A stretch of 64,000 nt of DNA from Chryseobacterium sp. 52 (lineage in GTDB: Bacteria > Bacteroidota > Bacteroidia > Flavobacteriales > Weeksellaceae), in assembly GCF_002754245.1 (NCBI RefSeq), contig NZ_PEEX01000001.1, forward strand, positions 4,010,001 to 4,074,000. The letters are read 5' to 3'. The notes under the pieces were generated by a model. That model ran no database searches and was not told where the DNA came from. It saw only the letters and a program-made list of their open reading frames with translations. A program made the translations under genes and the position numbers. Shown in pieces: positions 1 through 64,000 of this stretch (the first letter of the stretch is position 1; each line of letters opens with the position of its first letter).

Positions 1-1272
1 ATAGAAATTACCCACAACCCCGTTTTTATGATCATCCTTAATTGACAAGTTACTGTATTTCTTCTTTTTGCAGTATGCAACAATCTCATGTTTATGGGAA
101 TAACAGATCCTGTCAAGAAGTTTTTCTCCCTCTTCAAAATCATGTACAGTTTTCTTGGTCACTCGTTTCGAAAGTCTTGTGAAAAAACATACTTTAAATA
201 ACAGTTGGGCCATACCAATGAATTTTCTATCTTCAATAAAATCTTCTCCATATCGGGAAATCATAGTAATTAAAGCCATCTGATAATATTCATCATTAAA
301 TTCACATCCACTTAGCTTTTTAATTCTATTCAAAATGTCTGAACGATCTGAATTTAGCTTCTCCCCAATACGGTCCCAGATTACACAATAATATATCAGG
401 TAATGGATGGTATTCTCCCCTTTATACAAAAATTGTCTCACTTTATAGTTTGGAGCATCTACAGTAAGCTTACCTTTTGACAAACAGGCTTCAGCAAACT
501 GGTAATCTTTATCGGAAAGCATTTCTTCATAAGCAAATTCTTCCGGCAGCCTCAATTTCCATTCAGAATAATTATGTCTGGGAAATTCTCTGAAATTAAT
601 ACCTTGCCAATATCTGGATTTTAACAGCAGTTCAGACATATGGTTCAGTTTAGCCGAATCAAACTGATAATATTCTAAAGCTATAGCCTTTTCTATCTGC
701 TTCGATTTCTCCAAAGCCTGCAGGTGAAATGGTTTGATAATGTCGATTCCATCTAACCGCCTTCCCGATGTATTTAAAGTGGTGTAAAATTTAAATGCCT
801 GATCCTGAGACTCTGCAATAATATAGGTTACATTAATATCAGAAAAATCAATTTTAGAGTATGTCTCCATCAACTTCAAACTATCAATATGATCTTTAAG
901 AGAAGAAACATTCTTTTTAATATTATTTCTTGAAATCTCTGATTCTACACAAAAATTATCATTTAGCCCTACACTTTGTTCCTGCAGATGGGCCAAAATT
1001 AACAGGCTTGAAATTCTTTGTTGCCCGTCTATAATATCGTATGTTTTTCCCTCTTTATTTTTAACCAGAATGACCGTTCCCAGATAATACAGTGGGCATT
1101 TATTTTTGTTTTTTCGTGAATAATTTAACAAATCATTATATAGTTTGATGATCTGCTTTCCGGTCCATACATAGGGTCTTTGATAATCGGATATTTTCAA
1201 TTTAAATTGATTAAAGAAATCATCAACAGTTAAAGACCCCTGTTTTTCTATTTCAGCAAGGCTTTCTATCAT
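1..1272 (-). CDS. DUF262 (GmrSD-like) protein, 3' part beyond window
   Basis: An open frame of 424 codons runs from an ATG at 1272 to the left edge with no stop, so the C-terminus is missing. Visible DUF262 hallmarks are YQRPYVW near residue 33, LYYLGTVIL near 61, the signature IDGQQR near 80, and FYTTLNTSGRRLDG with a following DIIKPF near 155-170. DUF262 is the nucleotide-hydrolysing N-terminal half of GmrSD-type modification-dependent restriction enzymes and of several phage-defence proteins (established knowledge). The usual C-terminal DUF1524 HNH nuclease would lie left of the window and cannot be checked. Two earlier ATGs at 1275-1300 hit stops within a few codons, which supports this start. 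Defence function is inferred from the family only. Confidence 0.82.
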   Translation of the reverse strand, partial: MIESLAEIEKQGSLTVDDFFNQFKLKISDYQRPYVWTGKQIIKLYNDLLNYSRKNKNKCPLYYLGTVILVKNKEGKTYDIIDGQQRISSLLILAHLQEQSVGLNDNFCVESEISRNNIKKNVSSLKDHIDSLKLMETYSKIDFSDINVTYIIAESQDQAFKFYTTLNTSGRRLDGIDIIKPFHLQALEKSKQIEKAIALEYYQFDSAKLNHMSELLLKSRYWQGINFREFPRHNYSEWKLRLPEEFAYEEMLSDKDYQFAEACLSKGKLTVDAPNYKVRQFLYKGENTIHYLIYYCVIWDRIGEKLNSDRSDILNRIKKLSGCEFNDEYYQMALITMISRYGEDFIEDRKFIGMAQLLFKVCFFTRLSKRVTKKTVHDFEEGEKLLDRICYSHKHEIVAYCKKKKYSNLSIKDDHKNGVVGNFY

Positions 1273-1850
1273 ATTTTCATCTTGAGTTTTTCATTTAATA
1301 TTATGCAGACTCCTCAATATACAAAGAGGACTGAGAAGTCATAAAATATAATTTATATATCTCTATTAGAAAAATAAATCGTTTTAAAATAGTCTCATGC
1401 AGAAAATAGCAGTCTGATGCCTAAAGAAAGTTTGAAATAATTTATTTTCATAGAAGGTTACATAGTTTTGAGAACAATAATATTAAAAAAAATCTGATTG
1501 CACTTACGGGAAAACGTAATTTTTCAACAAAATCAGCTCTAATCCAACACAATAGAAGAATTCTCCCATAAAAAGTGGCTCTCCCCACTTCAATAAGCCC
1601 CCAGAAGGCCTTTCGAACAACCTCCATCCCCTTCATGAAGGGATTTCACCCCCCCTTAGGTAAGGGGGATGTAGATCCGGTTACATAACGGGCTCAAGGT
1701 ACTTGAAAAGGGGTTAATACCAGTTAACCAAGGGGATCGAACCCCTTGTACTAAGGGCTGAAGGGACTTTAGAAGAGGTTTACAGCTTGTCATTATCCAC
1801 AAAAAAACACGTCTTCACGTGCTTTAGTTTACTTTATTTTTCTCTATAAA
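1273..1850. other. Intergenic region, no supported gene
   Basis: Nothing protein-like was accepted here. A 62-codon frame (1448-1636, minus) has no homology that I recognise and overlaps the hairpin block, so it is left out. The right half (about 1625-1750) is markedly G/C-richer than its surroundings and carries several short inverted repeats, described separately. Confidence 0.6.
1629..1748. repeat. Cluster of four short perfect hairpins/palindromes
   Basis: Four perfect inverted repeats occur within 120 bases: CCCTTCATGAAGGG at 1629-1642; an 8-base stem CCCCCTTA/TAAGGGGG at 1651-1658 and 1661-1668 with a 2-base gap; GGTTAA/TTAACC at 1712-1717 and 1724-1729; and CAAGGGG/CCCCTTG at 1729-1735 and 1742-1748. 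The density suggests a small mobile or REP-like intergenic repeat, possibly several decayed units. It lies between two genes that both read leftward, so a structured RNA or termination role is also possible. No copy elsewhere in this window was noticed. Confidence 0.55.
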
Positions 1851-2360
1851 TTATTCAGACTGGTTAGTCGTACTGTCCGGAGACGGCTTCTGGACCACTG
1901 GTGTCTGAGGTGATGTTACAAAAAACTGTTTCATATCCTCATAAACTACATTGGTACCCGGTACATTCTCTTCTGAAAGAAATCTGATATTCCGGTAAAA
2001 GCTGATGGCATTGTGGTATTTATCGTGGTCCAGCAGTACTTTAGTGTCAGATAGCTGTTCGTTCAGTGAATTCAATCGTTGTAGCCTCAATTCTATTTGC
2101 TCTCTTGCTGCATAATCTCTGTCGAATTCAACTTTGTCCAGAAATGCAGGAACAAGTTCGGGATATTGTTCCATATAGCTTTTTGCTTTATTAACGAAAA
2201 GCTTGTTCTGCTCCACGATTCTTCCGTACTGCTGCCGCTGTTCAGGGGTGAGATTAATGGTTTTTCCTGAAAGCGCGGTATGTATTGCCTGAAGAGCCTG
2301 ATCAAGAGCGGTTAACTCATCGTTGGAAAAGCTTAAGCTGATTAAATTGTCTAGTGCCAT
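1851..2360 (-). CDS. Conserved hypothetical helical protein
   Basis: About 169 residues if translation starts at MALDNLISL (2360). A longer frame to 2477 exists, but its first 39 residues look like translated leader. The protein is rich in Leu, Gln, Glu and Lys, has no signal peptide or membrane segment, and reads as mostly alpha-helical up to a Pro/Ser-rich tail ending NQSE. I do not recognise the family. Short soluble proteins of this look are common in Chryseobacterium, so a lineage-specific cytosolic protein is the most that can be said. It stands 214 bases downstream of the siderophore-interacting protein gene and may be transcribed separately. Confidence 0.6.
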   Translation of the reverse strand: MALDNLISLSFSNDELTALDQALQAIHTALSGKTINLTPEQRQQYGRIVEQNKLFVNKAKSYMEQYPELVPAFLDKVEFDRDYAAREQIELRLQRLNSLNEQLSDTKVLLDHDKYHNAISFYRNIRFLSEENVPGTNVVYEDMKQFFVTSPQTPVVQKPSPDSTTNQSE

Positions 2361-2573
2361 AATGGGTGTGTTTTTAGGTGTTAATACACTCAAATACGGC
2401 AAGGATAAACCATTTAAAAATAAGCAATTATGAATTTTAAGAGGTCCGTTAATCAGATCAAAAGGGGAATTCTTCAAAAAGCTAGAGAATCTGATTAAAT
2501 TTAAAACAATACAGAATATTAAAAAAATTTTAATACAATCAAAGAAGTGTATTAATTACTTATAATACCTCAT

Positions 2574-3296
2574 CTACATCCCCCTCTTCCCTTCCATCCA
2601 ATATGCCTGCGACCTGATACACTTACCATCAATGCCTTTTGCTTTAAGGAATTTCCGGATTACGGACATGGTATTTCCGTTTCCTGTAAGGTAGAAAACG
2701 GCTTCATTATTGTAAACGGCTTGTTTTTCTTCTTTCAGAAAATCGTTTAACGCTTCTATGATGTTCTGTATATCATTTTTGGGAGCATAATAACCATAGA
2801 GCTCTAAGTCTTTCAATGTGGAAGACTCTTCCAGTTCGTGAAGGCAGACAAATGAACTGCCAATATCTTCGGCTGCTTCTTTGATGGACAGGGAGCTTCC
2901 GAGTGAAGTCTCATCACCTATTGAGAAATGGATTTCTGCGTTGGGATCAAAAAACCGTTTTCCTCTCGGCATTAAAATTTTTGTAGAATCTCCTGCTGAG
3001 AGTTGTTTTACAAAACTGCTTCCTGCAGAGTCGGCATCATGAAGATGAAATAAGACATCGAAAGTACCATTATTCCTGTTAAAATTAAAGGGTGAATAAT
3101 TACGGTAATCTTTTTCATTAACTCTTATTCCGATGGCATAAGCAGGTTCAAAATGAACATCTTCCAAATCAGAAGCAAAGCGGATGAGACGAAGTTCTGC
3201 TGAAACAGATTCTGTATGGATAACGGTGCATTCTTTGAATTTTGAGGACATGACATTTTCTAACGTGTCATTGATCCATTTGGGTAAACTTGGCAT
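2574..3296 (-). CDS. Siderophore-interacting protein (FAD-binding ferric reductase)
   Basis: 240 residues, close to the usual 240-280 of this ferredoxin-reductase-like family, which reduces ferric siderophores in the cytosol to release iron. The FAD-binding motif RNYSPF is at 65-70. The NAD(P)H-side region has the acidic GDETS near 127, and the C-terminus ends in AYWMEGKRGM, matching the aromatic-Trp-Gly-Arg tail of SIP proteins. No signal peptide is present, as expected. An AraC regulator lies 88 bases upstream on the same strand, a common pairing that suggests iron- or siderophore-responsive control. The motif match is good, but the substrate is not known. Confidence 0.8.
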   Translation of the reverse strand: MPSLPKWINDTLENVMSSKFKECTVIHTESVSAELRLIRFASDLEDVHFEPAYAIGIRVNEKDYRNYSPFNFNRNNGTFDVLFHLHDADSAGSSFVKQLSAGDSTKILMPRGKRFFDPNAEIHFSIGDETSLGSSLSIKEAAEDIGSSFVCLHELEESSTLKDLELYGYYAPKNDIQNIIEALNDFLKEEKQAVYNNEAVFYLTGNGNTMSVIRKFLKAKGIDGKCIRSQAYWMEGKRGM

Positions 3297-3384
3297 AAAT
3301 GATTTTAATGCAAAGGAAGCTTCAAAATGAAAGCAGAACGATAGCCGTTACAGGGAATTAATTGGACAATTCGCGGTTCACGAT

Positions 3385-4251
3385 TTACTTTTGAGTTTTA
3401 TACCTGAATTCTGATGGTGGATAGCCTTCCACTTTAGAAAATAAACGGGAAAAATACGCATGGTCGCTATAGCCCAGTTCGTAGCTGATTTCTTTTACTG
3501 TAAGTTGTGTGAAAGACAAGAGTCTCTTCGCCTCTATTAAAATTTCCTGATGAATCCAGTATTGTGCAGATTTTCCTGTCACTTCCCGGATAACATCTGT
3601 AAGATACCCTCGTGAAATATTTAAAGCCTCTGCATAAGCTGATGGACTTTTAATGGTTTTAAATTCTTTCCTGACTAATACCCTGAATTGTCTGGTCAAC
3701 TGAACAGCACGGCTTTCACTGGATATTTCCGGGCTGTTTTCACCTAAAAAAATAAGAGCATACAAACCTGTAAAAGCATTTACCAAAGACTGAATAACCA
3801 GAAATCCTTCTTTGGTCGCCATCATTTCTTCAGTATAGGATATCTGAAGCATTTCTGCACATGCATTGAGCTTTTTAATCCAGTTTTCATCAATGGTGAC
3901 AGGCTGTATATCCACCAATGACTCTTCAAAAACAGTTCTTACGGTATCAGGCAGCAGATCTGCTTTAACTGCAACAAACCATCCATTGACATCTTCCATC
4001 AAAATACCTTCATGCACTTGCCCAGGAAGGAGAAAAAAAACAGCACTGTCCCTTGCTTCTATTGTTTTAAAGTCGACCATCATCTTGGCACGGCCGCTTT
4101 CTAAAAATGTAAAAATATAATGACTGTCACGGTGAATGCCTTTATCAAAAAGGTTATCTTCGATACTGATCGTCTTTTTTTCAATTCTTTCAATCAGAAT
4201 GCCATGCTTTGTAATACTGGTAAGGTCGTAGGTAGGAATGGTCTGCTTCAT
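3385..4251 (-). CDS. AraC family transcriptional regulator
   Basis: 288 residues with a cupin-like N-terminal sensor region (the HYIFTFLESG and FFLLPGQVHEG strands are typical). The C-terminal double helix-turn-helix contains NISRGYLTDVIREVTG and the AraC signature around ISYELGYSDHAYFSRLF near 260-276. It sits between a LysE-type exporter gene (64 bases upstream) and the siderophore-interacting protein gene (downstream), all on one strand. It may control the ferric reductase, itself or the exporter. The effector molecule cannot be deduced. Confidence 0.88.
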   Translation of the reverse strand: MKQTIPTYDLTSITKHGILIERIEKKTISIEDNLFDKGIHRDSHYIFTFLESGRAKMMVDFKTIEARDSAVFFLLPGQVHEGILMEDVNGWFVAVKADLLPDTVRTVFEESLVDIQPVTIDENWIKKLNACAEMLQISYTEEMMATKEGFLVIQSLVNAFTGLYALIFLGENSPEISSESRAVQLTRQFRVLVRKEFKTIKSPSAYAEALNISRGYLTDVIREVTGKSAQYWIHQEILIEAKRLLSFTQLTVKEISYELGYSDHAYFSRLFSKVEGYPPSEFRYKTQK

Positions 4252-4315
4252 GTTTCGAAATCTGTTTTGTGAAAAAAACGTCTTTTAATGCTCTTTATTA
4301 CACTCTAGTCTTAGC

Positions 4316-4951
4316 TTACTTAGCTTTTGAAAGTGCCATTTTCACAGCTAAAAAAGTCAATACACTTGCCATAAACCACTTTTGTATCTTCACCCAAGAA
4401 GGATTCCCTGCAAAAAATGCAGCTACTCTTGCTGCGGTGAGTACAATGATAAAATTAACACTGAAGCTTATAAAAGTCTGTACCACTCCCAGTTCCAGAC
4501 TCTGTGTAAAAACAGACCCATATTCGGGTTTAATGAACTGAGGAAAGAAAGAGAGGTAAAATACGGCAACTTTCGGATTCAGTACATTTGTCAGGAAACC
4601 CACAGTGAAAAGCTTTTTAGGGCTGTCATGCGAACCGCTTTTATCAACTTCAAATATATTTTTGCTGTCAGGTTTAATTGCCTGATAAGCTAAATATAAA
4701 AGATAAACTGTTCCAAGTGTCTTCAGAACGGTATAAGCCAATGGAACTGCAAGCAATACGGCTGTGAGCCCAAAAGATACCATGACGATATGAAACAGAA
4801 AACCACATACGACGCCAGCCAGTGAAATCAATCCTGATCTTTTCCCCTGTGTTATAGATTTTGAAATCAAATAGACCATGTTTGGACCCGGACTTATCAC
4901 CAAAATAAGTGCAGCCAGAACAAAAAATAACAGTTCGTGAAGTGGAATCAT
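4316..4951 (-). CDS. LysE/RhtB family amino-acid exporter
   Basis: 211 residues with about six hydrophobic segments. The N-terminal family signature ISPGPNMVYLISKSI is at about residues 20-34 and a Gly-rich second segment (GVVCGFL) follows. These proteins export amino acids or small metabolites across the inner membrane. The length equals the family norm. It is the first gene of the short leftward run that continues into the AraC regulator. The substrate is unknown; homoserine, lysine and threonine exporters share this fold. Confidence 0.87.
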   Translation of the reverse strand: MIPLHELLFFVLAALILVISPGPNMVYLISKSITQGKRSGLISLAGVVCGFLFHIVMVSFGLTAVLLAVPLAYTVLKTLGTVYLLYLAYQAIKPDSKNIFEVDKSGSHDSPKKLFTVGFLTNVLNPKVAVFYLSFFPQFIKPEYGSVFTQSLELGVVQTFISFSVNFIIVLTAARVAAFFAGNPSWVKIQKWFMASVLTFLAVKMALSKAK

Positions 4952-5818
4952 CTTTTACTCAATCTTTTATTTATAGTGGAATACTGCCGGAGAAATTCTG
5001 CCCCGTATCAGGAAATATTTCAACAAATATAAATCATTTCCCGGTTATTTCTATGGGTACTCCGGATCAGGACTTTATCATTTCTTCATCATCAATAGAA
5101 TTTAATATCCTTCAACAAAGATTAAAAAGAATCGTAGTTGCTATTTTCTGGACATTAAAAGGTTCCGGTTTATAAACATTAACCTTACAGTAACCCAATC
5201 AACTGATTTTAAATTCATTAAAAAAATAAGACTTAGGCATTAAAATCCGTTCATCCATATAAGTCTGAACATTAAATGACTATTTTCAGAATAGCTTTGT
5301 GCCCTTGAATTGTTTTATGAATGCTGAAAAAAGAGAGTCTTCTTCTTTACAGGAGCCGAGGTATCGAAGTTGTTATCAAAAGATAACAATTAATTATCAG
5401 ACTGATAAATGTATTTTGTTATTTTTGTATTCCCGGAAAAGGGAGTTTTTTACTTTTTTCAGGATAACCCTACCAAACTATGAACCAGATAACCGGATGC
5501 AGCCTACCCAACACAGAGACAAAAGGGATTTATACAATCTCAGAAACATCTTACCATTTCTCCAAAATTTTCACTCTACCAATGCCTGTTTCAGCGCTTG
5601 AAGAAGAAAATATTTCGTCTTTATACACCTGATACCACATTTTTTTTACAGGAACAGTAATATCGGTTGTTTTTTTACGTTTGACAGATAAACTACAACC
5701 ATTTGATCTAACATTAAAGTTTCATCCTTCTAATTTTCTGTTCCGGCTCACCCGCTTCACATCAACCCAATTAAACCTACTATTTGATAGATTTTTACTA
5801 CATTAAAATTTAAACTCA
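4952..5818. other. 867-base intergenic region
   Basis: The region separates the leftward LysE gene from the rightward TonB receptor gene, so it must carry at least the start signals of both. Two short plus-strand frames (4909-5175 and 5299-5601) have no recognisable protein features and are not accepted. The 60 bases before 5819 are A/T-rich and contain TATTTG near 5780, a weak -7-like sequence. I see no RNA gene or mobile element. Confidence 0.5.
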
Positions 5819-8149
5819 ATGCAAAAATTGTTTTTTAAAGCTGCTGCCACGGCCGCTGTACTCTGTTTCAGCTCTATGGCTCTGGCACAGCAAAAATACT
5901 CAGTAAGCGGTACCGTGAAAGATCACAAGAATGGCGAGCTGCTGATCGGGGTTACTGTAAAGGTAAGCGAAGATCCGTCGATTTCTGTGATGGCCAACGA
6001 ATATGGCTTTTACTCGCTGTCGCTTCCTGAGGGAAACTATACACTGATTGTTTCTTATCCGGGCTACAGGGATTTTGAGCAGGCGATTAAAGTGGAACAG
6101 AACACAAAAATGGATCTGCCGCTTAATCAGGAGGACAACAAAGTAGGAAAAATCGATGAAGTGGTAATCTCAGGAATCAAAAAGGATAAAAACCTTACCA
6201 CAGCTCAGATGGGAACTGAGACTTTAAGCATCAAGAATATAGAAAAGCTTCCTGTTTTATTCGGGGAGAAGGATGTCATGAAAACAATACAGCTTCTACC
6301 GGGAATCAAAAGCAACGGTGAAGGAAGCAGCGGATTCAGTGTGCGTGGCGGTGCTACGGACCAGAACCTTATCTTATTGGATGAAGCACCTGTTTACAAT
6401 GCCTCTCACCTGCTGGGATTCTTCAGTACCTTCAACAGTGATGCCCTGAAAGATGCCAGTATTATCAAAGGAAACAGCCCTGCCCAATACGGAGGACGTC
6501 TTTCTTCTGTAATGGATGTTAAGATGAAGGACGGAAATAACAAGGATTATAATGTGAATGGAGGAATAGGCCTGATCAGCAGCCGACTGAGTGTGGAAGG
6601 ACCTATTCAGAAGGAAAAATCATCGTTCATTGTTTCAGGAAGAAGAACGTATGCGGATCTGTTTCTGAAGTCATCCGATGACTATAAGGACAGTAAACTG
6701 TATTTCTATGACCTTAATTTAAAAGCGAATTATCAGATCAATGATAACAACCGTCTTTATTTGTCGGGATATTTCGGAAGAGATGTTTTGGGACTGGGAG
6801 ATACTTTCTCTACAGACTGGGGAAATACAACAGCTACACTCCGCTGGAACAGTATTATCAACAGTAAGTTGTTTTCCAATACTTCATTAATATACAGCAA
6901 TTATAATTATAAGATCAGCTTAAAAAGCAATGACAATACTTTTGGTTTAGATTCGCAGATTGAGGATTTTAATCTTAAGCAGGATTTTACCTGGTTTGCA
7001 GGAAATAAGCATTCTGTACGTTTCGGACTGCAGTCTATTTACCACACAATTACTCCGAGCAGTGCTTCAGGTACGAGCGTAAGCAGTTTCCCCCGAAATC
7101 CAAGAAAGTCATGGGAAAATGCAGTATACATCAATGATGATTTTAAAGCAAATGACAAGCTGACTGTAAATTACGGTTTAAGGCTTTCTACATTCAGTGT
7201 ACTGGGTGGCGATACCTTTAATACCTATGAAAATGGTGTCATTACAGACAGCAGGTTTTTAGAAAAGGGCAAGTTCGGAAAAACCTATTTCAATCTTGAA
7301 CCAAGAGTTACTGCCAATTACCGCATCAATGAGGTGAGCAGCATCAAAGCAGGATATTCCCGTAACACCCAGAATCTGCACCTTCTGAGCAACAGCAGCA
7401 GCGGAAATCCTACAGACCAGTGGATCGGGAGCAGCTACAGCGTAAAACCGGAAATAGCAGACCAGATCAGTGCAGGATACAGCAGAAATTTCAATAACAA
7501 TAATTATGAATTGAATGCTGAGATCTATTACAAGTCTATGAAGAATCAGATCGACTTTAAAAATGGTGCGCAGATTACTTTTGATACGGCAGCTGATGTA
7601 GAAAGTGAATTGCTGTACGGTAAAGGCAGAGCTTACGGACTGGAACTTATCGCGAAAAAGAAAAGCGGAAGACTAACGGGATGGATCTCTTATACTTTGT
7701 CTAAAACTGAACGAAAAATAGACGGCATCAACGATAATGAATGGTATAATGCCAGAATGGACAAAACGCATGATCTTTCTATTGTGGCTACCTATGAACT
7801 GACCAAAAAATGGTCTTTATCAGGATTGTTCCTTTACAGCACCGGAAACGCAGTTACTTTTCCAACGGCAAAGTATGAGCTGAACGGTCAGACCATATTT
7901 CAGTACAGCAGCAGGAATGCAGACCGTATGCCTGCTTACCACAGAATGGACCTGAGCGCTACTTATGAACCAGAATCTACAAAACGTTTCAAAGGCTCAT
8001 GGTCATTTGGTATTTATAATATCTACGGCCGTGAAAATGCTTACACCATCAGGTTTGAAGACAATCCGAATAACCCGGGAACTACCCGCGCTATGCAGAC
8101 TTCATTATTCCGTTGGGTACCTAACATCACTTATAATTTCAAATTTTAG
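5819..8149 (+). CDS. TonB-dependent outer-membrane receptor with carboxypeptidase-regulatory-like N-domain
   Basis: 776 residues. A signal peptide ends at SSMALAQQ. A CarboxypepD_reg-like beta-sandwich follows (about 27-105, VSGTVKD to DLPLNQ), then the plug domain beginning near VVISGIK and containing FSVRGGATDQNLILLDEAPVY, then a 22-strand-type barrel ending in the aromatic YNFKF terminus. The protein belongs to a Bacteroidota subgroup paired with a DUF4249 lipoprotein, whose gene starts 3 bases after this stop. Such pairs import unknown substrates in a TonB-energised manner and differ from SusCD in lacking a SusD. The TonB box is not clear. Confidence 0.9.
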   Translation: MQKLFFKAAATAAVLCFSSMALAQQKYSVSGTVKDHKNGELLIGVTVKVSEDPSISVMANEYGFYSLSLPEGNYTLIVSYPGYRDFEQAIKVEQNTKMDLPLNQEDNKVGKIDEVVISGIKKDKNLTTAQMGTETLSIKNIEKLPVLFGEKDVMKTIQLLPGIKSNGEGSSGFSVRGGATDQNLILLDEAPVYNASHLLGFFSTFNSDALKDASIIKGNSPAQYGGRLSSVMDVKMKDGNNKDYNVNGGIGLISSRLSVEGPIQKEKSSFIVSGRRTYADLFLKSSDDYKDSKLYFYDLNLKANYQINDNNRLYLSGYFGRDVLGLGDTFSTDWGNTTATLRWNSIINSKLFSNTSLIYSNYNYKISLKSNDNTFGLDSQIEDFNLKQDFTWFAGNKHSVRFGLQSIYHTITPSSASGTSVSSFPRNPRKSWENAVYINDDFKANDKLTVNYGLRLSTFSVLGGDTFNTYENGVITDSRFLEKGKFGKTYFNLEPRVTANYRINEVSSIKAGYSRNTQNLHLLSNSSSGNPTDQWIGSSYSVKPEIADQISAGYSRNFNNNNYELNAEIYYKSMKNQIDFKNGAQITFDTAADVESELLYGKGRAYGLELIAKKKSGRLTGWISYTLSKTERKIDGINDNEWYNARMDKTHDLSIVATYELTKKWSLSGLFLYSTGNAVTFPTAKYELNGQTIFQYSSRNADRMPAYHRMDLSATYEPESTKRFKGSWSFGIYNIYGRENAYTIRFEDNPNNPGTTRAMQTSLFRWVPNITYNFKF

Positions 8150-8152
8150 ATC

Positions 8153-8971
8153 ATGAAGAATATTATTTTTATCATATTATCGCTGTTTATAGTAACCTCT
8201 TGTGAAAAAGAGATCGATCTTGATCTTGATGATAAGAGCGGTAACATCGTCATAGAGGGTAATGTAACGAACCAGCCGGGACCTTACTATGTAAGAATCA
8301 CGAAATCCGTAGCCTTTACACAAGCCAATCAATATCCTGCTGTTACAGGTGCTCAGGTTGTTATTAGTGACAATACGGGACAGACTGAAACCTTACAGTA
8401 TGTTGGTGACGGAAAGTATAGAACCACTGCTTTTACCGGGGTAACAGGGCGTACCTACACACTGAAAATACAGGCAGAAGGAAAGCAGTACACTGCGCAG
8501 AGCAGTATGCCTGAGGTGGTTCCTTTTGATGGTCTTACCCAGGATTCTTTTACATTCGGGAGCGACACTACATATACTCTTTTACCGGTTTTCACAGATC
8601 CCCCGGCATTAGGAAACCGTTATCTTTTCAACTTCACGGTTAATGATATTCCTAAAAAGACTTTTGAGGTATTTTCAGATAATATCAACAACGGATTGGT
8701 CAATCAGAGACCTTTATTTCTTCCGAATGAAGATACAGATGATGATCCTACTGATCATAAGGTGGCTCCCGGAGATATTATTTATGTAGAAATGCAGTCC
8801 ATCGACAATACTGTATTTACTTATTATTCTGCACTTCTGCAGATTTCAGGAGACGGCGGCGGACCTGATGCAGGCGTTACACCTTCCAACCCTCCAAGCA
8901 ATATCAACAATGGTGCTTTAGGTTATTTCTCGGCTCATACAACGCAGAGAAAAAGCATTGTGATTCAATAG
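8153..8971 (+). CDS. DUF4249 outer-membrane lipoprotein
   Basis: 272 residues. A lipoprotein signal ends in FIVTSC, with Cys17 as lipidation site, followed by acidic residues. The beta-rich body starts with IVIEGNVTNQPGPYYVRI, characteristic of DUF4249, and continues with a Gly/Thr-rich Ig-like portion. It directly follows the TonB receptor gene and precedes a strong terminator, so the two form a two-gene operon. In such pairs the lipoprotein is presumed to act as the extracellular lid or substrate-capture partner. This is an inference by analogy with SusD; the substrate is unknown. Confidence 0.85.
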   Translation: MKNIIFIILSLFIVTSCEKEIDLDLDDKSGNIVIEGNVTNQPGPYYVRITKSVAFTQANQYPAVTGAQVVISDNTGQTETLQYVGDGKYRTTAFTGVTGRTYTLKIQAEGKQYTAQSSMPEVVPFDGLTQDSFTFGSDTTYTLLPVFTDPPALGNRYLFNFTVNDIPKKTFEVFSDNINNGLVNQRPLFLPNEDTDDDPTDHKVAPGDIIYVEMQSIDNTVFTYYSALLQISGDGGGPDAGVTPSNPPSNINNGALGYFSAHTTQRKSIVIQ

Positions 8972-8996
8972 ATTAATAAATAAAGATTAAATAAAT

Positions 8997-9032
8997 AAGG
9001 GCTGTTCCGGGGATTTCGGAACAGCCCTTTTT
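8997..9032 (+). terminator. Intrinsic terminator after the TonB/DUF4249 operon
   Basis: A 13-base perfect stem (AAGGGCTGTTCCG at 8997-9009 with its complement at 9017-9029) and a 7-base loop are followed by T residues. It starts 26 bases after the stop of the DUF4249 gene. Confidence 0.93.
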
Positions 9033-9246
9033 AGCTGAAGGAAAAAAAGAGATTGGCAAAACCGCTGGCTGAACCTATAAATAAATACTCGCTTCTCAAG
9101 AATTTCTTGTGATATCAGACATCAGAATCAAACCTGGCGTTAAAAAACAAGCATGCTGTTTTCTCCAAAACTTCGCACATGATCCTTTTTCTGGTGAATG
9201 CTATTTTTTTATCATCTGCTGACACCCTGTTGTCACTACCCTGCCC

Positions 9247-9254
9247 TACATTTG
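9247..9254 (+). promoter_or_regulatory. Candidate -7 box (TACATTTG)
   Basis: The sequence matches the Bacteroidota consensus TAnnTTTG and lies 33 bases before the VOC gene start. A TTG at 9230-9232 is closer than the usual -33 spacing (14 bases between elements), so only the -7 element is proposed. Confidence 0.5.
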
Positions 9255-9287
9255 TTTATAATTATTCCAATATAAATTTTAAACAGT

Positions 9288-9683
9288 ATGAAACTAACCT
9301 CATTAAGAATTATTGCTAAAGACATCCAACAATCGGTTTCGTTTTATGAAAAAGTAACAGGATCAGCAGCACAATGGTATACGGAAGATTTTGCAGAACT
9401 CTCTACCAGTACCATCACTCTAGCCATAGGAAGCACCCGTACCATGAAACTATTTGGTGAAGATTTTACAGAATCCGCAGGCAGTAAAAACACAATTACA
9501 GAGTTTCTTGTGACCAATGTAGATGATGAATATAAAAGGATTAAAGACCTGACAGACGATATTGTTCAGGAGCCCACTACCATGCCCTGGGGAAACCGGT
9601 CGCTTTTATTTTGTGATCCGGATGGGAATTTAATTAACTTTTTCACTCCGGTAAGTCCGGAAGCGATTAAGAAGTTCAGCTAA
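9288..9683 (+). CDS. VOC family (glyoxalase/bleomycin-resistance fold) protein
   Basis: 131 residues, the usual length of a single VOC protein built from two beta-alpha-beta-beta-beta units. It opens with LTSLRIIAKDIQQSVSFYEKV. The second half has EFLVTNVDDEYKRIKD and the typical closing FCDPDGNLINFFTPV. VOC proteins bind a divalent metal and catalyse diverse lyase, isomerase or dioxygenase reactions, or simply sequester compounds. The exact role is not predictable. It is a monocistronic unit with its own candidate promoter and terminator. Confidence 0.85.
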   Translation: MKLTSLRIIAKDIQQSVSFYEKVTGSAAQWYTEDFAELSTSTITLAIGSTRTMKLFGEDFTESAGSKNTITEFLVTNVDDEYKRIKDLTDDIVQEPTTMPWGNRSLLFCDPDGNLINFFTPVSPEAIKKFS

Positions 9684-9736
9684 TTTTTTTCCGCTTCTGA
9701 GTTTCAATTATTAAGTCTGACATTTTCTGACAATTA

Positions 9737-9770
9737 AAAAATACTGCTTTACCAAGGGCAGTATTTTTTA
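9737..9770 (+). terminator. Intrinsic terminator after the VOC gene
   Basis: An 11-base stem (AAAAATACTGC at 9737-9747, complement at 9758-9768) with a 10-base loop ends in a T-run, 53 bases after the VOC stop. Confidence 0.88.
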
Positions 9771-10076
9771 TTTCAGGTTGCTTTTCAGGTTTTGATGCGA
9801 AAACCTTATCGGTTTGTATAGCTCCAAAGTTCAATCTACCATTTTAATTTATTTACCTCATTTAATTGATAATTTATTTTCTCATATCACCTCTTGTCAA
9901 TTATATTCTATAAACATTAAATCCAAAGGAATTTTAAAAAAACAATTCCAAAAAAAAACCACAACACAAAGAAATACAGTAACTTAAAATAATAAATAAT
10001 TCCCAATTCATATGATTTATTTTATATTTTTAAGACGAATTTTTAAATTAATAACTCATCATTAAAAAAAACAATT
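9771..10076. other. AT-rich leader region before the small secreted peptide
   Basis: About 300 bases without a supported gene. The last 200 bases are extremely A-rich with many AAAAA runs. The region presumably holds the promoter and 5' leader of the peptide gene at 10077, but no clear TAnnTTTG/TTG pair stands out. Confidence 0.45.
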
Positions 10077-10292
10077 ATGAAAAAAACAATTTTATTAAGC
10101 ACTTTATTCGTAGCAGGTGTAGTAAGTGCATTTCCGTTCAGAACTTCTTGTGGAAAAATTCTCCAGGTCAGCCAAACTATCGCTAATCACATGACACAAA
10201 ATCAATTATCTAGTTATCTTTCAGACTTGAACAGTGAAGCATGTCCCCAACATGCAAATTCAACTCTGGTAACAGTGACCTATACCCACTAA
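10077..10292 (+). CDS. Small secreted cysteine-containing peptide
   Basis: 71 residues. A clean signal peptide (MKKTILLSTLFVAGVVSA, likely cut after Ala18) leaves a mature peptide of about 53 residues with two cysteines (RTSCGKI and SEACPQH) that could form one disulphide. The function is not recognised. The gene is followed by a short terminator-like hairpin and then by a GLPGLI-family gene with nearly the same first seven codons. This suggests a partner relationship, with some read-through. A secreted signalling, bacteriocin-like or surface peptide are all possible. The start is the only sensible one, as it gives the signal peptide. Confidence 0.72.
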   Translation: MKKTILLSTLFVAGVVSAFPFRTSCGKILQVSQTIANHMTQNQLSSYLSDLNSEACPQHANSTLVTVTYTH

Positions 10293-10312
10293 TCATTTAA
10301 AAATCATTCATA

Positions 10313-10340
10313 AGACCGTCATACGTCTGGCGGTCTTTTT
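10313..10340 (+). terminator. Terminator/attenuator between peptide and GLPGLI gene
   Basis: A 9-base stem (AGACCGTCA at 10313-10321 with TGGCGGTCT at 10328-10336, one G-U pair) is followed by five T residues. Its position between two apparently linked genes suggests that expression of the downstream gene is lower than that of the peptide. Confidence 0.8.
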
Positions 10341-10355
10341 AATAATAGAAAAAAA

Positions 10356-11135
10356 ATGAAAAAGACCATACTTCTGCTTCATTTCTTAATCGTAACATCT
10401 GTCTTTGGTCAGAAAAAATTCGATGTGGTTTTTGAAGCTGATTATCAACTAGACTACAAGCTGAATAAAGCCAGTAATTACAAAAAAATAACAACTTTTG
10501 CTCTGCTGATCAATCAAAATGCTTCTTTTTTCAAAAATATGAATAAGTATATCGCAGATTCTTTAGAAATGGAAAAAGCAGACGTGTCTTTGAGTGAATC
10601 TATGAAGTATGTCACAGATTTTCGGGAAACAATCGGTACTACATCTGCAAAACTCTATGTCACAACAGAAATTAACTATCTTGATTATTTGTATGAAGAA
10701 GTAAACGATATACATTGGAAAGTAAAAAATGAATTTAAGACTGTTCTGGGCTTCAAATGTCAAAAAGCAGAAACAATCAAATACGGAAGAACTTGGATGG
10801 CCTGGTTTACGGCTGATATTCCCTTTCAATATGGACCTTATAAATTTAATGGTCTCCCTGGCCTGATTACTGAATTGTATGATAGTAAAGATGAATATCA
10901 TTATACTTTATATTCTTTCAGAAAAAGAAAATACACTTACAAATCAGCTAATATTGCCAGAAATGCAAAGAAAACAACGAAAGAAAAGATTTGGCAACTT
11001 TTAAAAAATAAAGGAGCTGGCAGAATGCAGGTTCATGAGCAATTTATTGAAAATAAGGATGACCTGGAAATGATAAGGCGCAATGTAATAGAAGCGGAAA
11101 AAAATCTAAATCCTCTTGAATTAAGCATATATTAA
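10356..11135 (+). CDS. GLPGLI family secreted protein
   Basis: 259 residues. A signal peptide is cut around SVFG/QKK, and the family-defining GLPGLI hexapeptide is at residues 166-171, preceded by AWFTADIPFQYGPYKF, the usual context. Conserved Cys135 (LGFKCQKA) also fits the family. GLPGLI proteins (TIGR01200-type) are abundant in flavobacteria, exported, and of unknown function. The gene starts 64 bases after the small peptide gene with a hairpin between them. The C-terminus ends LNPLELSIY, close to the NPIELE-like ending common in this family. Confidence 0.88.
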   Translation: MKKTILLLHFLIVTSVFGQKKFDVVFEADYQLDYKLNKASNYKKITTFALLINQNASFFKNMNKYIADSLEMEKADVSLSESMKYVTDFRETIGTTSAKLYVTTEINYLDYLYEEVNDIHWKVKNEFKTVLGFKCQKAETIKYGRTWMAWFTADIPFQYGPYKFNGLPGLITELYDSKDEYHYTLYSFRKRKYTYKSANIARNAKKTTKEKIWQLLKNKGAGRMQVHEQFIENKDDLEMIRRNVIEAEKNLNPLELSIY

Positions 11136-11411
11136 AAGTATCTCTAAAAAATTAAATGCTTTCCCCGAAAAGCCAAGGATATTCTTTTGCAATGAAGCAA
11201 ACGGATCCCAACATTCAAGACCGGGATATTCTAGATGTAATACAAGCAATAGTCCATTTGTCTTATTAAAAGATATTGCAGGAAAGGAGCCGAAGAAACC
11301 ACGTCCGATAAAAAACGTTTAGATGTAAGCAAGCTATAGACCTAACCATGACCTATATTTTAATGAACGAATTTGCGTTTTAAATACTACCTTAACTTAA
11401 TAAAAAAGGAA
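11136..11411 (+). other. Spacer with possible coding remnant
   Basis: About 276 bases lie between the GLPGLI gene and the serine hydrolase gene. One plus-strand frame reads through roughly 11193-11323 without stops and ends with GKEPKKPRPIKNV before a stop. It has no start and no recognised family. The base composition is less AT-rich than true spacer here, so it may be the tail of a decayed exported protein gene. Confidence 0.3.
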
Positions 11412-12461
11412 ATGAAAAATTTAAAAATTTACCTCGCACTGATCATCGTACTTGCCGGTCAAAGTATATCTGCCCAGATAAAAACCATTAAGGGAAAGAA
11501 TATTTCTGCTAAACAAATGGAAACGTTTATTAAGAATCAGATGGATTCACTTGACATTCGTGCCCTTTCAATTGCATTGATAGCCAATGATAAAATAGTA
11601 TATCATAAGGCTGTCGGAACTAAAAACATCCAGAAGGAGCCTGTAGATAATCAGACGATTTTCGAAGCGGCATCAATGACAAAACCTATATTCGCCTACG
11701 TTGTTCTGAAACTTGCGAAAGAAAATATTCTTAACTTAGATACTCCTCTTTATACGTATTATCCTTATAAAGATATTGCCTATGATGATCGTTATAAATT
11801 AATCACCGCAAGAATGGTTTTAGACCACAGTACAGGATTTCCAAACAGAAGAGAAAACAATAAGCTGACGATAAATTTTACTCCAGGTACTAAATTCGAC
11901 TATTCCGGTGAAGGTTATGAATATCTTGCCCAGGTAGTAGAACATCTAACGGGGAAAAAAACAGATAAACTCATTGAAGAATATGCATTGAAGCCAATGT
12001 CTATCAAGAATTCTTATATGTCCTACAATGAATATGTAGCAAAACATTTAACAGACGGGATAAAAGAAAACAATGAAAGAGCCAGAAACGAACCTTATCT
12101 GCAACCCAATGTAGCTTACAGCTTATATACCGATTCTCAGGAATACGCCAAGTTTGTGGCAAGATTAATCAAAGAAAGCAATACCTCAAACAGCATATTC
12201 CAGTCGATGGCCACTCCTCAATTAGAAATTCACGAACCGGATATGGACCCGAATTTAAAAATGTCCATCGGTTTAGGGGTATTTGTGCAGAAAACACCTT
12301 ACGGTCTAAAATATTTTCATGGCGGAAGTAACGGCAACTGTTACAACTCTTTGTTTCAGCTGTACAGAGATTCAAAAATGGGAGCTGTTTATTTTATTGC
12401 CGGCTGCAAGCAGTATGAATTTGCAAAAAGACTTGATGAATTTTTAATCCGAGGAAGATAG
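11412..12461 (+). CDS. Secreted serine hydrolase (beta-lactamase class C / S12-like)
   Basis: 349 residues from the ATG at 11412. An upstream ATG at 11373 would spoil the signal peptide, and AAAAAGGAA precedes 11412. The signal peptide ends at SISAQ. The catalytic SxxK tetrad is SMTK (residues 88-91), the second motif is YSG in FDYSGEGYEYLAQ, and the third region is HGGSNGN near the C-terminus. These are the motifs of beta-lactamase-related serine hydrolases, which include DD-peptidases and esterases. Whether it acts on peptidoglycan or esters is not evident. An alpha/beta hydrolase follows 122 bases later. Confidence 0.86.
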   Translation: MKNLKIYLALIIVLAGQSISAQIKTIKGKNISAKQMETFIKNQMDSLDIRALSIALIANDKIVYHKAVGTKNIQKEPVDNQTIFEAASMTKPIFAYVVLKLAKENILNLDTPLYTYYPYKDIAYDDRYKLITARMVLDHSTGFPNRRENNKLTINFTPGTKFDYSGEGYEYLAQVVEHLTGKKTDKLIEEYALKPMSIKNSYMSYNEYVAKHLTDGIKENNERARNEPYLQPNVAYSLYTDSQEYAKFVARLIKESNTSNSIFQSMATPQLEIHEPDMDPNLKMSIGLGVFVQKTPYGLKYFHGGSNGNCYNSLFQLYRDSKMGAVYFIAGCKQYEFAKRLDEFLIRGR

Positions 12462-12583
12462 CAGGTCTGAAAATCTTCATCTCAGTGAAGAATAAATTTC
12501 CTATCCTTTTTTATTCTATTAATAATCAATATCTTCATAATTCCAGAAAATTCAGGTAAGGAGGTCGATTTTAAAATTTAAAT

Positions 12584-13552
12584 ATGAAAAAACTATTTTT
12601 TTTGTTGATGCTTTTTTCTCTAACCGCCGTAGTAAAAAGTGCAGTACCATGCAGACAAAATCCAATTAAAATCGATACAACAGAGGTTGTAAAAATAGGT
12701 GGAATCAAACAATTTATTAAACTACAAGGTACAGACGAGACCAAACCCTTATTGCTATTTCTTCATGGTGGACCGGGAACCTCATTAATTCCTGTGGCAG
12801 ATGCCTTTACAAATAAGCTCAAAGAGCAGTTTGTGGTTATTCAATGGGATCAGAGAGAAGCTGGTGAAACTTTAAAACTGAATCATTCCCCTGAAGAACT
12901 TTCATTGGGTTTATTACAGAAAGATACTGATGAGTTAATAAAATACCTGCTGAAAAAGTTCAACCGCAAAAAACTTTTTCTGGTTTCCCATTCATTCGGA
13001 TCGATGCTGGGTTTTAATTTTGCAGATAAACATCCCGAATTACTCTATGCTTTTATTCCTATCAGTGCTATTGTGGATCAAAGAACCAGTGAAAAGTTAA
13101 CTATGGATATGCTGAATAAATGGGCTAAAGAAACCAACAACGAGACTGCTGTAAAAGAATTAGCATTGGTGAAAATTCCATTTGAAAAAGAAGACGATTT
13201 ATTCTATTCACAAAAATGGTTATTCATTCATAACGGAGTTGATTTTGCAAAAGAAGATGGTTTTAAAGCAAAGTATCACGAGTGGCTGGCTGTGTGGTTT
13301 CCGATGTGGAAAAAATCTGTCACCAATAATCTTTTCAAAACTTTACCGGTATTGCGCTGTCCGGTATATTTTATAGAAGGCAACGGGGATCAGCAAAAAT
13401 CCCATTACCTTGTTGAAGACTATTACAAGTTTGTAAAAGCACCCAAAAAAGGCATGTTTTGGTTTGAAAAATCAGGACATACTGTTTTTAATAGTGAACC
13501 GGATAAACTGCAACAGGTGATCATTGAAAAAATATTGCCCGAAACTTTTTAG
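12584..13552 (+). CDS. Secreted alpha/beta hydrolase (proline-iminopeptidase-like)
   Basis: 322 residues. A signal peptide ends around VKSA (residue 20), unusual for cytosolic proline iminopeptidases but common in flavobacterial homologues. The oxyanion motif HGGPG is at 61-65, and WDQREAG near 88 corresponds to the WDQRGxG motif of S33 peptidases. The nucleophile elbow SHSFG has Ser137, and the catalytic His is in KSGHTVF near the C-terminus. The expected activity is hydrolysis of peptides or esters in the periplasm. It may be co-transcribed with the preceding serine hydrolase; no terminator was seen between them. Confidence 0.83.
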   Translation: MKKLFFLLMLFSLTAVVKSAVPCRQNPIKIDTTEVVKIGGIKQFIKLQGTDETKPLLLFLHGGPGTSLIPVADAFTNKLKEQFVVIQWDQREAGETLKLNHSPEELSLGLLQKDTDELIKYLLKKFNRKKLFLVSHSFGSMLGFNFADKHPELLYAFIPISAIVDQRTSEKLTMDMLNKWAKETNNETAVKELALVKIPFEKEDDLFYSQKWLFIHNGVDFAKEDGFKAKYHEWLAVWFPMWKKSVTNNLFKTLPVLRCPVYFIEGNGDQQKSHYLVEDYYKFVKAPKKGMFWFEKSGHTVFNSEPDKLQQVIIEKILPETF

Positions 13553-13702
13553 GCTTATTAATATATCTGATTGGTGACTATTACGGAGAAAATGATTTTC
13601 CGCGTATAAAATTGTAGACCTGATAACAATGCTCGATTTTCAAAAAAAGTGGAGTGATTATATTTATGATGTAGAAAGGCTGTTCTCCTCCCCCGCAGTA
13701 TC

Positions 13703-14488
13703 TTATTTCACCAGTTGGCTGGGTGATACACCAAATTCTTTTTTAAAGGCAAAGGAAAAATGCGACAGGTCCTCAAACCCGAGATCAATATAAAAATCTG
13801 AGGGTTTCTGCTTCTTTTTATCCATTAAAAACCAGGCTTCCTGCAGACGTTTCTTCACGAGCCATCGGCTTGGTGTTTCATTGAATACGTCTTTGAAGTC
13901 TCTTTTAAATCCTGATAAGCTTCTTCCGGTGAGATAGGCAAAACGCTCTATATTGACATTGAATTTATAATTTTTCTGCATAAAAGTTTTCATATCAAGC
14001 TTTCCGGGAACTCCAAAATCAAAGAATACTCCTGAAAGCTCAGGCTGCATATGAAGCAGGATAAGCAGAAGCTCTTCTCTTTTAAGATCGGAAAAAACAG
14101 GATTGATGTTCCCAGATTCTGTATAGTATGACTGCAGCGACTGTATATAACCGGAAATAAGATCTGTTTTCTCTACATGGATAAAGGCTTCATGAGGCAA
14201 AAACTTCTGTTCCGCAACCGGATGTTTTTCCCGGAATTTTTTTAAAAATGCTTCATCAAAAATAATGACAATCTTTTCAAATTCACCGCTTTCTTTTTGC
14301 TTGCTGTATCGGGCAAGATGATTTTTACGGACAATACAGCCTTCACCCGGCTTTAAAGAGTAATGTCCGGTTCCGTCATAGCCACTGATCCTTCCTTTTA
14401 TGAGAAATAAAAAGAAATGTTCCTGAACAAACTGCTCTGGGGAGATTTCCGGACCGATATAGCAGGATTTGATTGCTGTAAATTTCAT
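13703..14488 (-). CDS. AraC family transcriptional regulator
   Basis: 261 residues with a C-terminal AraC-type DNA-binding region. The first helix-turn-helix lies around ERFAYLTGRSLSGFKRDF; the signature segment DLGFEDLSHFSFAFKKEFG and the ending GVSPSQLVK are clear. The N-terminus is an atypical cupin-like sensor (GEGCIVRKNHLARYS). It is the last gene of a leftward operon, 7 bases after the metallo-hydrolase gene, so it is likely to regulate that operon. Repeated ATTTTGTTGA sequences in front of the operon are candidate sites. Confidence 0.86.
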   Translation of the reverse strand: MKFTAIKSCYIGPEISPEQFVQEHFFLFLIKGRISGYDGTGHYSLKPGEGCIVRKNHLARYSKQKESGEFEKIVIIFDEAFLKKFREKHPVAEQKFLPHEAFIHVEKTDLISGYIQSLQSYYTESGNINPVFSDLKREELLLILLHMQPELSGVFFDFGVPGKLDMKTFMQKNYKFNVNIERFAYLTGRSLSGFKRDFKDVFNETPSRWLVKKRLQEAWFLMDKKKQKPSDFYIDLGFEDLSHFSFAFKKEFGVSPSQLVK

Positions 14489-14495
14489 ATTGTCT

Positions 14496-15626
14496 TTACT
14501 TTACGTTTTTCCACCATTGTTTGAAAACCTGTGAACTGTTGTCTAGCAGTACTTTTTCACCGATCATAGGTGTAGCCAGCCTGTAGGGTTTGGATTGAGA
14601 CAAGGCACTTATCTTGATGAGGGGTTCATCCCACGGATGCTGTCCCAATGTAAATTTGGAGTGATGTACGGGAATCATATTTCTGGCATTCAATTCTAAA
14701 GTAGCCTGTGCAACTTCTTCCGGCAGTTCGTGTACCGACTGCCATGCTTTATTGTATTGTCCACATTCCATAATCGCCCAATCTATACGGGGATATTTTT
14801 GGGCAATGGATTTAAAACGGCTGTCGTATCCTCCATCACCACTGTAAAAAATATTCATGGACGGTGACTGAATATAAAATGATAACCACAATGCCTGTGC
14901 ACCCGTAAAACCTCTCCCGGAATCATGATGGGTAGATTCCGTAAAAATGTTGAATCCCGGTTTCACCTCTACTTTTTCGTACCAGTCTTTTTCTATAATC
15001 TGCCGGGTACTGTAGCCCCAGCGTTCATAATGGGCTCCTGCTCCCAAACCACAAACCACATGCTTCACTTTTGACTGTAAAGCTTTTACCGTTTCATAGT
15101 CGAGATGGTCATAATGATCATGGGAAAGCAGCATATAATCGATCTCCGGCATATCATCTGCGGTATAAATATCACTTCCTTTATATGCTTTTACGCTTCC
15201 GGGTAATGGTGACGCATTCCCACTGAATACAGGATCTACCAATATTTTCACGCCATCTACCTGAAGAAAAAAAGAAGAATGCCCGAACCAGACCATCACA
15301 TTGCTGTCAGCAGGAAGTGATTTTAAATCTGTTTTTACAGAAGGCAATACATCTACAGGTTCGCGGCGTGGAAATTCCTCAAATAGTGTTTTCCAGCTTT
15401 CCCCCAAGATACTGTACCCTTCTGAAATAATGGGTTTTTCTACCAGATTTCTAAACTTTCCGTCTTTATAATGAGGTGACTTTTTCACCTGTTCCCATCT
15501 TTTTCCTTCGGGTAATGCTCCAAACTTTGGCTGGCGCATATAGAAATAGGTAACTGCTGTTAATACAACTGCAAGAAACAATATCACAGCTACGCTCCAT
15601 TTTAGAATTTTAAATATTCTTTTCAT
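14496..15626 (-). CDS. Membrane-anchored metallo-beta-lactamase-fold hydrolase (NAPE-PLD/RomA-like)
   Basis: 376 residues. An N-terminal hydrophobic segment (about 8-27, SVAVILFLAV onward) acts as an anchor or uncleaved signal. The MBL metal-binding motif SHDHYDHLD is at 168-176. WFGHSSFFLQVDG before it is typical of the NAPE-PLD/RomA-like subfamily, and later metal ligands appear in STHHDSGRG, YSGDGGYD and HHSKF. Substrates in this subgroup include phospholipids, but most members are uncharacterised. The start codon overlaps the stop of the upstream gene by one base (TAATG), a sign of translational coupling. Confidence 0.84.
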   Translation of the reverse strand: MKRIFKILKWSVAVILFLAVVLTAVTYFYMRQPKFGALPEGKRWEQVKKSPHYKDGKFRNLVEKPIISEGYSILGESWKTLFEEFPRREPVDVLPSVKTDLKSLPADSNVMVWFGHSSFFLQVDGVKILVDPVFSGNASPLPGSVKAYKGSDIYTADDMPEIDYMLLSHDHYDHLDYETVKALQSKVKHVVCGLGAGAHYERWGYSTRQIIEKDWYEKVEVKPGFNIFTESTHHDSGRGFTGAQALWLSFYIQSPSMNIFYSGDGGYDSRFKSIAQKYPRIDWAIMECGQYNKAWQSVHELPEEVAQATLELNARNMIPVHHSKFTLGQHPWDEPLIKISALSQSKPYRLATPMIGEKVLLDNSSQVFKQWWKNVK

Positions 15627-16279
15627 TATTTTGCCTGTTTTTTAATATCTGCCACTTCTAAAATATTTTTACTGTACCCTCGGGATACACAGTTGATCAT
15701 GGCTGTTCCCACTTCCTCCATCTTACAGGCCCAATCAGGCAAAATCAAAAGCCATACAGGATACAGCGCCTCGAATATCCTGTAAATAAAGCGTACATTC
15801 TGCTGCCCTTTTACAGGTTTCATAAATCCGGGACGGAAATTATAAACGGCTTTAAAAGGTAATTTCAACAAGGCATTTTCTGTTTTCCCTTTTACTCTGG
15901 CCCACATTACTTTTCCCTGCTCACTGTTATCGGTACGGGAACCTGAAACATAAATGAAGGTCATTTCAGAGTTTATTATACTCAACTGTTCGGCAAACGG
16001 CACTACAAAGTCATATGTTTTTTTGGTAAATGATTCTTCACTTTCACCCACTGAGCTGGCTCCTGCACAAAAAAAGCAGCCGTCATAATCTTTCAGTATA
16101 TCGCTATGCTGATTGATAAGCGAAAAGTCTTCTACGATGAGTTCTTTGAGTTTGGGATGTTTTAATCTGTGTGGTCTGCGGTTGATCATCAAAACTTCTG
16201 ATACCTGTGCATGATCCAGGCAAACGAGCAGAACTCCTTCACCAACTAAACCTGTTGCTCCCGTTATAATTATTTTCAT
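15626..16279 (-). CDS. NAD(P)-binding epimerase/dehydratase-like protein
   Basis: 217 residues. The Rossmann motif GATGLVGEG is at 7-15, and the atypical SDR features include FFCAGASS, IYVSGSRTD and the later PGFMKP. The family resembles NAD(P)H-binding proteins related to HTATIP2/TIP30, which often lack the classic YxxxK. The reaction is unknown. The 3-base gap to the upstream SDR gene and the 1-base overlap with the downstream metallo-hydrolase gene place it in the middle of the four-gene operon. Confidence 0.78.
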   Translation of the reverse strand: MKIIITGATGLVGEGVLLVCLDHAQVSEVLMINRRPHRLKHPKLKELIVEDFSLINQHSDILKDYDGCFFCAGASSVGESEESFTKKTYDFVVPFAEQLSIINSEMTFIYVSGSRTDNSEQGKVMWARVKGKTENALLKLPFKAVYNFRPGFMKPVKGQQNVRFIYRIFEALYPVWLLILPDWACKMEEVGTAMINCVSRGYSKNILEVADIKKQAK

Positions 16280-16282
16280 CTT

Positions 16283-17323
16283 TTATATCTGATTGTATTT
16301 TAAAAGGCTCTCCACTGTAGCTATGATCGCTTGTTCATTGGTTCGCGGCTGCCATCCTAAAAGTCTTTTAGCCTTCTCATTACTGGCTTTACGGTTTACC
16401 CCGATCAGTGGTACGATTGCTTTTGCTCTTTTATCAAATAAGGCAGCTATACGTACCTGCCAGTCTGCTAAGGTTTTGGTAGAGATATTCTGTGAAGCTT
16501 CGGGTATTTTCTCTTTCAAAAACTTTGCAATCTGTGGTAAAGTCATGGTACCTCCTGAAAGGGCGAGAAATCTTTGTCCCTTTGCATCAGGGCTTTCCAT
16601 GGCACGGATATGAAGATCTGCCAGATCTCTTACATCCACAATGGCAAGCTCTATATTAGGAATTGCTTTCATAGAACCGTCCAGCATATTTTTCAGGAGT
16701 TCAAATCCGCTTGATAATTTAGCAGAGAATGAAGGTCCAAAAATAGCGGTGGGATTGATAACAGTCAGTTCAAGATTTCCTCCTTCCCTTTTGATAAAAT
16801 CCCAGGCTGCCCGTTCAGCATATACTTTCGATTTATTGTAAGCAGATAGGCCTTTCTCATTGGGGTCTGTCCAGCTTTCTTCAGTGATCAGTTGGGTAGG
16901 ATCTTTATGACTATATCCTACTGCTCCGAAATTGGAAGTCATCACCACACGTTTTACTCCGGCATCTCTTGCAGCAGTCAGCACACGTAAAGTTCCGTCT
17001 ACAGCAGGACGTATCATTTCATCTTCATGTTTGGGCAAGTGTAAGAAAATAGGAGATGCGATATGTAAAACATACGTGACATTCTTCATAGCTTCCTTCC
17101 AACCGCTATCAGAAGATAAATCTGTTTCAGCGAATTCTACATTTTCATATCCGGTCACTCCTCCATTTTTAAGAGCTGCAATGACTTCATCTTTTCTGTT
17201 CAATGAACGGACTGTAGCTCTTACATGATAGCCTTTCTCCAGAAGTTGCTGAATAGCATGCAGTGCAACAAATCCTGAACCTCCGGTAACCAAAACCAAT
17301 TCGTTATTATTTTCTGTGTTCAT
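16283..17323 (-). CDS. NAD-dependent epimerase/dehydratase (extended SDR, dihydroflavonol-reductase-like)
   Basis: 347 residues if translation starts at MNTENN (17323); a 7-codon longer frame exists. The glycine motif TGGSGFVALH is near the N-terminus (LVLVTGGSGF). The active-site YxxxK is YNKSK in GLSAYNKSKVYAERAAW, with the upstream Ser in MTSNFGAVG. NPTAIFGPSF is the usual extended-SDR substrate-loop motif. Such enzymes reduce aldehydes or ketones, or epimerise sugars. It is the first gene of the operon; a -7-like box lies about 60 bases upstream. Confidence 0.85.
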   Translation of the reverse strand: MNTENNNELVLVTGGSGFVALHAIQQLLEKGYHVRATVRSLNRKDEVIAALKNGGVTGYENVEFAETDLSSDSGWKEAMKNVTYVLHIASPIFLHLPKHEDEMIRPAVDGTLRVLTAARDAGVKRVVMTSNFGAVGYSHKDPTQLITEESWTDPNEKGLSAYNKSKVYAERAAWDFIKREGGNLELTVINPTAIFGPSFSAKLSSGFELLKNMLDGSMKAIPNIELAIVDVRDLADLHIRAMESPDAKGQRFLALSGGTMTLPQIAKFLKEKIPEASQNISTKTLADWQVRIAALFDKRAKAIVPLIGVNRKASNEKAKRLLGWQPRTNEQAIIATVESLLKYNQI

Positions 17324-17368
17324 TTTTAAACTTTTACAGAACAAATTTCCGATATAAAAGGTATCATT

Positions 17369-17401
17369 ATTTTGTTGAGAAGTCCAAATTTATTTTGTTG
17401 A
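17369..17401 (-). promoter_or_regulatory. Candidate promoter and operator repeats of the SDR operon
   Basis: The 10-base sequence ATTTTGTTGA occurs twice in the same orientation (17369-17378 and 17392-17401), 23 bases apart. Between them is CAAATTTA (17385-17392), which on the minus strand is TAAATTTG, a match to the TAnnTTTG -7 consensus. Two direct repeats about two helical turns apart fit AraC-type binding. The rest of the spacer up to 17641 is AT-rich with nothing else recognised. Confidence 0.45.
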
Positions 17402-17641
17402 AAGGTTCAGGGTGATGAAGTATTCGTATGTAGAATGAAAGCCTTATTGAAATCCTTCCATTTTTATATCTTGATGAATAGTAGGTTTTTATTCACTGTT
17501 AAAAGTGTATTAAAACAGTATTTCTGCATTTTACAATTATACTTTGTAAAAACTATAGCTTTTGAAATGACAGTTTATGAACTTTCTATACTTATCAAAT
17601 TAAACTGTAATTTTTTGGAGAATAAATGTCCTTATTGGAAA

Positions 17642-18178
17642 TCATTCTATATTCTTCTTTGAACATTTTATCAAATATTTTTTATTATCTAATAAACTTT
17701 CTTGAACATTGTCAAAGTTATTTTTCTTCAAAGAAAAATTCTTTTTTTTTGGTATTTTATACTGACACTTTTCAGTCATTAATCTTTCGCTTAAAGGATT
17801 GGTTCTGGAACTTAAAATATCAATTAAAAACCAATCTTTTTTTAATTTATCGTAGCTAAAACTTAATAAGTCAAAATCAAGGTACTTTGGCGCATAAGTA
17901 AATTTAACATTAATAATGTTTTTTACTATTTTGACATTTAAATTCCCTGCTTCTGCATTATAATTGGAGAAAAAAAATATTGAATCTTTCTTGTTTCCAG
18001 ACGGTTTACCATATTCAAAAATTAACTTATTTGTAAGGGAATCTTTATAAATAACATCCTGTTTTTGATCTAAATTCAAATCCTTTTTTGCAATAATCTG
18101 ATATTGCGCATTGCTAAGCAAAGGAATTAGCCCAAACCAAATGATGTTACTTTTTTTTAGAAATACACAATTCATCAT
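17642..18178 (-). CDS. Exported protein, probable immunity to effector 1
   Basis: 178 residues with an N-terminal signal-like segment (NIIWFGLIPLLSNAQ, cut before Gln). The remainder is Lys/Asp/Phe-rich with no recognised domain. The first 32 bases overlap the end of the GH19-type effector gene, so the two are translationally coupled. Export to the periplasm is what an immunity protein against a peptidoglycan-targeting T6SS effector would need. That role is inferred from position, overlap and signal peptide only. The central DLNLDQKQDVIYKDS resembles a repeat seen in FG-GAP/VCBS-like proteins, but this is weak. Confidence 0.6.
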   Translation of the reverse strand: MMNCVFLKKSNIIWFGLIPLLSNAQYQIIAKKDLNLDQKQDVIYKDSLTNKLIFEYGKPSGNKKDSIFFFSNYNAEAGNLNVKIVKNIINVKFTYAPKYLDFDLLSFSYDKLKKDWFLIDILSSRTNPLSERLMTEKCQYKIPKKKNFSLKKNNFDNVQESLLDNKKYLIKCSKKNIE

Positions 18179-19520
18179 ACTTAAAAAATAATTTTAGATT
18201 TTTCGTAAATTCTTTTCTTTCTTTCAATCCATAAGGATTTTTCACTTTTCCATTTATACATTGTGAAACTCTTAGTACATCATCTTTATCTGCAACAAGA
18301 TTAATATTCTCTCCTGTTGGTACTGTTTTTCCCAGTTTCTCCCAGTACCATCCTGCTGAATCAAAAGCAAAATGTAAATTACTTGCAATAAGCGAGGCTG
18401 AGTCTACATCTACGATTTCAACAACTTTTTCTTTAATCGGTTTTCCTTTTGTATTTAAAACTTTATTGCCTTTATCATCAACTTTATCTTTATAATAAAT
18501 ATATTTCTCTTTATAAAGAGGTTTCCGATCAAATAGCTCATCTATTTTCTTGTTATTTAATAGTTCTGGTTCTTTTTCCAAAACATATGAGAAATATTTT
18601 TTTTGAGTTTTTCTCCAAGTTAACTGAATTATTCCCCTTCCTTTATATCTTGGACCATCTCCCTCAAAAGTATGTTCCATTCCCTTTGCATCGCTATGAT
18701 TTCCCGGATTATATTTCTTACCAGAAGAATATTCTAATGTAGTGCCATATCTTGACGATTCATGATAAGATTGTGCTAAAAAATGAATTTTCCTAATACA
18801 GGTGTTAATATTATGTTTTTTCATCATACGATTAAGCTCTTCACATAATCTTTTATAAGTCTTATCAGATTCAGGTAATGTACAGTTCTCATCATAAAAC
18901 AAAGAAATTGTCTTTATCTTCTCTGTTTCTCTAAGCTTCTTAATAATTGCTTTTATATCATCTTCTGTAAAATCTCTATCACAGAAGCATTTTTTTTCAT
19001 CTTTCTGCTCAGGCACCGGAGCTCCTTTTGCATCAACACTTTCTGGTTGATTAACCTGTCCGGAAGTAACAAACTCTATCTTTCCAGTTTCAGGGGGTAT
19101 ATTCCCCGGCATTTTGCCTATGCCCGGTAATGTTGATTTTTTTAATAACACGTAATTGTCCTGCACTTTAGCCGTCCCAAAATCCTGCCATGCTGTGAGG
19201 GATATCATCTGAAAGCCGTCATAAAATGTAAAATTTGCAGGTAGCTTTTCTACAATGGTTCCTGTAAGTTTATCCTGTGTGGTAGGTACATCATTTAAAA
19301 CTTTAAATTCACCTAAATGAGCATTGAATTTTACTTTTGCCCCATGTATTGCCAAAAGCAGACCGTCTGATTTACTGTCTTTTTCTGCTCTTTCAGCACG
19401 CTTATCCTCCATCTTTTGGCTGTTTTCAGCTTTCAGATCCTCTGTATTCTGTGACTGAGGTTCTTCAGAAGACGGTTGACCTTTTGGAAAACTATTTTCA
19501 TCGTCATTTAATGTATTCAT
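18147..19520 (-). CDS. T6SS effector 1: DUF4280 PAAR-like N-domain + GH19 chitinase/endolysin-like C-domain
   Basis: 457 residues. Residues 1-50 are a charged, low-complexity leader. Residues about 53-140 (GLLLAIHGAKV to PGIGKMPGN) form the DUF4280 PAAR-like domain that caps the VgrG spike. Residues 151-175 are a linker. Residues about 180-450 hold a GH19-like domain: HFLAQSYHESSRYG with Glu254, TLEYSSG with Glu263, and YKGRGIIQLTW at 292-302. GH19 members cleave chitin or peptidoglycan glycan, so cell-wall damage in the target periplasm is likely. The N-terminal ~170 residues are nearly identical to those of two neighbours. Charged insertions around 320-390 are longer than in typical GH19 endolysins. 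Confidence 0.85.
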   Translation of the reverse strand: MNTLNDDENSFPKGQPSSEEPQSQNTEDLKAENSQKMEDKRAERAEKDSKSDGLLLAIHGAKVKFNAHLGEFKVLNDVPTTQDKLTGTIVEKLPANFTFYDGFQMISLTAWQDFGTAKVQDNYVLLKKSTLPGIGKMPGNIPPETGKIEFVTSGQVNQPESVDAKGAPVPEQKDEKKCFCDRDFTEDDIKAIIKKLRETEKIKTISLFYDENCTLPESDKTYKRLCEELNRMMKKHNINTCIRKIHFLAQSYHESSRYGTTLEYSSGKKYNPGNHSDAKGMEHTFEGDGPRYKGRGIIQLTWRKTQKKYFSYVLEKEPELLNNKKIDELFDRKPLYKEKYIYYKDKVDDKGNKVLNTKGKPIKEKVVEIVDVDSASLIASNLHFAFDSAGWYWEKLGKTVPTGENINLVADKDDVLRVSQCINGKVKNPYGLKERKEFTKNLKLFFKYDELCISKKK

Positions 19521-19622
19521 ATCATGAATTTCTTAAATTGTGTTTGTGTTTTTTAATATGCTTCTTCCTTATTTTTCTATTAATGATTACTTATACTCCG
19601 GTGCAATAAATTGCTCTATTTA
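19521..19622 (-). repeat. 102-base perfect repeat upstream of effector 1 (copy of 21559-21660)
   Basis: The 102 bases immediately upstream of the effector 1 start are identical to those upstream of effector 2 (21559-21660). Identity also continues, with few differences, into the coding N-termini. They therefore derive from one duplication or from ongoing gene conversion. The repeat includes the last codons of the adjacent DUF4280 remnants. Confidence 0.9.
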
Positions 19623-19797
19623 CCTGTCCTAGAGTAAAGAACTGCGCATCTCCTTTTTCAGGTACACTACTTCCAGGCATAATACCAATTCCGGGGATCT
19701 TTGTTTTTTTAGCAAGACTTCATTCTCCTGCACTTTTACAGTACCGAACTCTTACCAAACTGTGAGTTAGGTTAAGCCATCGTAATATGGTGACACA
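19591..19797 (-). pseudogene. Decayed DUF4280 domain remnant A
   Basis: Read on the minus strand, this stretch gives fragments that line up with the effector N-domain: YYDGLT, then after an in-frame stop LTVW, a second stop, EFGTVKVQENEVLLKK, then after a one-base shift in an A-run IPGIGIMPGSSVPEKGD and FTLGQVNRAIYCTGV before a TAA at 19593-19591. The intact counterpart is TAWQDFGTAKVQDNYVLLKK followed by LPGIGKMPGNIPPETGK. Two nonsense codons and a frameshift show that it is dead. No N-terminal part is left. Confidence 0.82.
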
Positions 19798-19814
19798 AAA
19801 AATAAAATTCCAGT

Positions 19815-20207
19815 CTATTTTTTCTTATTTTTTTTATTACAATATCTGTCTTTCATCACTCGAACATTATTTTTTTTAACTAAATGAATATATTTCTCAT
19901 CGCATTCTTTGAAATGTGTATATTCATTAACAGTATTACCAGAATTTTGTATAGAAATAGTGTCATTCTGAAGCATTCCGCCTATACCATTAATAAAATC
20001 AATGTATAGTATATTATCTTCTTTGGAAATTTTTAAAATGCCTTTAACCTTTTTTTTACCTGAATCAAAAACAAAATAATTGTTTGCCGCAATCTTTAAA
20101 TTGAGTTTACATTTGGAATCTATTGTTGAATAATCCCCTTTTATTATATTTTGAGAATATGCAGAGTGAAAAAATAAAAAAAATAGAATAATCAATGTCT
20201 TAATCAT
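19815..20207 (-). CDS. Exported protein, probable immunity to effector 2
   Basis: 130 residues from the ATG at 20207, which overlaps the effector 2 stop by 8 bases. The longer frame to 20324 would merely shadow effector codons, and the 20207 start exposes a clean signal peptide (MIKTLIILFFLFFHSAYSQ). The mature part is small, basic at the C-terminus (CNKKNKKK) and beta-rich, with Cys residues at KCKLN, KECDEKY and RYCNKK. No family recognised. Position, coupling and export suggest a periplasmic immunity factor, by inference. Confidence 0.62.
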   Translation of the reverse strand: MIKTLIILFFLFFHSAYSQNIIKGDYSTIDSKCKLNLKIAANNYFVFDSGKKKVKGILKISKEDNILYIDFINGIGGMLQNDTISIQNSGNTVNEYTHFKECDEKYIHLVKKNNVRVMKDRYCNKKNKKK

Positions 20208-21558
20208 CAAGTTTTTCAATTTTTGATTTATTCTTTTTGCCCCATTTGAGATTTTTAATATTGCTTGTTTCATATTTATAAGTTCCGAGTGATTCCAATT
20301 TATTTGTTGTACAATTTTCTTCAATTTTCATTAATTTAATAATAGATTTAACATTATTTTTTCTATGATCAAAACCATTTAGTCCACCATTAATTCTGAC
20401 AGAAATAAAAATCAAGTCATCTTTATCAGCATAGTCTCCAAGTTGTCTGTCGTCCCAAAACCAAGCAGCTGAATCACAAGTATATGATAAATCATTTGCA
20501 ATAACTTCTGGAGAGTCGATTAATTTCGGTTTGCCTAAATGATTAAAATATTTTTCATATGTATCTTTCCAGGTAAGTTGGATCAACCCCTTACCTTTAT
20601 ATTTTGGTCCATCTCCTTTTGAATTATGACCATGACTTAAACATTCTTTATATCTATTATAGGAACGTTTCAATTGCTTTGTGTTATTTGCTAAATATGG
20701 ATTGTCTTTTCTTTTTATATTATCAAGATACAATTTGTATTTATTGTATCCGTCAATATGAGTAGAAGGATCGTAGTCCCATCCCGAAGCGTATTCCATT
20801 GTCGTATTGAGTGTGTCCGATTCCGTTTCAATCTGCGCAAGAAAGTGTGCCTTCTTAAGACAAGTATTAATGTTATTATCTTTCATAGCCTTATTTAAAG
20901 CATCTGTAAAAGGCTTATATGTTTTCATTTCATCATGTAAAGGGCAGTTCTTTGCAGTAAACAATTTTTTAGAATTATAAAATGATTTAATGTTTTCCTC
21001 TGTAAAATCCCTATCACAGAAGCATTTTTTGTCATCTTTCTGCTCAGGCACCGGAGCCCCTTTTGCATCAACACTTTCTGGTTGATTAACCTGTCCGGAA
21101 GTAACAAACTCTATCTTTCCAGTTTCAGGGGGTATATTCCCCGGCATTTTGCCTATGCCCGGTAATGTTGATTTTTTTAATAACACGTAATTGTCCTGCA
21201 CTTTAGCCGTCCCAAAATCCTGCCATGCTGTGAGGGATATCATCTGAAAGCCATCATAAAATGTAAAATTTGCAGGTAGCTTTTCTACAATGGTTCCTGT
21301 GAGTTTATCCTGTGTGGTAGGTACATCATTTAAAACTTTAAATTCACCTAAATGAGCATTGAATTTTACTTTTGCCCCATGTATTGCCAAAAGCAAACCG
21401 TCTGATTTACTGTCTTTTTCTGCTCTTTCAGCCCGCTTATCCTCCATCTTTTGGCTGTTTTCAGCTTTCAGATCTTCTGTATTCTGTGTCTGGGGTTCGT
21501 CGTCAGAAGACGGTTGACCTTTGGGAAAACTATTTTCATCGTCATTTAATGTATTCAT
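20200..21558 (-). CDS. T6SS effector 2: DUF4280 PAAR-like N-domain + divergent GH19-like C-domain
   Basis: 452 residues. The first ~180 residues are almost identical to effector 1, up to KKCFCDRDFTE. The C-domain is related but clearly different. It has HFLAQIETESDTLNTTMEYASG (Glu246 and Glu255 align with the effector 1 catalytic pair) and YKGKGLIQLTW, with an extra loop of about 40 residues between them. The His preceding the first Glu in effector 1 (HES) is Thr here (TES). It is probably a peptidoglycan glycosidase delivered by the T6SS. The last codons run on as KLDD and overlap the start of the downstream putative immunity gene. Confidence 0.84.
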   Translation of the reverse strand: MNTLNDDENSFPKGQPSSDDEPQTQNTEDLKAENSQKMEDKRAERAEKDSKSDGLLLAIHGAKVKFNAHLGEFKVLNDVPTTQDKLTGTIVEKLPANFTFYDGFQMISLTAWQDFGTAKVQDNYVLLKKSTLPGIGKMPGNIPPETGKIEFVTSGQVNQPESVDAKGAPVPEQKDDKKCFCDRDFTEENIKSFYNSKKLFTAKNCPLHDEMKTYKPFTDALNKAMKDNNINTCLKKAHFLAQIETESDTLNTTMEYASGWDYDPSTHIDGYNKYKLYLDNIKRKDNPYLANNTKQLKRSYNRYKECLSHGHNSKGDGPKYKGKGLIQLTWKDTYEKYFNHLGKPKLIDSPEVIANDLSYTCDSAAWFWDDRQLGDYADKDDLIFISVRINGGLNGFDHRKNNVKSIIKLMKIEENCTTNKLESLGTYKYETSNIKNLKWGKKNKSKIEKLDD

Positions 21559-21660
21559 ATCATGAATTTCTTAAATTGTGTTTGTGTTTTTTAATATGCT
21601 TCTTCCTTATTTTTCTATTAATGATTACTTATACTCCGGTGCAATAAATTGCTCTATTTA
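21559..21660 (-). repeat. 102-base perfect repeat upstream of effector 2 (copy of 19521-19622)
   Basis: Identical to 19521-19622. Beyond 21660 the two copies diverge to scattered substitutions within the DUF4280 remnants, so this edge marks either the end of the most recent conversion tract or a selected leader. Confidence 0.9.
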
Positions 21661-21845
21661 GCTGTCCTAAAATAAAGAACTGTGCATCTCCTTTTTCAGG
21701 TACATTACTTCCGGGCATAATACCAATTTCAGGGATCTTTTTTTTAGCAAGACTTCATTCTCCTGCACTTTTACAGTACCGAAATCTTTCCATTCTGTAA
21801 GTGAATTGAATAAAAATCCATCATTAATTTTAAAATTTGAATTAG
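21629..21845 (-). pseudogene. Decayed DUF4280 domain remnant B
   Basis: The minus-strand reading gives SNSNFKINDGFLFNSLTEW then KDFGTVKVQENEVLLKK, a one-base frameshift in a run of eight A, then IPEIGIMPGSNVPEKGD and FILGQLNRAIYCTGV before a stop at 21631-21629. It is better preserved than remnant A: no nonsense codon in this stretch, only the frameshift. It lacks the N-terminal half of the domain. The remaining 130 bases up to 21974 are AT-rich without recognised content. Confidence 0.82.
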
Positions 21846-21974
21846 ATTTTATAGATCATAAAAAAATGATCAACCTTATTTTTTGATTAATTATAAAACA
21901 AGCTTGTCTGAAGATATAATATATTTACTTCAGTTGTATGAAAGGGAACATGCATACTTTCTGAGAAATAATCC

Positions 21975-22562
21975 TTATTTTTTACTTACTTCATTTAAAT
22001 AGAAAAGGGCCTCTTCTGATTCCATCTTTATTTTTCTATCATCAGATTTTAAGTTGCTCTGATAGTATGAAGTTTGTTTCGCAACTCCTTCTTTGGAATC
22101 GTTAATAACCGTAATATCAAATTCTCCTTTATAACTATTACTTTTTGGTGGATTTCCTTCAGTACTGGTCAATAACTCTAAAGTATAATTTATTTTTATG
22201 TTTCCTTCTGCTAAAAAAGTAAAGTATCTATTTAAAAAATAAGTTATCTGATAAGATTTTCCGGAAGAGATCTTAATAGGTACCGAACGTTCATTATCAT
22301 TCCACTGTCGATCTTTCATTTTTACTAAAGAAGATTTTGATTCAAAAGAAAGATCATTGGGGTTAGGATAAAACAATAATATATTAATATCCTGACTTGT
22401 ATTATTAGAAATAGTCAAAATTGAAGATACTAAACCATTAAGCAAATTTTCCCTGTGATTTCCTGCAATGCTAACATTTATATTATTGTTCCTTTTATTA
22501 TTGTTTTGTGAAATACATTTTACATTGATGAATAAAATAACTAGAATTAATAAATTTTTCAT
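21975..22562 (-). CDS. Exported hypothetical protein, second putative immunity gene of effector 3
   Basis: 195 residues with a signal peptide (MKNLLILVILFINVKCISQ). Cys16 could be a lipidation site but the lipobox is poor. After an Asn-rich stretch, the sequence ISNNTSQDINILLF, then KISSGKSYQITYFLNRY, suggests an Ig-like beta-sandwich. It lies 57 bases downstream of the 230-residue lipoprotein gene in the effector 3 cassette. It could be a second immunity protein, an orphan immunity gene left from a displaced effector, or unrelated. No family recognised. Confidence 0.58.
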   Translation of the reverse strand: MKNLLILVILFINVKCISQNNNKRNNNINVSIAGNHRENLLNGLVSSILTISNNTSQDINILLFYPNPNDLSFESKSSLVKMKDRQWNDNERSVPIKISSGKSYQITYFLNRYFTFLAEGNIKINYTLELLTSTEGNPPKSNSYKGEFDITVINDSKEGVAKQTSYYQSNLKSDDRKIKMESEEALFYLNEVSKK

Positions 22563-22619
22563 ATTATTTTTTTATGGTAAACTATGAGCCTGGCTTATTA
22601 CATTGTAATCTTCCATAAA

Positions 22620-23312
22620 CTATTTTTTACCTTTAATAATTATGAATTTATTTTCATAGGACTCAACAGAAGTACTATCCTTTACTGAGGTAATTATTTT
22701 TTCAACGGTGTTCTTATTGTAATAATAGTTTCTTTTATAATTAAAAGGGGTATCGAAGTGTTTTGCCTGAAATTCTATTTCATCCAGTCTATTTTCTTTC
22801 ATTTTTATTCTGGCTGATGTTATGACTGAATTATCCGGCCAATACGGAAGTTCGCTACTTTTTGGAAGTCTAAAATCACAATCATTATATCCATCATTGG
22901 TATATTTACAATTTTCCTTAACCATTCTTTCTATTTCTAAGTCCTTGTTTAGAAAATTGAAGTGATTGAAAGGAACTTCATCCATTGAAAATGCGTTTTC
23001 TGATGCAACGATATCTGAAAGTTTCCCATAGTAATTAACATACTTAATGTTTCCCGTAGCTATTCTTCTTTTCTGTTCATCATTATACTTAAACTCTTTT
23101 ACAATCAAATCATTCTTTTTTTTACTAAATGTCAAAGAATCATTCTTTACAGAGCTCCCATACACTCTTGCATATTCTGCATCATCGGGATGAAAATAGT
23201 GAATGGTCTGAATATCATTATTGCTCAAATAAATGACTTTGTAATCATGATTTTGAGATTGACAACTCATATAAAACAAGAATAAGATAAAATATAGATT
23301 ACTTCTTTTCAT
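22620..23312 (-). CDS. Putative lipoprotein, probable immunity to effector 3
   Basis: 230 residues. A signal sequence ending FLFYMSC suggests lipidation at Cys17. The body is mixed alpha/beta with many aromatic residues (FNYKRNYYYNKN near the C-terminus) and matches no family I recognise. Its start lies 14 bases inside the end of the effector 3 gene, indicating translational coupling. A periplasm-facing lipoprotein fits immunity against a cell-wall-active effector. The role is inferred from context. Confidence 0.62.
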   Translation of the reverse strand: MKRSNLYFILFLFYMSCQSQNHDYKVIYLSNNDIQTIHYFHPDDAEYARVYGSSVKNDSLTFSKKKNDLIVKEFKYNDEQKRRIATGNIKYVNYYGKLSDIVASENAFSMDEVPFNHFNFLNKDLEIERMVKENCKYTNDGYNDCDFRLPKSSELPYWPDNSVITSARIKMKENRLDEIEFQAKHFDTPFNYKRNYYYNKNTVEKIITSVKDSTSVESYENKFIIIKGKK

Positions 23313-24585
23313 TGGGTTTCTTTTTTCTGGTTTTTAATTCTTTCCAAAAAATAGTTCCTAAATACACAGCTCTTGACTCAAGCGCTATTGTATCCGTAGT
23401 AGAATATTTATTGTTAGGGTTTTTACCTGGTGTATATTTTTCCTGGGGAGCATTAAAAGTAGCCCCCAATCTTTCTACTCCTTTCTTCCATGCATTATAA
23501 TGTTCTTCGGAAATTGACCATCCCATTGTATTCATATGGATTTCAAATTTTCCGGTTGAAAACCGATCATCTTCAGTTGAAAATGCTGCTTGCTCAGCTC
23601 CATCCCACATTGTTGCTCCATTACTGGGATCTTCATTTGTTGTTAGTGAACGGATAATAGCTGATAATGCTAGCTGCATCTTGGTATCATTTCTTTTTGC
23701 AATTTTCTTATTTCTAAATAAAATGGCCTGTTTGCTATTAATACCATAGGCTACTTTATTTATTTTATGAACAGATGCTATAGCCAGCATTTCCATTTCA
23801 AGGTCTTTCTCAATCCCAATATTATCTCTGTATGCAGAGCTTTCACCATATATTGTGGAAGCTTTTTCTACAAATTTTTTATGTAAAATATTTGCATTTT
23901 TTTCTTTTAATAAATTTGATTCTTTATTAATTAACGACCATTTTTTATCTTTTTTAGCCTTATCATATTCTTCTTGATTTGATAAATAGACTTTAGCACT
24001 TTTTTCCAATCCGCCTAAATAATAGCCCTCTTTAGTATAGTAAATATATTCCGTATTATCTTCTTTTTCCTCCGGCACCGGAGCTCCTTTTGCATCAACA
24101 CTTTCTGGTTGATTAACCTGTCCGGAAGTAACAAACTCTATCTTTCCAGTTTCAGGGGGTATATTCCCCGGCATTTTGCCTATGCCCGGTAATGTTGATT
24201 TTTTTAATAATACGTAATTGTCCTGCACTTTAGCCGTCCCAAAATCCTGCCATGCCGTAAGGGATATCATCTGAAAGCCGTCATAAAATGTAAAATTTGC
24301 AGGTAGCTTTTCTACAATGGTTCCTGTGAGTTTATCCTGTGTGGTAGGTACATCATTTAAAACTTTAAATTCACCTAAATGGGCATTGAATTTTACTTTT
24401 GCCCCATGTATTGCCAAAAGCAGACCTTCTGATTTACTGTCTTTTTCTGCTCTTTCAGCCCGCTTATCCTCCATATTTTGGCTGTTTTCAGCTTTCAGAT
24501 CCTCTGTATTCTGTGTCTGAGGTTCCTGAGAGGTCTCAGCTGTGGCTTCTGGTGAATTGTTCCCGTTATTATTTAACCTATCCAT
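23299..24585 (-). CDS. T6SS effector 3: DUF4280 PAAR-like N-domain + unrelated C-terminal toxin domain
   Basis: 428 residues. Residues 21-172 match effectors 1 and 2 almost exactly; the first 20 residues and everything after PVPEEKEDN differ. The C-domain (about 178-420) has no GH19 motif. KASTIYGESSAYR with a conserved-looking Glu, followed by MEMLAIASVHKINKVAYG, resembles the layout of SleB-like/lysozyme-like cell-wall hydrolases (IYGE, then xxAxVxxNR). SNGATMWDGAEQAAF is a second striking motif. I predict a muramidase-like toxin at low confidence; only the delivery domain is certain. The gene overlaps both neighbours (13 bases upstream, 14 downstream). Confidence 0.78.
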   Translation of the reverse strand: MDRLNNNGNNSPEATAETSQEPQTQNTEDLKAENSQNMEDKRAERAEKDSKSEGLLLAIHGAKVKFNAHLGEFKVLNDVPTTQDKLTGTIVEKLPANFTFYDGFQMISLTAWQDFGTAKVQDNYVLLKKSTLPGIGKMPGNIPPETGKIEFVTSGQVNQPESVDAKGAPVPEEKEDNTEYIYYTKEGYYLGGLEKSAKVYLSNQEEYDKAKKDKKWSLINKESNLLKEKNANILHKKFVEKASTIYGESSAYRDNIGIEKDLEMEMLAIASVHKINKVAYGINSKQAILFRNKKIAKRNDTKMQLALSAIIRSLTTNEDPSNGATMWDGAEQAAFSTEDDRFSTGKFEIHMNTMGWSISEEHYNAWKKGVERLGATFNAPQEKYTPGKNPNNKYSTTDTIALESRAVYLGTIFWKELKTRKKKPNEKK

Positions 24586-25286
24586 AATAATGAATGTTTT
24601 AAATGGTAATTGTGTGTTTTAACTTCTATAAATCCTTCTTCATACGTGTTTCCTCTGTATCTTAAAAGTCCTCCGAAATAATCGGTTTCTGTCTCTTCCA
24701 GTTTTTCTGCAGAGATTACTAAAATCGTTTTATCTCCATTCTGTACGGGAGTCATCATTTCTGTGTACCCATCCGGGGACGGTCTCTTTCTTTTTGTATC
24801 AAATGACTGTAATAAGCCATTGAAAAGTAATCCAAACATATTGTAACCTTTCAGAAAAACAATCAGTTGAGCTTTATCTTCCAACAAGCTGCCGATCTGT
24901 TCAAAATAGCTATTTATGACTTCTCCCTCATGATTTTCTAAAAGTTGAGACGATATCTCCGTCCACCGTAAACGAAGAAAGTTAATATTATCAATTTCAA
25001 CCAAATCTCCATCATGATCAACTGTTACTTCCAGCTCATCAAACAAATAGCTGATCTGCTTTAACATTTTTCCCATTGCATTATCATCATTTGAAAAATC
25101 GAAATCGACGACTACAATCTGATATTTAAAATGGTCTTTTTCTTTCCCTAAATAATAAACCTCAGCTGTTCTCACATAGCTTTTTTCTGTAGAATAAGAA
25201 GTCTCAGGATTAGAAATAACTATCGTTTCAAACCTATAAGTCCTACATTTATTCATTAAAGGATGTTCCGATATCAATTCACTCAT
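24573..25286 (-). CDS. Hypothetical protein linked to DUF4280 effector (possible adaptor)
   Basis: 237 residues, no signal peptide, no membrane segment, acidic, mixed alpha/beta. No recognised domain. It overlaps the start of effector 3 by 13 bases and begins 3 bases after the DUF2235 effector gene, so it is translated with both. Cytosolic proteins directly upstream of PAAR-like effectors in T6SS loci are often loading adaptors or chaperones (established for DUF1795/DUF2169/DUF4123 in Proteobacteria). This protein does not show motifs of those families, so an analogous role here is speculation. Confidence 0.68.
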   Translation of the reverse strand: MSELISEHPLMNKCRTYRFETIVISNPETSYSTEKSYVRTAEVYYLGKEKDHFKYQIVVVDFDFSNDDNAMGKMLKQISYLFDELEVTVDHDGDLVEIDNINFLRLRWTEISSQLLENHEGEVINSYFEQIGSLLEDKAQLIVFLKGYNMFGLLFNGLLQSFDTKRKRPSPDGYTEMMTPVQNGDKTILVISAEKLEETETDYFGGLLRYRGNTYEEGFIEVKTHNYHLKHSLLWIG

Positions 25287-25289
25287 AGC

Positions 25290-26915
25290 TTAAAATTCCA
25301 TTCTTTTTCTATCATCCGTTGGTGCATAGGCAAGGGTATCCATTAATGTATTGATTTTTGCAGATCGGTGCAGGTATCTGTTTTTAAGTTTTCTAAGGAG
25401 ATAATCTGACTTATATGCCGTAACAACGACTTCTTCCAGTTGTACCGGAGTTGAATTATTAACAGGCGTTTCAACCGGTCCTTCTACCTTGGTTTCTTCT
25501 TCAATTTCCGGTTCTTCCTCTTCGTGTTTGAAATTTCCTTTGAGTGTCCAGCTTTCATTTTTATCTATAATATGATCTTTCATATAGGCTTTTACTTCAT
25601 CTAAGAAAGTATCATTCAAAGCGTAATCTGCCATTATTTTTGAATAGTACAGGTACTCTTTATCTTCATTAAGATAGGGCAAAGCGTAGTCACACATAAA
25701 ATGGAGTGGAATAAAGCTGTATCCTCTGTACAGATAGCGGGTTCCGGTAAGTGTATATTTCCAGTGCGCTTCAATGGCTAACTGCTCTTTTTTAAACCAG
25801 CCCTGCTCAATTAATTCATCTCTAAAAGCGTCTAATGATCCGGAAAAATAAGCCTTTTCAAGCCAAACGTATTCTCTTTCGGTAACTCCTTCTACAGGAT
25901 CCGGTTTGTAAGCGCTTTCACTGATTTCTGCCGGGGACATGACATCATGGTTGTAACTTCCTCCCACATCGCTGTGTACTCCCGGAAAATTTCTTTCAAT
26001 TCCGGTATGAAGTTCTACAGGCAGAAACCTTGTCAGAGAAAAATTTTTCCGATGTTCATCAGCCGCTGTAAAATGTACCGCTTTTCTTGGGGAACCCAAT
26101 TCGTGCAAGTGAAGCTCTGTAACTTTCTTCCTGAAATTAGGGAGAAGAAGACAGGTAGGGTCATAAGAGGCTACCGTATCATACACCCCAATAAATCTGA
26201 CATTAATGGTCATAGAGTCTACTAAGTCACGGCTTAATCCTGCCTGTAAAAGTGATGTTCCAAAATGTCCGAATTTAGGAAGTAAACCATCTTTTACCCA
26301 TGATTTCTCGATGGCCATAGATTCACTTGTCTCGTGGTCTACGTCAATTCTCGAAGCGCCCTGCACAGGTGGATAATACCCTTTTGGGGCATATGCTCCC
26401 ATCTGTAAATTATAGGCAAAATTTCGTGCTGCTGCTGCGCCACGACTAAATCCGAAAATATCAATCGTAAGTATGATTGCTTCGGTATCTTTTTTCTTTG
26501 AATCATTAACTATTTTTGCTAAAGCTGTGCTTCCATTTCTCACTTTTCCTACCACTCCTGTTTTTCCACGACCATATTTAAAGCCTCCTCCTTCATCATC
26601 TGCTTTATCGATAGTGGCAATACCTTCTACGTACAATGAATAAGTAGTTCTTTGGGTACACATATACTTTCTTGCAACGTTGGTAAAATCATTTCCAAAA
26701 CTGTTGTCGTCTTTAGCATATTTTTCAAAAATCTTTCTTTCTTCTTCTGTTGCAGAAATATTGCGAAACTCTCCTTTTCCCTGAACTTTTTTACGGATTT
26801 CAGTATTTTTCAGATTATTTCTGGTTCCATCGAAGAACACCCCAAAACTAAGTTTTACAGTTCCGGGTGGATCTGGCAACGGATTGCCCGTATTGTAAAC
26901 AAAAGTTTTTCCCAT
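25290..26915 (-). CDS. DUF2235 phospholipase-type T6SS effector (Tle1-like)
   Basis: 541 residues. A DUF2235 alpha/beta-hydrolase domain spans about 21-430: FFDGTRNN at 27-34, nucleophile elbow GFSRG with Ser157, GVYDTVAS with Asp246, and GVHSDVGGSY with His314/Asp316. These match the Tle1 family of T6SS phospholipase effectors. The C-terminal ~80 residues are a Glu/Pro-rich linker plus VQLEEVVVTAYKS, a short basic tail of unknown role. There is no signal peptide, so export would depend on VgrG. The DUF2931-like lipoprotein gene 2 bases upstream is the likely immunity partner. Confidence 0.86.
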   Translation of the reverse strand: MGKTFVYNTGNPLPDPPGTVKLSFGVFFDGTRNNLKNTEIRKKVQGKGEFRNISATEEERKIFEKYAKDDNSFGNDFTNVARKYMCTQRTTYSLYVEGIATIDKADDEGGGFKYGRGKTGVVGKVRNGSTALAKIVNDSKKKDTEAIILTIDIFGFSRGAAAARNFAYNLQMGAYAPKGYYPPVQGASRIDVDHETSESMAIEKSWVKDGLLPKFGHFGTSLLQAGLSRDLVDSMTINVRFIGVYDTVASYDPTCLLLPNFRKKVTELHLHELGSPRKAVHFTAADEHRKNFSLTRFLPVELHTGIERNFPGVHSDVGGSYNHDVMSPAEISESAYKPDPVEGVTEREYVWLEKAYFSGSLDAFRDELIEQGWFKKEQLAIEAHWKYTLTGTRYLYRGYSFIPLHFMCDYALPYLNEDKEYLYYSKIMADYALNDTFLDEVKAYMKDHIIDKNESWTLKGNFKHEEEEPEIEEETKVEGPVETPVNNSTPVQLEEVVVTAYKSDYLLRKLKNRYLHRSAKINTLMDTLAYAPTDDRKRMEF

Positions 26916-26917
26916 GG

Positions 26918-28030
26918 TTAATCTTTGTATTTAGTTTTACGTACCATAATTTTACTGTTTTTCAGCCAAACCTGCTTTTTACCGCTGATCAATTGCACAG
27001 AAGCAGAGGTTTTAGGGATATTAACAGTAACTTTTAATTCAATTTCAGCATTAGGTTCAGCAGAAGAAACTTCCTTAAATGCAGAAAATATTTCATTTTT
27101 ATCAAACTCAATTTCACTATAATATCTGTTCTCATCAACCCAGGAAAAATCGACTTTACCTGGAATGGTTCTTTTTTGAGGGGTATTCCATTTAACATTA
27201 TCCGGAATTATTTTTGGATATTTCTGAACTAATGTTTCTCCAAAAAGTTCCTCCCGATTGCCGTTATAAGCATAAATTCCAACATCTTTATTTTTCAGGT
27301 CATTAGGTAATTCGGTCACTAATGTCCAGTTATATTCTGTTCTATAGCTGTCCCACAATCCGTATGGAATAGGCTTACCTTCGTTTGCCTTCGCTACTTC
27401 TTCCGGAACAATTCCAAATTCATGCATAATTTTGCTTTGATATCCGGGATCAAACATATTCTTCTGAGGTCCCGGGCTCAAAGCATCTATTTCGGACTTT
27501 GGGATTGTGATTTTCTTCCCTTCATATCTTCCTATTTCTACCTGCCTGCCTCCTCCGGAAAGCCAAACTACAACTACTCCACCCGGAGCAAAACCTACAA
27601 TAATCTGATTGTAATTTTCTTTTCTAGGGTTTGGATCGTCTCCATCTGAAGGTGTATAATATCCATTCCGGAAAAGGGCAATCATTTTCTCATAATCTAT
27701 ATCTGTATCGGCCTCATAAAATATTTTCTCAGCATAGGACACCCAAATTACATGCAAATGATTGGGAATGCTTTTTTCTCCATTATTCATTCCTCTGTTT
27801 GCTTCCCCCCACGATCCGGCAGTTGTTCCACTGTATAAGCTTGTAAATTCTCCATCTGAAGATTCTAAGCCTCCACGATATACATCAACAGGATAGCCTA
27901 ACGGAGCCGAGGTGGCATCTAACCATTCATATTTTGTCATTGCTTTTGTTTTTTGGTGCTCTTTCTTCTTCTGACACGAAATCTGAATAAAGAATAAAAA
28001 GCTTAATAAATATTTTATTGTTTTGTTCAT
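26918..28030 (-). CDS. DUF2931-like lipoprotein, probable immunity to the phospholipase effector
   Basis: 370 residues. The lipoprotein signal ends FIQISC (Cys19) followed by a Lys-rich stretch. The body has DUF2931-type features: HLHVIWVSYAEKIFYEADTD, then FAPGGVVVVWLSGGGRQVEIG, and a tail of beta strands. DUF2931 lipoproteins frequently neighbour DUF2235 effectors, and periplasmic lipoproteins neutralise Tle-type lipases (Tli proteins), so an immunity role is likely. The gene lies between vgrG (54 bases upstream) and the effector (2 bases downstream). The family assignment is from memory of the pattern, not a search. Confidence 0.72.
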   Translation of the reverse strand: MNKTIKYLLSFLFFIQISCQKKKEHQKTKAMTKYEWLDATSAPLGYPVDVYRGGLESSDGEFTSLYSGTTAGSWGEANRGMNNGEKSIPNHLHVIWVSYAEKIFYEADTDIDYEKMIALFRNGYYTPSDGDDPNPRKENYNQIIVGFAPGGVVVVWLSGGGRQVEIGRYEGKKITIPKSEIDALSPGPQKNMFDPGYQSKIMHEFGIVPEEVAKANEGKPIPYGLWDSYRTEYNWTLVTELPNDLKNKDVGIYAYNGNREELFGETLVQKYPKIIPDNVKWNTPQKRTIPGKVDFSWVDENRYYSEIEFDKNEIFSAFKEVSSAEPNAEIELKVTVNIPKTSASVQLISGKKQVWLKNSKIMVRKTKYKD

Positions 28031-28084
28031 TATAAAATTATTTATGGCAACATGAGAAAGAAAGGAATATCTTTTTAGTATATA

Positions 28085-29944
28085 TTATCCTTTATTCACC
28101 TTAGCGTCTATTTTACCAAGCATTTTGGCAACTCCGGCGCTCTGTAATACAATATCGCCATTTTTAGCGTTATGAGTGGTCGTGGAAGTCGTTTCGTTCA
28201 AATCTCCTGTTATATTGATCGTTTTATTCTCATTTACCGTCTGCTTATAGTTCTTTGAAGTAAACTGATGATTATTCGTAATATCAATCGCATGATCATT
28301 ACCAACACTTGTTTTCATGTCTTTTCCAACATTAATACTAAGGTTCTCGCCCGCATTGAAAGTCATATTTTTAGGTGCTGTAACCGTAATATTACCTGCT
28401 CCATCCATAAAATAATTGTTTCCGCTTGGGTCTATAATATTGACGCTTCCTTCCTCATCATTCATTAAAATCCTGATGCCACTTCTCGTCTGTATAGACT
28501 TTAAATGATTGTTTATACCACCGCCTAAAGCAGTTCCACCATGAAACATTCCTCCCATCACAAAAGGTCTGTCCGGATGGTTATGTACAAAACCTACCAT
28601 AACCTGATCTCCCACTTCCGGTACGGCTACATACCCTCTGTTCTGAGTAATCTGATCGGTTCCGCCCGCATCGGGAGCCATCATCCGTATAAAGTTTGTA
28701 TTGTCGTTCATTTGCCAGTCGAATCTTACAGTTACCCTGCCCTGCCCCTGGGGATCAGTGTTTGATATTACGGTAGCAATCTGTGGCTGTGCAATGGGGA
28801 CAGCAAAGTCTGGTTTTGGTATGTATCCTGTATCTGAAGCAATTGCTTCAAATCTTCCTGAATAGTTTCCTAATGCATCCACTTCATGGGTGACTTCCGT
28901 CATCATGAGTTTTGTAAAATATGATGTCTGATTGCTGTCTGTTTTCCGCATTTTAATATCAGCAATACATCCGGGATATAAAAAGGGAATAGTGGTTCCA
29001 CCAGATACGGTAAAGACTTCTACGGCCTTACTTCCTGATGTGGCGGTTTGTGAAATAACCACATCCATATCCGTTGCGGCTTTTATAGGAGCAACCTGTA
29101 ATGAAGGCGTTTTAAAGATCCCTTCATTATTCTGATAGGCTGTTTTTGCTAAATTTCCCATATGCTGTATGGGGGTTTCTCCGGAACTGAGCTTTGCATT
29201 GGAACTGCTGTTGTATCCGTAAAAACTGGGTTTGATATGTACTGCTTTCAATTCAACATTCACATCAGAGACATTACTTCCGTACACCAGTTCCAATGCT
29301 TTATTTTGAGGAGGCATATTTCCGAAGTGCAAGACTTCACCATCGTAGTAAAACTGCTCTCCATAGCCTTCCGCCATTCTGCAGAGATAATTGTAATGAG
29401 TCTCATCATACTGAGTGCTGTATAGAATTTGAGAGGAAGCTTTTGCATTGACTTTAACATCAAACTTACTACTTTCTATTCCCTGTTTTATCACATTGGT
29501 TGCAATAATACCCATGTTTACAGGCTGGTCTCCACCAAAACTCTGGGTATGAGGAGCACTGTCCAATAAAATAGTAGGACTGTAACCTTTCAGCACAATA
29601 TTTCCCATACTCTGATTTTCCTGACTGAATCCTACTTTTGTAATAACCCCTACAAAAGTTCTTTCAGGACTATTATCAACATCTTTATATGTGAAATTGA
29701 CAGTGAGTCTTCCGCCTAGAAATTTATTGGCTTGTTCCAGTTCGTGATTTTGCCTTTCAGAGAGTGTGTCATTGATAAGGATCAGTTCAAACTCATGGTG
29801 TTTTCTCACACTTTGCTTCAGCCGGAAATATTTGAAATGCTTAATAAGCTTGCCATCAATCACAATATCCAGTTTCACCACACGGTTAATACCAGGAATA
29901 TGATTCTCTGTAATTTTATCGGAATTTGAGATATTTTTGTCCAT
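28085..29944 (-). CDS. vgrG: T6SS spike protein VgrG (TssI)
   Basis: 619 residues. The N-terminal gp27-like part (about 20-380) includes YDETHYNYLCRMAEGYGEQFYYDG, a typical VgrG/gpD segment. The OB-fold gp5-like domain follows around 385-480 (GRVTVRFDWQ, GYVAVPEVGDQVMVGF, then NHPDRPFVMGGM). The C-terminal beta-helix spike has repeated GNITVTAP / ENLSINVGKD strands. No extra effector domain is fused, so cargo is carried through separate PAAR-like DUF4280 proteins. It lies between tssD and the effector genes; sheath and membrane-complex genes are not in this window. Confidence 0.92.
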   Translation of the reverse strand: MDKNISNSDKITENHIPGINRVVKLDIVIDGKLIKHFKYFRLKQSVRKHHEFELILINDTLSERQNHELEQANKFLGGRLTVNFTYKDVDNSPERTFVGVITKVGFSQENQSMGNIVLKGYSPTILLDSAPHTQSFGGDQPVNMGIIATNVIKQGIESSKFDVKVNAKASSQILYSTQYDETHYNYLCRMAEGYGEQFYYDGEVLHFGNMPPQNKALELVYGSNVSDVNVELKAVHIKPSFYGYNSSSNAKLSSGETPIQHMGNLAKTAYQNNEGIFKTPSLQVAPIKAATDMDVVISQTATSGSKAVEVFTVSGGTTIPFLYPGCIADIKMRKTDSNQTSYFTKLMMTEVTHEVDALGNYSGRFEAIASDTGYIPKPDFAVPIAQPQIATVISNTDPQGQGRVTVRFDWQMNDNTNFIRMMAPDAGGTDQITQNRGYVAVPEVGDQVMVGFVHNHPDRPFVMGGMFHGGTALGGGINNHLKSIQTRSGIRILMNDEEGSVNIIDPSGNNYFMDGAGNITVTAPKNMTFNAGENLSINVGKDMKTSVGNDHAIDITNNHQFTSKNYKQTVNENKTINITGDLNETTSTTTHNAKNGDIVLQSAGVAKMLGKIDAKVNKG

Positions 29945-30115
29945 ATTATTTAATGTGTGTTTTTGGTTTTTTAATAAAAAAATAAATGGCTGCTCTATAA
30001 AGTTAAAAAAAATTCACGACATAAAATTCACATTATCGGGTTGATTTTTAAAACATTAACAACTGTATGAGCATTTTTTTGTCTATTTAATATCAGCACA
30101 GAAATAATTACAGAC

Positions 30116-30162
30116 AAAAAAAGACAGAACGGCACCCTAATGCCGGGCTTACCATTCTGTCT
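30116..30162 (-). terminator. Intrinsic terminator after tssD
   Basis: The outer stem of 8 bases (AGACAGAA at 30122-30129 with TTCTGTCT at 30155-30162) encloses a nested CGGCA/TGCCG hairpin. On the minus strand it is followed by a T-run (A-run 30116-30122 on plus). It lies 34 bases beyond the tssD stop and would separate tssD from the vgrG-led genes. Confidence 0.85.
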
Positions 30163-30195
30163 GATATTTTTAAATTTTTTTAAGAAATTATATTC

Positions 30196-30603
30196 TTAAG
30201 AAGTAGGCCATTCTGCTTTGTAAGAAGAAGTACCCAGGTCAATAAGTTCTGCACTTATTATAAAGCTGATGTACATACTGTTTTCATCTACTGCATCGAA
30301 ATCTACTTCGTGCTGGATCACATATCCGTTCTCCCATTTCAAGGTAGTTAATGTTCCTTCTTCGTGAGATTTGTTGAACGTTACTTCTCCTGTTGTAGGC
30401 TTATATTTTCCATTCAGAAGGCTTTCCAGAATATCTGACTTTTCTGTCGCCTCTACTGTGATTTTAATAAGAGCATTAGAAGGATCTGATGCTACTCTTC
30501 CTGATACGTCTGTAGAACGGGATACACTGTAGTTAAGTTTTAATAACTTCTGTCCTTCACCTCCGTTGAATTTTAAAATTCCTCTAGAATTTTTTTCTGC
30601 CAT
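30196..30603 (-). CDS. tssD: T6SS tube protein TssD (Hcp of the Bacteroidota T6SS-iii)
   Basis: 135 residues. The N-terminal GILKFNGGEGQKLLKLNYS, the central FNKSHEEGTLTTLKWENGYV and the closing YISFIISAELIDLG are the characteristic TssD pattern of T6SS-iii. Hexameric rings of this protein form the injected tube. The gene is monocistronic, with its own candidate promoter and terminator, as expected for a protein needed in large amounts. No other structural tss genes are present, so this is an auxiliary cargo island or the edge of a larger locus. Confidence 0.93.
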   Translation of the reverse strand: MAEKNSRGILKFNGGEGQKLLKLNYSVSRSTDVSGRVASDPSNALIKITVEATEKSDILESLLNGKYKPTTGEVTFNKSHEEGTLTTLKWENGYVIQHEVDFDAVDENSMYISFIISAELIDLGTSSYKAEWPTS

Positions 30604-30655
30604 GATCTGTAAATTTTTTTGTTAATATTTTGTGATTTGATGTTCTTTATTTCAC

Positions 30656-30688
30656 CAAAAGTAGAGTATTTATTCTATAAAAAAACAA
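30656..30688 (-). promoter_or_regulatory. Candidate tssD promoter
   Basis: On the minus strand TACTTTTG (30663-30656) fits the -7 consensus TAnnTTTG. A TTG (30688-30686) lies 22 bases upstream as a possible -33 element; this spacing is at the long end. The predicted leader is about 47 bases. Confidence 0.5.
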
Positions 30689-30711
30689 TTTTATTATAAA
30701 TATGAAAAAGT

Positions 30712-30727
30712 GTAGTAGTACTACTAC
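30712..30727. promoter_or_regulatory. 16-base perfect palindrome upstream of tssD
   Basis: GTAGTAGTACTACTAC reads the same on both strands. It lies about 110 bases upstream of tssD and just above the candidate -33 element, a position suited to an activator or repressor dimer. The flanking sequence is AT-rich without similar symmetry. Confidence 0.5.
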
Positions 30728-30811
30728 TAACAATCGTTAGGTTTATTATTCGCTATAAATCAGTGTTTTATAATTTTTAAAAAAATAACATAGTACTTAT
30801 GATGTACTGTA

Positions 30812-32377
30812 TCACTTCACTTCAAAATATTTTTTAAGATCTGATATCGTCTTTATGTGAAGGGCTTCAGATTGTTTTCTACGCATCATCAATGCATAGG
30901 AATTATTAAATCCAAGAGGTTTTAACCATTGAATTCCATACTGTTTTTCAAATTCAGAATTGACGTAGCTGTATGTTTTTTCTGCAATCAGGGTTACGTT
31001 CTTAATGGTTTTTTCTGTAGGTTTTAGCAATACCAGAAGTCCGGTTCCTGTATATTCGGGGTAAAAATCAATGGCATCATTCACCAAAGCATCAAAACAG
31101 ATTTTGGTTCCGCCCAAGCCCGTTTTTGTTTCCACTTTATAGTCTGTGTAGCCTTCAATCAGCATTTTATACATTTCTGTGAGAATGTACTGCTCTCCAA
31201 AAATCTTTGAGCCAATCCGAACTGTTTTTGAGCTTCCGTTCCGGGAATTTTTATACAGTTTATTTTTAATTAAAAAATTCTTTGCTATTTTTTCAGGGGT
31301 CTGATGAAGATAATCAGATTGGTAATTCAGATCTGTCATGATTGAATCATTAAATTTACCTGCCAGCAGATTCAAAGTTTCTTCCAGTTCCGGAAATTTC
31401 TCCAGTGTTTTGGTTTTAATAATCGGGGCTGCAAAATAGGGCGGAAATATCTTTTTGTCATCCTCCAGGACATAGAGATCGAATGCTTTAATCCTGCCAT
31501 CGGTAGAATATCCGCTGATAAGATCCAAATCCTTTTCGTAAGCCGCTTTGTACATAATGGCATCATTTACAACGACAGGATTTACATTAAGCCCATACAC
31601 GGAGCGCAAACCAAGATCACCATCCTGCCTTCCCATAAATTCAGGTGTAAAACCTGCTTTCAGCTTTTTCTCCGAAGTGGAAGACAGTACATAAGCTGCT
31701 CCAATAATGATCAGTAAAACAGGGACTATATATTTTAGTTTCTGAAACAACCGATATCCGGATTTCTGGATCATGGCAATGGTCTGATCCAATACAATAG
31801 CGAGTAAAGCTGCCGGAATTGCCCCTGCCAGAATCATATTGGTATTATTCAGTGAGATTCCTCCAAAGATAAATTCTCCCAAACCTCCTGCTGCCACAAA
31901 TGATGCTAATGTGGCTACCCCAACATTGATAACGGCTGCCGTTCTTATTCCTGCGATGATAACGGGCATGGCCAAAGGGAGTTCAACTTTAAAAAGAAGC
32001 TGGCTCCTGTTCATTCCCATTGCTTTTGCGGCTTCAATAACAGCCGGTTCTACCCCTGTTATTCCGGTGTACGTATTGCGAATGATGGGTAAAAGGGCGT
32101 AAATCAATAATGCTACAATAGCTGGTTTGGCACCTATACCAAATGCCGGAATCATAAAACCCAGCAGAGCAATACTTGGGATAGTCTGCAGAATTCCCGC
32201 AATACCAAGAACAGGGTTGGAAAGCTTTCTTTTCCTGGCAATCAGGATTCCCAACGGTACCCCAACAATAATCGCCAATAGTAAAGACAGAAACGTAAGC
32301 CCCAAATGCTGTAGAATCTGGGTGAATAATTTTTCCTGCTGTTCAATAATAAACTGCCAAAGGCTTTGCTGCGTCAT
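30812..32377 (-). CDS. ABC permease fused to (circularly permuted) substrate-binding domain, EgtU/OpuB-like
   Basis: 521 residues. Residues 1-230 are an OpuBB-type permease with the EAA loop EAAKAMGMNRSQLLFK (115-130) and a final membrane helix near 215-232. Residues 239-521 form a glycine-betaine/choline-type binding domain facing the periplasm. The order of its halves is swapped: FTPEFMGRQDG (243-253), YSTDGRI, LEDDKKIFPPYFAAP come first, and VRIGSKIFGEQYIL (386-399), TGLGGT, YPEYTGTG, PLGFNNSYAL come last, whereas OpuC/YehZ-type proteins begin with the GSKxFTEQ half. Linkage to egtB suggests ergothioneine uptake, as for EgtU of Streptococcus and Helicobacter; osmolyte uptake is the alternative. 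It overlaps the ATPase gene by 4 bases. Confidence 0.85.
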   Translation of the reverse strand: MTQQSLWQFIIEQQEKLFTQILQHLGLTFLSLLLAIIVGVPLGILIARKRKLSNPVLGIAGILQTIPSIALLGFMIPAFGIGAKPAIVALLIYALLPIIRNTYTGITGVEPAVIEAAKAMGMNRSQLLFKVELPLAMPVIIAGIRTAAVINVGVATLASFVAAGGLGEFIFGGISLNNTNMILAGAIPAALLAIVLDQTIAMIQKSGYRLFQKLKYIVPVLLIIIGAAYVLSSTSEKKLKAGFTPEFMGRQDGDLGLRSVYGLNVNPVVVNDAIMYKAAYEKDLDLISGYSTDGRIKAFDLYVLEDDKKIFPPYFAAPIIKTKTLEKFPELEETLNLLAGKFNDSIMTDLNYQSDYLHQTPEKIAKNFLIKNKLYKNSRNGSSKTVRIGSKIFGEQYILTEMYKMLIEGYTDYKVETKTGLGGTKICFDALVNDAIDFYPEYTGTGLLVLLKPTEKTIKNVTLIAEKTYSYVNSEFEKQYGIQWLKPLGFNNSYALMMRRKQSEALHIKTISDLKKYFEVK

Positions 32378-33300
32378 GCGATCTGTAATTTTCTGTAATC
32401 ATTGAATGCCCTGATCAGGTTTTCGTAATACACTGTATTTTTATGGTCTGAACTTAATTTCTGCAAAGCACTCCAAACGCTGGTATTTTCTGTTAAATTA
32501 AATTCATGATAAACATTTTCTGAGGAAAGAAAAGGGACCATATCTTTTAAGGTGGTGATTTTATATTCCAGTAACAATCTGTTTTCAGCAAAAAAGCCAG
32601 TGACAAAATCATTTTGAGCGTGATAAAGCATTTCTTTTGGTGTGCCTGTCTGAATAATCCTGCCCTGATCCATTAAACATATTCTATGCCCCAGCTCAAA
32701 GGCTTCCTGTACATCGTGGGTAACCAGTATTATGGTTTTATTTTTCAGCTCTTCCAGCGATTTAAATTCTGAATGAATATCTGCTTTCGTGATATTATCC
32801 AATGCTCCAAAAGGTTCATCCATCAACAAAACAGGGGTATTGGCAATCAATGCTCTTGCAATGCCTACTCTCTGCTGCTGACCGCCACTCAATTCATTGG
32901 GGAATCGTGAAAGTACTTCTTCTGAAAGATGAAGCTTACTTAAAAGTTCGTAGGTTCTGTCTGCTGTTTTTTTCTTCTCCCATTTCAGTAATTCCGGAAC
33001 AACCGCAATATTCTGCTGAATGGTGTAATGGGGAAACAATCCGGAATGCTGCATCACAAAGCCAATTCCCATACGAAGTTCTTCTATTTTCTGGTCACGG
33101 ATATTTTTACCGTCAATTAAAATATTCCCGGAATCTGCTTCTATAAGCCGGTTGATCATTTTAAGAGTGGTTGTTTTTCCACAGCCGCTGGTTCCCAGAA
33201 GCACCAAAATTTCCTGATCATACGCCTGAAAGGAAATACTGTCTACTGCCGGTTTTCCATTAAAATTCTTTGAAACTGATTCTACTGTAATCATCGGCAA
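32374..33300 (-). CDS. ABC transporter ATP-binding protein of the betaine/ergothioneine type
   Basis: 308 residues. Walker A GTSGCGKTT is near 36-44, the Q-loop is in FVMQHSGLFPHYT, the signature LSGGQQQR and Walker B VLLMDEPFGALD are present, and the H-loop is VTHD. About 70 C-terminal residues after the ATPase core resemble the remnant of the CBS region of OpuCA-type subunits but are short and degenerate. It lies 3 bases downstream of egtB and overlaps the permease/binding-protein gene by 4 bases (ATGA), so all three are one operon. It energises import at the inner membrane. Confidence 0.88.
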   Translation of the reverse strand: MPMITVESVSKNFNGKPAVDSISFQAYDQEILVLLGTSGCGKTTTLKMINRLIEADSGNILIDGKNIRDQKIEELRMGIGFVMQHSGLFPHYTIQQNIAVVPELLKWEKKKTADRTYELLSKLHLSEEVLSRFPNELSGGQQQRVGIARALIANTPVLLMDEPFGALDNITKADIHSEFKSLEELKNKTIILVTHDVQEAFELGHRICLMDQGRIIQTGTPKEMLYHAQNDFVTGFFAENRLLLEYKITTLKDMVPFLSSENVYHEFNLTENTSVWSALQKLSSDHKNTVYYENLIRAFNDYRKLQIA

Positions 33301-33303
33301 AAG

Positions 33304-34473
33304 TTATTGTGCAAGTCTGATTCCTGTAAACTGCCATTTCAGATGGGTCTGGAAGAAATTACGATAGGTATTTCTGCTGTGTCCTACAGGTGTCGCTTCG
33401 GAAGCTCCACGCAAAACCATCTGATTGACCATAAATTTTCCATTGTATTCTCCTACTGCTCCTGCTTCTTTTTTAAAGTGAGGATAGGGTAAATAGGAAG
33501 AATTAGTCCATTCCCAGCGGTTTCCCCAATCGAAATGATCAGAGGCAGCTTCCCATTCTGCTTCGGTTGGAAGTCGCATTTTTTTCCAGGATGCAAAAGC
33601 AGAAGCTTCGTAAAAATTGATATGGCAAACTGCATCGTCAAGGTCCGGTTCCTGTAAACCATTTACGGTATAATTCATCCATTTTCCATCAATACAATGC
33701 CAGTATAAAGGAGAGTTTGCATTATTTTGCTTTACCCAGTCCCAGCCTTCAGCATGCCAGTGTTTAAAATCGGTATATCCTCCAGCTTCCATAAATTCCA
33801 GATATTCTCTGTTGGTCACCAGGCAGTCTGCAATTTCAAAATCATTCAGGAAAACGTTGTGTCTCCCTAACTCATTATCGAAACAGAATCCTTCTCCATT
33901 AAAACCAATCTCGTAAATTCCTTCTGAAAAACTGATCATTTTTACATTTCCGGAGTTCTTCTTGGAAACGGGTTCTTTTTTATAGGCAGGAAAAAGTGGA
34001 TTGTGCCCTAAAATATATTTAATATCGGTAATTAATAATTCCTGATGCTGCTGTTCATGATTAAGCCCCAATTCCAATAAGGGTTCAACAGTTTCAGTCA
34101 TATATTGGCTTTGAAGAAAGGCTTTCATATGTTGATCTACATATTTCCGGTATTGATAGATATCTGAGACGGAAGGACGGCTGAGATTTCCTCTGTCGGT
34201 GCGGATGACTCTTGCCCCAATGGTCTCGTAATAGCTGTTGAAAACAAAATTATACTGTGGATCAAAAATCTTATAATCGGGGAAGTTCGGAACCAGAATA
34301 AAGGTTTCAAAAAACCACGTGGTGTGACCGAGATGCCATTTCGGCGGACTTACATCCACGATAGGCTGTACCACATAATCTTCAATTTCCAAAGGGGCGC
34401 ATATCTCTTCAGAATGCATTCGAATATCTGTATATTTTTTCACTAAATCTGATGTCGCTATATGCTGTGTCAT
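33304..34473 (-). CDS. egtB: Ergothioneine biosynthesis sulfoxide synthase EgtB
   Basis: 389 residues. The N-terminal DinB-like region has the iron facial triad His50 (KWHLGHTTWFFETF) and His139/His143 in HEQQHQE, exactly the EgtB pattern. The C-terminal FGE-sulfatase domain (about 195-389) includes LPTEAEWEAAS, WGNRWEWTNS and the ending LKWQFTGIRLAQ. The enzyme joins hercynine to a thiol donor with oxygen. No egtA or egtC is in the window, which hints at a type that uses cysteine rather than gamma-glutamylcysteine (inference). It is the first gene of the egtB-ABC transporter operon. Confidence 0.92.
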   Translation of the reverse strand: MTQHIATSDLVKKYTDIRMHSEEICAPLEIEDYVVQPIVDVSPPKWHLGHTTWFFETFILVPNFPDYKIFDPQYNFVFNSYYETIGARVIRTDRGNLSRPSVSDIYQYRKYVDQHMKAFLQSQYMTETVEPLLELGLNHEQQHQELLITDIKYILGHNPLFPAYKKEPVSKKNSGNVKMISFSEGIYEIGFNGEGFCFDNELGRHNVFLNDFEIADCLVTNREYLEFMEAGGYTDFKHWHAEGWDWVKQNNANSPLYWHCIDGKWMNYTVNGLQEPDLDDAVCHINFYEASAFASWKKMRLPTEAEWEAASDHFDWGNRWEWTNSSYLPYPHFKKEAGAVGEYNGKFMVNQMVLRGASEATPVGHSRNTYRNFFQTHLKWQFTGIRLAQ

Positions 34474-34722
34474 GTTCTTTAGTTTTGTGAGTTATTTTAG
34501 ATAAAATATGTAAATTAGAGTTTTCTTGCTCTCACAGATTTCGCAGATTGTTCAGACTAAAATGAAGCAGGCATCTGTTTTTAATAGGTAAGAGATTTTC
34601 TATTTTTTATGTAACGCAAAGTTTTTATGACAATGCTGAATAGGTTAGGTGTGCAAAGATGGAATCAATTTCATTGATTTGACTAAGGTATATTCTTATT
34701 GTACTGCCCTACTTTTTGCTGG
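34474..34722. other. Spacer between egtD and egtB with decayed intergenic repeat
   Basis: The 249 bases carry TCTCACAGATTTCGCAGATT (around 34533-34552) and TAACGCAAAGTTTTT. Short degenerate motifs of this type (GCAGATT and CGCAAAG repeats) are common in Chryseobacterium spacers, as far as I recall. There is no gene. The size suggests that egtB has its own promoter. Confidence 0.4.
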
Positions 34723-35706
34723 TCATTTTACCTGCCAGACAGTATCTACAAACCATTTTTTGGAATCTTTGATCTCTCCGACTGTTATAAAGTTTGATTT
34801 TTCTCTTAATTCTTTAATTTTTTCACTGGAAAATTTTTGTGATATTTCCATGTCAATGAGTTCATCTTCCTGAAACGAAATTTTTTCATTTGAAATTATG
34901 ACATATTGATCTTTAAGGCTTACAAGATAACTTTTACAGGCTCCGCTTATAGGATCATAGGTTTGATAATGCTGAAACTGCTCAGGAATAAAATTGGCAT
35001 TAAGCTCTCTGTTAATACGGCTCAGAAGATTTAGATTAAATGCTGCTGTAATCCCTTTTTTATCGTTATAGGCATCTAAAATGACATTGGGATTTTTCTT
35101 CAGATCAAAACCAATGAGTACCCTATCGCCTGAACTCAGATTTTGATGTAAACTGAAACAGAAACTTTCAGCTTCTTCCAGGCTCATATTCCCGATATTG
35201 CTTCCTAAAAACAGAATCACCTTTCTTCTGGTGGATAATGAGGCCGCTTTCTGAAGCATTTCAAAATACTCTCCTTCCAAATCAAGTATTTGTAAAGCAG
35301 GAAGTTCCCGGTTTAATTTTTCTTTTAATACGGAAAGAATATTGCCGGAAATATCAATAGGCATGTAGGTACAATCTATCCCTTTTTCAATAAGATGTTT
35401 GAGTAAAAAGGTAGATTTCATTGCGTCTCCTGCTCCCAGTTCTATCAGATCAAATGGTTCGTTTTCAGGCATGATCAGACGGGCAAGATCTGCTGTTTTA
35501 TTTTTGAAAATATCGAGTTCGCATTGGGTGAGATAATATTCGGGCATGGCCATGATCTCCTGAAAAATACGGTCGCCTGTTTTATCATAAAAATACTTTG
35601 AAGATAACCTTTTGGGATTTTTTTTCAGGCCTTTCAAAACATCCAAACGAAAACTGTCAATATGATCATTTTCAACCTCTGCATGTGGTTTTAACTGTAA
35701 ATTCAT
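34723..35706 (-). CDS. egtD: L-histidine N-alpha-methyltransferase EgtD
   Basis: 327 residues, the normal length. The N-terminal signature YFYDKTGDRIFQEIMAMPEYY (residues 38-58, shown to Tyr58), SAM-binding ELGAGDAMKS at 89-98, FLGSNIGNM and GFDLKKNP all match EgtD. It trimethylates histidine to hercynine, the first step of ergothioneine synthesis, in the cytosol. It precedes egtB on the same strand with a 249-base spacer, so the pathway has both core enzymes side by side. A dedicated EgtE lyase is not visible; desulfurisation may use a general PLP lyase elsewhere. Confidence 0.93.
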   Translation of the reverse strand: MNLQLKPHAEVENDHIDSFRLDVLKGLKKNPKRLSSKYFYDKTGDRIFQEIMAMPEYYLTQCELDIFKNKTADLARLIMPENEPFDLIELGAGDAMKSTFLLKHLIEKGIDCTYMPIDISGNILSVLKEKLNRELPALQILDLEGEYFEMLQKAASLSTRRKVILFLGSNIGNMSLEEAESFCFSLHQNLSSGDRVLIGFDLKKNPNVILDAYNDKKGITAAFNLNLLSRINRELNANFIPEQFQHYQTYDPISGACKSYLVSLKDQYVIISNEKISFQEDELIDMEISQKFSSEKIKELREKSNFITVGEIKDSKKWFVDTVWQVK

Positions 35707-35854
35707 ATGTCTTAATTTGTGTGGTTTTGAGTTAACTGCAACTATCTTGCCGCCCCAACATTGAATTCCTCTGTCTTTTTATATAATTAAATATAGGTAA
35801 TTTTATTTTTAAGGGCATGATTTTCATAGGCTTTTTAAAAGATGTGGTATCTTT

Positions 35855-36420
35855 TTGGAAAAACCAGTCTCCATTTTTTCTGACAACAGTTTAATGCTGA
35901 TTGATCAATTATCCTTTAAACCGGGTACTGATTATCACTACAATAATAACCCTCTTTTTTTTAGACAATTTATTCTTGAACGCTTAACAGGTATGCCTTT
36001 TAAAACCTATGTCAAAAAATTTACATTTCAGCCTTTGGAAATGAATTCTTTTATAATGACTCCTTTTGAAAATGAAAAAATATAGCTAAAGGATTTAATA
36101 ATCAGTTGCTCCCTGATCCTGTAGAATCCCCCCTATACAGACGACACATACACCACAACAGCCGAGTTCATGAAATGGTTCAATGGTTTACATGTTAAAA
36201 GAGTTGTCAACAAAACTCATTCTACTAGTTACATCAGAGTTTTAATATTCCGGAAGCTCAATCTGCACTAAAAAATGCAAAATTTGTGAATAAAAAATTA
36301 AAAGAACATTCTTACGGCGGAAGAGCTATAAATTTTGAAGCCATCTTGTTTTCAAATATTGAAAATAAGATAACGGTTATTTTATTAAGTAATAATTACA
36401 ATGGGAAACTTTCCCTAAGA
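35855..36420 (+). pseudogene. Remnant of a beta-lactamase-family serine hydrolase
   Basis: Plus-strand fragments in shifting frames line up with the middle and end of a class C-type serine hydrolase. The first is FKPGTDYHYNNNPLFF then LERLTGMPFKTYVKK (35920-36020). The second is TYTTTAEFMKWFNGL (around 36150), resembling the YTTAEDLxKW motif. The third is HSYGGRAINFEAILFSN then KITVILLSNN (36308-36400), the HGG region. Stops and at least two frame changes interrupt it, and the catalytic SxxK part is missing. It abuts the end of the photolyase gene. Confidence 0.72.
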
Positions 36421-37698
36421 CAATCCTTTCTTATAAGTCTTCAACGCTCTTTCTCTGGCATACTTATGATCTACAATTGGCCTGCTCAAAACGAAATCTT
36501 CGGAAAGCCATTTTTTAATATATTTTAAATCCTTATCAAATTTTTTGGTTTGCTCTTCGGGATTGAATATTCTAAAATATGGAGCCGCATCACACCCGCA
36601 TCCAGCTGCCCATTGCCAGTTTCCGTTATTTGCTGAAAGGTCATAGTCTAAAAGTTTTTCTGCAAAATAGGCTTCTCCCCATCTCCAGTCGATCAGTAAA
36701 TGCTTGGTAAGAAAACTGGCGACAATCATCCTTACCCTGTTATGCATAAATCCGGTTTGATTGAGCTCCCGCATTCCGGCATCTACAATAGGATAGCCTG
36801 TTTTTCCTTCGCACCATAACTTAAATTCATTTTCATCATTTCTCCATTCAATATTCTCATATTTCTTTTTAAAACAATCATTGACGACATAAGGAAAATG
36901 AAATAAGATCTGCATAAAAAATTCTCTCCAAATCAGTTCATTCAGCCATGTTTCACTATGTTTTTGGGCAAACTGAACGCATTTTCTGAGAGAAATTGTC
37001 CCGAACCGAAGGGCAATCCCAAGATGAGTAGTATGATCTAATGCAGGATAATCACGGTTTTGATGGTATGAATCTATAATCTTCGCATCCAGGGAAGGCT
37101 TTGTATATTCTATTCCGGTATCTGCGAATCCAATTTCTTGCAGGCTGATCACATCTGTTTTCAAATTGAGAAAATTTGAAAAATCTACGGGAAAATTTTC
37201 GATTTCAATTGTATTTACCTTTTCTTTCCATTTTTTTGAATAGGGCGTAAAAACGGTATAAGGAGAATGATCACTTTTAAGAATATCATTTGGCTCAAAC
37301 ACAACCTGATCCCTGTGATCTGAAAATTGTATATTTTTTTCATTCAGAAATTCAGATATTGTTTGGTCTCTTTGTATGGCCTGAGGCTCATAATCACGGT
37401 TACAAAAAACAGTATCGATTTCAAAATCCTCCGACAACTGTTTAAATATTGCTAAAGGTTTTCCATGAAATACTTTAAGAGCCGTTTTATGCTCTTTTAA
37501 TTCATCATTGATTTTCATTATCGCCTGATGAATATAGTCTACCCTTTTATCATTTTTATCACTGAGTCTGTCTAAAATATCGGTATCAAAGATGAAAACA
37601 GGAAGCACTTTTAAACCTGATTTTAAAGCATTATATAAGCCACAATTGTCTTCAAGCCTCAGATCTCTTCTGAACCAGAAAATATTAATCTTCTTCAT
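36415..37698 (-). CDS. phr: Deoxyribodipyrimidine photolyase
   Basis: 427 residues, slightly short for class I photolyases (450-480). The N-terminal antenna domain starts INIFWFRRDLRLEDN. The FAD-binding C-terminal domain includes WLNELIWREFFMQIL, GMRELNQTGFMHNRVRMIVASFL, WQWAAGCGCDAAPYFRIFNP and the preceding DYDLSANNGN, all classic. It repairs UV-induced cyclobutane dimers with light. The gene overlaps the lycopene cyclase gene by 14 bases, so it is co-expressed with pigment synthesis as a light-protection unit. Confidence 0.93.
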   Translation of the reverse strand: MKKINIFWFRRDLRLEDNCGLYNALKSGLKVLPVFIFDTDILDRLSDKNDKRVDYIHQAIMKINDELKEHKTALKVFHGKPLAIFKQLSEDFEIDTVFCNRDYEPQAIQRDQTISEFLNEKNIQFSDHRDQVVFEPNDILKSDHSPYTVFTPYSKKWKEKVNTIEIENFPVDFSNFLNLKTDVISLQEIGFADTGIEYTKPSLDAKIIDSYHQNRDYPALDHTTHLGIALRFGTISLRKCVQFAQKHSETWLNELIWREFFMQILFHFPYVVNDCFKKKYENIEWRNDENEFKLWCEGKTGYPIVDAGMRELNQTGFMHNRVRMIVASFLTKHLLIDWRWGEAYFAEKLLDYDLSANNGNWQWAAGCGCDAAPYFRIFNPEEQTKKFDKDLKYIKKWLSEDFVLSRPIVDHKYARERALKTYKKGLS

Positions 37699-38377
37699 TT
37701 TTTTTGAATTTTTGAAATAAAAAAAGGTTCCATAATATCATTTCATATCCGTAAACGGTATCTTCCAAAGGAATGGTCAGTATCCTGAGCCCGATAATCG
37801 ATGCCGGATTATAATTCACAATTGGTGATTCCAGACCTGTTCCTGTCAAAATACCATTTACAGCCAGGAATCCCGGCATTAAAACAAGATAAATAAATGA
37901 TGCTTTACCTATCCATCCCGCTTTTAAAATAAAATATAAAAAGAATAGAGTAAAAGCTGTTGAAATAAAAGTAATAAACGAATAGATCTTATCATTAAAA
38001 TAAGCAGCAAGAATGACCAGAGAGATTATACTTATGATGACCAATATCTTTTCCGGCAATGGTTTCCAGTCGAGCCTGAAAAATTTATCCAAACAGAAAT
38101 AAGTAAATACACATGAAAAAGGTATACAAAAGAAGAACATGATCTCTTCTATAGGAAGTTTTAAAAATCCAACACCTAACAGATAACGATCATTAAACCA
38201 CCAAACTCCTATTCTGGTAAACCATGCATCCCAAATAATGAAAACAACGGCTACCATAAATGAAGCAGACAAAAAGGCCCTAAAATGTCTGTTGAATTTT
38301 ATTTTAGCATGAAATGAAAAAATAAAACAGATTATTACGGTAAAAAAATTGATTAAAAGATAAGTGTAGTGCAGCAT
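37685..38377 (-). CDS. Lycopene cyclase (fused CrtYc-CrtYd type)
   Basis: 230 residues, very hydrophobic, about seven membrane segments. Two copies of the lycopene-cyclase-domain motif are visible: LPIEEIMFFF in the first half and IPLEDTVYGYEM in the second. This corresponds to a single-chain fusion of the heterodimeric CrtYc/CrtYd cyclase, known from other Bacteroidota. It would convert lycopene to beta-carotene in the inner membrane. Starts 2 bases after the hydroxylase gene and overlaps the photolyase gene by 14 bases. Confidence 0.88.
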   Translation of the reverse strand: MLHYTYLLINFFTVIICFIFSFHAKIKFNRHFRAFLSASFMVAVVFIIWDAWFTRIGVWWFNDRYLLGVGFLKLPIEEIMFFFCIPFSCVFTYFCLDKFFRLDWKPLPEKILVIISIISLVILAAYFNDKIYSFITFISTAFTLFFLYFILKAGWIGKASFIYLVLMPGFLAVNGILTGTGLESPIVNYNPASIIGLRILTIPLEDTVYGYEMILWNLFLFQKFKKNEED

Positions 38378-38379
38378 TT

Positions 38380-38838
38380 TCAGGGTCTGTTTTTATTAAA
38401 ATACATTTTAAAATATTTTATAGGAACCCATAAAAATCCAAAACACTCACCACTTTCTTTTCCGGTATGCTTATGATGCTGTTTATGAGCCCGTCTGATT
38501 GCCAATAAATAAGGATTTTGGGTATTTCGCAGAAATTTTATTCTCTGATGAATAAAAATATCATGAACAAAAAAATAAGCCATTCCATAGATCGCAATTC
38601 CTAAGGCGATATAAAAACCGATGTTGAAATCATTAACGGTTCCGTAATACATCAAAGCAATGGTAGGCAACGCAAAAATCAGAAAAAAATAATCATTTTT
38701 TTCTACATGCCCTTCCGTACTATGGTCGTGATGATCCCTGTGAAGGACCCATAAAAAACCGTGCATGATATATTTATGGATCAGCCATGTCATGCCTTCC
38801 ATGATAAAGAAAGTAATTATTACAACAAGAAAATTCAT
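38380..38838 (-). CDS. crtZ: Beta-carotene hydroxylase CrtZ (fatty acid hydroxylase family)
   Basis: 152 residues with membrane helices and the full di-iron histidine set: HKYIMH near 21-26, HRDHHDH near 34-40, HDIFIHQR, and RRAHKQHHKH near the C-terminus. It adds hydroxyls at C3/C3' of beta-carotene to give zeaxanthin. The length (150-170) is typical. The gene sits between the SRPBCC gene (5-base gap) and the cyclase gene (2-base gap), so zeaxanthin is the expected end product of this operon. Confidence 0.91.
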   Translation of the reverse strand: MNFLVVIITFFIMEGMTWLIHKYIMHGFLWVLHRDHHDHSTEGHVEKNDYFFLIFALPTIALMYYGTVNDFNIGFYIALGIAIYGMAYFFVHDIFIHQRIKFLRNTQNPYLLAIRRAHKQHHKHTGKESGECFGFLWVPIKYFKMYFNKNRP

Positions 38839-38843
38839 GATTC

Positions 38844-39305
38844 TTATTTTTTATTAAACATTTCTTCTAAAACTTTATACCGGTATTCAAAAATACCTTC
38901 CACCTTTTTCTTCACAAAAAAACGATGTGCAGTTTCTCCTAAAAACCCAAGAGGCATTTCATAATCAACCGTATCTCTTATTAAAACGCCATGGTCATTA
39001 ACAATGAACTCATGAAAATGATTCCAAAGCTGATAAGGTCCCTTTTTTTGAAAGTCTGTAAAGCTTTTCTGAAATGAAACCTGTGTTATTTCTGTCGTCC
39101 AATCCAATTTTATTCCTAAAAGAGGAGAAACGTGATAATCGATGATCATTCCTTCATAAATTTCATCGTCCCCGGTTTTGGTAAGAACAACAAATTTCAT
39201 GTCTTCCGGAGTAATTTTAGCAAGGTTATTCGCGGAAGAAAAAAATTTCCATGCTGTCTGCAGATCACAATTCAATTGCTGTTCTCTGAAAAGTCTGTGT
39301 ACCAT
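38844..39305 (-). CDS. SRPBCC (START/Bet v1-like) family protein
   Basis: 153 residues, no signal peptide. It starts HRLFREQQLNCDLQTAWKFFSS, and GPYQLWNHFHEF and DTVDYEMPLGFLG are typical of the SRPBCC/polyketide-cyclase-like family often annotated as a ligand-binding or cell-division-inhibitor-like protein. The cavity fold binds hydrophobic molecules. In this carotenoid operon it may handle a pigment intermediate (inference). It lies 12 bases after crtB and 5 bases before crtZ. Confidence 0.8.
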   Translation of the reverse strand: MVHRLFREQQLNCDLQTAWKFFSSANNLAKITPEDMKFVVLTKTGDDEIYEGMIIDYHVSPLLGIKLDWTTEITQVSFQKSFTDFQKKGPYQLWNHFHEFIVNDHGVLIRDTVDYEMPLGFLGETAHRFFVKKKVEGIFEYRYKVLEEMFNKK

Positions 39306-39317
39306 TCTATTTATTTT

Positions 39318-40154
39318 TTAGAGAAATGAGGTTTTATACTGTACATAGCTGCTCATCATTAAAGAGATCTTTCTGCTGTTTGATATTCTTATCCTCTGAT
39401 TGATAATTTGATGTGCTGATGTTTTTTTTATTTTTCTGAAAAGCGAAATATAATAGCGATACGCCAGATATACTCCAAATCTTGATGAGCCCGGAAGTTT
39501 TTTAATGCCCACTAAAGCTTCTTTAAAGTCTGCTTCAATATCTTTTTCAATATCTGATTTTATCTTATTATCAAAAAAAGAAATATCCACATCCGGAAAA
39601 TAACTCCGTCCTAAAATCTGATAATCATCTTTCATATCCCTTAAAAAATTGACCTTTTGAAAGGCTGATCCCAGTTTCATGGCAAAAGGTTTAAGTCTTT
39701 CAAATTCAGAAGGATTACCTTCAACGAAGATTTGAAGACACATCAGGCCTACAACTTCTGCAGATCCTAAAATATATTCATTATAAAGTTCGGAATTGTA
39801 ATCTATTTGCTGAAGATCCATTTCCATGCTTTTTAAGAACTGCCTGATTAAATTTAAATCAATATTAAAAAGATGAACGGTATCCTGAAATGCCTGTAAA
39901 ATAGGATTTAAAGAAATTTTATCTTCCAGTGCCTGAAAAGTTTCCTCCCTGAATCTCATCAGTAATCTTTCTTTGTCATATCCATGAAAACTATCTACGA
40001 TCTCGTCTGCAAGACGTACATATCCATAAACCGCGTAAATAGGATTTCTTATTTTTGGAGACAGCGCCAAAATACCCAAAGAGAAGCTTGTACTGTACTG
40101 TTTGGTTGTTTCTTTACTGACGCGGTAAGATAGGTCATCAAATAATTTTTTCAT
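39318..40154 (-). CDS. crtB: Phytoene synthase CrtB
   Basis: 278 residues from MKKLFDDLSY (40154); a longer frame to 40217 would only shadow crtI codons. The first aspartate-rich motif is RLADEIVD and the second RDMKDDYQILGRSYFP; VGLMCLQIF and KLGSAFQKVNFLRD fit the squalene/phytoene synthase family. It condenses two geranylgeranyl diphosphates to phytoene. The start overlaps the end of crtI by 17 bases (translational coupling). Confidence 0.92.
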   Translation of the reverse strand: MKKLFDDLSYRVSKETTKQYSTSFSLGILALSPKIRNPIYAVYGYVRLADEIVDSFHGYDKERLLMRFREETFQALEDKISLNPILQAFQDTVHLFNIDLNLIRQFLKSMEMDLQQIDYNSELYNEYILGSAEVVGLMCLQIFVEGNPSEFERLKPFAMKLGSAFQKVNFLRDMKDDYQILGRSYFPDVDISFFDNKIKSDIEKDIEADFKEALVGIKKLPGSSRFGVYLAYRYYISLFRKIKKTSAHQIINQRIRISNSRKISLMMSSYVQYKTSFL

Positions 40155-41631
40155 AATTATGGATTTTGGTGGCTTCAATGGCGGCAATTTTCCCGGAAAT
40201 AATCGATGGAGGAACACCAGGCCCCGGAACGGTAAGCTGTCCTGTATAAAAAAGATTTTTTATTTTCTTATTTCTGAGTGATGGTTTTAAAACAGCTGTC
40301 TGTGATAACGTATTGGCAAGGCCGTAAGCGTTTCCCTGATAAGCATTGTAATCTTTCTTAAAATCTTTAATGCAATAACTTCTTTTATAGTCGATTTTGG
40401 ATAATAGATTCTCAGTTCCGGTATGCTTTTCAAGTCTTGAAATCATTTCATGAAAATACTTTTCTCTTTCCAGCTCAGAATCTTTTATTCCGACCGCAAC
40501 GGGCATCAGAAGAAATACGTTCTCACTATCTTTCGGTGCTACATCAGGATCTGTTTTTGAAGGGCAACAGGCATAAAACAATGGTTTTGTAGGCCATTTT
40601 TTATTTTCATAAATTTCATTGGTATGAAGCTCCAAATCATTTTCAAAAAACAGCGTATGATGTTTTAGATGGGGAATTTTTTCTTTAAATCCCAGATAAA
40701 AAATAAGGCACGAAGGGGCAAATGTGCGTGTTTCCCAGTAAGACTCTTTATAATTCCTATATTCTTCAGGTAAAAGTTGAGTCTCTGTATGATGATAATC
40801 TGACGAGGCAATAATAACATCAAATTTTATTTCCTGACCGTTGACAAGCAAGGAAGATGCTTTTTTATTCTCAATAATAATTTTTTCTACCTGAGCATCA
40901 AAATGAAATTCTGCGCCCTGCTCTGCAACAATATCTGCCATTGCATCAATTAGTTTCGAAAAACCGCCCATCGGATACCAGGTCCCTAATTTGTACCCTC
41001 CATAATTCATCAGGCTATACAATGCAGGAATATCTTTAGGAGCCGCTCCCAAAAAAATAACGGGAAACTCCATTAGAGTGATCAGCTTAGGATCTTTAAA
41101 ATACTTTCTGACAAATTTCTGAAAATTCGTTAGAAGATCCAGTTTCAATGCACTCTTAGCTATTTTAGGCGAAACAAATTCCAGCCATGAGTGACAGGGC
41201 TTGGTGACAAAATCTTTCATTCCCACTTCATATTTGTAGCGGGCATCCTGCATAAATTCATCCAGTTTTTCACCTGCTCCACGCTCCGTTTTTTCAAACA
41301 GATCTCTCATTTCCCTGTAGTCATGGGGAATATTCATTGTACTGTCGGAAAAAACCATTTCAAATTGCGGATCAAGCGGCACAAGTTGGAAAAAGTCAGA
41401 TTGTTTTTTACCAAAATCTTCGAAGAAAGATTCGATAATATCAGGCATCCAATACCAGCTCGGGCCCATATCAAATGTATACCCATTTTCTGTTTTGAAA
41501 TGCCTTGCCCTTCCTCCCTGGGTATTATTTTTCTCAAAGATATGTACTTCATATCCGTATTTTGAGGCATAAGCTGCTGCCGATAAACCTGAAAAGCCTG
41601 ATCCTATGACCGCAATTTTTTTCCGCATCAC
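40138..41631 (-). CDS. crtI: Phytoene desaturase CrtI
   Basis: 497 residues, standard length. The FAD-binding motif GSGFSGLSAAAYASKYG and HIFEKN are at the N-terminus (KIAVIGSG from residue 4), GGRARHF follows, and the C-terminal CrtI signature is FYTGQLTVPGPGVPPSIISG. It converts phytoene to lycopene by successive desaturations at the membrane. The gene starts immediately after the MarR stop (0-base gap). Confidence 0.93.
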   Translation of the reverse strand: MMRKKIAVIGSGFSGLSAAAYASKYGYEVHIFEKNNTQGGRARHFKTENGYTFDMGPSWYWMPDIIESFFEDFGKKQSDFFQLVPLDPQFEMVFSDSTMNIPHDYREMRDLFEKTERGAGEKLDEFMQDARYKYEVGMKDFVTKPCHSWLEFVSPKIAKSALKLDLLTNFQKFVRKYFKDPKLITLMEFPVIFLGAAPKDIPALYSLMNYGGYKLGTWYPMGGFSKLIDAMADIVAEQGAEFHFDAQVEKIIIENKKASSLLVNGQEIKFDVIIASSDYHHTETQLLPEEYRNYKESYWETRTFAPSCLIFYLGFKEKIPHLKHHTLFFENDLELHTNEIYENKKWPTKPLFYACCPSKTDPDVAPKDSENVFLLMPVAVGIKDSELEREKYFHEMISRLEKHTGTENLLSKIDYKRSYCIKDFKKDYNAYQGNAYGLANTLSQTAVLKPSLRNKKIKNLFYTGQLTVPGPGVPPSIISGKIAAIEATKIHNYEKII

Positions 41632-42306
41632 TTAATTTTTTTGAAATGAATATTCTTCATTTACCGTTTTTATCAAGTCCCTGCTGTCAATATTTCTACA
41701 AAAAATAGGATAATGAAAACGATCCAGCTTATTAAGAATTCTAATCAGCTGCATCTTATCTTTATGATTAAGGTCTCCCGCTACAATATCGGTTGCATTA
41801 CGTATTTTAGCCATCTGCTGTTCCAGAGCATCCATCCCTTTCGCCGTAATAGCGATCACTTTATTTCTTTTGTCAATATCTGATTCTTCCTGCTCTATCC
41901 AGCCCTGTTTCAGCAATCTTGCTATAATCAGCATACCTACCGGTTTGTCCTGAATATTCTTTTTTATAAGCTCCATTTTCGTCATCTTACCGAAGGCTTT
42001 TAAATTAATCAGGTAAATAAAATCTTCCTGTGTAGAAAAATGAGATTCTGAAATGGCAGATTTCGAATAGGTTTTGGCGTATCTGTTAAGATGAACGAGT
42101 AAAGTGCTTATTGCGCTCTCTGCTGTTCTTCCATTTTCTTTGCCCTCCCAGTAAGGTTCATCAGCATTGTTAGATTCTTTATAAGATTCTTTGTCACATA
42201 TCCATGCTTTAAACCCTTCAATATCTGAGGGGTAAGATTTTGCTTTGTTTTCCAATTCAAACTCTTCAAGGAGCTGGACGACATCTTTAACAATAGAATA
42301 GTGCAT
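41632..42306 (-). CDS. MarR-type winged-helix regulator
   Basis: 224 residues, longer than usual MarR proteins because of an N-terminal ~75-residue extension. The winged helix occupies about 110-190: FGKMTKMELIKKNIQDKPVG as the helix-turn-helix part and ESDIDKRNKVIAITAKG as the wing with the DxR motif. First gene of the carotenoid/photolyase operon, so it is likely an autoregulatory light-, redox- or aromatic-responsive switch. Direct repeats in its promoter region are candidate operators. Confidence 0.85.
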   Translation of the reverse strand: MHYSIVKDVVQLLEEFELENKAKSYPSDIEGFKAWICDKESYKESNNADEPYWEGKENGRTAESAISTLLVHLNRYAKTYSKSAISESHFSTQEDFIYLINLKAFGKMTKMELIKKNIQDKPVGMLIIARLLKQGWIEQEESDIDKRNKVIAITAKGMDALEQQMAKIRNATDIVAGDLNHKDKMQLIRILNKLDRFHYPIFCRNIDSRDLIKTVNEEYSFQKN

Positions 42307-42319
42307 TTTAATTCAATAT

Positions 42320-42363
42320 TAGTTTACAAATATACTTATTATTTTAATTTATAGTTTATAAAT
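42320..42363 (-). promoter_or_regulatory. Candidate promoter and operator repeats of the carotenoid operon
   Basis: CAAATATA at 42327-42334 is TATATTTG on the minus strand, a match to TAnnTTTG 21 bases before the MarR start. The sequence TAGTTTAYAAAT occurs at 42320-42331 and 42352-42363 (11 of 12 identical, 32 bases or about three turns apart). The first copy overlaps the -7 box. The second is close to the palindrome AGTTTATAAACT. This is a plausible MarR operator arrangement. Confidence 0.45.
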
Positions 42364-42510
42364 GTATTAAATATATTTATTTTAGTGTATTAATAAAACT
42401 TTTTACAAAAATGAATAGTACCTGTAATTAACTTAAGTTTCTGAAAAAAATAATTAAATCTGTCAATTTTTTATTTACATACCAATAAAGGAAATTGCAA
42501 CACTTCCAAA

Positions 42511-42553
42511 CAAAAAAATACCTCATCTGAACAATTTGTCCGGATAAGGTATT
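42511..42553 (-). terminator. Intrinsic terminator after the peroxidase gene
   Basis: A 17-base stem (42517-42533 with 42537-42553; one mismatch, two G-U pairs) is followed on the minus strand by seven T residues (A-run 42512-42518). It lies 45 bases beyond the peroxidase stop and insulates it from the carotenoid operon promoter. Confidence 0.9.
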
Positions 42554-42597
42554 CTGCAATTTTGAGATTTTAAACCTAAATTTTTTATTGGTAGTTT

Positions 42598-43734
42598 TTA
42601 TTTCCTCGGAATTTCCGGGCGTGGCATTTTATAATAGCTTCCCGAAATACTCTTTAGAAAAGCAACAACTGCATCTATTTCCTGTTCATTCAGTTTTAAC
42701 GGCTGCATGAGGTGATCGGTTACCGGAAAATTCGGATCGGCTTTCTTTTCTTCCGGACTGGGATTGATCATCTGCATTCCGCTGTTGTAGAGGCTTACCA
42801 CACCATGCAGATCATCCATCAGTCCATTGTGCATCCATGGAGCGGTATAATCCAGATCTCTTAAAGAAGGGGTTTTGAATTTCCCTACATCATCCGCTTT
42901 CTTCGTGATATGATATAACCCGAGGTCTTCATATTCCCTTTTGTAATAGGTGAGACCAATATTGTGAAAAGATTCGTCTGTAAGGTATTTTCCGTTGTGA
43001 CAGTTCATGCATCTTGCTTTGGTACGGAATAAGTGCATTCCGTAGATTTCCTTATCACTTAATGCTTTATGGTCTCCTTTTATGAATTTATCCAGTCTGC
43101 TTGGCTGGCTTCTGATCGTCTTCTGAAATACAGCCAGAGCCTTAGCTATCTTATCGAACGTAATTTTATCCGTATGATAAACGTCTTTAAAAAGCTGTCT
43201 GTATTCCGTCAGTTTAGAAAGTTTCCCGGCCAGTTTTTCCGGCTTCATATTCATTTCATTATGAGCAGAAATAGGTCCCAGCATTTGTTCTTCCAGTGTT
43301 TTGGCTCTGCCGTCCCAGAAATAGGATGTCCTTTCTGCGATGTTATAAAGGGATTGTGTATTTCTTTTTCCCTGCAGATGGTCATTTCCGAGGGCCACTT
43401 CCTGACGGTCTGCCCACCCGAGTTCCGGATTATGACAGCTGGAGCAGGAAATCTGACTGGATGACGACAGTTTAGGGTCGAAAAATAGTTTTTTTCCCAG
43501 CATCACTTCAGGGAGTTCCTGAGTATCATAGTAATTGGAATCCCATTCTATGGCCTCAAATTCCTTCCAGTCAACATCTTTATCTATAGAAGGTGCCGGC
43601 CAGTATTTTACCGGCTTTTTATATTGCTCCGCTACTTCTCCATAGTCTACGCTGTATTGCTGCATGGTGTTCTGCATGAAAAGGAAAGCGATGGCTCCTA
43701 TCAGCAGTATGACTTTAAATCCTGACAACTTCAT
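42598..43734 (-). CDS. Di-haem cytochrome c peroxidase (MauG/CcpA family)
   Basis: 378 residues with an N-terminal membrane/signal segment (about 6-20). Two c-type haem sites are CSSCH (97-101) and CMNCH (242-246). GKKLFFDPKLS before the first site and SLYNIAERTSYFWDGRA are characteristic. It reduces peroxides or oxidises a partner in the periplasm. It is the last gene of a four-gene leftward operon behind a TonB receptor, a DUF4876 protein and a barrel protein (13-base gap). The physiological substrate in this context is unknown. Confidence 0.92.
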   Translation of the reverse strand: MKLSGFKVILLIGAIAFLFMQNTMQQYSVDYGEVAEQYKKPVKYWPAPSIDKDVDWKEFEAIEWDSNYYDTQELPEVMLGKKLFFDPKLSSSSQISCSSCHNPELGWADRQEVALGNDHLQGKRNTQSLYNIAERTSYFWDGRAKTLEEQMLGPISAHNEMNMKPEKLAGKLSKLTEYRQLFKDVYHTDKITFDKIAKALAVFQKTIRSQPSRLDKFIKGDHKALSDKEIYGMHLFRTKARCMNCHNGKYLTDESFHNIGLTYYKREYEDLGLYHITKKADDVGKFKTPSLRDLDYTAPWMHNGLMDDLHGVVSLYNSGMQMINPSPEEKKADPNFPVTDHLMQPLKLNEQEIDAVVAFLKSISGSYYKMPRPEIPRK

Positions 43735-43747
43735 AATCCTTCTGAGT

Positions 43748-45262
43748 TTAAAAAACAGTTCCTATTGTGACTGCAAATAATGTATTGTTCCCGTTTTGAA
43801 AATTACGGTATACCATCTTTCCTCCTGCAAAAGCATTTTTTACAACAGGAAAGCTGAAATGAAAATTGACATCCAGTTTTGCCTGCCAGAAATCTGATGA
43901 CTGAAAAGCATAATTTTCCTGCAACATCTGATTAACTGATGGTTTTCCTGCGTTGTTGAAAACAGCACTTTTCTTATACACATCCGTTACGGAAAGCCCC
44001 AGAGCGATGGAAAGCCCCAGATTACTGCTAAATGTTTTCAGCCACTGATAATCGGCGCCGTATATCATTCTGTTTACCTCAACAGCAGATAACGGATTGC
44101 TGTATTTTTCTTTTTCCTGAATGAGTCCGGCAAAAGGAATCAGTGAAGATTTTACATCTGCTTTTTCTATCTGCAAAAGTCCTTTCAGCATCACAGTACT
44201 CATCTTATGATTATATCTTTCCGCACTTCCTATCTGTATATAGTTTCTGGAATTTTCATTGAGGAAAAGATGTTCTGTTCCTTTTCTTTCTGTACTGCTT
44301 CCATCAGCAGAAACTCCCCAGATTAATTTTCTGCCGGTAAAGAATTTCCCCAGTGAGAAAGTAAACCGTTGCTCTTCAATTTTTGATGCATTGAGGTCTG
44401 TATATTCTGTCAGAAATTTATCCAGACTGAATTTTTTCAACCCTACATTCAGGAACCAATTTCTGTTGACAGCTTCAAAAACCTGTATTCCTCCTCCATA
44501 AGACCAGCCTTCATAATAAGCCCGACGAAGTTTTCCGGACAGCAGTTCATTATAATTGCCCAGTCCGCTCATATTATAGATAACAGGATATCCCTGATTG
44601 CTGACAAAGCTTAAATAATGTTTCTGGGTATACTTTTCTCCTTCCACATAGGCTCCTATTCTGAATTTTTCAAACATCAGTTTGTTGGCTCCCAGCGCTA
44701 AAGAGAAGTTGGCAGAGGTGTTTTTCGGCCGCGGATCTGTATCTCTGTAACTCAGACTGGCTCTGTAGCTGCCGGTAATCCCCAGCGTAAAAGAGTTGAC
44801 CTTCTTTGAATAGCCTCCTGAAAAGCTGTAATTTTCAAATTTCATATCTCCTCCTACACTGTCGGCCGCAACATAAGGATAGATGAGATTGTAATCCGCA
44901 TTTTCGTTCCATATTACCTGCTTTGTTTTTCCCTGTGTATAAGAGGCATTGCCCCAAACCGTTGTGCCTTTATCCAGCATCTGTAAGGAATGAGCTTCAG
45001 CTCCCCATAGGGTCTGCCCTTTCCCTTTCTGCTGTATTTCGTTGGGGGTATCAGTCATTTCTGTAGTCAGTTTAAAGGTCGTAATGTTGTATTTCCTTGC
45101 CCCCGAAATATTGGCAGGATTTGAATTGATGCTGTTTCTGAACATTCTTTGACCGCTGTATTCTTCACGGACTTTTTCCATGATCGTATCACTGATCTGA
45201 GCCTGGAATGCTGCACTGAACAGGGAGGTTAACAGAAATATTATGGAATGAAAATTTTTCAT
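43748..45262 (-). CDS. Outer-membrane beta-barrel protein (DUF6850-like)
   Basis: 504 residues. A signal peptide ends FSAAFQAQ, followed by alternating amphipathic strands and an aromatic C-terminus (LFAVTIGTVF), indicating an outer-membrane barrel without plug. Similar proteins (DUF6850) stand between DUF4876 genes and cytochrome peroxidases in Bacteroidota. The function is unknown. It starts 1 base after the DUF4876 stop. Confidence 0.75.
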   Translation of the reverse strand: MKNFHSIIFLLTSLFSAAFQAQISDTIMEKVREEYSGQRMFRNSINSNPANISGARKYNITTFKLTTEMTDTPNEIQQKGKGQTLWGAEAHSLQMLDKGTTVWGNASYTQGKTKQVIWNENADYNLIYPYVAADSVGGDMKFENYSFSGGYSKKVNSFTLGITGSYRASLSYRDTDPRPKNTSANFSLALGANKLMFEKFRIGAYVEGEKYTQKHYLSFVSNQGYPVIYNMSGLGNYNELLSGKLRRAYYEGWSYGGGIQVFEAVNRNWFLNVGLKKFSLDKFLTEYTDLNASKIEEQRFTFSLGKFFTGRKLIWGVSADGSSTERKGTEHLFLNENSRNYIQIGSAERYNHKMSTVMLKGLLQIEKADVKSSLIPFAGLIQEKEKYSNPLSAVEVNRMIYGADYQWLKTFSSNLGLSIALGLSVTDVYKKSAVFNNAGKPSVNQMLQENYAFQSSDFWQAKLDVNFHFSFPVVKNAFAGGKMVYRNFQNGNNTLFAVTIGTVF

Positions 45263-45263
45263 T

Positions 45264-46478
45264 TTAATTAAATAGTGAAGGTTTTACCCCATGTTCAAAG
45301 TCTACCGTAGAATTGTTGGTGTCTTTAAAAATATTCTTACCATCTACGGTTTTCCCCATTACTTTTCTTCTGACCGCTTTTCCGAAACGGTTCTTATCTC
45401 CGTCAAAGGCACTTACAGAAGTCCATCCCATATCTAAAGACGGCGAAGTTACCAGCCACTGGAAAGAATCCTGTACACTCAGATTGACGGCATCGGTGAT
45501 CCATTCATTAGGGATTTTAACCGCTGTTCCACCCATAGGATAGACTTCTCCTCCAAAAGTAAGACTGTATTGGTACGTATATGAGTTCTGAGCAATCAGA
45601 GCTTCATTGGTCATTCCCTGCGGCATACGGGCTAAAGCATAGGCATAATATCCCTGGGTATGAATCACCATTTTTTCAAAAACATTGACCATTTTCGGAA
45701 CGGCCGGATTGTCGATATCATCGGAGTCTTCTTTAAAGATCTGGAAATTGGCTGTAGAAAGATTAATTGATAAAGTATTAAACTCTTTATGGTTGATCGC
45801 GTCTTCAGCAATAATAATAGATTCTCCCGCTTTTACCGGATAGGTATTTCCCGTTCCCGGAATTCTGATAATAGCCCCTGCAGATAAAGTACTTCCCATG
45901 ATATTAGGAGTGTAATCCTGCTTTTCATTAGTCATAAAACTGGACTGTATCAGAAGCATACCGTCTGCATATAAAGTCTGATCTGTATTATTGGTTATTT
46001 TAAAATACTGATCTCCAAAATACATAGCTCCCTGCGGTGTTTTTGTTCCTGTAAAAAATACTTCCTCCAAAATAAGGTCGCTGCTTCCGGATTTCAATGC
46101 AAGATCTATTGTTTTACTCATCTGACTGCCATTGATAACCACTCCGGTCTGTATTCCGCCTACCTTAGCTTCTGTAAGTTCTGCATTATTAGTATATACA
46201 ATGCTTCCTTCTGCAATGATATGATACGTTCCCGAAGGAAGAACCACCTGCAACTTATTGGTATTGTTAAGTTCCTGAGTCGTTGTAAACCCCGTGTTCA
46301 GCTCTTTGAAGCTTACGGTAAGGTGTTTGTATTCTTTAACCTGAATATTTTCGGGAACTACTTTGAAGTCTAACTGTAATGAAGTCTGTGCTTCCGGAGA
46401 ATCGGAATCTGATGAACAGGCCGTAAAGCTGACCAGAGCACACAATACGAATACTGTTCTTAATACATGTTTTAACAT
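45264..46478 (-). CDS. DUF4876 lipoprotein
   Basis: 404 residues. The lipoprotein signal ends CALVSFTACSS (Cys21) with an acidic Ser-rich tether. An Ig-like part (TSLQLDFKVVPENIQVKEYKHL) is followed by a beta-rich domain with LILEEVFFTGTKTPQG and DQYFKITNNTDQTLYADG, typical of DUF4876. These are surface lipoproteins paired with TonB receptors. Located 26 bases after the receptor gene and 1 base before the barrel gene. The ligand is unknown. Confidence 0.82.
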   Translation of the reverse strand: MLKHVLRTVFVLCALVSFTACSSDSDSPEAQTSLQLDFKVVPENIQVKEYKHLTVSFKELNTGFTTTQELNNTNKLQVVLPSGTYHIIAEGSIVYTNNAELTEAKVGGIQTGVVINGSQMSKTIDLALKSGSSDLILEEVFFTGTKTPQGAMYFGDQYFKITNNTDQTLYADGMLLIQSSFMTNEKQDYTPNIMGSTLSAGAIIRIPGTGNTYPVKAGESIIIAEDAINHKEFNTLSINLSTANFQIFKEDSDDIDNPAVPKMVNVFEKMVIHTQGYYAYALARMPQGMTNEALIAQNSYTYQYSLTFGGEVYPMGGTAVKIPNEWITDAVNLSVQDSFQWLVTSPSLDMGWTSVSAFDGDKNRFGKAVRRKVMGKTVDGKNIFKDTNNSTVDFEHGVKPSLFN

Positions 46479-46504
46479 AACTTATTGAATTGAATTGAAT
46501 TTGT

Positions 46505-49300
46505 TTATAAATTGAAATTGATCTCCATTCCGAAGTATGGATCCTGAACTCCTTTTCTGTTAATCGTTACTCCATTGACGCTGTAAGGAGCATAATAACT
46601 GAAAAGCCTGCTTGCAAACATGGAAACCACAACGGCTTTGTTTCTAAAACTTTTGGTGACTTTCAGGTTAAGGTTCATCTCCATGGGTCTTCTGGATGTA
46701 TTGTAACGGTCGTCATTCTGAGCTATGATCAAGCTTTGCAGGATGGTTCCCTGTGCCTCATCAGGATTGAAAGGGAAAATATTTCCGTTCTGATCTACAT
46801 AATGGCTTGGTACGCCGTTCATTGGAGACAATTTTCTCATAGAATACCAGGAAAACTGAAATGATGATGAAAATACCAAATCCAGCTTTGGAATGTAGGT
46901 ATCCAGCATCAGGTTGGTATTCAGTACTTCATTTGCTGAACCGGGTTCCATTCCTTCATACAGTCCGAGGTACGGATATGGTTTTCCGTTGATCAAAAGA
47001 TCTCTACTTCTGTATACCGGCATGCTGTTGCCATATTTGGTACGGAACCACGCTCCGTTGACGGTAAATCGGGTATTGATGACAGGAATACGGTTGGAGG
47101 AATACTGAAATTCTACGCCTTCTTTATTAATCTTACTTCCATTGCGCTGAGTGGTATAGATGAGATTCTCATTAACTGTCTGATAAGGTAATGTACTGAT
47201 ATCCGGTGGTGAAGTGATTGCATCGTGATTGATGCCTGATGTATCATATTTTTTGTACTGATACCCCGCATACTGATTCATAGAACGGAAGGCATTGTTC
47301 ATGTTTTCTTTAAAAACAGTTACTGATAATTGATGAAAACCTAAACTGAAATCCATCCTGACTTCAAATTTTTCATTTACGGCAGGTTCTATTTCAGGGT
47401 TCTGAGGAATATAAATCATGGTTTTATAATTGACCTTTCTGTAATTCGGATTGTTGTGGAAATAGTTCAGCTGCTGGACATCTTTGTAAAATAACTCGGG
47501 ATACAATATGTTCAGATCAGGAAACAGACTTTGCTTTCCGTACCCAAGTGTTAAGGCAAGCTGCGCATTTTTATTCATCACCTCAAAGGCAGGAAGCTGC
47601 CACTGAAAATTGGCTCTTGGATCGGCATAGATCTTTCCGTTCATTTTAAATTCTGAAGGGAGATTCATCATTGAGTTTCCTCTGATTCCCAATGCCAGAG
47701 TCAGTTTATTCCTGCCCAGATCTGCTGTACTGACAGATTCCAGGAATAATGCAGCTGTACTGTAAGCAGGAACATCACGATAGGCACGGGGTCTGAATGT
47801 AGATTTAGGATCAATAGGTCTGTGTACATCAAACTGCTGTCCCTCGCCCCAGTTTTTGCTTAACTGCCAGTCGAAACCTGCATTAAATTCATTTTTAAAT
47901 GTTTTATAATCAAGCTGAAAGTTATTGACCATTTTTACAAATACATCCAGAGGTTTACCATCTACCTGATAATCGGAAATGTATTGGGCTTGCGGATAGT
48001 AGCCATCATATTCTCCTTCTGTTCCGGATAAGGGAAAGGCTGTTGCATTTTCAAGCTGGATAAATTTGGTCTGTTTTATTTTGTCGAATCTCTGATTGGC
48101 TGTTACCTGAAGCTCTGTTGAACGGTAAAACGAAGGTTCGTTTCTGGTATAATTGAACGTATTGGATAAGCTGATCAGATGGTTGTTGACTTTATAGGAG
48201 TTCAGTTCGGATAGATCTACATCCGGATCAGATTTTGATCCGTCCAGAGAACCGGTATAGCTCAGGTGAGACTGCCATCTGAAGCTTCCTCCATCGTATT
48301 TTTTTTCTTTTACTACAGCCAGATTTGCTGTTATTCTTTTATAATTTTCCAGTCTGTCTCTTGGGTCAGATTTAGCATCCAGATAATCAAGGCCTGTATT
48401 GATTTTCAGATCACCTTCTTTATTTTCAAAACCTTTATTCAGGGCAAAAAGCTTGCTGTAACCATCTGCTTTAAATCTCGCATTCCATTTTGAATATCCT
48501 GATTTATTCGTAATCTTTACAATTCCTGAGGTCAGGTTTCCGTATACTACAGAAGGAATTCCACGCAGTATTTCAACACTTTCAATCTGATCTGTAGAGA
48601 TACTTCTCATATCCACTCCACTTGTGATATTGAGTCTTCTTTTCAGGCCGTTATTGGTTTTATCTAAAAAATCGTAGGTGTACTGCAGATTAGCTCCCGA
48701 GTTCAATGGCGCCCCATCAACCAGAAAAGTCGTTCCCATAGAAGATGTATTATAATCACTTCCGGGATTTCCGGTTTCACGGAGATGGATTTTATTGACC
48801 TGATTCAAAACCGGATCACCAGACCTTCCACCGGGAAGAAGTTCTAACAGATCTGTGAAACTTGAAGGCTGCAGATGCTGCATTGCGCCTTGGTTTATAA
48901 TGGATGAAGAGGTCAGTCCTTTTCCTTCTTTGGCGGTAATAACTACTTCTTCAATGCTGTTGATTTTCTCTTTGAAATCAATGGTAAATGTTTCTGCTTT
49001 GGTAACGGTTATTCTATTGGAATAGCCAAGATGATTATTTTTACGGATCTCTATTTGATAAGTTCCGGGAAAAGCCTGCAATATGGCCTCACCTTTATCA
49101 TCTGTGAAAATTTTATATTGATTTTCATCCGATATCATCTGTATTTCTGAACCTCCTGGAGATTCAGGACGGTTGTCTTTTACTTCGAAAGTAAGGGTAA
49201 CCCTTCTGTCCTGTGCACTGAATATAGTAGCGGTAAGAAGTAAGAAAAAGAAACTGAAAAATTGAAATCTGAAAGTAAATTTTGAATCATTGTGTAGCAT
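46505..49300 (-). CDS. TonB-dependent outer-membrane receptor
   Basis: 931 residues. A signal peptide ends ATIFSAQD. An N-terminal carboxypeptidase-regulatory-like domain spans about 33-110, and the plug contains EEVVITAKEG and STDQIESVEILRGIPSVVYG. A large barrel ends in a terminal aromatic-rich strand (YFGMEINFNL). It is the first gene of the operon with the DUF4876 lipoprotein, the barrel protein and the peroxidase. The TonB-linked uptake substrate may be iron- or haem-related given the peroxidase and the Fur-like palindrome upstream, but this is speculative. Confidence 0.9.
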   Translation of the reverse strand: MLHNDSKFTFRFQFFSFFFLLLTATIFSAQDRRVTLTFEVKDNRPESPGGSEIQMISDENQYKIFTDDKGEAILQAFPGTYQIEIRKNNHLGYSNRITVTKAETFTIDFKEKINSIEEVVITAKEGKGLTSSSIINQGAMQHLQPSSFTDLLELLPGGRSGDPVLNQVNKIHLRETGNPGSDYNTSSMGTTFLVDGAPLNSGANLQYTYDFLDKTNNGLKRRLNITSGVDMRSISTDQIESVEILRGIPSVVYGNLTSGIVKITNKSGYSKWNARFKADGYSKLFALNKGFENKEGDLKINTGLDYLDAKSDPRDRLENYKRITANLAVVKEKKYDGGSFRWQSHLSYTGSLDGSKSDPDVDLSELNSYKVNNHLISLSNTFNYTRNEPSFYRSTELQVTANQRFDKIKQTKFIQLENATAFPLSGTEGEYDGYYPQAQYISDYQVDGKPLDVFVKMVNNFQLDYKTFKNEFNAGFDWQLSKNWGEGQQFDVHRPIDPKSTFRPRAYRDVPAYSTAALFLESVSTADLGRNKLTLALGIRGNSMMNLPSEFKMNGKIYADPRANFQWQLPAFEVMNKNAQLALTLGYGKQSLFPDLNILYPELFYKDVQQLNYFHNNPNYRKVNYKTMIYIPQNPEIEPAVNEKFEVRMDFSLGFHQLSVTVFKENMNNAFRSMNQYAGYQYKKYDTSGINHDAITSPPDISTLPYQTVNENLIYTTQRNGSKINKEGVEFQYSSNRIPVINTRFTVNGAWFRTKYGNSMPVYRSRDLLINGKPYPYLGLYEGMEPGSANEVLNTNLMLDTYIPKLDLVFSSSFQFSWYSMRKLSPMNGVPSHYVDQNGNIFPFNPDEAQGTILQSLIIAQNDDRYNTSRRPMEMNLNLKVTKSFRNKAVVVSMFASRLFSYYAPYSVNGVTINRKGVQDPYFGMEINFNL

Positions 49301-49626
49301 CAGGCATTATTCTTCCGGCAAATTTAGGAGCCTCAGGAATGCACCACTAATTTTATTTAGAATAATTTAAAATAGTTGATAAAAATCATTTTTTCCCTAT
49401 TAAAAAGTGAATTAATATTAAATTATAAAAGATGCAAAAGCTTTCGACTCTTATAATTTTATCATTTATTTCACTAAAAAGTCTTCAAAATTAATGAGGG
49501 ATCGATTAACAGTCTGCCTTTTTTAACGCAAAATTTCTTTTTTTGATTTAAGGAAGATCAGAACAGTAAGAGAACTTTTCCTGTAGTCATTTTTCCATGA
49601 AAATTCTCCTCTTTACAGAAAGGATT
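49301..49626. other. Intergenic region upstream of the TonB receptor operon
   Basis: The 326 bases contain the Fur-like palindrome described separately and the 3' flank of the acyltransferase gene. No gene or terminator is evident. Confidence 0.5.
49355..49373. promoter_or_regulatory. Fur-box-like imperfect palindrome
   Basis: ATTTAGAATAATTTAAAAT is symmetric at 14 of 18 positions around a central base and lies 55-73 bases upstream of the TonB receptor start. Its size and AT-rich 9-1-9 layout resemble Fur operators. No experimental consensus for this organism is available to me. Confidence 0.35.
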
Positions 49627-50778
49627 TTACAGGCAATCATCTGAATGTTTTTCTTCAGACTTAAGTTTATTGATCAACGGATTGGCATACATGGCCAGAA
49701 AATGTTCTTTGGAAACCGGTTCAGACAGGTCGATACGCATTTCCAGTCTTCTTACAAACAACTGTTTTTCCTGCTCAGTATACTGTGAGGCGTAGGTATT
49801 GGTATTGTGAAGGAGATCGTAAGCAATAAATTTAGTTGGCCAAAGCTTGTAGTTCTTTATGATGGAGTCATCTATGATCTGCGCAACAGCCTGCAACTGT
49901 TTATTTTTGTTGTCAATATGAGCCGCAATATCATCCAGTTCAGTATTCAATACTTTTCCGGCGTGAATATGAATCCTTTTCTTTTGTCCCAATACGCCGC
50001 TGAGCATGGTATTAAAATCTTCATTTTCATCTTTAATATACTCTTCATCTCTGTGTTTTGCCAGAAGCTGAGGCATCTTTAAAGCATCTGTAGGGTCATA
50101 TTCGTAGGAGATCGATATCGGGACAATTTGTAATGTTTTAAAATAATCCGTCAACGGCATATCTCCGGCTGCCATAGCAAGCATTTTTAAAACGCCCTGC
50201 TGGGTAGCATCGTTTCCGTCTTTTGTACGTCCTTCACGCTGTGCAATCCAAACGGAGCGGTTCTCGTGGTGTAAAAGCTGATCAATATATTCAGACATGG
50301 TCTGAGAGCTTTTGAGCTGCTCCCGAATCGGAAGTCCTCTCTGTACTAAAAAGTTACGGTTCAGCTTTGCAAGTACATGCAGAAATGTTTTCTGAACAAG
50401 ATTATCACCAATCGCCGAAGAAGTCATAATATACCCTCCTTCCAAAAGGACAAGGTTAAGCAGCGAAGTATCTAAAACAATGTCTCTGTGATTGGAAATG
50501 AAAAGGTAAGGCGTATTTTTATCCAGCTGATCAAATCCCGAAGTCGTTAACCCTTCAGAGCTTTTCGCAAGGATCTGACGAATGGTATGGGCTATAAAAT
50601 TGTGCTGAAAATCACTTGTAGAATGAATATTTTTAAACTGTTCTCTCCAAACCTGTTTATCAACATCCGGAAATGTAAAGCTCATCAGTGCTTTCATCAT
50701 TGGATCACGGGCTACACCACGTAATGCTTCATTTACTTCATGATCATAGAAAGGCCTGATTTCATCGAACTTCGACAT
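49627..50778 (-). CDS. 1-acyl-glycerol-3-phosphate acyltransferase-like protein
   Basis: 383 residues from MSKFDEIRPF (50778); the upstream extension to 50817 looks like leader. Acyltransferase block I is NHRDIVLD (HxxxxD, near 100), block II FLVQRGLPIR, block III IAQREGRTKDGND. These place it in the PlsB/PlsC superfamily, in a branch of larger flavobacterial proteins. It should acylate a glycerophospholipid precursor at the membrane's inner face. Not obviously in an operon. Confidence 0.83.
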   Translation of the reverse strand: MSKFDEIRPFYDHEVNEALRGVARDPMMKALMSFTFPDVDKQVWREQFKNIHSTSDFQHNFIAHTIRQILAKSSEGLTTSGFDQLDKNTPYLFISNHRDIVLDTSLLNLVLLEGGYIMTSSAIGDNLVQKTFLHVLAKLNRNFLVQRGLPIREQLKSSQTMSEYIDQLLHHENRSVWIAQREGRTKDGNDATQQGVLKMLAMAAGDMPLTDYFKTLQIVPISISYEYDPTDALKMPQLLAKHRDEEYIKDENEDFNTMLSGVLGQKKRIHIHAGKVLNTELDDIAAHIDNKNKQLQAVAQIIDDSIIKNYKLWPTKFIAYDLLHNTNTYASQYTEQEKQLFVRRLEMRIDLSEPVSKEHFLAMYANPLINKLKSEEKHSDDCL

Positions 50779-51093
50779 GCAACTATTTATAATTAATACT
50801 ATTTTGCAAAAGAACAAAAATTTATCGAGGGTACCTTGGAATGTTTGTTAAAGTATTATGATTTACGTTTAAGTTTAGAAATCATAGTATTTTATTCATC
50901 AAGAAGTATTTCTATTTTGATGAAGGTCTGTCTCTAAAAAAGAAGCACGATCTTAATACATTACGTTTGCGGTGAATTTAGTTTCACACAAAGGTTGATT
51001 TTGATAATTCATGGTAAGAATACAAAGAGAAGAATCAACCTTTGATTGATTCAATTAAGTAAGCGTGTTATCGGTCTGTTTAATCAGTACTTT
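50779..51093. other. Intergenic region with long-arm inverted repeat
   Basis: 315 bases without a gene. The main content is the 12-base inverted repeat at 50989-51044 (separate entry). The rest is AT-rich spacer. Confidence 0.5.
50989..51044. repeat. 12-base perfect inverted repeat with 32-base loop
   Basis: CAAAGGTTGATT (50989-51000) and AATCAACCTTTG (51033-51044) are exact complements. The loop is AT-rich and there is no T-run directly after either arm, so a standard terminator is unlikely. It may be the ends of a tiny mobile element, a recombination site or a structured RNA. Confidence 0.6.
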
Positions 51094-51639
51094 TTATCTT
51101 ACTTTTTCCAAAAGATAGAGTTTAGCCCCTGAAAATGCCAGTTTAGGCATCACATTTCCTTCTAAAACCATTGTTTTATTGTTGACATCAATGACTGAAA
51201 TGTAATTATTGGAATTGTATTCTATATAATTTTCCTTTTCTTTCGTCAGAGGGTTTTTCCCAAATTCCATAGAGTATTTCACCCAGTCTTCCTTTTCAGA
51301 ACTGCAGTGTACCGGTTTGAATTTAGATTTTTTAGCCTTGAAAATAATCTGATCAAAACTTTCCGTACAGTCTGATGTAAAAGAACTTTCCGGATTCTGA
51401 TCATTGGTAAAATCTTCAAAAGACCCCTTATACACCCCTACCACTTTCCAGGTACCATCCAAACGGTCTTCATCTATTTTCCCTTTGGCTTTGCTTACGG
51501 CCCAGCTAATTCCATTGACAGTACCTTTTACAGCTTTATAGCTTACGTTGACAGCTCCTTTTACGACTTTAGCGGCAGTAGATACAACGCATGAGTTTAA
51601 GATAAGAAGGGATGAGAGAAGGAGGATTGTTTTTTTCAT
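51094..51639 (-). CDS. Putative lipoprotein, unknown function
   Basis: 181 residues. The lipoprotein signal ends LLILNSC (Cys17). An amphipathic stretch AAKVVKGAVNVSYKAVKGTVNG contains an internal VKGxVN repeat that could lie on a membrane surface. The C-terminal two thirds start LDGTWKVVGVYKG, lipocalin-like in appearance, with paired Cys (SDCTE, VHCSS) that could form a disulphide. No firm family. Stands alone. Confidence 0.68.
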   Translation of the reverse strand: MKKTILLLSSLLILNSCVVSTAAKVVKGAVNVSYKAVKGTVNGISWAVSKAKGKIDEDRLDGTWKVVGVYKGSFEDFTNDQNPESSFTSDCTESFDQIIFKAKKSKFKPVHCSSEKEDWVKYSMEFGKNPLTKEKENYIEYNSNNYISVIDVNNKTMVLEGNVMPKLAFSGAKLYLLEKVR

Positions 51640-52264
51640 TGTGTTTTTTTATAGGGTACGAAGGTAAGGATTTTGGTGGAAATTTTTATTGAGAATAATA
51701 AGAGAGCTAAATCATACAATCAGAAATACGTGAATTCAACTTGGATAAAAAACATAACCTCTATCAATAACTGATAAGGTAAAATAGATTACTTTATCTC
51801 AATATCAATGCCATTTCGAAGATGAAGAGTTATTAATTTATTCATAGTTTTTTTACTCCTGAATGAATCATATATCTACTGTTAAAAACATGTTCAATTT
51901 TTAACTACATAAAACCCCCTTGCTTATTTTCACTGTACATATCATTCATCTCTTTTACAGTTTTATTTATACTAGTTCCAACAACTTTTGTATTAATTTC
52001 ACAAATCTAATAGAATACATAAATTTTTTTTTTATTGTTAGATTTTTTTTTGCGTTAAAATCAATAATGTATTTCCCAGATTTATATAATAGAATTATTA
52101 TTTGATATAATTAAATAAAATACTTAAATAAAAACATTGAAATATAAATATTTCACGTCAAAAGAAATAAATATTGTAATATAGGCTTTGAAGTAGATAA
52201 TTTAGTGAATATCTTTACATCTCCATTTTGAAAAAAAGGAGAAAAAATCACTAAAATTATTACA
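51640..52264. other. 625-base AT-rich spacer left of the MazG/helicase cassette
   Basis: The region is extremely AT-rich, especially after 51900, and clearly richer than neighbouring spacers. A 17-codon frame on the minus strand near 51795-51848 has an AGGAG upstream but stops early, perhaps the stub of a lost gene. A frame at 51920-52105 has no protein character. Promoter elements for the cassette lie at 52188-52217. Confidence 0.5.
52188..52217 (+). promoter_or_regulatory. Promoter of the MazG/helicase cassette
   Basis: TTG at 52188-52190 and TATCTTTA at 52210-52217 (7 of 8 to TAnnTTTG) are separated by 19 bases, the expected Bacteroidota spacing. The leader would be about 40 bases. An 8-base inverted repeat (TTTAGTGA at 52201-52208, TCACTAAA at 52248-52255) flanks the predicted start region and could fold in the leader or bind a regulator. 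Confidence 0.6.
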
Positions 52265-52594
52265 ATGTCTGAAATCGCAAAAATTATCGATTCGATTAAG
52301 ATTTTTAATCAAGAGAGGGATTGGGAACAATTTCATAACCCAAAAGATTTAGCAATAGCATTAAATATTGAAACCTCAGAATTATTGGAGCTCTTCCTAT
52401 GGAAAAGAGATACTGATGTTGATGAAAATAAAGTAAAAGAAGAACTGGCAGATATATTCATGTATGCATTCAATATTGCTGATAAATTCAATCTTGACAT
52501 AACTGCAATAGTTAATGAGAAACTTAAAAAAAATGCCTTAAAATACCCTGTCGAAAAATCAAAAGGTACGAGTAAAAAATATAAAGATCTATGA
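52265..52594 (+). CDS. MazG-like nucleotide pyrophosphohydrolase
   Basis: 109 residues, all-alpha, the size of stand-alone iMazG/dCTPase (RS21-C6-like) proteins. The metal-binding helices show ETSELLELFLWK (ExxE) and KVKEELADIFMYAFN (ExxD). Such enzymes hydrolyse (d)NTPs to monophosphates. The last four bases overlap the start of the following nuclease-helicase gene (ATGA), so both products are made together. In defence contexts nucleotide depletion is a known strategy; here that is inference. Confidence 0.87.
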   Translation: MSEIAKIIDSIKIFNQERDWEQFHNPKDLAIALNIETSELLELFLWKRDTDVDENKVKEELADIFMYAFNIADKFNLDITAIVNEKLKKNALKYPVEKSKGTSKKYKDL

Positions 52595-54486
52595 ATGTAC
52601 CTAACCGAAAGGTAATATACAGTGAATCTCAGTCCGATTTCTTTAATGATGTTTTATTGAACAAGGTAGCTGATAAAATGAGAGACAATCATAAAACTGT
52701 TCAAAATAACGAATTTAGAGCATGGGAAAACTCTTCCAAATCGATTAAAAACCTTATTGAGCTCAGTGGTATTACTGATGTATATATAACTTTTGAATAT
52801 CTGGTTCCATATAGTCAAAAGAGAATAGACTGTCTTTTGTATGGGACTAATAAGAATAATAAAGGAGTAGTTATTCATATTGAACTGAAACAATGGGATA
52901 ATGTTACTGCAACAAATATTGAAGGCAATTTTGTTGAAACATATACTGGGAAACCAAAAAATGTCGTTCCACACCCTTCTCAACAGGTTCAAGGGTATAA
53001 TGAATATTTAATTGGTTTTGTTGAGGCTTTTGAAGAAAATCAGATAGGACTTTATGGATGTTCATACTGTCATAATTACACCCGTATTGACGGCGAAGGT
53101 CTATACGATCCTATATACAAAAAAATCCTTACTGACTACCCATTATATTCTAAGAATGATGTACAGAGATTAGCAGACACATTAAAAGAAAAATTAGCAA
53201 ATGGTAATGGTTATGCCATATTTAACAAATTTATGCAAAGCCCTGTAAGGCCTTCAAAAAAACTACTCGAAAGCGCTTCTAAAATAATAGATGATTCCGA
53301 AAAATTTGCTTTGTTAAATGACCAAATTATAGCAAGAAATACAATTATATCAAAGATTAAAAAGGCTGATAAGAACGAGGAAAAGAGCGTTATTATTATT
53401 AAAGGAGGGCCTGGCACTGGCAAAACTGTTATAGCTTTGCATCTGTTAGCAGAGCTAGCTACTTCAGCAAAACAGCGTTCTATTTTTTTTGCAACTAAAT
53501 CAAAACCTCTGTTGGAAGGCATTAAGCATAATCTTGTAAGAGGTAATAAGGCAAAGTTGCTTTTTACCAACCTTAATCAATTTATTCCTTCAAGAGTTGA
53601 TGAAAACTCAGTGGATATTCTTTTAATTGACGAGGCACATAGGATTGGAAAGACCTCAAACAATCAATATACAAAGGCTGCTGACAGAACAGAATTGCCT
53701 CAAATTGACACCCTTATAAAAGCCGCAAAAGTCTCAATTTTCTTTATTGACGATAAACAGAACATAAGAGAACAGGAAATTGGGAATACTGAGTTAATAA
53801 GAAAAACAGCCTCTAATTATAACTGTTCTATAGAAGAAGTAGAACTTATTTCTCAATTTCGATGTAATGGTTCCGACAATTATTTAGATTGGCTGGAGTC
53901 AACTTTAGGTCATAATGAATCCAAAAGAATACTCAAGAAACAGGATAACTACGAATTTAAGATCTTCCCATCCCCTTCGGAGCTTTATAATGAACTCGTA
54001 AAAAAAAGTAAAGAAAAGAACACAACAGCAAGATTAACAGCTGGATTCTGTTGGCCATGGTCTAAAATGTTAGATGAAAATGGAAATTTGAAAAATGATG
54101 TAAGAATAGGTTCCTTTGCAATGCCATGGGAAACTCATGGTGATATAACAAGACCTCCATCAGGTTTTGTTAAATGGTATGAATGGGCATATAAACCAGA
54201 AGGTATTAAACAAGTGGGTTGTATCTATACAGCACAAGGCTTTGAATTCGATTACATTGGAGTTATTATAGGTAATGATTTAAAATATGATGAAAGTACC
54301 GATACTCTTAAAGGAGATATAACAGCAACACAAGATCCAACTTTACGAAGAGGAAAAGACAATTTTGATGAATATGTTAAAAATATTTACCGAGTTCTTA
54401 TGTCACGAGGAATGAAAGGATGTTATGTTTACTTTACGGAAAAAGAAACGGAGAAATACTTTAGATCAAGATTAGAACTAATATAA
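52591..54486 (+). CDS. PD-(D/E)xK-like nuclease + SF1 helicase (DUF2075/Schlafen-group helicase)
   Basis: 631 residues. The N-terminal nuclease-like region (about 40-160) has RID(80), IHIELKQW with Glu98 and Lys100 (D-x17-E-x-K), then HPSQQVQGYNEYL, a pattern of PD-(D/E)xK enzymes. The DUF2075 helicase core has Walker A GGPGTGKT (272-279), Walker B LLIDEAH (344-350), FFIDDKQNIRE, ISQFRCNGSDNYL and the late motifs QGFEFDYIGVIIG and YRVLMSRGMKG. It likely acts on DNA or RNA in the cytosol. The ATGA overlap with the MazG gene and the isolated AT-rich setting suggest a horizontally gained two-gene module. Confidence 0.85.
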   Translation: MNVPNRKVIYSESQSDFFNDVLLNKVADKMRDNHKTVQNNEFRAWENSSKSIKNLIELSGITDVYITFEYLVPYSQKRIDCLLYGTNKNNKGVVIHIELKQWDNVTATNIEGNFVETYTGKPKNVVPHPSQQVQGYNEYLIGFVEAFEENQIGLYGCSYCHNYTRIDGEGLYDPIYKKILTDYPLYSKNDVQRLADTLKEKLANGNGYAIFNKFMQSPVRPSKKLLESASKIIDDSEKFALLNDQIIARNTIISKIKKADKNEEKSVIIIKGGPGTGKTVIALHLLAELATSAKQRSIFFATKSKPLLEGIKHNLVRGNKAKLLFTNLNQFIPSRVDENSVDILLIDEAHRIGKTSNNQYTKAADRTELPQIDTLIKAAKVSIFFIDDKQNIREQEIGNTELIRKTASNYNCSIEEVELISQFRCNGSDNYLDWLESTLGHNESKRILKKQDNYEFKIFPSPSELYNELVKKSKEKNTTARLTAGFCWPWSKMLDENGNLKNDVRIGSFAMPWETHGDITRPPSGFVKWYEWAYKPEGIKQVGCIYTAQGFEFDYIGVIIGNDLKYDESTDTLKGDITATQDPTLRRGKDNFDEYVKNIYRVLMSRGMKGCYVYFTEKETEKYFRSRLELI

Positions 54487-54870
54487 AAAGTATTTCAGCA
54501 AAAAACAAATACTGCAAGCATTCAATTTAGAAGAAAAAATAAAAAGGTATCAATGTGCTAATATTAGATAAAAAGAACATAATTACCAAAGATAAATGAG
54601 GCAGAACATTTTTAATTTTAGTTAAAAACATAAAGGAATTATAAAAAGCATCTGATAATTAAACCATATAAAGTATCATCATAATGTATAGCCAATAGTT
54701 AGTTATAGGGAGGTCTAAATAAAAAATATGTAAAGTTTCAAATACCAGACAAAATCATTAATGAAGCTTTTGACAAACAAAAGGTCGGTTTAAGTGAAGG
54801 GGTTTTGTACCTGCTAAATTATTAAAAAGAATTTTCTATGTAATATTTACAATTTATATAAGGTTCAAGT
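54487..54870. other. Spacer with a short coding remnant
   Basis: 384 AT-rich bases close off the MazG/helicase cassette. On the plus strand 54724-54825 a frame reads YVKFQIPDKIINEAFDKQKV then GLSEGVLYLLNY and stop, and a neighbouring frame continues PAKLLKR. It looks like a degraded gene piece without a start. No terminator with a convincing stem was found for the helicase gene. Confidence 0.4.
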
Positions 54871-55413
54871 TTAGTCACCCCTTATCTTTACAATACTTTT
54901 CCCCATCCATCTCCTCAACCTCCACACCGGCAAATACACAAATACCACAGACAAAATACCCGCAAGCACACCCACTACCACAGACATGGCCGTAGCATCC
55001 AGTTTATAATCTTTTGATAAATTATACTGCGCCAAAAACAGTAAAGACAGCACGAGAGAACACGTAATCAAACCATGCAGAATGCTTAGTTTAGTCATTA
55101 GCTTCTTGATGTTAAGCTGTTCATCTACTGTAAATTCAATGGCGCCCTGGCCGGCAGCATCCGTTACTCTTTTGAGGATATCAATCGTAAGGACAACAGG
55201 TAAAAACAGAGCCATAGGTAAGGTAAGACGGGCCAGGTTTTGGTCTCCGGCAAAGAAATGCGTGTATCCTAATTCCTTAAAGCTGGCATACGCGATAATG
55301 AAGTTGAAAAATACATTCGGAAGGACATAATAGATCGTGCGCTTGATTAAAAAGCGTTTGAGGGTAGTTTTTTTGAGTTTTTTAGGCTTGGGCGGTTTGA
55401 ATTTAAATTTCAT
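54871..55413 (-). CDS. Membrane protein of the polyketide-glycolipid operon
   Basis: 180 residues. A highly basic N-terminus (KFKPPKPKKLKKTTLKR) is followed by four hydrophobic segments (about 28-46, 66-82, 112-130, 142-163). No family recognised. The start overlaps the upstream acyltransferase gene by 4 bases (ATGA). It is the last gene of the seven-gene operon. A role in membrane localisation or export of the lipid product is possible but unsupported beyond position. Confidence 0.7.
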   Translation of the reverse strand: MKFKFKPPKPKKLKKTTLKRFLIKRTIYYVLPNVFFNFIIAYASFKELGYTHFFAGDQNLARLTLPMALFLPVVLTIDILKRVTDAAGQGAIEFTVDEQLNIKKLMTKLSILHGLITCSLVLSLLFLAQYNLSKDYKLDATAMSVVVGVLAGILSVVFVYLPVWRLRRWMGKSIVKIRGD

Positions 55414-56663
55414 AGGGACGAGGTCAGAAGTTCAATGGCTTTATCTTTAATTTTAACGGCTTCCTCGCTCGGAAGGAAATGTTCATTGGACATGAAAGTA
55501 AAGTCCATCTGTTGGTTATAAGTCGTAGTAACCAAAGTATTGGAATTCAGCCATGGAAATGCCACCGTTGGGCTGACAATCGTTTCCAGGGTAAAGTTTT
55601 TATAATCATTGGGAATATCAATTCTTCCCATATTGGACAGTGTGACATCATGCCCTCCTTTACTCGATTTCATCATAGAAATCATGCGGTCAACCACAGG
55701 ATGCATCTGCTCACCCATCCATAGAAGCTCTCTGGCTTCCATTTTTTCTATTTTTTCTACCAGATCTTTTTTAATATGTCTGGCATTTTCCAGCATATCC
55801 TGACTGCCTTTTTTTAGTGACAGTTCAACAGTTGGAGCAAAAGCAAATACCTGATCCAGCTTAATTTCAGGAATAAAATGCCGTACATCAACAGGACTGA
55901 TCACCTTTCCTTTAGCCTGATTCCCCTGTATTTCTTTAAATGCCTGCATAAATGACACACACAGCAATGCATGTACAGAGATACCGTTTGCTTTACATTT
56001 TTCGGTTAATTGTTTCGTCATCGCGGAATTAAATTTCCAGTGGACAAGATAATTTTTCCCGAGATTTCTTTTTTTACTTTTTCGCTGCATCAGAAAGAAA
56101 AGCCGGGCCATCACCAAATACAGGCGGGCTTTACGTTTCTTTTTCTTCATATTAAAATCAAAAGGAAGAAAATCATTAACCGAACTGAATCCCTGATAAG
56201 ATTCCAGCTCAAAAGAAGGATTATCCAACAGACAGAGCAATTCACGCATCAGGGTAACGAGAGAAGTTCCGTCACAGATGCAGTGTGGCAGTACCCAAAG
56301 GATTTCTGAAACATTGTTCCCTTTAACCCATACCAATTGGGCCAGCGGTTTCTTCTCATCTGTAAACAGTCTGAACCATTCTTTTTCAGATTCTAACCGC
56401 CAGTCCTCCTCTGTTTTTCGAGGAACAATACGGATCGGGATCGGTTCAATTTCCGTTTCTTCAACAAAAAAGGGATCGTTTTCACTGGTATTATAAATTC
56501 TGGCTCTTAACAAAGGATGTTTCTGCTGAATTTTCGCTAAAGCAGCCTTAAAGTTCTCTTCTGAGATTTCTCCATTAATTTTTGCTGTAAATACACAATT
56601 TACAGGCGTTGCAGGATCTACATACATGATCCTTTCTACCATCATTAAATTTCGCATCATCAT
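55410..56663 (-). CDS. HHxxxDG-superfamily acyltransferase (condensation/PapA-like), copy 2
   Basis: 417 residues. The catalytic motif is LPHCICDG near 130-137: the catalytic second His and DG are kept, the first His is Pro. Other features of the condensation/alcohol-acyltransferase fold are QQKHPLLRARI at the N-terminus and VTLSNMGRIDIP near 335. It resembles polyketide-associated acyltransferases (PapA5-like) that esterify lipid hydroxyls. The start overlaps the preceding acyltransferase gene by 4 bases. It is clearly paralogous to that neighbour (FSNLGRIQIP there), so the two arose by duplication. Confidence 0.8.
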   Translation of the reverse strand: MMMRNLMMVERIMYVDPATPVNCVFTAKINGEISEENFKAALAKIQQKHPLLRARIYNTSENDPFFVEETEIEPIPIRIVPRKTEEDWRLESEKEWFRLFTDEKKPLAQLVWVKGNNVSEILWVLPHCICDGTSLVTLMRELLCLLDNPSFELESYQGFSSVNDFLPFDFNMKKKKRKARLYLVMARLFFLMQRKSKKRNLGKNYLVHWKFNSAMTKQLTEKCKANGISVHALLCVSFMQAFKEIQGNQAKGKVISPVDVRHFIPEIKLDQVFAFAPTVELSLKKGSQDMLENARHIKKDLVEKIEKMEARELLWMGEQMHPVVDRMISMMKSSKGGHDVTLSNMGRIDIPNDYKNFTLETIVSPTVAFPWLNSNTLVTTTYNQQMDFTFMSNEHFLPSEEAVKIKDKAIELLTSSL

Positions 56664-57931
56664 AATACCGCTATGTGATCTAGTTGTTGTTTTACGGTTT
56701 GAATCACCTCATCACGGATCGCCAATGCCTCCGAATAGGGTAAATATCCCTCGCTTCCCACAAAAGAGAAATCCATTTCCCCTTTAAATGTTGAAGTCAC
56801 CATAGTTGTTGTATTGCCCAACGGGCCAATCACAGAAGGGCTGAAAATAGTATCCAGCGTAAACTCTTTATATTGATGTGGAATCTGAATACGTCCCAAA
56901 TTGGAAAACATACAGTCGTTGGATGATTTGCCGTGCTTTAACAGTTTTGTAAAGTTCTTCAGCGCATCATGGGCAGATTCCATCACCATCATTGTGATGT
57001 AAGGATTCAATTTGGCTGTTTTACGTTCTACAGATTCCTGCATCAGGTGTAGATTTTCTGTAAAATTCATTTTTTGATTGGACGAAACCACAATCATCAG
57101 TCCGAAAGCAAAGATATGATCGTCTTTTATCTGCTTAGCAAACCGCCTGATATCTACCGGACAGGAAACTTTATTGAAAGCAGCCTCCCCTTTTACTTTC
57201 CTGAATGCTTTAAGCACCGCTGCGCTTAAGAAGGTATTGACGGTGACCTCCATTGATTTACAATAGGAAATTAATTCCTGGCTCATCTCTTTGTCCAGTT
57301 TCCAATGAATAAGGTAGTCATTCTGCCTTTCAACAGCCTTTTTACCGACAGGAATACACTTGATCGCTGTGGCTGCCAGTCGTCCGATCACTTTCGCTTT
57401 CAGCTTTTGCTTGCGATTGGTTAAAACTTCAGGTGGAACCACATCCTGAATTCCCAATATGGGTTGCTCTACTCCAATATCAGCAGTCGGATTATCCAGT
57501 ACTTTTAAAAATTCATGGAGAAAAGCCATTGCAGAACCACCATCGCATAAACAATGATGGAACGCAAACAGCATGTCAGAAACATTTTCCCCTTTGATCC
57601 ATACAAACCGGATCAAAGGAAGTTTTTCGTAATTAAAGATTGTGCTCCACTCTCTCCTGGATTCTTCCTGCCACTGATCTTCTCCCTGTCGGGCTATGAT
57701 CCGGACAGGAATCGAGATCGTATTTTCGGGAACATTGAACCATGGAATATTTTTTCCATCATGGCTTATCGATGCTCTCAGCCATGGATGTTTATTTTGA
57801 ATCTGAGCCAGCGCCTGTTGGATCTCTTTTAATCTAAAGGTACCTCTCAGTCTAAACGGAATGACCGCGTTAAAAGGTTCTGTTCCATCCCCTAATAACA
57901 TGCGTTCACCAAATAACAATCTTCTTTTCAT
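56660..57931 (-). CDS. HHxxxDG-superfamily acyltransferase (condensation/PapA-like), copy 1
   Basis: 423 residues with the intact catalytic motif FHHCLCDGG near 126-134, IQNKHPWLRASIS at the N-terminus, VSCPVDIRRFAKQ in the middle and CMFSNLGRIQIP near 340. These are features of the CoA- or carrier-dependent acyltransferase superfamily that includes NRPS condensation domains, wax synthases and PapA5. It probably transfers an acyl chain (from ACP or CoA) onto a hydroxyl of the sugar or polyketide. Four bases separate it from the glycosyltransferase gene. Confidence 0.82.
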   Translation of the reverse strand: MKRRLLFGERMLLGDGTEPFNAVIPFRLRGTFRLKEIQQALAQIQNKHPWLRASISHDGKNIPWFNVPENTISIPVRIIARQGEDQWQEESRREWSTIFNYEKLPLIRFVWIKGENVSDMLFAFHHCLCDGGSAMAFLHEFLKVLDNPTADIGVEQPILGIQDVVPPEVLTNRKQKLKAKVIGRLAATAIKCIPVGKKAVERQNDYLIHWKLDKEMSQELISYCKSMEVTVNTFLSAAVLKAFRKVKGEAAFNKVSCPVDIRRFAKQIKDDHIFAFGLMIVVSSNQKMNFTENLHLMQESVERKTAKLNPYITMMVMESAHDALKNFTKLLKHGKSSNDCMFSNLGRIQIPHQYKEFTLDTIFSPSVIGPLGNTTTMVTSTFKGEMDFSFVGSEGYLPYSEALAIRDEVIQTVKQQLDHIAVL

Positions 57932-57935
57932 AGGC

Positions 57936-60335
57936 TTATACCGGAACTAGTGTGGATTGTTGCACAAAATTTTCAAGCAATTCTACCGCCCGGTCATTAC
58001 CACCTGCCGTAAGTAAGGTATTCCGAACCTCTTTCGCCGCCTTTCTGTAGGCCGGATTCTCTAACAGCTCAAAAACTGTTTCACGAAGCGCTTCAACACG
58101 TAATCTTTTGTATCGTATGCTGATTCCGCACCCTGCTTTTTCAATCAGTTTTGCAATGTGAAAATGATCGTAGGCGATTGGAGTAATCAACATCGGTAAT
58201 CCATTGGTGAAGGTATCATTAACGGTATTAAAACCGCCATGACAGATCACCGCATCCATATGTGGCATTAATGCTGACTGAGGGACAAAACCACTCACAA
58301 TGAAATTAGAAGGCCATTCATCAAATATTTCCGGTGGAGTTGCCGCAATAACCGTTACAGGCTGATCAGCAAATGCAGCAATCACTTTTTCAAAAAATGC
58401 TTTTCGGATGTCTACCAATAATGTTCCTAATGAAACAAATATTTTCGGTGTTGTAGAGGCTTCCAGCTTTTCCCAGTCAAAAGGAGTATTGTTGGGACGG
58501 CCTTTTACGGGGCCTACAAATTCCATATGGGACGGAACGGTTTCAAAATCGGCAAATTTCTGCGATGTAAACACCAAATTCAATTGATGTGAATGGATGA
58601 AAATTCCATCATCATCTATCCCTACTTCTTTTTGCAGTTCTTTGATCAGATTTTGCTGCCATTCAAATATTTTCGGAGCATTATTCTCGGTATCTCCCAT
58701 CACATCCGGTGGAACGGGAGTTGTTGTTACACATGGAATTTGGTTCTTGTGGGCAAAAAGCGCACCTCCGAAAGTGATACAGTCATTCACCAGAACATCA
58801 GGCTTCCAGCTTTCTGTAAGACGGGTTAATCCGGGCATCATCATTTTAGCAAAAGGAACATAGGTTTCCTCCAGTGCCAGTTTCATCACCTCAGGTCCTG
58901 AGCAGGCAGGTCCATCATCCTGTCTCTTTAAAATACGCTGGATTTCCTCCTGGTATTGAACAAGATCTTCTTCAGGATAAAAATAGCTTCCTCCTTCCGG
59001 AATATGCTTACTGTCCAAAGGTCTAATCCCAAACCATTTTACTTCATGACCGCGGGCGATCAGGCTGGCTCCCACACTTAATGTCGGGCTGATATGTCCG
59101 AAAAATGGCGGAACGACAAATAAAAATTTGGAACCGGATTTCACTTTTTCTGTATTTGAAATTAAAGCCTGTTCAAGTAAATTGGCTGCCGTTGAAGTAC
59201 CTCCTGCTTCGATGAAAGATTCCCGAATAGTTTGGGCAGCTTCTTTAAACTCTGAATTATTCAGAATATTCTGAACGGCTTCGTTTAAATGATGAGATTT
59301 AAATCTGTTAAAATTAAGACGTTCTCCCGCTCCGGTACGGACAACACGTCCCGCCACATGCGACTGGTCATACGCAATAGGAATGACAACCAACGGAAGA
59401 CCATTGGAAAGCGCTTCAGATACGGTGTTGTGCCCTCCATGGCAGACTACCCCATCCAGATGAGGTAACAGATCCAACTGCGGAACCTGCTGATAGACCA
59501 TAAAGTTTTCCGGCCAGCTCTCAAAAAGCTGTGGATCTGACACCAAGACAACCGTTAAATCTTCGTCTTTAAAAGCATCAATGACCTTTTGGAAAAATGC
59601 TTTTTTATGATCATGATCAAAAGTAGTCCCGATGCTTACCAGGATCTTTTTCTTGGTATCATTTGTAAAGGTTTCCCAATCAAATGCGCATGCAATACGG
59701 CGTTCTGTGAGAACAGGGCCTGTAAATTGATAATGGGAAGGAAGCTCCATTTCGCCAAAGAAATATCTGGAAGTTAAAACAAGCGTTAACAGATCTGAAG
59801 AGGCTAAAGAACGGTTTTCTGTGATCCCCAGTTCTTTTTGAAGCTCAATGATCTTGCTCACTTCCCATTCATGTACTTTAGGAAGTTCATCCATAATTTT
59901 AATGGCAGCGGGAGCCGTAACGGTGGTACTGTAGGGAAGACTTAGTTTTTTCGCAGCGACAGCAGCCGTAAATAGCTGATGATCCCCAATAACCAAGTCA
60001 GGCTGATAGGATTTCAGTAAAGAAAGAATCCCATTATAGCAATGTCTGTTTAAAGGAATCAGTACCTCTTCGTAAAGAAACTTAATACTGTCTATTCCGT
60101 AGACAACTTTTTTAGAAATAATATCGAGATACTTTTCACTTTCCTGTTTTTCTTCGTCGGTTTGATCATATTGAATGAGCAGAAGTTCACCTCCGACAGG
60201 AAGTTTAGTACTTAAATTTTTGTCAAGACTGATCCACGCCACTTCATGTCCTCTATCCAATAATTCTGCGCCGATGCTTAATGTAGGATTGACATGGCCT
60301 GTCAATGGTGGAACAACAAATACAAATTTAGCCAT
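57936..60335 (-). CDS. Tandem-domain glycosyltransferase (GT1/MGT family, two modules)
   Basis: 799 residues consisting of two full GT-B modules. Module 1 (about 1-395) starts FVFVVPPLTGHVNPTLSIGA and ends with the donor-site motif CHGGHNTVSEALSNGLPLVV. Module 2 (about 402-799) starts FLFVVPPFFGHISPTLSVGA and has CHGGFNTVNDTFTNGLPMLI. Each alone would be a normal ~400-residue macrolide- or zeaxanthin-type UDP-sugar transferase. The two share organisation but differ in about half the residues, so each may add a different sugar. The start overlaps the hydrolase gene by 8 bases. Confidence 0.88.
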   Translation of the reverse strand: MAKFVFVVPPLTGHVNPTLSIGAELLDRGHEVAWISLDKNLSTKLPVGGELLLIQYDQTDEEKQESEKYLDIISKKVVYGIDSIKFLYEEVLIPLNRHCYNGILSLLKSYQPDLVIGDHQLFTAAVAAKKLSLPYSTTVTAPAAIKIMDELPKVHEWEVSKIIELQKELGITENRSLASSDLLTLVLTSRYFFGEMELPSHYQFTGPVLTERRIACAFDWETFTNDTKKKILVSIGTTFDHDHKKAFFQKVIDAFKDEDLTVVLVSDPQLFESWPENFMVYQQVPQLDLLPHLDGVVCHGGHNTVSEALSNGLPLVVIPIAYDQSHVAGRVVRTGAGERLNFNRFKSHHLNEAVQNILNNSEFKEAAQTIRESFIEAGGTSTAANLLEQALISNTEKVKSGSKFLFVVPPFFGHISPTLSVGASLIARGHEVKWFGIRPLDSKHIPEGGSYFYPEEDLVQYQEEIQRILKRQDDGPACSGPEVMKLALEETYVPFAKMMMPGLTRLTESWKPDVLVNDCITFGGALFAHKNQIPCVTTTPVPPDVMGDTENNAPKIFEWQQNLIKELQKEVGIDDDGIFIHSHQLNLVFTSQKFADFETVPSHMEFVGPVKGRPNNTPFDWEKLEASTTPKIFVSLGTLLVDIRKAFFEKVIAAFADQPVTVIAATPPEIFDEWPSNFIVSGFVPQSALMPHMDAVICHGGFNTVNDTFTNGLPMLITPIAYDHFHIAKLIEKAGCGISIRYKRLRVEALRETVFELLENPAYRKAAKEVRNTLLTAGGNDRAVELLENFVQQSTLVPV

Positions 60336-61122
60336 GATGTTGTGTTAATGTGTTAGATAATGATTGAGATAAAAATTGAACGATTGTTTCTGCAATCTGA
60401 ACAGGTTCCTGAATTGGGATATTATGATCTCCTGGAATCAGTTCCAGCTCGGATGAGTGGATCTGTTCGCTGAGCCATCTTCCCGTAGGTTTACAATTGG
60501 ATTCAGCACCATAAAGCAGCAATGTGGGAATCCCGAATTCTGATAAACTGATTTCGCTCAGGAAATGTTTTTCCCTGATCATATCTGCTTTAATACTGGT
60601 TTTTTCAAACAGGAACTCATACATGCGATGGTTTTTCTCCATCTGCCTTTTGCCCATCTGCACTTTGGTGGTGTCTGTAAAATTGGCAACGTAATGTTCC
60701 AGGAATTCTTTGCTGTATTCATCGATAATACCCCGTGCTTTTTCGTCCTGAGGGTCCGGTGCTTCTATCACCACCAGCTGGCTGATGCGTTCGGGAGCCT
60801 TCAATGCTGTTTTCAGTGCAATAAGACCTCCGAAACTGTACCCTGCAAGATGTACCTTTTTAAGGTGTAAAAAATCCATCAGGGCAAGCAGATCAGATGA
60901 CATACTTTCCAGATCATAGCCGTCTGTAAAACGCTCACTCATGCCATGGCTTTTCAGATCGTACATCACCACATGATAATGCTGCGCCAGAATCGGAGCA
61001 ATATTAAAATAATAAATAGACAGGTTGCTGAACATCCCGTGGATAAGAACCACCGTTTGCCCAGCACCCTTATTGAGTTCCTGAATATGAACCTGTTTAT
61101 CGTTAACCGTGATTATTGGCAT
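60328..61122 (-). CDS. Alpha/beta hydrolase
   Basis: 264 residues, no signal peptide. The oxyanion region is VLIHGMFSN, the nucleophile elbow GYSFGG (Ser near 96), the acid in LLLYGAES and the catalytic His in PGDHNIPIQEP. Cytosolic hydrolases in polyketide clusters often act as thioesterases releasing or editing carrier-bound chains, which fits its place directly after the acyl carrier protein gene (10-base overlap) and before the glycosyltransferase gene (8-base overlap). The exact substrate is unknown. Confidence 0.84.
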   Translation of the reverse strand: MPIITVNDKQVHIQELNKGAGQTVVLIHGMFSNLSIYYFNIAPILAQHYHVVMYDLKSHGMSERFTDGYDLESMSSDLLALMDFLHLKKVHLAGYSFGGLIALKTALKAPERISQLVVIEAPDPQDEKARGIIDEYSKEFLEHYVANFTDTTKVQMGKRQMEKNHRMYEFLFEKTSIKADMIREKHFLSEISLSEFGIPTLLLYGAESNCKPTGRWLSEQIHSSELELIPGDHNIPIQEPVQIAETIVQFLSQSLSNTLTQHHG

Positions 61123-61412
61123 TCGTAGATATAATTAATGATCATACGAAGGTCAAGGTTGATCAGCTCATCCAGATCCATAGAAGAAAGCCATCCCGTA
61201 AAATCAATTTGCTCACCGAAATGTGCTTTGATTTTCTCAGAAAAAGAGACAATTTCTATGCTGTCCATTTCCAGATCTTTAGTGAATGAACTTTCCGGAG
61301 TGATATCCATCTCTTCTACAAATTCTGCGCCTATCACTTCAGTAATAAAACCTTTTAAAAGAGTAAACAGTTCCTCGTGATTCAATTTTAATGTGTGGTT
61401 TATAGTGTCCAT
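61113..61412 (-). CDS. Acyl carrier protein
   Basis: 99 residues, acidic, helical. The 4'-phosphopantetheine attachment motif is LEMDSIEIVSF with Ser51. ESSFTKDLEMDS and the preceding helix LFTLLKGFITEVIG are typical. This is a discrete carrier, encoded just after the polyketide synthase whose end overlaps its start by 13 bases, so it is probably the carrier used by that synthase, activated by the phosphopantetheinyl transferase fused to the synthase's C-terminus. Confidence 0.88.
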   Translation of the reverse strand: MDTINHTLKLNHEELFTLLKGFITEVIGAEFVEEMDITPESSFTKDLEMDSIEIVSFSEKIKAHFGEQIDFTGWLSSMDLDELINLDLRMIINYIYECQ

Positions 61413-64000
61413 CCGATAATATAATTTTTATGTTTAATAGTTTTGATTTCTGTTTGGCTGATCCATAAATGATCCCCTTCAATATGGGTGACTTCGATTT
61501 TTTTTGGATTTCCTTTTAAGCCTGTGCCTAAAAATTTCCCGTACGCCTCTTTGGCTACCCAGAAACGGGTGGTCCATTCTGCCTGATCTCTGTCTTTTAA
61601 TAATGTTAATTCGTGGTCGGTAAATACCAGATCGTAAAATCCTGAGCTTCGTTCTTCAATGATTTCCATGTCAATTCCTACCGGGCCGCCATGTCTTGCG
61701 ATACCTACCGCTTCTTTACCTTTATGAGCAAGAGAAATGTGGATATCTTCCGTAATATCCCCGATCAGATAAGGCTTTCCGACTTCATCCGAACCAATTT
61801 CAAATGTAATGGGATAACAGGGATGATTTTTTTCCTGTTTAAGAAGATGTCTCACCGCATCTTTCACGGCTACGCGGCTTACCATCCAGTTTTTCTTACG
61901 GTTTGGTAACAGTTGCTGATGGTATTTCTTTTCAGTTTGGTTAAAATATCTTTTGAGAATAAAATCCCACGAAGCGACTCTTGTGTAAGCCTGATGAAAG
62001 AAAAATACTTCAGGAGCTATTTCTTCCGAAAGGCGGTTATGCAGAGGTGACATCGAAACGTTCCATAAAGGTTCGTCGATTTCCAGTCTACGGTTTTGCC
62101 AGCCTGAAATAGCACACCAGACTTTCCCTTCTCTTTTGAGGATAATATCTGCGATGACAAATTCCTCATTGAGTTCAGTCAGCATGCAGGTACATTCAAA
62201 AATTCCGTCCTGATCCTCCATTTCACCGAAAAATTCGATATCCCTTATTTTCACAGGGAAAGCAATACGGTCTTTCGTCAGAGTAAGCTGTAACCATAAT
62301 CCGAATAACTGTCCGGCATTGTCCAATAATGAACCTTTCCCTCCGTTTCCTTTAATTTTTCCTACGATACCTTTGGTTCCAACTGATGAAACTTCTGTAA
62401 TTCCCTGGTAAAGCTCTCCATGGAACATGTGTTTATCATAGATTTCTTCAGGTGTTCTCTCAATAGGTAAAAGATCTCCTGTTGAAAGATTGAAAGCAGG
62501 AGCAGGGCGGGCAGATGAGGTTAATACGACCTCAGCATTCACAAAGTTTTCAATATCAAGATAAGCATGATTCGGTGAGCGCCATTCCCCTTTTACTGTT
62601 TTTTCAAAAGGTTTGGCAACATTCATCCATTGAAATACGCTCACATTCATGATTTTATGAACCTGTGTTCCCTGCATTTCTGCCTGTGCGATTTCTGCCA
62701 ATTGTTCAAAAATCATCGTCATTGGAATCACGGGCTCCATATCAGCGACTTCAGACCATCCTTTTGGCTGTCGTAATAAACTGTGATCAATCAGGTAAGG
62801 GTGACTTTCCAAAGTAACATGCAGAGATTTCGAGAAGTTCTTGCTGATTGATGCTTTTGGTAAAACAATATTTGGAATTGTTGCTTCCGGACGATTATGA
62901 AACAGGGTCAACACTTCTTCCTGCATCCGGATCATATCTGTGATATTGTCCTGGAATGCCTGTACAAGCGGATGTCCGGTTTTAGCAACCGTCGCAGAAA
63001 CAGGATTTTGTTTAGGCCTGTCAAAAGATTGGGCCAAAGTTTTAATTTCTTTAAAATCACGGATAATCGGGGAACCTAATTGCAGCTTAATCCCTTTTCC
63101 TGAGGATTTTTTTGAAGATTTATGCAATTCTAAAAAGTCAAGGGCTACCTCTTTCCCTTCCACAAACAATGCGGCTACCACACGCTGCAGCTGAGCCAGT
63201 GCAGATCGCGTTGGTACACTGGATGCAATGGTACTGAATGCTTTTCCTTTCAATGTATCATCAATAAATCCGATTAATCCTCCGGTTCCTATCTGAATAA
63301 AGAATCTCGCTCCTTCTTCATAAAGTTTATCCGTCAGTTCACGGAAACGGACCGGCTGAACGAGATGCTCGGCACTCAGTTTCCGGATAGCGTCCTGATC
63401 TGCAGGATATGGTTCTAAAGTCGTTGCGGACCATAAAGGAATTTTTGTCTTTTGAAACTGTGCCTTTTCCATTCCCGCTAAGATCACATCCAGTTTATCT
63501 GCAATAAAAGGCGAGTGAAAACCGGATTGGAACGGCAATATCTGATGAAAGATCTGTTTTGATTTTAATAAAGGAACCAATTCATCCAGTGCAGCATTAC
63601 TTCCACAAAGAATAACCTGATTCGGGCAATTGTCATTGGAAATATAGACGTTGGAAATCTCTTCTATGAGAGGCTTGATTGTATCGATGCCTGCTCCAAT
63701 GGCAATAAATCTGGAATCTTTTAATTCAAAAGTTTCGGGATTAAGTACATCGATCAGTGCCTTGACAGAATTGACTTCCGCCAGTTCGGAGGAATATCCG
63801 GCCAGCCATTCTCCCAAGCTGTGCCCGGCATTCATATCCGGTACAATTCCCAGCTTTTTTAATGCATTATCCAGGATGCTGCATGTATTGAAAATACCCA
63901 ACGCATCGTTTAATAAACCTTCTCCTTCCGTTTCAATAGGTTCCGTCAATCCGAAATAACGGCTGACACTTTCAACTTCGCCTTTCGCCAGGCCGTCTAA
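61400..64000 (-). CDS. Polyketide synthase, C-terminal part: AT, dehydratase and fused phosphopantetheinyl transferase
   Basis: The frame stays open to the right edge (64000), so the N-terminus, expected to hold a ketosynthase, is outside. Numbering from the Met at 63949: acyltransferase GHSLGE (Ser44) and SGFHSPF (His145); a linker; a double-hotdog dehydratase with HPYLIDHS (His383) and LLDNAGQ (Asp543); a C-terminal Sfp-type phosphopantetheinyl transferase with GIDMEIIEERS (758-768) and WVAKEAYGKFLG (797-808). No ketoreductase or carrier domain is visible in this part. AT...DH-PPTase order recalls the enediyne and polyunsaturated-fatty-acid synthase family. It is the first visible gene of a strictly overlapping operon. 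Confidence 0.85.
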   Translation of the reverse strand, partial: LDGLAKGEVESVSRYFGLTEPIETEGEGLLNDALGIFNTCSILDNALKKLGIVPDMNAGHSLGEWLAGYSSELAEVNSVKALIDVLNPETFELKDSRFIAIGAGIDTIKPLIEEISNVYISNDNCPNQVILCGSNAALDELVPLLKSKQIFHQILPFQSGFHSPFIADKLDVILAGMEKAQFQKTKIPLWSATTLEPYPADQDAIRKLSAEHLVQPVRFRELTDKLYEEGARFFIQIGTGGLIGFIDDTLKGKAFSTIASSVPTRSALAQLQRVVAALFVEGKEVALDFLELHKSSKKSSGKGIKLQLGSPIIRDFKEIKTLAQSFDRPKQNPVSATVAKTGHPLVQAFQDNITDMIRMQEEVLTLFHNRPEATIPNIVLPKASISKNFSKSLHVTLESHPYLIDHSLLRQPKGWSEVADMEPVIPMTMIFEQLAEIAQAEMQGTQVHKIMNVSVFQWMNVAKPFEKTVKGEWRSPNHAYLDIENFVNAEVVLTSSARPAPAFNLSTGDLLPIERTPEEIYDKHMFHGELYQGITEVSSVGTKGIVGKIKGNGGKGSLLDNAGQLFGLWLQLTLTKDRIAFPVKIRDIEFFGEMEDQDGIFECTCMLTELNEEFVIADIILKREGKVWCAISGWQNRRLEIDEPLWNVSMSPLHNRLSEEIAPEVFFFHQAYTRVASWDFILKRYFNQTEKKYHQQLLPNRKKNWMVSRVAVKDAVRHLLKQEKNHPCYPITFEIGSDEVGKPYLIGDITEDIHISLAHKGKEAVGIARHGGPVGIDMEIIEERSSGFYDLVFTDHELTLLKDRDQAEWTTRFWVAKEAYGKFLGTGLKGNPKKIEVTHIEGDHLWISQTEIKTIKHKNYIIGWTL

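Follow-up and report, generated by a model that had tools for sequence, protein, structure and literature searches.

A conserved, apparently uncharacterised candidate operon for an acylated glycolipid with a PUFA-synthase-like core in Chryseobacterium and other Bacteroidota

In C. pinensis and C. gleum, a Type N secondary lipid synthase was described whose product is uncharacterised, according to the accessible part of the paper (Shulse and Allen, 2011; PMC3098273). In the hgl islands of cyanobacteria, a PUFA-like synthase and the glycosyltransferase HglT make a glycosylated long chain, and fused pfaDA and pfaBC-PPTase genes were found in two NRPS hybrids of Flavobacteriales, from Aquimarina and Flavobacterium, where they were likened to Renibacterium (available sections of PMC11804610 and PMC13291983, respectively). 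In the genome of C. herbae, antiSMASH region 2.2 (495,527-554,653) was called as hglE-KS/T1PKS/terpene, with no known counterpart in the accessible text (PMC10459008). A set of glycosyltransferase (GT) and PapA-like acyltransferase genes such as the one analyzed here is not described in the available portions of these four papers. Open-access literature, in which subscription papers are mostly not covered, yielded no characterised product for it, in agreement with an earlier sequence-only reading of this DNA.

In this paper we analyzed an operon of Chryseobacterium sp. 52, starting from a window, meaning the whole stretch of 64,000 nucleotides at C1:4010001-4074000 of its 5.30 Mb single-contig genome. 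Window positions 54871-64000 carry seven closely spaced minus-strand genes. From pksB leftward, the successive junctions are overlaps of 13, 10 and 8 bases, a gap of 4 bases and two overlaps of 4 bases each, which reproduces the coordinates behind the earlier description of 4-13 base overlaps with one 4-base gap. The operon is truncated by the right window edge, and the genome sequence beyond it completes pksB and adds pksA, giving eight genes in all. It had been proposed to look to the right for KS and KR genes; these are indeed found there, KS and KR in pksA and a KS in pksB. The features are as follows, in window numbering:

pksA, about 65652-72644 (off window), minus strand: ER-ER-KS-AT-ACP-ACP-KR
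pksB, off-window end, to about 65632, minus strand: KS-AT-DH-PPTase
pksB, 3' part, 61400-64000, minus strand: whole gene is L009:7401-11633, 1410 aa
AT domain of pksB, 63245-63865, minus strand: Ser and His kept, Leu at the malonyl-binding Arg place
DH of pksB, 62051-62854, minus strand: PKS-type double-hotdog dehydratase, His950 and Asp1104 invariant in 79/79 rows
Phosphopantetheinyl transferase (PPTase) domain of pksB, 61436-61684, minus strand: PF01648 at 50.3 bits, cut-off 25
acp, 61113-61412, minus strand: stand-alone acyl carrier protein, Ser51 invariant in 79/79 rows
abh, 60328-61122, minus strand: alpha/beta hydrolase, likely thioesterase/chain release, GYSFGG and the His of GDHN invariant in 80/80 rows
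gt, whole gene, 57936-60335, minus strand: TIGR01426 in two stretches
GT module 1, 59142-60335, minus strand: GT1/MGT type, H14, D118 and D323-Q324 invariant in 81/81 rows
GT module 2, 57936-59141, minus strand: H414, D518 and D723-H724 invariant in 81/81 rows
papA1, 56660-57931, minus strand: PapA-like acyltransferase 1, HHxxxDG, 86/86 rows
papA2, 55410-56663, minus strand: PapA-like acyltransferase 2, PHxxxDG, PF16911 at 40.2 bits, cut-off 30
mp, 54871-55413, minus strand: four-helix protein, presumably membrane, no family above cut-off and no fold match

The eight-gene unit is real and bounded. Upstream of pksA, the home stretch was compared with six stretches from other genomes, one of them beginning just 158 bases before pksA. 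Among the six informative stretches, which reach well past pksA, no flanking gene is common to all; the commonest is an ORF of 337 aa, found in 4/6 stretches at varying distance. Downstream of mp, the most widespread gene cluster occurs in 11 of 77 loci. As no upstream flank is conserved throughout and the top downstream gene cluster reaches only this count, the unit was set at eight genes. A domain search of the eight operon proteins shows no transporter, whether ABC or MmpL, and no regulator. Just to the left of the operon, on the plus strand at window 52265-54486, there is a small ORF which, from its sequence alone, we take to be MazG-like, followed by an ORF of 631 aa with a GGPGTGKT motif. 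Elsewhere in the genome, an aromatic ammonia lyase lies near FabF-like KS genes at C1:1146249-1167082, which is probably the flexirubin locus, and three other large KS-bearing frames of about 1500 aa each are found at C1:1766298-1774895 and 1808892-1809632, likely as a separate PKS or PKS/NRPS cluster.

Translated from its ATG at L009:18645, PksA has 2330 aa (a longer TTG start gives 2354 aa). By profile search it contains two NMO/FabK-like ER stretches, a KS, an AT, two ACPs and a KR, while PksB contains a KS, an AT, a DH and a PPTase. PksA scores 1047.9 bits with the NCBIfam PfaA model TIGR02813, above the cut-off of 1010.1, and the synthase scores far higher with this model than with the mycobacterial PKS models listed. 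Because the PfaA cut-off is passed, the core belongs with the PUFA-synthase-like "secondary lipid synthases" and not with the mycobacterial-type PKSs; it also unites KS, ACP and KR within one PfaA-like protein, as does a Pfa-like secondary lipid synthase in the sense of Shulse and Allen. The ER region of PksA reaches 148.2 bits with the FabK model, below the cut-off of 453.1, with no PfaD model listed; AT_A matches the PfaB model weakly (22.2 vs 144.3), and for AT_B no PfaB model is listed.

Conservation was followed in alignments whose rows are the loci plus the window, 79 rows for pksB and 78 for pksA, the latter being covered in the 80 loci only from about residue 760 onward. In PksB, the KS Cys207/His342/His381, the AT Ser605/His706 and the PPTase Asp1321/Glu1362 are invariant in 79/79 rows. 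In PksA, the same holds in 78/78 rows for the AT Ser1275/Arg1300/His1380, the Ser/Tyr/Asn of the KR motif, both Ser sites of the tandem ACPs (two PP-binding stretches) and the His pair of the KS, and the KS Cys is present in all 7 rows that reach that site (the other 71 begin later). The catalytic role of the residues checked is presumably the one known from their families. The PksB AT has Leu in 79/79 rows at what we take to be the malonyl-binding Arg place (FabD Ser+25), and because of this replacement it is probably a non-malonyl acyltransferase. The DH is PKS-type by structure-model matches over about residues 128-395 of the segment, in a model of low overall confidence (mean pLDDT 61.5, pTM 0.57). 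No match to PF07977, the FabA-like dehydratase, was found in pksA or pksB at E<=0.001, and the three matches in the whole genome are not near the cluster. A CLF, i.e., a KS-like domain without the active Cys, was not found either: both KS domains have complete active sites and no further KS-type domain is listed. With a DH of the PKS type and no FabA-like dehydratase in the cluster, classical PUFAs are an unlikely product.

The GT scores 382.6 bits with TIGR01426, the macrolide-family GT model (cut-off 260), over the whole protein in two stretches, which places it with the MGT enzymes, and its solved relatives among those listed include YjiC and oleandomycin glycosyltransferases. The two modules are 39% identical to each other and both keep the active-site pair, His14/Asp118 and His414/Asp518, in all 81 rows. 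Their donor ends differ, Asp-Gln in module 1 and Asp-His in module 2, each equally invariant; by analogy with plant GTs, the Gln and the His may stand for different sugars. The modules are a single ORF in 73 loci and separate genes in the other 7, all from Pedobacter or Mucilaginibacter.

PapA1 and PapA2 share 35% identity. In PapA1 the HH and DG of HHxxxDG are invariant (86 rows); in PapA2 the His127/Asp131/Gly132 are invariant over 79 rows and Pro replaces the first motif His in 79/79. Both are above the cut-off of PF00668, whereas with PF16911 PapA2 passes and PapA1 has 21.7 bits. In the PDB, PapA1 matches a mycobacterial phthiocerol/phthiodiolone dimycocerosyl transferase (E 5.4e-14). The mycobacterial likeness that the sequence-only reading had seen is thus kept for PapA1 and lost for the synthase, given its PfaA score. 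Its list of enzymes for chain building, release, two glycosylations and two acylations, with a membrane protein, is borne out by the conserved active sites of both GT modules and both PapA proteins. A third papA is found in six loci, three of Chryseobacterium and three of Mucilaginibacter (L022, L024, L066, L084, L085 and L086). A search of plasmids with PapA2 gave 8 records, all of 22-32% identity, and around the match in the two that were inspected, from Nostoc and Crinalium, the operon is absent.

The stand-alone ACP and the hydrolase keep their Ser51 (79/79 rows) and Ser96/His233 (80/80 rows), respectively; the hydrolase belongs to a generic family. For the four-helix protein a good structure model was obtained (mean pLDDT 84.6), which has no Foldseek match at E<=0.001, and the protein of the window has no Pfam family above cut-off, only weak matches such as SecD_SecF_C (17.0 vs 20.5 bits).

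The GT search gave 134 encoding stretches, the best 80 of which were used as loci. They come from Chryseobacterium, Flavobacterium, Sphingobacterium, Pedobacter, Mucilaginibacter and one Sphingobacteriaceae bacterium. The closest loci belong to Chryseobacterium in the Weeksellaceae (best GT match 90% identity), as expected from the Bacteroidota setting proposed before. The gt gene is present in all 80 by selection, papA1 also in 80, pksB, acp and abh in 79 each, pksA and papA2 in 78 each and mp in 77. Absent genes are confined to loci cut by a contig end (L063, L075 and L079), except for mp, which has no match in L088 although that contig continues. The survey of the genus within Weeksellaceae, which had been suggested as a check, found the DH-PPTase part of pksB in 89 of 148 genomes, the home genome included; the same 89 have a PapA match (lists compared by eye) and 59 have neither. 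The papA2-type match has 60-100% identity in 88 carriers, while G265 has just one of 36%. Among 395 genomes of the phylum there are 4 matches, home genome included, with a close-range query by which more distant forms (e.g., in Chitinophaga) could be missed. The best 120 of 419 matches of a protein search with pksB have 60-100% identity over the queried region. One relative of pksB with 62% identity, protein P0115, is labelled Agrobacterium tumefaciens, outside Bacteroidota, which may reflect either transfer or an assembly under the wrong name. In G507, G516, G454 and G534 the match to papA2 or pksB contains stop codons, and in L036 the reading frame of acp seems to shift; these may be decay or sequencing errors.

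Trees of pksB and the GT were built from 34 rows (33 hand-chosen of the 80 loci, and the window) and compared with the taxonomy. Sphingobacterium clusters with Flavobacterium (support 100/100 for pksB and 99/97 for the GT), away from Pedobacter and Mucilaginibacter; the Flavobacterium locus L083 is nested within Chryseobacterium, and the Sphingobacteriaceae locus L061 shifts its position between the two trees. These groupings contradict the taxonomy and thus suggest horizontal transfer of the operon between orders.

The explanation that we consider probable, with some reserve, is an operon for an acylated diglycosyl lipid. From the gene set, its domains, the conserved active sites and the co-retention of the genes, we infer the following substrates, linkages, order of steps and location. 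PksA and PksB would jointly form a PUFA-synthase-like lipid synthase that is iterative and fully reducing, with a malonyl AT, two active KS, a KR, a PKS-type DH, a tandem FabK-like ER, tandem ACPs and a built-in PPTase. The second AT, without the malonyl-binding Arg, would load a starter acyl group or move the finished chain. The acceptor for the sugars may be a hydroxyl that stems from an unfinished final cycle or from a 3-hydroxy starter. The stand-alone ACP and the hydrolase would pass the chain on or set it free, two sugars would be added one after the other by the GT modules, and the PapA-like enzymes would esterify acyl groups onto hydroxyls, two groups or three with a third papA. The four-helix protein may anchor or move the product in the membrane. 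Speaking against this picture are the generic family of the hydrolase, the frequent action of MGT-type GTs on diffusible polyketides, an operon that holds no exporter (ABC or MmpL), and an mp that lacks a fold match and has no counterpart in L088. The best reading of the product is a lipid built from a long hydroxy-acyl chain, two sugars and two or three ester-bound acyl groups; we know of no way to read the donor sugars and acyl donors from sequence.

Alternatively, the operon could make a diffusible polyketide or lactone that is glycosylated and acylated (an antibiotic, a signal or a surfactant), in which case MGT-type enzymes and PapA proteins would serve for tailoring or self-protection. 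GTs of the MGT type often act on diffusible polyketides and not on lipids, PapA-like enzymes can acylate polyketide hydroxyls, and the macrolide-family score of the GT and its solved relatives agree with this. Yet a PfaA-like synthase with a full reducing domain set and tandem ACPs points to a fatty chain, and the eight genes include no transporter or regulator; we regard such a product as unlikely. A mycobacterial acyltrehalose-like logic is still less probable, although the PDB match of PapA1, the presence of two PapA proteins with two GT modules and a possible chain presentation by the stand-alone ACP would fit it. Here the PKS chain would be not the aglycone but the acyl donor, placed by PapA1 and PapA2 on a disaccharide or a glycosylated small acceptor, but then the chain-release hydrolase would be superfluous; moreover, the eight genes include no MmpL-type exporter, and the PfaA model gives the synthase a far higher score than the listed models of mycobacterial PKSs do.

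PUFA genes to the right had been named as evidence against a glycolipid cluster, and this came true by half: the synthase is PfaA-like, but the FabA-like dehydratase is absent from the cluster, no KS lacks its active Cys and the synthase stays together with the GT and PapA genes, which makes an EPA/DHA-type pathway with unrelated neighbours very improbable. For a flexirubin/aryl polyene pigment cluster, named in the same way, it can be said that flexirubin is called the major Chryseobacterium pigment in the accessible part of the C. herbae paper, but there the resorcinol/arylpolyene region (flexirubin 75%) is separate from the hglE-KS region (PMC10459008). In our genome, one of the two aromatic lyases lies with the FabF-like KS genes at about 1.146-1.167 Mb, far from the operon near 4.07 Mb, and the only two PF00221 matches are at 1.146 and 1.234 Mb. 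Gene content refutes this candidate in practice.

If the acylated diglycosyl lipid is right, a complex glycolipid for which no description was found would be encoded in some 60% of the genomes sampled from the genus (89/148), the product range of PUFA-like synthases would be widened and PapA chemistry would be linked to them outside Actinobacteria. Naturally occurring variants of the cluster, with two or three copies of papA and with fused or split GTs, would then be a ready test system. More tentatively, and with the odds rather against it, the product may belong to a new class of surface lipids in bacteria, diglycosides of a long hydroxy-acyl chain to which two or three more acyl groups are attached. 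A PUFA-like synthase would make them, they would have spread horizontally across two Bacteroidota orders, and their acyl number would be tuned by papA copy number.

Compared with the known systems, the synthase core is probably the Type N catalogued in 2011, judging from the description in the available text. Type N is a Pfa-like synthase of Bacteroidetes including Chryseobacterium gleum, and that text has no mention of linked GT and PapA genes (PMC3098273). The C. herbae region 2.2 is very probably the same locus, because our locus L057, at 517,845-540,247 on contig 2 of a C. herbae strain, falls within it if 'region 2.2' is read as contig 2; the antiSMASH call is wider and includes a terpene gene (accessible part of PMC10459008). 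The heterocyst glycolipid islands, as far as the available sections describe them, share a PUFA-like synthase plus a glycosyltransferase, but the operon has two MGT-type GT modules and PapA acyltransferases and no hgd-type ABC transporter (PMC11804610). The Aquimarina and Flavobacterium hybrids, in the portion at hand, likewise have two polypeptides, one joining the ER to the PfaA part and the second carrying a fused PPTase, whereas here there is no NRPS and the synthase is linked to GT and PapA genes (PMC13291983). The mycobacterial PapA5-type acyltransferases have the same condensation/PapA-type domain and HxxxDG motif, but in the operon the PapA proteins stand with a PfaA-like synthase and without an MmpL among the eight genes. 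Taken together, this is a real, conserved and apparently uncharacterised operon, probably for an acylated glycolipid, in which the type of the core is known and the combination is new.
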